Assembly: GCA_002393865.1 (NCBI GenBank)
Contig: DGUD01000214.1
Location: 1-20,426, forward strand
Direction: 5' to 3'
Origin: Treponema sp. UBA4319
Lineage (GTDB): Bacteria; Spirochaetota; Spirochaetia; Treponematales; Treponemataceae
Length of the DNA: 20,426 nucleotides
Shown: positions 1 through 20,426 of the stretch, piece by piece
How the letters are laid out: the number at the start of each line of letters is the position of its first letter
Position numbering within the stretch: the stretch's first letter is position 1
Translations under genes and position numbers: made by a program
The notes under the pieces: model-generated
The model's database searches: none
Seen by the model: the letters and a program-made list of their open reading frames with translations, nothing else
What the model was told of the DNA's origin: nothing

Positions 1-1
1 C

Positions 2-295
2 TCTTCCCCGGAGCTGCTCATCCTTGACGAGCCGGTGAACGGGCTTGACCCGCTCGGCATGATTGGGGTGCGCAAGCTGCTTTCCTCGCTCAACAAGGAC
101 GAAGGAATCACCATCCTCCTTTCGAGCCACATCCTTTCCGAACTGCAGGAGCTTGCGAGCGACTACATCTTTATCAGCGGCGGCAGGATTCTGGCTGCTG
201 TCCCGGCGGCAGCGGCGCTCTGCGGCGGCAAGACGCTGGAGCAGTATTACGTATCGCTTTTTACGCAGGGGGGGGCAGACAGATGCGCACAATGA
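2..295 (+). CDS. ABC transporter ATP-binding protein (3' part only)
   Basis: This is the C-terminal end of an ABC ATPase; the 5' part lies outside the window. The visible frame opens directly in the Walker B stretch (LLILDEP), followed by a D-loop (NGLDPLG) and the switch histidine region (LLSSH). Walker A and the signature motif are therefore off the edge. The short tail after the nucleotide-binding core is typical of drug or peptide exporter ATPases (CcmA/BcrA type), which pair with a separate ABC-2 permease, and such a permease follows directly. The last codons contain a run of eight G (268-275). The stop TGA (293-295) lies inside the start of the permease gene, so the two genes are translationally coupled. 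The substrate cannot be read from the sequence. Confidence 0.9.
   Translation, partial: SSPELLILDEPVNGLDPLGMIGVRKLLSSLNKDEGITILLSSHILSELQELASDYIFISGGRILAAVPAAAALCGGKTLEQYYVSLFTQGGADRCAQ
268..275. repeat. G8 homopolymer in the end of the ABC ATPase gene
   Basis: Eight G lie in the last codons of the ATPase, seven bases before the permease ATG at 283. They may serve as part of the permease ribosome site. Gain of one G would join the two reading frames without an intervening stop. Confidence 0.7.
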
Positions 296-1020
296 TAGCA
301 TGGAAATTCCGCCGCACGGTGCGGGCAAGGGCATCGTACTTTCTGCTGGCGGCGCTCGCGCTGGTGGCGGCGGTCTATATCCCGCTCCTTGCCCACGACG
401 GCGCGCGGCAGGCGGGTGAGCTGCTCTGCCAGGTGCAGGCTCAGCTTGCGGCAATCCTTGTCCTCTTTGCGGGGCTGTACGCGGCGGTCTGCACAAGCCG
501 CGACATGCAGGAGCGATTCGTGTCGGCGGCGGTGGCAGCGGGCAACTCGCGCGCCTCCATCGTGCTGGCGGAATTTCTCGGCTTTGCAGGCGCCATTTTT
601 GCCTCGGTCTGTGCGGTCTCCCTGCTGGCGTTCGCCGCCGGGGCAGCGCTGTTCGGGCTGGGCGGGGCGGCGGTGGCAGCTGCCGTGCTGGGCGCAGTTG
701 CACGCTCGGCGCTCTATGCGCTTGTGTGCGCCGCCGCATTCAGCACCGTGCTTCCCCTCTGCTTCCTTGTGCGGGGCGAAGGCATCTCGTGCGCCGCCAA
801 CCTGATAGTCCTGCTCGTGTGCTGGAGCGGCACGCAGTCGCTTGCGGAGCTGGGGCACACGCACATCCTTTCCTTCATGCCGTTCGGGCAGCTCTTCCTG
901 CTGTGCGGCACGGAGCTTACGGCGGCGGCAGCCATGCAGGCGCTTGCCGTCTCTGCCATCCACGGTGCGGCGTTGCTCGCAGTGGCATATCTTATCCTGA
1001 ACAGAACGGAGCTGAAATGA
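283..1020 (+). CDS. ABC-2-type transporter permease subunit
   Basis: A 245-residue, very hydrophobic, Ala/Leu-rich protein with about six predicted membrane spans. The first is near residues 18-36, then near 50-70, with a cluster at 92-160 and the last near 220-240. Length and topology fit the membrane half of a two-gene ABC exporter whose ATPase is the preceding gene. I see no motif that gives the substrate. Two starts are possible: ATG 283, just after the G-run, or ATG 292, which forms a classic ATGA overlap with the ATPase stop. I list the longer form. The gene ends in another ATGA overlap with the serine hydrolase gene, so all three genes are probably made from one message. Confidence 0.8.
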   Translation: MRTMIAWKFRRTVRARASYFLLAALALVAAVYIPLLAHDGARQAGELLCQVQAQLAAILVLFAGLYAAVCTSRDMQERFVSAAVAAGNSRASIVLAEFLGFAGAIFASVCAVSLLAFAAGAALFGLGGAAVAAAVLGAVARSALYALVCAAAFSTVLPLCFLVRGEGISCAANLIVLLVCWSGTQSLAELGHTHILSFMPFGQLFLLCGTELTAAAAMQALAVSAIHGAALLAVAYLILNRTELK

Positions 1021-2867
1021 TGAAGAAGCTATCATGTGCCGCAGCAGCCATGCTGCTGTGCCTTACGGCGTCGCTGGGCGCCAAGCCAAAAATCCCGGAG
1101 CAGAAGAAAGCAAGCTATGCGCCGCTGGATCTGAACGACACGGAAGGGCTTGCAAGGAGCATCGGCAGCTATGTCGCCGAGCGAGAGGCGGGGCTTGCCT
1201 CGGTCGCGGTGGCGGTGTTCTCAAACGGCAAGACCGTCTACGAAAACTACTTCGGCTATGCGGACATAGACCGGCAGCTTGCCGCCAGCAGCCAGACCGT
1301 GTACGAGTGGGGCTCAACGTCCAAGCTCCTTGTGTGGGCAAGCGTGATGCAGCTCTGGGAGCAGGGAAAGATTGACCTTGACCGCGACATCCGCGATTAC
1401 CTGCCGCCGGACTTTGCCGCAAAGCTCAGGTACAGAAAGCCCGTCACGATGACGCAGCTGATGAACCACAAGGGCGGCTTCCAGGAATGCATATACGAGG
1501 ACCCTGACGCAGGCGAATCCGACATCCGCCCGCTCGGCGAGACCGTGCTCGCGTTCGAGCCGCAGCAGGTCTACGAGCCGGGAAAAGTCACCGCCTATTC
1601 CAACTGGGGAACCGCGCTCGCAGCCTATGTGGTGGAATGCATCAGCGGGCAGGACTACGCAGCCTATGTGCGCCAGCACATCCTTGAGCCGCTGGGGATG
1701 GAGCACACGGCGGTCTCCGCACGCCATGACGACAACGCATGGGCAAAGCAGCAGCGCGAAAAGCTCCAGACCTACAGCATCGATTCGGAAAGGCGCCAGG
1801 ACTTAGGCACGTGCGTCGCCTACGTGGAGCTGTACCCGGCGGGGGCGGCAATCAGCACGCTGGGCGACTACCTTACCTTTGCCAAGGCGCTCTCCCGCTC
1901 CGACGAGGAGCTGCCGCTGTTCAAGGATGCCGCCACGATGCAGCTGTTCCACTCCGCCACCTCCTGCTACGGCGACACCGAGCTGCCAAAGAACTGCCAC
2001 GGTCTGTGGTGCATGTACTACGGCACGCGGCTGCTCGGCCACGGCGGCAACACCTACGGCTGCTCGTCGAACCTTGTCTTTGACCCGGAGAGCGCAAGCG
2101 GCATCGTCGTCCTGACGAACGAATGCGGCGAGAGCACGTTCACCTACGGGCTGGCGGAGCTGGTGTTCGGCAGCATGCCGGATGCCGCACAGGGCGCAGG
2201 CAGCGCATCGCCGGACATCAGCGGCTTCTACACCTCAAGCCGCACCGTCAAGAAGGGCGCGCTCAGGATGGCGCAGTACACGCTCTTCATGCCCATATTC
2301 CGCAGCAAGGAACCCGGCTCGTTCAGGCTGCCGTCGGGCGGCTCGGTCAGGTACGCGGGGCAGAACCGCTACGTCATGGACAACGGCAACGGCATGGCGG
2401 TCATGATGTACCTGAGCCGCAATACACGGGGGCAGCCCGTGCTGGAGATGGAGACCTGCGATTACATCCGAGACCCCTTCTTCGTGCCGATTTTCGCGAT
2501 GATTGTCCTGATGGCGCTGCTTGCCGCCGCCTGCGTGATTGTCCTGCTGGTAAAGGGCATACGGCGGCTTGCCCTGCGCCGCAAGGCTGGCAGCGCCCCG
2601 CACCGCAGCGGCTCCCTGCCTGCAAGCGCGCAGCTCTTCGTCCCGCCCGTCATCGTATGCATGGTAATCGCCATCGTGCTTTTCGGAGGAGCCATGGTAA
2701 AGCCGTTCGCAATCGTGTCGGCGCTGCTTGCCGGGCTAGTCGCTTTATCCTGCGCGGCAAATGCGCTATACTTGCTCAAGGAAAAGCGCTGGTTCGCGGC
2801 GTGCACGGGGCTGTTCTGCGTGTTCTTCATCGTCTTTTTCCAATTCTGTGATTTCTGGAGCTTTTGA
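1017..2867 (+). CDS. Exported serine hydrolase (beta-lactamase/PBP-like) with C-terminal membrane domain
   Basis: A 616-residue protein starting MMKKLSC with a signal peptide ending near ASLGA. The penicillin-binding/class C beta-lactamase fold is shown by three motifs in the right order and spacing: nucleophile S100-T-S-K103, Y194-S-N196, and H342-G-G344 in place of KTG. From about residue 486 to the end are four hydrophobic segments, so the catalytic domain sits outside the inner membrane on a membrane anchor. This family covers DD-peptidases, esterases and peptidases; a true beta-lactamase role is not implied. GGAG at 1008-1011 precedes ATG 1017 and ATG 1020 with acceptable spacing. Its place between an ABC permease and a two-component system suggests a role in envelope or peptide defence, which is inference. 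Confidence 0.87.
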   Translation: MMKKLSCAAAAMLLCLTASLGAKPKIPEQKKASYAPLDLNDTEGLARSIGSYVAEREAGLASVAVAVFSNGKTVYENYFGYADIDRQLAASSQTVYEWGSTSKLLVWASVMQLWEQGKIDLDRDIRDYLPPDFAAKLRYRKPVTMTQLMNHKGGFQECIYEDPDAGESDIRPLGETVLAFEPQQVYEPGKVTAYSNWGTALAAYVVECISGQDYAAYVRQHILEPLGMEHTAVSARHDDNAWAKQQREKLQTYSIDSERRQDLGTCVAYVELYPAGAAISTLGDYLTFAKALSRSDEELPLFKDAATMQLFHSATSCYGDTELPKNCHGLWCMYYGTRLLGHGGNTYGCSSNLVFDPESASGIVVLTNECGESTFTYGLAELVFGSMPDAAQGAGSASPDISGFYTSSRTVKKGALRMAQYTLFMPIFRSKEPGSFRLPSGGSVRYAGQNRYVMDNGNGMAVMMYLSRNTRGQPVLEMETCDYIRDPFFVPIFAMIVLMALLAAACVIVLLVKGIRRLALRRKAGSAPHRSGSLPASAQLFVPPVIVCMVIAIVLFGGAMVKPFAIVSALLAGLVALSCAANALYLLKEKRWFAACTGLFCVFFIVFFQFCDFWSF

Positions 2868-3571
2868 TGGCAACGATTCTTATTGCGGACGACGAGAAGG
2901 AAATCGTCTCCCTCCTCAGGTTCTATCTTGAGCCGGAAGGCCACGCCGTGCGCGAGGCATACGACGGAAGGCAGGCGGCGCAGATTCTTGGCTCCGAGCG
3001 CATCGACCTGCTGATTGTGGACATCATGATGCCGGGCATGAACGGCTACGAAGTAATCCGGGCGCTGCGCGGCACGGACGGCGCGCAGGGCAACATCCCG
3101 GTGCTCGTGATTTCCGCAAAGACGCTCGTCTCGGACAGGATCCTGGGACTGGAGCTCGGCGCGGACGACTACATCACCAAGCCGTTCGAGCCGCTGGAAG
3201 TGGCGGCAAAGGTAAAGGCGCACCTGCGCAGGGTCGGCAGGGAAAAGGCGCAGGGCACGCAGGGGCAAGACGGCGCGGAATCCGCCCTGCTGCGCGCGGG
3301 GCCACTGTGCCTGAACAGGAACGAATGCACCGTGAGCGACGGCAGCAAGACCTTTGACCTGACCAAGATAGAGCTTTCGCTGCTGCAGATGTTCATGGAG
3401 CAGCCGCGGCGCATCTTTACGACGGAGCAGATCCACGAGCGCGGCTGGGCTGGCACAGAAGCGGTGGACGACAACACGATACGCGTCACCATCAGCCACC
3501 TGCGCGAAAAAATCGGCGCTGCCAGAATCACGAATATCCGCGGGCTCGGCTACCGCTTGGAGTGCGAATGA
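2867..3571 (+). CDS. OmpR/PhoB-family response regulator
   Basis: A 234-residue response regulator. The N-terminal receiver (about 1-120) has the acidic pair D8-D9, phosphoacceptor D52 in IVDIMMPG, switch residue S83 and the invariant K105 in ITKPFEP. After a Gln/Gly-rich linker comes a winged-helix DNA-binding domain (about 143-234) ending NIRGLGYRLE, the standard OmpR-class finish. ATG 2867 overlaps the preceding stop (TGATG) and has GGAG at 2857-2860, six bases upstream. A TTG three bases earlier is a less likely start. It pairs with the kinase that follows and probably controls the transporter/hydrolase operon in which it sits. No binding site can be assigned because the operon promoter is outside the window. 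Confidence 0.95.
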   Translation: MATILIADDEKEIVSLLRFYLEPEGHAVREAYDGRQAAQILGSERIDLLIVDIMMPGMNGYEVIRALRGTDGAQGNIPVLVISAKTLVSDRILGLELGADDYITKPFEPLEVAAKVKAHLRRVGREKAQGTQGQDGAESALLRAGPLCLNRNECTVSDGSKTFDLTKIELSLLQMFMEQPRRIFTTEQIHERGWAGTEAVDDNTIRVTISHLREKIGAARITNIRGLGYRLECE

Positions 3572-4530
3572 AACAGCTACGCAAAAAAATCGTCTGGTAT
3601 TTCATAGCCTGCGCGTTTGCATTGGAGGTCGCGGTCTCTGTCGAGGACAGCTTCTTCGAGGCATTCATTGCCCCGCACTTTAAGGCGGTCTCGGAAGGCG
3701 GCAAGGAAGCGCTGGCGTTCGGCGGCTTTGCGGCGTCGCTCGTCGTCTTCTTCCTTACGATGGCAGGGTTCTTCATGCTTTCCGCCTTCGTCTTTTTCAG
3801 GCTGGTAAAGAAAGCGGTGCAGCAGGAATCCGACCGGCAGGCAGAGGAGCAGCGCCTGATGTATGCGAGCCTCGCGCACGACCTGAAGACCCCGCTCACC
3901 AGCGTCATAGGATTTTCTTCCTCCCTCATCGACGGGAAAATCCCGCCGGAAAGGCAGGAGGAAATCCTGCGCACCGTCCACGACAAGGCGGTGCAGACGA
4001 ACAGCCTGCTGGAGACGATGCTGGCGTACTCCAAGCTGAACAGCGAGTCCTTCGAGCTGCACAGGGAAAAGACGGATTTCTGCGCCTTTGTGCGCAGGCT
4101 CGCCGCCGCCGCCTACGACGATTTTGAGTCGCACGGGATAGACGTGAGCGCGGACATCCCGGAGCACCCCGTGTTCGCCATGATTGACGGCGCGGAACTT
4201 TCCCGCGCACTCATGAACCTGCTCGCGAACGTGTGGGTGCACAACCCCGCCGGGACGCGGGCGCTCATCCGGGTGCAAGAAGAAAAGAACACCGTGCGAG
4301 TGCGCGTGGCAGACAGCGGCGCGCGAATCGACCCGCAAAAGGCGGAGACGCTGTTCAATCCCTTTGTGTCCGGCAACGAGGCGCGGACGTCCGGCAAAAG
4401 CTCCGGGCTGGGGCTTGCGATAGCGCGCGCGGCGGTGGAGCGCCACGGCGGCAGGCTGTACATCGATTCCGGAGACAGCGGTTTCTCAAAGACATTCGTG
4501 ATGGAGATAGCAACATGCAAAGAAAAATGA
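3568..4530 (+). CDS. Membrane sensor histidine kinase
   Basis: A 320-residue kinase. Membrane segments lie near residues 8-25 and 50-78, separated by only about 25 residues outside, so there is no room for a periplasmic ligand domain. This short-loop design is typical of kinases that sense within the membrane or through a partner transporter (BceS-like), which fits the upstream ABC genes. The dimerisation helix carries H104 in LAHDLKTPL. The ATPase domain shows the N-box (NLLAN, N221), G1 (D249-S-G251) and G2 (SSGLGL, 278-283). G1 continues A-R-I where G-x-G is usual. ATG 3568 overlaps the regulator stop as ATGA, with GGAG at 3559-3562. The cognate regulator is the preceding gene. Confidence 0.94.
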   Translation: MKQLRKKIVWYFIACAFALEVAVSVEDSFFEAFIAPHFKAVSEGGKEALAFGGFAASLVVFFLTMAGFFMLSAFVFFRLVKKAVQQESDRQAEEQRLMYASLAHDLKTPLTSVIGFSSSLIDGKIPPERQEEILRTVHDKAVQTNSLLETMLAYSKLNSESFELHREKTDFCAFVRRLAAAAYDDFESHGIDVSADIPEHPVFAMIDGAELSRALMNLLANVWVHNPAGTRALIRVQEEKNTVRVRVADSGARIDPQKAETLFNPFVSGNEARTSGKSSGLGLAIARAAVERHGGRLYIDSGDSGFSKTFVMEIATCKEK

Positions 4531-5003
4531 TTCTGGTGGCGGCAGCCCTTGCGCTGTCCATGGCAGCAGCGGCCGCGCTGTCCGCAAAGAAGGCAAAGGC
4601 AGTCCCGCCCAGCGCCCACATCAGCGACGATGACGTGATTGCCTTTGCGGACAATTTTGCCGCAATCTCGGACGAGCTGAAGTCCTACAGCGGCGTACGC
4701 GAGGGCATGAACCTGGAGGATGCCGAGAAGGTCATCGGGAAGGACGAGATGGAAAGCCTGCTTGCGCGGCACGGCATCAGCGCGCCCGAACGGCGCAAGA
4801 AGCTGGACATGATGGTGCTCTGCTACTCAAAGCTCCTCCTCGAGGAAAAGCTGAAGGACGAGCCGGCGTTCATGGCGTCCTCAATCCGCAAGCAGGTCGA
4901 GAAGGAATTCAGGAACAGGATAAACCCGGACGACGAGCAGGTGGTCAGCCGCCACGGCGACTACCTTGAAAAAAAGCTGTCCGCTTATTTTGAAGAGGAA
5001 TAG
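4515..5003 (+). CDS. Small exported helical protein of unknown function
   Basis: A 162-residue protein that I do not recognise. It begins with a short basic stretch and an Ala-rich hydrophobic segment (about residues 5-23), read as a signal peptide with likely cleavage near residues 23-30. The rest is charged and rich in Glu, Lys and Asp with almost no hydrophobic runs, consistent with a soluble all-helical periplasmic protein. GGAGA at 4503-4507 sits eight bases before ATG 4515, which decides that start. A downstream ATG at 4527 would instead form an ATGA overlap with the kinase stop. The gene overlaps the kinase by 16 bases, so it belongs to the same operon and may be an accessory factor of the sensing or transport system. 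Confidence 0.72.
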   Translation: MQRKMILVAAALALSMAAAAALSAKKAKAVPPSAHISDDDVIAFADNFAAISDELKSYSGVREGMNLEDAEKVIGKDEMESLLARHGISAPERRKKLDMMVLCYSKLLLEEKLKDEPAFMASSIRKQVEKEFRNRINPDDEQVVSRHGDYLEKKLSAYFEEE

Positions 5004-5019
5004 AGAGGAGATGTATACC

Positions 5020-5952
5020 ATGAAGAAGTGCAACCCGCTGCGTCCGGTGCTCCGCGCGGCCATTACAATCTGTGCGCTCGGCTGTGTGTGCCTTGCGCCG
5101 CTCGTGTCGACATCGTGCGCGTCCACGCCCATCCGCGAGCTTCCCCCTCAGCAGGCATACAGGATTCCTGCCCCGGAAGAATCGGGCGCGGCTGCCCTGC
5201 AGCAGATGGAGTTCATCGGCTTCAAGGCGAACACGACGCTCCTTTCCGTGGCGGCATCGTCTTCCGGGAAAGATCCGTTCCTGCTGAACATGCTGGGCGG
5301 CTCAAACCACGGCGAGCCGTCGTATACGTCCGGCTACGAGTACTGGCGGGATGTGCGCGATTCCGCCCCCATGCTGCGCTTTCCGCAGCTGCTTGCAGAA
5401 GGCAACATCGCGGCGGACGAGAGCGCGCTGTACTTTGGCGACTTTAGCCCGCAGGACTTGGCGGTGTACAGGAGCGAGCGGCGCTACGTCACCTTTGTGG
5501 ACGTGATGGAGACACAGCTGTCGTGGAAGGACAGCGGATCTTCCCAGAAGGCGTGGGCGTCCACCGGCGGGGCGTTTACCCTTGGCGGCGCGGCGGGCTT
5601 CCTTGCCATGCTGGCCGACGGCTTTGACTTCAACACCATCACTACCCCCGACGTGGTGGGGCTCAGCCTGAGCGCCGCCAGCGTCCTTGTCGGGCAGCTG
5701 TGCCTTATTCCTTCGTTCAGGAAGCCCAAGTCCACGTTCGTCTTCAGCGGGCGCTACGCAATCTGCGTCTACGACACGCAGCAGCAAAAGCTGGTCACGC
5801 GAAAGATTGTGGACGTGGAGCAGCAGGACACCTTGAGCGGCTCCTTCGAGAGCGACAGCACCGACCGCAGCATCGTCTACGCCTACTACGGCCAGTGCCT
5901 TGCCAACGCCCTGCTAGAAGCATACGCCTCCGTCCCCGCCACCCTCCCCTAA
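5020..5952 (+). CDS. Putative lipoprotein of unknown function
   Basis: A 310-residue protein with a basic N-terminus, a hydrophobic segment and a lipobox LVSTSC, giving lipidation at C33. Serine/threonine just before the cysteine is usual for spirochaete lipoproteins. The mature part has no motif I recognise. Near residues 185-230 there are two Gly/Ala/Leu-rich hydrophobic stretches that could span or dip into a membrane. AGGAG at 5006-5010 lies nine bases from ATG 5020, which favours this start over ATG 5011, directly abutting the same AGGAG. It follows the small exported protein by 16 bases, so it is probably the last gene of the operon. The structured element at 5990-6147 follows it and may end the transcript. 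Confidence 0.8.
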   Translation: MKKCNPLRPVLRAAITICALGCVCLAPLVSTSCASTPIRELPPQQAYRIPAPEESGAAALQQMEFIGFKANTTLLSVAASSSGKDPFLLNMLGGSNHGEPSYTSGYEYWRDVRDSAPMLRFPQLLAEGNIAADESALYFGDFSPQDLAVYRSERRYVTFVDVMETQLSWKDSGSSQKAWASTGGAFTLGGAAGFLAMLADGFDFNTITTPDVVGLSLSAASVLVGQLCLIPSFRKPKSTFVFSGRYAICVYDTQQQKLVTRKIVDVEQQDTLSGSFESDSTDRSIVYAYYGQCLANALLEAYASVPATLP

Positions 5953-5989
5953 AGCCCCTCGTGCGCAAAAGGAATATGGTGGGGTCAAC

Positions 5990-6147
5990 ACAAAAAATGC
6001 GCGGAAGCGGAAAAACGTTCAAGGGGCTAACGCCCCTTGAACAGCCGGAATTGCTTACGCAATTCCGCCAGCCCCAACTGCCATCTTGCAAAACGAAGCC
6101 GTGCAACCGGCGCTTCCGTAGTTTTTCCGCTGGGAGCGCATTTTTGT
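5990..6147. repeat. 158-bp structured inverted-repeat element (MITE-like or structured RNA)
   Basis: The ends pair with each other. The outer arm ACAAAAAATGCGC (5990-6002) pairs with 6136-6147 with one bulged A, and the inner arm AGCGGAAAAAC (6006-6016) pairs perfectly with 6121-6131. A small internal loop separates them. Inside are a perfect 11-bp hairpin (6017-6027 with 6032-6042, loop TAAC), a perfect 9-bp hairpin (6046-6054 with 6059-6067, loop TTAC) and a weaker bulged hairpin at about 6095-6116. The T-run on the right arm could let part of it act as a terminator for the upstream operon. No coding frame is credible. I cannot tell a miniature mobile element from a structured RNA. Confidence 0.6.
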
Positions 6148-6152
6148 CTCGT

Positions 6153-6160
6153 CCCCCCCC
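6153..6160. repeat. C8 homopolymer upstream of the lysA promoter
   Basis: Eight consecutive C lie 24 bases before the proposed -35 box of the decarboxylase gene. Poly-G/C runs near promoters in treponemes are known to change length and alter expression. Variability here is inference. Confidence 0.5.
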
Positions 6161-6184
6161 TGCACACATTCCGCCGCAGGGCAA

Positions 6185-6213
6185 TTGCAAACATCCCGCA
6201 AACATGCCATAAT
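6185..6213 (+). promoter_or_regulatory. Candidate lysA promoter
   Basis: TTGCAA (6185-6190), a 17-base spacer and CATAAT (6208-6213) make a good sigma-70-type match. The -10 ends only five bases before the ATG at 6219 and no Shine-Dalgarno sequence is present, so the transcript may be leaderless. Confidence 0.5.
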
Positions 6214-6218
6214 AAGCC

Positions 6219-7496
6219 ATGAGCAACAATTTTCCCCTTAGCCATGACCAGCTCCGCGAGCTGGCACAAAAATACCCCACCCCCTTCTACCTCTACGACG
6301 AGAAGGCCATCCGCGACAACATGCGTTATTTTAAGCAGGCGTTCAGCATATTCCCGGAATTCCGCGAATATTTTGCCGTCAAGGCGCTCCCCAACCCCTA
6401 CATCCTGCGCATCCTTGAGAGCGAAGGCTGCGGCGCGGACTGCTCCAGCCTGCCGGAACTGATTCTCTCCGAAAAATCCCGCATACACGGGCAGCGCGTC
6501 ATGTTCACCAGCAACGATACCCCGGCGGAGGAATTCCGCGTTGCCTTCAAGAACGGCAACATCATCAACCTTGACGACATCACGCACATCGCATTCCTGA
6601 AAGAGGCGCTCGGCGGCAAGCTGCCGGACACCATCTGCTTCCGCTACAACCCCGGCCCGCTCAAGGAAGGCGGCAACGCCATCATCGGCAAACCGGAGGA
6701 GGCAAAATACGGCCTGACCCGCGCGCAGATTCTTGAGGCGTACCGCATCTGCCGGGACGAAGGGGTGACGCACTTCGGGCTGCACACCATGGTCGCCTCC
6801 AACGAGCTGAACCCGGACTTCTTTGTGGACACGGCAAGCATCATTTTTGACCTGGTGCTTGAGCTCAAGGAAAAGCTCGGCGTCCGCATCGAATTCGTGG
6901 ATTTGGGCGGCGGTGTGGGCATTCCCTACAAGCCGGGGCAGCAGAAAGTAGACCTGCACTATGTGGCAAAAAAAATCCGCGGGCTCTACGACCAGCGCAT
7001 AGTCCCGGCGGGGCTCGACCCGCTCGCCATCTGCTTTGAGTGCGGGCGCCCCATCACCGGCCCCTACGGATGGCTCGTCACCACGGCGATACACGAGAAG
7101 CACATCTACCGCGACTACATCGGCTGCGACGCCAGCATGGCAGACCTGATGCGCCCCGGCATGTACGGCGCATACCACGAGCTCACGGTGAGCGGCAAAG
7201 AGAACGCCCCGGCAGACCATGTGTACGACGTGACGGGCAGCCTCTGCGAGAACTGCGACAAATTTGCGGTGCAGCGCAGCCTGCCGGAAATCAGCCGCGG
7301 CGACCTGCTCATCATCCACGATGCGGGCGCGCACGGGCGGGCAATGGGATTCAACTACAACGGCAAGCTCCGCGCCGGGGAGTTGCTGCTGCGCCCGGAC
7401 GGCTCCATCATGCAGATACGCCGCCGCGAGACGGTGGAAGATTACTTTGCCACGCTGGATTTCAGCGGGCTGGACAGCTTCAATACGGCGATTTAA
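6219..7496 (+). CDS. lysA: Diaminopimelate decarboxylase-like PLP enzyme
   Basis: A 425-residue fold-type III PLP decarboxylase. It should convert meso-diaminopimelate to lysine in the cytoplasm, the last step of lysine synthesis. The PLP lysine is K55 in FAVKALPNP. The glycine-rich phosphate loop is DLGGGVGIP, the E274-C-G-R277 stretch stands where EPGR is usual, and the partner-subunit cysteine motif is C343-E-N-C-D347, close to the family CESSD. Length is normal. The variant motifs leave room for a related amino-acid decarboxylase, but no ornithine-type signature stands out. There is no Shine-Dalgarno before ATG 6219; a promoter sits directly upstream. It stands alone and converges on the Na/Pi transporter gene across a shared hairpin region. 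Confidence 0.86.
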   Translation: MSNNFPLSHDQLRELAQKYPTPFYLYDEKAIRDNMRYFKQAFSIFPEFREYFAVKALPNPYILRILESEGCGADCSSLPELILSEKSRIHGQRVMFTSNDTPAEEFRVAFKNGNIINLDDITHIAFLKEALGGKLPDTICFRYNPGPLKEGGNAIIGKPEEAKYGLTRAQILEAYRICRDEGVTHFGLHTMVASNELNPDFFVDTASIIFDLVLELKEKLGVRIEFVDLGGGVGIPYKPGQQKVDLHYVAKKIRGLYDQRIVPAGLDPLAICFECGRPITGPYGWLVTTAIHEKHIYRDYIGCDASMADLMRPGMYGAYHELTVSGKENAPADHVYDVTGSLCENCDKFAVQRSLPEISRGDLLIIHDAGAHGRAMGFNYNGKLRAGELLLRPDGSIMQIRRRETVEDYFATLDFSGLDSFNTAI

Positions 7497-7504
7497 AACA
7501 AAGC

Positions 7505-7533
7505 GGGGCTGCCAGCTTATTGCCGGCAGCCCC
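7505..7533. terminator. Hairpin between convergent lysA and Na/Pi transporter genes
   Basis: GGGGCTGCC (7505-7513) pairs perfectly with GGCAGCCCC (7525-7533). On the minus strand the hairpin is followed by a T-rich tail (TTTGTTTTAAA), fitting an intrinsic terminator for the Na/Pi gene. On the plus strand it starts nine bases after the lysA stop but lacks a T-run. Confidence 0.65.
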
Positions 7534-7570
7534 ATTCTGCGGCGCAGCGTGAGCCGCGCCAACGGGCTGC

Positions 7571-7592
7571 GTTCCGGGCTTTCCTCCGGAAC
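7571..7592. other. Short GC hairpin just after the Na/Pi transporter stop
   Basis: GTTCCGG (7571-7577) pairs with CCGGAAC (7586-7592). It lies four bases beyond the minus-strand stop. It has no T-run on either side, so it is more likely an RNA 3'-end stabiliser than a terminator. Confidence 0.35.
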
Positions 7593-7596
7593 CCGG

Positions 7597-9261
7597 TCAG
7601 TCGTCCACCGAAAGCTGCCCGGCAATGGCAAAGCAGCGGTCGCCCACTTTCTCTATCTGCTTGACCAGATCCATGTACAGAAGCTCAGCCTTGACGTTGG
7701 CGCCGCCTTCAAGACGGTCGCGGGCAATCTTCTTCAGCGCCTTCTTCTCTCCGTCAATCTGATCCTCCAGCTCCTTTGCAAATTCCAGCTGTTTTTCAGA
7801 AAGCCGCTTGTCTATGTTCTTGTACACAAACTGGAGCAGCTGCCGCGCAAGCTCCAGATAGGGCAAAAGGCGCTCAAAGTCCTCCTGCGGGTAAAAATAC
7901 TGTTTTTCCGTCATGCGCTTTATGTACACGCCGATGCTCAGGCAGTCATCGGAAAGGCTTTCCAGCTCGCTCACAATCTGCACCAGCGAATTGATAAGAT
8001 CGTTCTGGTGCGCATCCACGTTCAGCTGCTCGCAGCGGATAAGATAGTTTATCAGCTGCTCGTGCATCTGGTCCAGGTAGGCCTCGTCCTTGACGAGATT
8101 GTCGTAGTGGTCAATCACAAAGCGCCCCGAACGGTCGGTAAAGCCGTACTGCAGGCTGTCGAACATCTGCACCGCCTTGTCCGCCATGTGCGATACCTCC
8201 CGCTGCGCGGTGATGATGTAGGTCATCGGCGAATTGCGCACGGCGGTCTCCGGGAAGTCCAGACGGTAGCTCTGCTCAGCCTCGGCAGGGTCGTCAGGCA
8301 CAAGGCGCTCCGTCAGCCGCGCAATCTGCGGCACCCACGGCAGGAAGAGCACGTTGCCTCCCACCTTGAACAGCGTGTGGAGCATGGCGATGTGGAAGAC
8401 GATGTTGTCCTCAACATTGCCGGGAACGATAAAATCGACGAAACTGGTAAAGGGCTTCAGCAGGACAAGGGCAATGAGCGCCGTCGTCACATTGAAGAGC
8501 ACGTGGGAAAGCGCCGCCCGCTTTGCGTTGGGGTTCGCCCCGAAGGAAGCCATGATGGAGTCGATGGTGGAGCCGATTTCGCTTCCGATGACGATGACCG
8601 CGGAAAACTCCCAGGTGATGAGCCGGTTGAATGCCAGCGTGATGACGATTGCCGTCATTGCGGAGGAAGAATGCATGAGCGCCGTCAGCATGATGCCTAT
8701 CAGCAGCCCGACGGGGATGCTGAACGCGCCGAGATTCTGCAGGGCAGGAAGGAAGGTCATGGAGCCGCTGTGCGCGGATATGGTGGACGAGAGCCAGCCG
8801 AGCGCGATGAACAGCAGGCCGAAGCCCATCACCGCCTGACCGGGTCCCTGCTTGTTCCAGCGGCGCATGGAGGTCAGCACATAGCCGATTCCGAAAATCG
8901 GCACCGCAAAGGTCTCAATCTTAAAGTTAAAGCCAAAAAGCGCCACAATCCACGCGGTTATGGTAGTGCCGATGTTCGCCCCAAAGATAACGGGGATGGA
9001 CTGCACCAGCGTGAGCAGCCCCGCGTTCACAAAGGTGATGACCATGACGGTGGTCGCCCCGGAGGACTGGATTATCATGGTCAGGAGGCAGCCGGTAAGG
9101 GCGGCGGCAAAGCGGTTCCCCGTCATAAAGTGGAGCGCCGCCTTGAGCTTTTCGCCCGTAGACGCCTGGATGCCGTCGCTCATCAGCTTCATGCCGTACA
9201 GCAGGAAGCAGAGGCTGCCCGCCAGCTGAAGCACAGTGGAAATTAGCGTTGAGATGCTCAT
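7597..9261 (-). CDS. Na+/phosphate cotransporter with PhoU-like C-terminal domain
   Basis: A 554-residue membrane protein of the Na/Pi-cotransporter (NptA/YjbB-like) family, expected to move phosphate with sodium across the inner membrane. The membrane half contains the family's inverted-repeat signature twice: Q65-S-S-G-A-T-T71 and H197-S-S-S-A-M-T203, each followed by a long hydrophobic helix. From about residue 345 to the end is a soluble, charged, all-helical region of the PhoU type. ATG 9261 is preferred; a GTG at 9270 in frame is possible. No Shine-Dalgarno is visible. The ATG overlaps the stop of an upstream parA remnant as ATGA, and a -10-like TATACT lies nine bases upstream, so translation is either coupled or near-leaderless. 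Confidence 0.92.
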   Translation of the reverse strand: MSISTLISTVLQLAGSLCFLLYGMKLMSDGIQASTGEKLKAALHFMTGNRFAAALTGCLLTMIIQSSGATTVMVITFVNAGLLTLVQSIPVIFGANIGTTITAWIVALFGFNFKIETFAVPIFGIGYVLTSMRRWNKQGPGQAVMGFGLLFIALGWLSSTISAHSGSMTFLPALQNLGAFSIPVGLLIGIMLTALMHSSSAMTAIVITLAFNRLITWEFSAVIVIGSEIGSTIDSIMASFGANPNAKRAALSHVLFNVTTALIALVLLKPFTSFVDFIVPGNVEDNIVFHIAMLHTLFKVGGNVLFLPWVPQIARLTERLVPDDPAEAEQSYRLDFPETAVRNSPMTYIITAQREVSHMADKAVQMFDSLQYGFTDRSGRFVIDHYDNLVKDEAYLDQMHEQLINYLIRCEQLNVDAHQNDLINSLVQIVSELESLSDDCLSIGVYIKRMTEKQYFYPQEDFERLLPYLELARQLLQFVYKNIDKRLSEKQLEFAKELEDQIDGEKKALKKIARDRLEGGANVKAELLYMDLVKQIEKVGDRCFAIAGQLSVDD

Positions 9262-9512
9262 GATAGGCACAGTATAGAGGAAAAGGCAACAAAATGGAAG
9301 TAGGCGGCCAGGGCTGCCGCGATATTCTTGTTGCCGATGGGCTCCAGCTCCCGGTGCTTGTCGGGGAGCAGCGCTAGGGATGCCGAATCGCTGGCGTCCA
9401 GATCAACCAGAAGTGTCCTATACCCTGCTGCCGCAAGAATGCGTGCAAGCAGCACTGACATCGTCGATTTTTCTGTTCCGCCCTTGATAGCAGCGAGGGA
9501 AATGATTTTCAT
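9258..9512 (-). pseudogene. Truncated ParA/Soj-type ATPase remnant
   Basis: This 84-codon frame begins exactly like a ParA ATPase (MKIISLAAIKGG). The deviant Walker A is altered: KGGTEKST (residues 10-17) has Glu14 where the invariant glycine belongs. The following helix and strand (LLVDLDASDSASLALLP) match the family, but recognisable ParA sequence stops near residue 69. Full proteins are about 250 residues, so roughly three quarters are missing. It keeps a good GGAGG ribosome site before ATG 9512. Its TGA overlaps the Na/Pi transporter ATG, so it may survive only as a translated leader. No parB-like gene is nearby. GC content matches the native flank, not the AT-rich cassette to its right. 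Confidence 0.75.
9262..9299 (-). promoter_or_regulatory. Weak candidate promoter of the Na/Pi transporter gene
   Basis: On the minus strand TATACT (9276-9271) is a good -10, with a weak -35 (TTCCAT, 9299-9294) 17 bases upstream. The -10 lies inside the parA remnant and would start RNA at or within a few bases of the ATG. Confidence 0.3.
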
Positions 9513-9685
9513 GGCGTTCCTCCATGGATAGTGATAAAATTGCAGGCTTCCGTTCCGGATCACGGAGGAAACCTGCGGGAAAATACTGCCGGGGAACGAC
9601 CGTGCAGCCTTTCCCCTTCCCGTCGCGAAATCGATTCGTTCGGGATAGGAAATACCACAAGCTAGTGACACTTTAAGTAAAAGTA

Positions 9686-9714
9686 TTGACATTTAAGTTA
9701 GTATGTACTAATAT
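9686..9714 (+). promoter_or_regulatory. Strong sigma-70-type promoter of the tetR-ECF cassette
   Basis: TTGACA (9686-9691) is a perfect -35, followed by a 17-base spacer and TAATAT (9709-9714). RNA would start near 9721. Its near-consensus form fits a promoter that is normally held down by a repressor. Confidence 0.8.
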
Positions 9715-9739
9715 AACCGAGTTACGTAACCGAGTTATG
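9698..9739. promoter_or_regulatory. Putative TetR-family operator cluster
   Basis: The dyad TTAGTA-TG-TACTAA (9698-9711) sits in the spacer and on the -10 box. Just downstream lies a tandem 13-base direct repeat, TAACCGAGTTACG (9714-9726) and TAACCGAGTTATG (9727-9739), one mismatch apart. A perfect 10-base palindrome GTTACGTAAC (9721-9730) crosses the repeat boundary at the expected start point. Bound repressor at either site would block polymerase. The repressor gene is the first gene transcribed, so autoregulation is likely. Confidence 0.55.
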
Positions 9740-9788
9740 TGCAAAATTCCAAAATGCAGCCGATAAATATCAGATTCTGTTACATGGC

Positions 9789-9830
9789 ATGATGCCTAAA
9801 CAGAAAACGCAAGGAGTGATGGCGAGGTGA
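9789..9830 (+). CDS. Possible 13-residue leader peptide overlapping tetR
   Basis: ATG 9789 opens a frame reading MMPKQKTQGVMAR and stopping at TGA 9828-9830, which overlaps the tetR GTG (GTGA). The AGGAG at 9812-9816 lies inside it. It could be a coupling leader, or the remains of an N-terminal extension of TetR put out of frame. Its own start has no clear ribosome site, so expression is uncertain. Confidence 0.25.
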   Translation: MMPKQKTQGVMAR

Positions 9831-10453
9831 AAGACAGGAATGCTGTAAGAGAGCATTTATTGGCGGAAGGGAAGAAAGCATTCATGGAAAAAGGATATGG
9901 TGGTGCCTACCTTCGCGATATTGCCAGTGATGCCGGTGTTACTACCGGGGCAATCTATGCACATTATAAGGATAAGGATGCGTTATTTGTGGATTTGGTA
10001 AGTCCGGTGCTTGAAGGATTTAAAGCAGAACTTCGCAGGTGGCAGGATGTTTATCACGATATTGATAATACGAAGCTTCATGATAATCCGATGATGCTTC
10101 ATTCACATGACGGAGCAATCGATTATATTTATGACCATCTGGATGAATTTATGCTCCTTATTCATTCAGCACATGAAACATCCATGAAGGATTGGTTCAA
10201 GGATTTCATTGCTGAGGAAACAACGGCTGCTCAGTCCTTGCAGAGTAAATGGGAGGATGCGGGAATCCTTCGTTCAAACATAGATGAAAAATTCATATCG
10301 ATCATAAGTGCCTCGTATTTTCGCAACATCTTCGATGCGGTAGAGAGGGGCATGAGCAGAGAAGATGCCAAGGATTTTGTCAGGACTCTGTCTGTTTACT
10401 ATACAGGTGGATGGAAAGCTCTGGCAGATCAGCAACAAAAAAATAATGATTAA
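9827..10453 (+). CDS. TetR/AcrR-family transcriptional repressor
   Basis: A 208-residue regulator. The N-terminal DNA-binding domain (about 5-55) has a textbook TetR helix-turn-helix at residues 28-47, ending GAIYAHYKDKDALF. The rest is an all-helical ligand-binding and dimerisation domain without a recognisable ligand signature. The start is GTG 9827 with AGGAG ten bases upstream (9812-9816); an out-of-frame ATG at 9819 reads only three codons. It is the first gene of the AT-rich cassette and lies on the same strand as the transporter genes. It probably represses them and itself through the operator cluster at 9698-9739 and is released by the transported compound or a signal of its scarcity, which is inference from arrangement. 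Confidence 0.92.
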   Translation: MKDRNAVREHLLAEGKKAFMEKGYGGAYLRDIASDAGVTTGAIYAHYKDKDALFVDLVSPVLEGFKAELRRWQDVYHDIDNTKLHDNPMMLHSHDGAIDYIYDHLDEFMLLIHSAHETSMKDWFKDFIAEETTAAQSLQSKWEDAGILRSNIDEKFISIISASYFRNIFDAVERGMSREDAKDFVRTLSVYYTGGWKALADQQQKNND

Positions 10454-10458
10454 GCAGC

Positions 10459-10492
10459 CTTAAGGTTTTAAATAAGGAAAAAAAATCTTAAG
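10459..10492 (+). promoter_or_regulatory. AT-rich intercistronic hairpin between tetR and the S-component gene
   Basis: CTTAAGGTTTT (10459-10469) pairs with 10482-10492, with ten Watson-Crick pairs and one G-U pair, around a 12-base loop. It lies between the tetR stop and the next ribosome site (AGGAGG before 10519). No T-run follows, so it is more likely an RNA-processing or partial-attenuation element than a terminator. Confidence 0.4.
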
Positions 10493-10518
10493 AGAATATT
10501 TTATCAGGAGGAATTAAA

Positions 10519-11100
10519 ATGGATAACAAGTTAAAGGGCAAGGATTTGATTAACATCGGTATCTTTGCGGCAATTTACTTTGTTATAAACATGGTATTGT
10601 CGTTTATGGGCTTTGTGCCTATACTGCTGCTTCTTATGGTGGTTATTACACCAATCGTCGGAGGAACGCCTTTTATGCTTTTTCTGACCAAGGTCAAAAA
10701 ATTCGGGATGATCACCATCTTTGCGACTATCATAGGTTTACTTATGATGCTGGGAGGAATGGGATTTTATGCCATATTCACAAGCCTTATCTTTGGGCTT
10801 GCGGCAGATTTTATTGCTAAGAGCGGCAACTACGGCAGTAAATCAAAAACCTTTATTGCTACTGCGGTATATTCATGCTGGGTTTGGGGCAATTATCTTC
10901 CTATCTTCATCGGGAGAGAGGCTTATGTGGCGCAGTATGCCGAAAAAGGAATGGAAGAATACGCCAATACGATGATGTCCATTACTCCGATGTGGCTTTG
11001 TCCGCTCATGCTCGTGGCGGCTTTTGTGGCAGGGCTGATTGGAGCATTTATAGGCAAGGCGTTACTTAAGAAACATTTTGAGAGGGCCGGTATTGCGTGA
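10519..11100 (+). CDS. ECF transporter S component, Trep_Strep-type membrane protein
   Basis: A 193-residue integral membrane protein with about six membrane spans and short loops, the size and shape of substrate-binding S components of energy-coupling-factor importers. From memory, the N-terminus (KGKDLINIGIFAAIYFVINM) and overall length resemble the Treponema/Streptococcus 'Trep_Strep' family (TIGR02185). The substrate of that family is not firmly known. AGGAGG lies seven bases before ATG 10519. The EcfT gene starts in the TGATG overlap at its stop, and the ATPase domains follow, so this is a dedicated (group I-like) ECF set rather than an S component sharing a distant ATPase. Vitamins, metals or metal chelates are all possible substrates. 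Confidence 0.8.
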   Translation: MDNKLKGKDLINIGIFAAIYFVINMVLSFMGFVPILLLLMVVITPIVGGTPFMLFLTKVKKFGMITIFATIIGLLMMLGGMGFYAIFTSLIFGLAADFIAKSGNYGSKSKTFIATAVYSCWVWGNYLPIFIGREAYVAQYAEKGMEEYANTMMSITPMWLCPLMLVAAFVAGLIGAFIGKALLKKHFERAGIA

Positions 11101-11840
11101 TGCAAAATGGATTTATGAGGGCAACAAAGGGGAACCGCTCCGTTCTGGCGCTGGATCCCCGGACGAAATTATTCTTGCTGATTTTGCTTTGCATATTTTC
11201 TTTAGGTGGAGCAGGGGGTGCGGCGGCAACGCAACTCACCCCTGTTTTAACATTGGCACCATTCCTTTTTTTGCTTGCATCAGCTAAGTGGGGAGGGGCT
11301 TTTTTGTATGCGACTCTGTATATTATAAGTCATTTGCTGGAAATAGAGGTTTTACCTGTTATTTCGGGTGTGCCATATATCAGTATCCTGTTGTTCTGTG
11401 GGGCGGTTTCTCATTTTATGCCATGCATCATGATGGGATATTTTGTCATAAGCACGATTACGGTAAGTGAATTTGTGGCAGCATTGGAGAGGTCTCATAT
11501 TCCGCAGACCATCACCATACCGCTTTCTGTGATGTTCCGTTTCTTTCCGACGGTAATGGAGGAATTTAATGCAATAAATGATGCCATGCGGATGAGAGGG
11601 ATACGCTTTGGAGGCGGACATGTCGGCAGAATAGTGGAATACAGGCTTATTCCTTTACTTATATGTTCTGTGAAGATTGGTGAAGAATTATCTGCCGCAT
11701 CCCTTACCAGAGGACTTGGCACGCCCGTAAAGCGCACGAATATTTGTGAGATAGGATTTGGATTTTGGGACTATCTGTTTTTCATTCTGTCCTTTATCTT
11801 TATCTGCTGCGTGATATGGCTGGATGTGATTGGAGGTTAG
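11100..11840 (+). CDS. ECF transporter transmembrane coupling protein EcfT
   Basis: A 246-residue CbiQ/EcfT-family protein that links the S component to the ATPases. It has hydrophobic spans near residues 23-75, 85-125 and 220-243. Between them are the two cytoplasmic coupling motifs diagnostic of the family: A162-M-R-M-R166-G and A200-S-L-T-R204-G, which insert into grooves on the two ATPase domains. ATG 11100 overlaps the S-component stop (TGATG). GTG at 11097 and ATG 11115 are less likely starts. Five bases separate its stop from the ATPase fusion gene. Both coupling motifs look intact, so the ECF module should be functional. Confidence 0.88.
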   Translation: MQNGFMRATKGNRSVLALDPRTKLFLLILLCIFSLGGAGGAAATQLTPVLTLAPFLFLLASAKWGGAFLYATLYIISHLLEIEVLPVISGVPYISILLFCGAVSHFMPCIMMGYFVISTITVSEFVAALERSHIPQTITIPLSVMFRFFPTVMEEFNAINDAMRMRGIRFGGGHVGRIVEYRLIPLLICSVKIGEELSAASLTRGLGTPVKRTNICEIGFGFWDYLFFILSFIFICCVIWLDVIGG

Positions 11841-11845
11841 GACAG

Positions 11846-14800
11846 ATGATAGAGCTAAAGAATATTAATTTTAAGTATTCTGGCAGCAAAGATGCAGGTG
11901 GTCTTAAGAATATAAATCTTACTATACAGACAGGCGAAATGATTGTCCTGGCAGGAGAGTCAGGATGCGGAAAGACAACGATTACAAGGCTCCTGAATGG
12001 TCTGATTCCTCATTATTATGAGGGGGAGCTTAGCGGTGCCATCCTGATAGACGGGAAGAATATCAAGGATATGGAGCTTCATGAGGCTACACGTTTTTCC
12101 GGTTCTGTGTTTCAGAATCCGCGCGCACAGTTCTTTGCGGTGGATACAGATTCGGAGATGAGCTTCGAATGCGAAAATTATGGCATGCCTGAGGAAGAAA
12201 TAAAGACGAAAGTGGAGGAGACCACACAGGAGTTTAACATCGGCACGCTAAGGCATCGCGATATCTTCCTTCTTTCGGGTGGTGAAAAGCAGAAGCTTGC
12301 CTGCGCCAGCGTGTCTGTTGACAGTCCTGAGATTATGATTTTGGATGAGCCTTCATCAAATCTTGATATGACTGCCATCAGAGATTTGCAGAAAAGTATA
12401 GGATTATGGAAAAGTAAGGGCAAAACGATTATAGTTGCGGATCACAGGCTTGCATACCTTATGGACTATGCAGACCGCATTGTTTATATAAAAGATGGTG
12501 TAATAGCAAATGAGTTTACACCTGAAGAGCTTCGGAGTAAAACCGCAGGAGAAATGAAAGAGCTGGGGCTGCGTCCCGTGACCGCAGATCAGTTCGTGAC
12601 ATCAGTAAGATGGAATGACGATAGGACAAGCCTTGATGAGAATGCAATCAAACTGAGCGAGTTTTATTTCTCATACGATGGTGTACATAAGATTCTTGAC
12701 ATAGATGAGGCAGAAGTGCCATCAGGAGAAGTGGTGGCTGTTGTCGGATTTAATGGAACAGGGAAATCTACTTTTGCCAGGTGCCTTATAGGCTTACAGA
12801 AGCATTTTCGGGGAAAAGCCGTAATAGATGGGAAAAGTGAGAAAAGAAGCAAGCGTCTGAAGAGATGCTTTATGGTGATGCAGGATGCGGGGCATCAGCT
12901 TTTTACGGAATCAGTGCTTGAGGAAGTGCTGATAAGCATGAAAGTGGCAGATGAAAAAAAGGCGGAGGAAATCTTAAAGTCACTGGATTTGCTTGCATTC
13001 AAGGACAGGCATCCCATGTCGCTCTCCGGCGGGCAGAAACAACGTGTGGCAATCGCATGTGCCATCGCATCCGGATGCTCTACACTGGTATTTGACGAAC
13101 CGACAAGCGGACTGGATCTTAAGCATATGCTTGAGGTGGCAGAGAATATAGATATGCTCCGTAAACAGGGAAAGAACATCTTTGTGATATCCCACGATAT
13201 GGAATTCTTGTTAAGAAGCTGCACGTATGTGCTCCGGCTTGAGGGAGGCACTATCCGAGAGCAGTATCCGCTTGACGAGAGAGGGTTGGAAAGACTTAAA
13301 AACTGGTTTGAAGTCCGATCAAGAGGGAGGGTGAAAGCTGAAATGCCAAAGAAAGAAACGGAAGGAGTGCTTGGAAAAATATTCGAGTATGCTGCAGAAA
13401 ACAAAAAGTTCATATATCTTTCGGTACTTTCGCTTGCGGCGGCGGTACTTTGCTCCGTAGTGCCGTACTTTGTTTTATATCATAAATTCTTGAATCCGAT
13501 TATAGGAGGGAGAATGCCCGGAGCCTCAGATGCATTTTGGGGAATCCTTATGATATTGCTGGCGTTCATTTTAAATACGCTTCTGTATAATATCGGTCTT
13601 TCACTTTCGCACAGAAGTGCCTACAGGACGCTTGAGAATATACGAAATTTTGCAAAGGACAAGCTGATATCCATGCCGATGGGGGATATAGAAGATCTTG
13701 GCACAGGTGCTCTCAGAAAGCTTTTTACAGATGATATAGAGAATATGGAGATACCTTTGGCACATGCGATTCCCGAAGGTATCGCTAACATTCTTGTGCC
13801 TGTTTTTATTTATATTGCAATGTTTATCATTGATGCAAAGCTCGGATTTCTATCACTCGTATCACTGCCGGTAGGAGCCATTTTCATGTTTATCATGTAT
13901 AAAATGGGGCTTTCCAGAATGGATGCGTTTTATAAAGCTGCAAAGCAAATGAACAACACCATTATGGAATATGTGAATGGCATGGAGGTTATTAAGGTTT
14001 TCAATAAAGACAGTGAAAGCTTTGGTAATTTCTCAAAAGATGTTGATACTTACAAAGAGTATACTCTCAGATGGTATAAGGACACCTGGCCTTGGATGGC
14101 GGCCTATGGCGCGGTTTTACCATGTGTCGCTATGGTCACGCTTCCTGTTGGTGCATACATGGTTTACAAGGGGTATTCCACGCTTGAGGACTTTGTATTC
14201 GTACTTTGCCTGTCTGTCAGTGTAGGTGCACCGATTATGAAATCCATGGGATTTTTCAGCCTTTTTCCTCAGATAAACTATAAGATTGAGCAGCTTGAAA
14301 AGCTCCTTACGTTTGAACCGTTAAAATGCGGAGATGAGAAGGAAACTGATAATTTCAACATAAACTTTGATCATATATGTTTCTCTTATGATGACAGCGA
14401 GGTGCTTCACGATGTAAGCTTTACGATACCGGAAGGCTGTCAGGTGGCATTTGTCGGAGAGAGCGGAAGCGGCAAATCAACTCTTGCAAAGCTTCTGGTT
14501 CATTTTTATGACACAGATGAAGGGAAAATCACAATAGGAGGAAAGTCGGTCACGGCTCTCTCCCTTGAATCCCTGAACAGTATGATTTCTTTCGTGTCGC
14601 AGGAACAGTTTCTGTTTAACGTCAGTATATATGAGAATATAAGGATTGGGAGACCTGAGGCAAGCCGCGATGAAATAATGAGGGCGGCTGAAAGAGCCGG
14701 ATGTATGGAATTTATAGAACGTCTTCCGGAAGGAATTGAGACTAACGCCGGAGAATCCGGGAAGATGCTGTCAGGTGGTGAAAGACAGCGCGTCAGCCTT

Positions 14801-15124
14801 GCGAGAGCCATACTTAAGAATGCGCCTATTGTGGTGCTTGATGAGGCAACCGCCTATGTCGATCCAGAGAATGCGGGGAAGATTGACAGGGCAATGAAGG
14901 AAGTTACGAAGAATAAGACCGTGGTAATCATAGGGCATAAGCTGAAAAATCTTACCGGATCAGATAGTATTGTGGTGCTTAATAAAGGTAAAGTGGAAGG
15001 CATCGGCTCTCATGATGAGCTTTTGACAAAGTGTGATTGTTATCGCAGACTTTGGGATGCAGGTCTATCATCTGATGAATGGATGATAAATGAGAAGAAA
15101 ACGGGAGGCGCGGCAAATGTTTAA
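11846..15124 (+). CDS. Fusion of duplicated EcfA ATPases with an ABC-exporter half (three ATPase domains)
   Basis: A 1092-residue chain. Domain 1 (about 1-250) is an EcfA ATPase: Walker A G37-T45, Q90, signature LSGGE 143-147, Walker B ending D167-E168, switch H200. Domain 2 (about 270-490) is the second: Walker A G301-S308, LSGGQ 393-397, D417-E418, H450. After a basic linker (about 485-510) comes a six-span exporter membrane domain (about 520-800), then a third ATPase: Walker A G871-T879, LSGGE 975-979, D999-E1000, H1031. All three look catalytically complete. The start is ATG 11846, five bases after ecfT. EcfA pairs are often fused and exporter halves are normally separate; joining them is the oddity. 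An internal GGGAGG before GTG 13331 and ATG 13343 could also give a separate exporter half. Confidence 0.88.
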   Translation: MIELKNINFKYSGSKDAGGLKNINLTIQTGEMIVLAGESGCGKTTITRLLNGLIPHYYEGELSGAILIDGKNIKDMELHEATRFSGSVFQNPRAQFFAVDTDSEMSFECENYGMPEEEIKTKVEETTQEFNIGTLRHRDIFLLSGGEKQKLACASVSVDSPEIMILDEPSSNLDMTAIRDLQKSIGLWKSKGKTIIVADHRLAYLMDYADRIVYIKDGVIANEFTPEELRSKTAGEMKELGLRPVTADQFVTSVRWNDDRTSLDENAIKLSEFYFSYDGVHKILDIDEAEVPSGEVVAVVGFNGTGKSTFARCLIGLQKHFRGKAVIDGKSEKRSKRLKRCFMVMQDAGHQLFTESVLEEVLISMKVADEKKAEEILKSLDLLAFKDRHPMSLSGGQKQRVAIACAIASGCSTLVFDEPTSGLDLKHMLEVAENIDMLRKQGKNIFVISHDMEFLLRSCTYVLRLEGGTIREQYPLDERGLERLKNWFEVRSRGRVKAEMPKKETEGVLGKIFEYAAENKKFIYLSVLSLAAAVLCSVVPYFVLYHKFLNPIIGGRMPGASDAFWGILMILLAFILNTLLYNIGLSLSHRSAYRTLENIRNFAKDKLISMPMGDIEDLGTGALRKLFTDDIENMEIPLAHAIPEGIANILVPVFIYIAMFIIDAKLGFLSLVSLPVGAIFMFIMYKMGLSRMDAFYKAAKQMNNTIMEYVNGMEVIKVFNKDSESFGNFSKDVDTYKEYTLRWYKDTWPWMAAYGAVLPCVAMVTLPVGAYMVYKGYSTLEDFVFVLCLSVSVGAPIMKSMGFFSLFPQINYKIEQLEKLLTFEPLKCGDEKETDNFNINFDHICFSYDDSEVLHDVSFTIPEGCQVAFVGESGSGKSTLAKLLVHFYDTDEGKITIGGKSVTALSLESLNSMISFVSQEQFLFNVSIYENIRIGRPEASRDEIMRAAERAGCMEFIERLPEGIETNAGESGKMLSGGERQRVSLARAILKNAPIVVLDEATAYVDPENAGKIDRAMKEVTKNKTVVIIGHKLKNLTGSDSIVVLNKGKVEGIGSHDELLTKCDCYRRLWDAGLSSDEWMINEKKTGGAANV

Positions 15125-16826
15125 ATATATAAAACACATCCTTGATTTTTCTGGTAAATATAAAGTCCGAATCAGTCTGGCGGCTGTTCCGCTCTTCCTA
15201 AAGACGATGTTGTCGCAGATGATGATTTTTTATTCTTATCTGATGATTTTAAGGTTACTTGAAAAAAAATATCTTCCTAAGGATTCGCTTGTATTTGCGG
15301 GTATGATTGTTCTGACATTATTTTTGGAGGCGTTATTTCAAAATATATCTGACAGACTTCAGAGTTCTGCGGGATTCATTGTCATGGCGGAAAAAAGGAA
15401 AGCCCTCGGAGAGCATTTAAGACGCATGCCGATGGGATATTTTTCCGAAGGAAATGTCGGAAACATAAGTACGGTGCTTGCCACAGATATGACATATCTT
15501 GAAGAGCATGGTGTTGCCATCGTGGCGACGATTATAAGTGATATCTCCAATATAATCGTTACAGCGATTTTTTTGTCAGTCATTGATTATAGGATTGGGA
15601 TTGTCTATATAAGTTTTGTTGTCCTGATACTTTTCCTGTCAAAGGGCATGATGAAAACAAGCCTTAAAGAGGCAAGTGTCAGACAGGAGCAGAATGGAAG
15701 GCTCGCAGAGTCCGTAATTGAATTTGTCTCAGGAATAGGCGTAATAAAGTCATTTCCGGCAGCCCATTTTGCTGTAGAAAGGACTGAGGGAGCCTTTCGT
15801 GAGTCTGCAGAGGACAACATTCATTTTGAAAAGAAATATTCTCCCTGGACATTCCTGATGGGGATTGTTTGTGGCTTAGGCATCACGCTTATCTTTGGAC
15901 TTGGATTTTACTTGTATCACACGGGAGAATTAGACAAAAGCTTTTTCCTGGGGCTTGGGCTGTTTGGTATGCAGATTTTCGGCAGCGTAAAATCGTTTTA
16001 TTCTCAGAGTGCAAATGTTTCTCTTGCGGAAAGCTCACTGTCAAGAGTGGATGCATTGCTTTCAGAGCCTGAACTTGCGGATACCGGACGAGAACATTTT
16101 TCGCCTTCGGGAGAGCCTGAAATCGAATTCAGGGATGTGTCCTTTGGATATGGGAAGGAAGATGTTCTTAAAAACGTGTCATTTACCGTGGACAAAGGAC
16201 AGATGCTCGCGTTTGTAGGCCCTTCCGGCGGAGGCAAATCTACTGCCGTGAATCTCATTGCAAGACTATGGGATGTGAGAGAAGGGGCTGTCCTCTTACG
16301 GGGCAGAGACATCCGCGAAGTGCCTCTTGGTGAGCTTATGAATGAAATCAGTATGGTTTTTCAGAGAGTATATTTGTTTAAGGATACGATTTACAACAAT
16401 ATTTCCATGGGCAGACCCGATGCAAGCCGCGAAGAAGTGATAGAAGCATGCAAGAAAGCAAGATGCCATGAGTTCATTATGTCGCTCCCGGATGGATATG
16501 AGACCGTCCTCGGAGAGGGCGGAGCGAGCCTGTCAGGAGGGGAACGACAAAGAATATCCATCGCCAGGTGTATTTTGAAAGATTCACCGATTATTCTTCT
16601 TGACGAAGCAACAGCAAGCGTGGATGTCGATAATGAAAGATATATAGAAGAGGCCATCAGTGAGCTTTGCCGTGATAAAACCGTTATTGTCATCGCTCAC
16701 AGATTGTACACGATACGCGATGCTGACAAGATTCTTCTCATAAAAGACGGAACAATTTGCGAGCAGGGTACATATGATGAACTTGTAAGTCAGGAAGGAA
16801 TATTCGCGGCAATGGCTGCTGTTTAA
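15117..16826 (+). CDS. ABC transporter half, exporter fold (membrane domain plus ATPase)
   Basis: A 569-residue half-transporter: six membrane spans (about 15-300), then an ATPase with Walker A G368-P-S-G-G-G-K-S375, signature LSGGE 472-476, Walker B D496-E497 and switch H528. It should pair with the exporter half at the end of the preceding fusion protein; both partners keep their catalytic glutamates, so both ATP sites could work. GGGAGG at 15103-15108, eight bases before ATG 15117, decides the start over an upstream in-frame ATG at 15090. It overlaps the fusion gene by eight bases. Exporter-fold pairs next to uptake genes can be metallophore importers (YbtPQ, IrtAB), an attractive but unproven reading; toxin or peptide export is the alternative. 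Confidence 0.9.
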   Translation: MFKYIKHILDFSGKYKVRISLAAVPLFLKTMLSQMMIFYSYLMILRLLEKKYLPKDSLVFAGMIVLTLFLEALFQNISDRLQSSAGFIVMAEKRKALGEHLRRMPMGYFSEGNVGNISTVLATDMTYLEEHGVAIVATIISDISNIIVTAIFLSVIDYRIGIVYISFVVLILFLSKGMMKTSLKEASVRQEQNGRLAESVIEFVSGIGVIKSFPAAHFAVERTEGAFRESAEDNIHFEKKYSPWTFLMGIVCGLGITLIFGLGFYLYHTGELDKSFFLGLGLFGMQIFGSVKSFYSQSANVSLAESSLSRVDALLSEPELADTGREHFSPSGEPEIEFRDVSFGYGKEDVLKNVSFTVDKGQMLAFVGPSGGGKSTAVNLIARLWDVREGAVLLRGRDIREVPLGELMNEISMVFQRVYLFKDTIYNNISMGRPDASREEVIEACKKARCHEFIMSLPDGYETVLGEGGASLSGGERQRISIARCILKDSPIILLDEATASVDVDNERYIEEAISELCRDKTVIVIAHRLYTIRDADKILLIKDGTICEQGTYDELVSQEGIFAAMAAV

Positions 16827-16842
16827 GCTTAGTCAGCATAAA

Positions 16843-16880
16843 TAGACATGTTCGGAAACCTCAGTTTCCGAACATGTCTA
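16843..16880. terminator. Perfect 17-bp-stem palindrome closing the cassette
   Basis: TAGACATGTTCGGAAAC (16843-16859) pairs base for base with 16864-16880 around the loop CTCA. It starts 16 bases after the last cassette gene, where a terminator is expected, but only a weak AT-rich tail follows rather than a T-run. A mobile-element end or recombination site is the other possibility. Confidence 0.55.
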
Positions 16881-16945
16881 ATATTTATAGAAGAAAAGAA
16901 CATAGCGGATTTTCCTGCTTTTTGTGCAGGCCGTGCTGTCATTCT

Positions 16946-17179
16946 ATGAACGGTGCCTCCACGAACGTGCGGGGGAATGCCTCGGTGGGCGGCGGCATAT
17001 TCCTTGTGCCCGCTGCGGAGGACGGCGCGCCGGACATGGACACGGGCGGGAGGAAACTGGTAATACGTGGAACATGGGTATACAGGAAAAATGTTGAAAG
17101 GAGCTTGCAAAGTCTTGCACCCGCTGCACATGCCAAGATGTGGGCGGGTATAGGTATGGAAATCAATTTCGTGTTCTGA
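16946..17179 (+). pseudogene. C-terminal fragment of an outer-membrane beta-barrel protein
   Basis: The open frame ends KMWAGIGMEINFVF then TGA. Alternating hydrophobic residues with a terminal phenylalanine are the mark of the last strand of an outer-membrane beta-barrel. A preceding strand pair (GGGIFLVPA and RKLVIRGTWVYR) fits the same picture. Sequence is GC-rich like the native chromosome, while the bases just upstream are AT-rich cassette sequence. No ribosome site or signal peptide precedes it. The simplest reading is the 3' end of a gene whose front was lost when the cassette came in. I cannot name the parent family. Confidence 0.45.
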
Positions 17180-17251
17180 TTCCGGCGGGAGTGGTATCTG
17201 ATTCCGGCGGGAGTGGTATCTGATTCCGGCGGGAGTGGTATCTGATTCCGG
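17176..17251. repeat. 22-bp tandem repeat, about 3.5 copies
   Basis: Three identical 22-base units (17176-17197, 17198-17219, 17220-17241), each beginning CTGATTCCGG and ending GGAGTGGTAT, are followed by the first ten bases of a fourth (17242-17251). The array begins on the stop codon of the outer-membrane remnant. The repeats abut with no spacers. Tandem repeats near insertion-sequence ends (IS21 family) are one possible origin; no transposase is present. Confidence 0.9.
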
Positions 17252-17450
17252 TCAAATCCGGCTGATACTGCCTCACTCCGCAGTGGCGCGGAACAGGTAT
17301 TGGACTCGCTGCCGCTCGTACCGCGCCGTACCCGAAACGCAGTTTCAAGCCATTGAGTCCATCAAGGCACAACATCACACTTCTGAGTCTCCGGATGATA
17401 ACACATTCCTTCGCCAACAGAAGTTCCATACCACTATGGGGGCACGCAGC
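17252..17450. other. Intergenic stretch downstream of trkH
   Basis: About 200 bases between the tandem repeat and the trkH stop (minus strand). Short frames exist on both strands but none shows a family motif, ribosome site or credible composition. No terminator hairpin was found behind trkH. Confidence 0.5.
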
Positions 17451-18917
17451 CTATTTCCGCCAGAACGAAGGCATAAAGAATATCATGATCGTATAGAATT
17501 CAAGGCGCCCGGTTATCATCATCAGCGAATACCACCATTTGACGGCGGCCGGCAGGAAGCCGAAGTTTTGTGAGGGACCGAGCTTGTTGAAGCCGGGACC
17601 GATATTACCCACCATAGACATGGCGCCGGAAAAGGAGCTGAAGATATCCAGCCCGAAGAGCGTCGTGAACAGCGCGGTAATCGCGACCAGCAGCACGTAC
17701 AGGAACATGAAGGCCGCCACCGAGAACACCACGTCCTTGCGCCCGGCACGGTGGTTTATCCTGATGGTAAAGACGCCGTGCGGATGCAGCATGCGCAGAA
17801 TCTCGTTGTGCAGCTGCTTGCCAAGTATGACCCAGCGGATAACCTTGATGCCGCCGCCCGTGGAGCCGGAGCAGCCGCCTATCAGGAAAAGCGCGAATAT
17901 CACCAGCTGCGCGGCAGGCACCCATGTGGTAAAGTCCGTCGTGGCAAAACCCGCCGTGCTCAATATCGAGAGCACCTGGAACGACGAGTAACGCAGGGAG
18001 CGCAGCAGCCCGCCATAGGCAGGCATATTGCACAGGGTCACAAGCAGCACGGCGCCCGCGACCACAAGGAGATAGGCCTTCAGCTCGGAATCCTTCCTGA
18101 CTTCGGCACACTTCCCGGTGAACAGGTAGAAATACAGCGAGAAATTGATGCCCGCAAGGAACATGAACACGGTGCATATCCAGTCGATGGCCGGCGAGCC
18201 GTACGCGCCGATACTCGCGTTCCGGGTAGAAAAGCCGCCGGTACCGAGCGTAGAGAAGGCATGGCTCACGGCATCCAGCCAGTCCATCCCGGCAAGCCGG
18301 AGGAGCAGCGCCTGCACGAGCGTCATGCCGCAATAGATGAACCAGAGCACCTTTGCGGTCGTGGTGATTTTCGGGGTCAGCTTGCCCTTCTCCGGGCCGG
18401 TGGTCTCCGCCTTGATGAGCTGGAAGCCGCCGACGCCGAGGACGGGGAGCAGCGCAACCGTAAGCGCGACGATTCCCATGCCGCCCAGCCAGTGCATCTG
18501 GCAGCGCCACAGGTTCATGCTGCGCGGCAGCGCCTCCACGTCGGAAAGGATGCTCGCCCCGGTGGTGGAGAACCCGCTCACGCTCTCGAACACGGCGTCC
18601 GTCAGCGAAGGAATCGCGCCGCTCGCATAGAGGGGCACGGCACCAAAGAGGCTCGTGGAAATCCAGCCGAGCGCGACCACGGCAAAGGCGCCCCGGGTGC
18701 TCAGCGAAGCCTTGCGCCCGCGCCCGAGGAGGAGCCCCGCAGCAGCGGCTACCCAGCTGCACAGCATGGGCACCACAAATGACAGCAGCACCTGCCGCTC
18801 CCCGCAGGCAAGCGCCGCCAGCAGCGGCACCAGAAAGGTCGTCCCCACAATACCAAGGAGGACGCACACAATGCGGAACACCGTAAAAGCCATAGACTGG
18901 AACGAAGCGCTATACAT
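17451..18917 (-). CDS. trkH: Trk-type potassium uptake channel subunit TrkH
   Basis: A 488-residue membrane protein of the TrkH/KtrB family, the ion-conducting part of a potassium uptake system. Four M1-P-M2-like repeats are visible through their pore loops: GFSTTG (115-120), GTGGFST (near 226), STAGFATT (near 322) and NIGPGF (438-443). Each carries the selectivity-filter glycine. The glycine- and serine-rich break GGCSGSTGGG lies before the last repeat, as in the family's gating loop. ATG 18917 comes one base after the trkA stop and has a GGGTGAGC-like ribosome site. Length is normal. It works with TrkA, encoded just upstream in the same operon. Confidence 0.95.
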   Translation of the reverse strand: MYSASFQSMAFTVFRIVCVLLGIVGTTFLVPLLAALACGERQVLLSFVVPMLCSWVAAAAGLLLGRGRKASLSTRGAFAVVALGWISTSLFGAVPLYASGAIPSLTDAVFESVSGFSTTGASILSDVEALPRSMNLWRCQMHWLGGMGIVALTVALLPVLGVGGFQLIKAETTGPEKGKLTPKITTTAKVLWFIYCGMTLVQALLLRLAGMDWLDAVSHAFSTLGTGGFSTRNASIGAYGSPAIDWICTVFMFLAGINFSLYFYLFTGKCAEVRKDSELKAYLLVVAGAVLLVTLCNMPAYGGLLRSLRYSSFQVLSILSTAGFATTDFTTWVPAAQLVIFALFLIGGCSGSTGGGIKVIRWVILGKQLHNEILRMLHPHGVFTIRINHRAGRKDVVFSVAAFMFLYVLLVAITALFTTLFGLDIFSSFSGAMSMVGNIGPGFNKLGPSQNFGFLPAAVKWWYSLMMITGRLEFYTIMIFFMPSFWRK

Positions 18918-18918
18918 T

Positions 18919-20355
18919 TCAGCTCACCCCGCTGAATTTCTCCAGCACCTTCTTGTTGCCGGTCTGCTCGATAATCACCAGATGGTCTCCCGCGCTCAGC
19001 GCGGTGTCACCGGCAGGCAGCGCGTATGATTCCTCGCCCTGCTTCCTGATAAGCAGCAGAAGATATTCACCGGGACTCGCGATGTCCTTGAGCGCCTTTC
19101 CGACCACACGGCTGGAAGGCGGCAGGTCACACTCGACAATCTCAAAGGCACCGTTCGACACCGTATGCACACCGGTGACATTCTTTCCGCGCAGATGGCT
19201 TATGATGCTGTCCACGATGGTATCCCGGAGCGGCACAGCAACCTCCACGCCCAGCTTGTGCGTTATGTCAACAAAGGCCGAGTGCGCCACCAGCGCGACG
19301 GTCTTCTCCACGCCCAGCGATTCCAGATAGGCGCACATCACCATGTTCATCTCGTGGTTGTGGGTGGCGGCGATGGCAAGATCGCAGCTGCCAAGCCCTT
19401 CCTCCTGGATTAAGCCCTCGTCAGTGATGTCCCCGCACAGCACCTTTGCGTTGGGGAATCGCCCGCTCGCCTCCTTGCACAAGCGCTCGTCGCGGTCAAC
19501 AATGATGAGGTTCCGCGCGATTTTCTGCTGAGAGCTCTCAAAGAGCCGGCGGAAGAAGGGCGTCCTGTTCTTTTCTATAATATGGTCTGCGACGATGGTA
19601 CCGATTCTGCCCGCCCCCACCAGCGCGATTTTTTTGAGCGCGTCGATTTTGGCGCCGCAGAGCTGCAGCAGCCTAGGCACATTCTCCTTGGCGGCAAGGA
19701 CGCCCACCCGGTTCCCCGCACGCAGCACCGTTCCGCCGCTGGGCAGCGAAGAGCCGTCCTCGTTCTCCACGTAGACAACGATGAATTTGTAGTCGGCGAG
19801 CGTGCGCAAATCCTTGAGCGCCACGCCGTCAATCCTGCTGCCCGCCGCAATCTGCAGCACGGTCAGCTCATAGTTCGGCCCGAAAGACACGACGTCGCTC
19901 ACCGCGCCGTGCTCCACCGCCCGCACGATTGCCTCCGCCGCCTCTACGTCCGGATGAATCATAAAATCGATGCCATAGAGCGGGCGGTGCTTGCCGCTGA
20001 AAGTCTCCGCATGGTGGCGGGCGGCATCGTTGGTGTTCACGTAGTAGGCGTAATTGCGCACACGGGCGATTTTCAGCAGCGAGGGATACACCGCATCGAC
20101 CAGCGAGCAGGTAATCATGTTTATCTCGTCGCTTTCGGTCAGGGTTACGAGCGCGTCCGCCTTCGCGATGCCAGCCTCCTCCAGCGTGGCAAGGTTGTTT
20201 CCGTCCGCCTGAAGCACCGTGCAGTCAAGGCGGTTGCTGGCGTGGCGCACCACGTCCTCGTTGTTGTCTATGAGAATGACGTCATTCTTCTCGTTGATGA
20301 GCCGCTTTGCGAGCTGCACGCCCGTAAACCCGGCCCCGATAATCACGATATTCAT
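18919..20355 (-). CDS. trkA: Trk potassium uptake regulatory subunit TrkA
   Basis: A 478-residue cytoplasmic protein with two tandem RCK units, the long form typical of TrkA, which gates TrkH in response to nucleotides. The first Rossmann fold starts at residue 2 (VIIGAGFTG) with the acidic ribose-binding residue in ILIDNN. The second starts near residue 240 (ALVGAGRIG). Each is followed by a TrkA-C-like lobe. ATG 20355 is chosen because the Rossmann strand begins at once; an in-frame TTG at 20364 is unlikely. GAGGAG sits only one base before the ATG and a -10-like TATAGT eight bases before it, so the leader is very short or absent. It is the first gene of the trkA-trkH operon. Confidence 0.95.
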   Translation of the reverse strand: MNIVIIGAGFTGVQLAKRLINEKNDVILIDNNEDVVRHASNRLDCTVLQADGNNLATLEEAGIAKADALVTLTESDEINMITCSLVDAVYPSLLKIARVRNYAYYVNTNDAARHHAETFSGKHRPLYGIDFMIHPDVEAAEAIVRAVEHGAVSDVVSFGPNYELTVLQIAAGSRIDGVALKDLRTLADYKFIVVYVENEDGSSLPSGGTVLRAGNRVGVLAAKENVPRLLQLCGAKIDALKKIALVGAGRIGTIVADHIIEKNRTPFFRRLFESSQQKIARNLIIVDRDERLCKEASGRFPNAKVLCGDITDEGLIQEEGLGSCDLAIAATHNHEMNMVMCAYLESLGVEKTVALVAHSAFVDITHKLGVEVAVPLRDTIVDSIISHLRGKNVTGVHTVSNGAFEIVECDLPPSSRVVGKALKDIASPGEYLLLLIRKQGEESYALPAGDTALSAGDHLVIIEQTGNKKVLEKFSGVS

Positions 20356-20392
20356 GCTCCTCAACTATAGCACAAAAAAGCCATCTGTGCTA
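20356..20392 (-). promoter_or_regulatory. Candidate trkA promoter
   Basis: On the minus strand TATAGT (20369-20364) is a good -10 with a weak -35 (TAGCAC, 20392-20387) at 17 bases. Transcription would begin at or next to the trkA start codon. Confidence 0.4.
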
Positions 20393-20426
20393 CGGGGGCA
20401 CGGCGCGGGGCTTCAGCATGAGATGT

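Follow-up and report, generated by a model that had tools for sequence, protein, structure and literature searches.

The stretch of DNA analysed here (the window) is the 20,426 nt of contig DGUD01000214.1 from Treponema sp. UBA4319 (assembly GCA_002393865.1). It carries, on the forward strand, an operon whose genes encode, in order, a TetR regulator, an S component (Trep_Strep), an EcfT protein, a fused chain with three ATPase domains, and a second half-transporter. The operon sits on a low-GC island of about 8 kb, and the genes that flank it adjoin each other in a related genome. On its 3' side, at 16843-16880, lies a perfect 17-nt inverted repeat that is terminator-like in sequence; no known RNA element was found above gathering score within the window.

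The first gene (9827-10453) encodes a TetR-family regulator of 208 amino acids (Pfam TetR_N, 45.3 bits, cut-off 24). Before it, at 9713-9738 on the forward strand, lies a likely TetR operator with the palindromic pattern ATAAC-N3-GTTAC-GTAAC-N3-GTTAT. The pattern was derived from this site together with its counterpart in L026, a Ruminococcus MAG, and was then used in searches; so defined, it matches once in the window and never in 100 shuffles. It also occurs at one place in the source genome and one in genome G338; the reversed control gives no match. The sites in L026 (187-212) and L100 (793-818) each stand just upstream of a TetR-like gene; a site before TetR is conserved. By eye, a promoter-like TTGACA can be seen at 9686-9691, upstream of the candidate operator.

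An ECF transporter is recognized by an S component, an EcfT subunit, and two EcfA-type ATPases with intact motifs, the ATPases being separate soluble subunits. Here, the S component (10519-11100) is a Trep_Strep or "MptD family putative ECF transporter S component" (PF09605, 213 bits; TIGR02185, 151 bits, cut-off 76), above cut-off with both models. The transport role of this family is a prediction; no solved chain matches it, and a single passing mention of the family was found in the portions of the literature consulted. The EcfT-type membrane protein (11097-11840) is identified by PF02361 CbiQ (58.8 bits, cut-off 25). It matches solved EcfT chains weakly (E 3.6e-7), scores below the cut-off of the cobalt CbiQ equivalog TIGR02454, and has two Arg-Gly motifs, which we take to be a mark of EcfT.

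The fourth gene (11846-15124) is a single open frame, free of stops, that encodes 1092 amino acids. The open reading frame listing offers TTG 11765 as a possible earlier start; ATG 11846 is preferred because it is preceded by GGAGG (11832-11836) and because M1-I2 are nearly invariant in an alignment of relatives. Two EcfA-type ATPase domains come first, at 11846-12640 (about residues 1-265) and 12641-13315 (about residues 266-490), both delimited by profiles, motifs and predicted structure. A short stop-free linker follows at 13316-13366 (residues 491-507), placed from pLDDT, the junction alignment and the DNA. The chain then runs on into a half-transporter (E1), with a type IV (exporter-fold) membrane domain at 13367-14350 (about residues 508-835; PF00664, 67 bits) and an ATPase domain at 14351-15121 (about residues 836-1092) seen by Pfam, motifs and predicted structure. 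The second half-transporter (E2, 569 amino acids; PF00664, 60.8 bits, and ABC_tran, 104 bits) is encoded at 15117-16826, so that the last 8 bases of the fused gene, stop included, are also the first 8 of this one.

Pfam places three ABC_tran stretches and one ABC_membrane on the fused chain. The motif scan used patterns for Walker A, the signature, Walker B with its Glu, and the H-loop; each is found three times in the fused chain and once in the E2 gene. The EcfA models TIGR04520 (411 bits, cut-off 315, best stretch residues 2-252) and TIGR04521 (388 bits, cut-off 330, best stretch residues 2-272) both exceed their cut-offs, with scores that are sums over the three ATPase domains. The chain therefore has its two EcfA-type ATPases with intact motifs; they are not separate soluble subunits, of course, as they share one chain with a half-transporter. 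In these respects the original prediction is borne out: it read an uninterrupted frame with every ATPase motif intact, in which ECF ATPases are joined to one half of a transporter while the gene that follows encodes the other half. PADLOC matches to mad3 and mad8 resemble generic ABC ATPase matches, and a reading of the locus as a defence system was set aside.

The fused chain might be an assembly or frameshift artefact, or all or some of the product might be two separate proteins that arise through internal initiation. In favor of the latter, the linker contains an in-frame ATG (13343-13345) with GGGAGG 12 nt upstream (13325-13330), and a Met stands at about the start position of the unfused E1 in 7 of the 16 fused proteins aligned. 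However, the Met of ATG 13343 is missing in P0002, P0003 and L026 (the last has an ATG of its own near the old E1 start), and the L060 junction offers no ATG or GTG in the stretch examined, TTG occurring only within the end of domain 2. All 16 aligned sequences, the window's included, read through the junction; the stop or frameshift near 13330 that was looked for in sister strains is absent. Internal initiation at the junction could supply some free half-transporter, and this would add extra E1 without abolishing the fused chain.

A protein search with the fused chain, limited to 0.55-1.75 times the query length and so no measure of fused against unfused forms, returned 3518 proteins at E <= 1e-50. 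All 120 of the matches listed, the first being the window's own, have the same part order at 98-100% query coverage; most are 42-46% identical to the query. The L026 protein is likewise fused and is 72% identical to the window's chain. When the best two or three candidates per genome were scored, the fusion was found in 4 of 295 other genomes of the phylum sample (G328, G282, G331 and G226), two of which are assembled in two contigs each. Because the identical architecture recurs in many other bacteria, the fusion is real and no misassembly. An artefact near 13330 is rejected on the listed matches, the two-contig genomes and the uniform read-through, and the wider alternative, which includes two products, is highly improbable. 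Nor is the chain a one-off, the architecture being widespread. Apparent longer fusions in G340 and G657 (open-frame lengths 1374-1436) proved to be separate genes in the open reading frame listing. Three plasmid records match about half of the fused chain; none covers 80% of it. The earlier statement that no system of this form has been described stands to the extent that the literature passages searched hold no description of an ECF-to-half-transporter fusion.

The word "exporter" for E1/E2 has fared less well. It is doubtful because the membrane domains have their best sequence matches in YbtP/IrtA and YbtQ, which import siderophores. Among solved chains only, and by sequence matches rather than by a tree, the E1 membrane domain is closest to YbtP (E 6.8e-20, 75 bits), then IrtA (51 bits), with ComA next at 31 bits; that of E2 is closest to YbtQ (E 4.8e-10, 42.6 bits), with a bacteriocin transporter next at 37 bits. 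The type IV fold is shared with the YbtPQ/IrtAB group. Whole-chain searches put two-domain ABCB exporters on top, by summed stretches, and E2 scores 274 bits with Sav1866 versus 259 with YbtQ. Foldseek also puts two-domain ABCB exporters on top; in its best 50 rows the sole half-transporter is YbtP (8vsi_A; TM 0.84 by own length), and importers and exporters are not told apart by fold. Of the NCBIfam exporter models in the best 25 of 208 rows for the fused chain and the best 25 of 188 for E2, CydD and CydC alone exceed their cut-offs, both on the fused chain and with scores that sum its three ATPase domains.

IrtA has an N-terminal siderophore-interaction domain, and the title of structure 6tej reads "devoid SID." The window chain has two EcfA domains in that place; its N-terminal half matches ABC ATPase models, with no siderophore-interaction domain in the best 25 of 37 Pfam families. 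We know of no ECF partner of YbtPQ or IrtAB.

One could, of course, see in the TetR protein and the type IV halves an ordinary detoxification pump, or a transporter of heme, an antibiotic or a lipid, with the ECF part serving an unrelated nutrient. A TetR regulator with a conserved site fits this, as do reports of heme-specific ECF systems and the high scores of "exporter" models over the fused chain. It is nevertheless distinctly unlikely, given the kinship of the membrane domains to YbtP/IrtA and YbtQ and the link of the whole set's relatives to nonribosomal peptide synthetase (NRPS) genes.

A set that looks like the unfused form belongs to the equibactin cluster of Streptococcus equi ICESe2. 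In the available parts of its description, the cluster holds a three-gene importer and two exporter-fold ABC genes, EqbK/L are 28-30% identical to YbtP/Q, and eqbHIJ is tied to import, with the role of the eqbKL pair left open (PMC3672683). The same parts report that deletion of eqbKL kept the iron-overload phenotype, import having no need of eqbKL, and that the mutant's medium had twofold lower cross-feeding activity, read by the authors as possible product efflux (PMC3672683). We infer that eqbHIJ is an ECF set. In Clostridioides difficile 023_CTn1, as far as the portion consulted describes it, two ABC proteins, AraC, an ABC ATPase, an "Ecf" cobalt-type protein and a membrane protein follow in that order and adjoin NRPS genes (PMC6814731).

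The gene list of this element, and locus L108, show S, T, a chain of two EcfA domains (AA'), E1 and E2 inside clusters of this kind. L108, which is unfused (S-T-AA'-AraC-E1-E2), lies in an NRPS cluster and adjoins AMP-ligase, phosphopantetheinyl transferase and thioesterase genes and a condensation domain, neighbours of the same kinds as those named in the consulted parts of the eqb description. The five parts occur together in the window and in L108; their likeness to eqbH-L is one of description. Equibactin, as those parts present it, has separate genes, a DtxR-like regulator and an NRPS, whereas the window has a fused chain and an adjacent TetR. The NRPS link fails in the source genome (84% complete), which holds no condensation domain. 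None is found in G328 or G226 either; G282 has 10, G331 has 4 and G338 has 4, but in G282 and G331 the 80 kb or so around the fused gene hold none. Because condensation domains are lacking in, or near the fused gene of, the fusion genomes, one has to suppose that the system scavenges a chelate made by other organisms.

These comparisons also admit a true exporter. Here, the ECF part would import a metal-loaded carrier, E1/E2 would expel that carrier once emptied, or else a harmful by-product, and the tether would couple the recycling. The eqbKL phenotypes and the slightly better whole-chain match of E2 to Sav1866 speak for this, and the earlier suggestion that a chelate is taken up and its carrier released agrees with the equibactin data reported in the parts consulted, which come from a seemingly unfused set (PMC3672683). 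We regard it as unlikely, however, in view of the best matches of the membrane domains alone and of a source genome without a condensation domain.

Some ECF transporters also carry both of their EcfA domains on a single chain. They, like the unfused AA' proteins, resemble the window in the EcfA pair and in the EcfT and S genes of the operon; they differ in having no half-transporter extension. Unfused versions are common, and one occurs in the source genome. Of the 31 unfused AA' genes in a sample that is biased, being drawn from fetched neighbourhoods, 21 have two same-strand exporter-fold genes no more than 7 kb away, and 10 have no such pair near. Trees were built from sequences clustered at 72% identity (95 of 275 rows for AA', 60 of 204 for E1). 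On the AA' tree the 24 fused representatives fall into three groups, every one with the same part order. A single clade of all fused chains is rejected (AU p 0.0013), as is a clade of the window group with the P0009/P0038 group (p 0.0029), the subgroups having been named after the tree was seen; the window group with the large group is not rejected (p 0.215). A single origin is compatible with the E1 tree (p 0.125). Since fused chains stand in separate AA' groups, the joint was made, or the ECF part exchanged, more than once. By these trees the fusion may have arisen several times, or only once, the ECF part then having been exchanged; there is room for either reading.

The fusion might merely equalize the amounts of two products, the transporters being independent and the tether having no mechanistic part. 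The abundance of unfused sets, one of them in the source genome itself, is consistent with this, and so is a linker of low predicted confidence (residues 491-505, pLDDT < 50), as a flexible stretch would have. Against it, the fused order appears on separate AA' branches and has been kept over long divergence, and we think mere dosage quite unlikely.

The explanation that we prefer, tentatively and as a fair possibility rather than an expectation, is a tethered ECF and YbtPQ-like compound system for uptake of a metallophore-type chelate. Here, the S component would bind the substrate, and EcfT would couple S to both fused EcfA-type domains. E1 would pair with E2 to form a type IV heterodimer related to YbtPQ/IrtAB. 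The tether would impose a 1:1 ratio and keep the ECF motor beside the second transporter, and it is therefore proposed that both act on one substrate, most likely a metallophore-like metal chelate. One machine would import the chelate, and the other would import or recycle either that compound or the carrier once stripped. TetR, at its palindromic operator, would block the operon until a ligand arrives. The joining of both transporters in one complex, the substrate class, the direction of E1/E2, and the roles assigned to TetR and its putative site are all inferred. In sum, the fused chain suggests that two machines cooperate, probably on a metal-carrying molecule.

Counted for this explanation are the fused order in every listed match, its recurrence in separate AA' groups, the 21 unfused pairs, L108, 023_CTn1, and the YbtP/IrtA/YbtQ kinship. 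Counted against it are the lack of condensation domains and the scavenging that this demands, an S family without a solved match, the ABCB exporters atop the whole-chain ranks, a fold search that is neutral on direction, the dispensability of eqbKL for import, the 10 AA' genes without an exporter pair, and L060, where the fused gene and E2 have no adjoining S and T. Also counted against it is the predicted structure of the chain, made with 52 of the 120 fused matches listed in its alignment: with a pTM of 0.49 and a low-confidence linker, this model supports neither a fixed arrangement nor the single importer-exporter assembly that had been envisaged.

A bolder version has four ATPase domains, the EcfT/S importer and the YbtPQ-like heterodimer in a hybrid ABC supercomplex, built by fusion perhaps repeatedly, that would pass chelate or carrier between its translocators; this we judge somewhat unlikely. 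Were the parts one assembly, they would represent, within the literature searched and general knowledge, the first known physical link between an ECF importer and a type IV transporter. Such an assembly would be relevant to the question, which the equibactin work left open, of why ECF genes in siderophore clusters are accompanied by exporter-fold pairs. The natural fusion is also a single bait for biochemistry and structure, where the unfused form may be too loose for purification.

The AA' family enters into another fusion as well. In P0312 (718 amino acids), EcfT is joined N-terminally to AA' with no half-transporter, whereas in the window chain the half-transporter follows AA'; P0324 (722 amino acids) has the same precomputed domains as P0312.

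The window's plus strand carries an operon. A TetR regulator (9827-10453) comes first, then an S component of the Trep_Strep family (10519-11100) and EcfT (11097-11840); next is the fused chain (11846-15124), and last a second half-transporter, E2 (15117-16826), whose first bases overlap the fused gene's stop codon. Behind E2 lies a 17-nt inverted repeat without mismatches. From its N-terminus, the fused chain comprises two EcfA-like domains (1 and 2), a linker ~17 residues long, and the half-transporter part, E1, made of a type IV membrane domain followed by the third ATPase. The original prediction placed two EcfA-type domains, a membrane domain, and a third ATPase in one chain with all Walker A, Walker B, and signature patterns present, and this is what the analysis found; each of the operon's four ATPase domains has the Walker A, signature, Walker B plus Glu, and H-loop patterns. 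Here, then, an ECF importer motor is joined to a YbtPQ-like half-transporter. The arrangement is real and widespread, and no description of such joining was found in the literature searched. The two machines may form one complex.

The fusion is not unique to the window. A database search gave 3518 proteins matching the fused chain at E 1e-50; the 120 listed, headed by the window's own, all share this set of parts and its order, with 98-100% of the chain covered and 42-100% identity. Their names include Lachnospiraceae, Butyrivibrio, and Treponema sp. OMZ 805. That search took only chains of similar length, and so gives no ratio of fused to unfused proteins. Whole genomes, each scored on its best two or three candidates, gave few cases: 4/295 other genomes in the phylum sample, 3/199 others of the genus (all three among those four), and 1/398 in the phylum to which the Ruminococcus MAG belongs, the one being that MAG itself. 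Taken together, the fusion is widespread but patchy.

Some fused loci differ in their surroundings. At L060, in the same-family genome G226, the fused chain and E2 stand without adjoining S and EcfT; the Trep_Strep matches of G226, seven in all, lie elsewhere. In the junction alignment the G226 fused protein is almost the same as that of Treponema sp. OMZ 805, which would probably place the window in the Treponema family. At L058 and L059 (G282, G331), the fused set, an unfused ECF and exporter-fold set, and an extra exporter-fold pair adjoin within 20 kb.

Might the chain be made in two pieces? In structure prediction, pLDDT falls below 50 at residues 491-505, and an in-frame ATG at 13343 in the window is preceded by GGGAGG. 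In the junction alignment, this Met is not present in proteins P0002 and P0003 or at L026, the Ruminococcus MAG locus. A Met near the start position of unfused E1 occurs in seven of 16 aligned fused proteins, L026 included, where by eye the ATG directly abuts a purine-rich stretch, without the usual spacing. The printed junction stretch of L060 shows no ATG or GTG, and TTG solely in the end of domain 2. Given this pattern, the predicted product is the fused chain, and some free E1 may be made alongside it.

The half-transporters were compared with solved chains, by membrane domain alone and by whole chain. The best match of the E1 membrane domain is YbtP (75 bits, E 6.8e-20), followed by IrtA (51 bits), with ComA (31 bits) and further chains below; for that of E2, YbtQ leads at 42.6 bits and a bacteriocin transporter follows at 37 bits. 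With whole chains, two-domain ABCB exporters rank first by summed stretches. Among half-transporters, the best for E1 is YbtP (290 bits; YbtQ 268, IrtA 244, Sav1866 225), and for E2 Sav1866 (274 bits; YbtQ 259). Fold search gave similar Z for many type IV transporters. Judged by these scores against solved chains, E1 and E2 resemble a YbtP/YbtQ-type pair, a kinship that suggests siderophore import.

Unfused relatives keep similar company. The window's own genome has on contig C3 an unfused set of E1, E2, two S, T, and a protein with two EcfA-type domains (AA'). At least two exporter-fold genes lie on the same strand within 7 kb of 21/31 unfused AA' genes, or 19/29 when two rows without near S or T are removed; this is a raw count, from neighbourhoods chosen by match to the query, some in very similar genomes (G282, G331). 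The ten misses include one at a contig end and one with an exporter-fold pair on the opposite strand.

Around the unfused set at L108 lie genes for AMP-ligase, phosphopantetheinyl transferase, and thioesterase; a long frame of that stretch encodes a condensation domain. Compared by kind of gene, L108 resembles the equibactin (eqb) cluster of Streptococcus equi, for which thioesterase, phosphopantetheinyl transferase, salicylate-AMP ligase, NRPS, permease, ATPase, and ABC transporter genes are named (PMC3672683). In S. equi, import of the product requires eqbHIJ; eqbKL, 28-30% identical to YbtP/YbtQ, is dispensable for import and may export the product (PMC3672683). For C. difficile 023_CTn1, the published gene list runs from two ABC proteins through AraC regulator, ABC ATPase, Ecf cobalt-type protein, and membrane protein to thiazolinyl imide reductase and NRPS genes (PMC6814731). 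From the parallels with L108 and 023_CTn1, we infer that eqbHIJ would be an ECF set. A similar NRPS with a dedicated ECF system is reported for S. lugdunensis.

In six fusion-bearing genomes searched, condensation domains were absent from the window's own genome, G328, and G226, and numbered 10 in G282, four in G331, and four in G338, the Ruminococcus MAG. None lay within ~80 kb of the fused gene in G282 or G331; the G338 fused gene sits on a separate short contig. These counts go against the siderophore link: a fused system would need to scavenge.

The AA' tree (95 representatives, 24 fused) needs three changes for the fused rows, three being forced by starred branches. Next to the window group stand unfused proteins, of which P0249, labelled as from Ruminococcus flavefaciens, has the shortest path to it. 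One AA' clade of all fused rows was rejected (p 0.0013), as was one of the window group with the P0009/P0038 group (p 0.0029); the window group with the large group was not rejected (p 0.215). The E1 tree gathers every fused E1 into a single well supported set, in which five of the 29 rows are unfused, and one origin of fusion was not rejected (p 0.125). Repeated fusion fits these trees, and so does a single fusion after which the ECF part was exchanged. The window's S is 48-50% identical to those of the unfused C3 set versus 35-36% to those of fused loci L057-L059, and its T 56% versus 30-31%; that they are nearer the unfused set is in line with the AA' tree.

The operon lies on a low-GC island: GC is ~0.41-0.45 across the operon versus ~0.6 outside, and third-position GC 0.40-0.50 versus 0.79-0.83. 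In genome G012, matches to the two operon-flanking genes lie 69 bases apart, versus 8183 in the window. They are bordered by a LysA-like gene and, across from it at the contig end, by part of TrkA; the order matches the window's. We take the flanking genes to be a Na/Pi-type transporter and TrkH. Among named relatives, Ruminococcus records come nearest, which suggests transfer from the Ruminococcus side. At the island's left edge, a minus-strand ParA/MinD-like frame (9261-9578; AAA_31, 106 aa, the model's first part only) is a possible mobile-element relic; at its right edge is a perfect tandem repeat of 22 nt in 3.5 copies (17175-17251).

Upstream of TetR, behind a promoter-like TTGACA, lies ATAACCGAGTTACGTAACCGAGTTAT (9713-9738), a candidate operator. 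A pattern built from this site and that of L026 has a single place in each of two genomes, the window's own and the Ruminococcus MAG, upstream of TetR both times; the reversed control gave zero, as did four other fused genomes searched. At L100, too, it lies before a TetR-like gene, one accompanied by E1 and E2. The site is likely the TetR operator of the window's subgroup.

The family holds another fusion, in which EcfT is joined to two EcfA domains in a single chain (P0312, 718 aa, and, by its precomputed domains, P0324, 722 aa). Two related operons have an extra transporter gene between EcfT and AA' (L066 11301-12434, of the EamA family; L072 8188-9246, assigned by its similar N-terminus).
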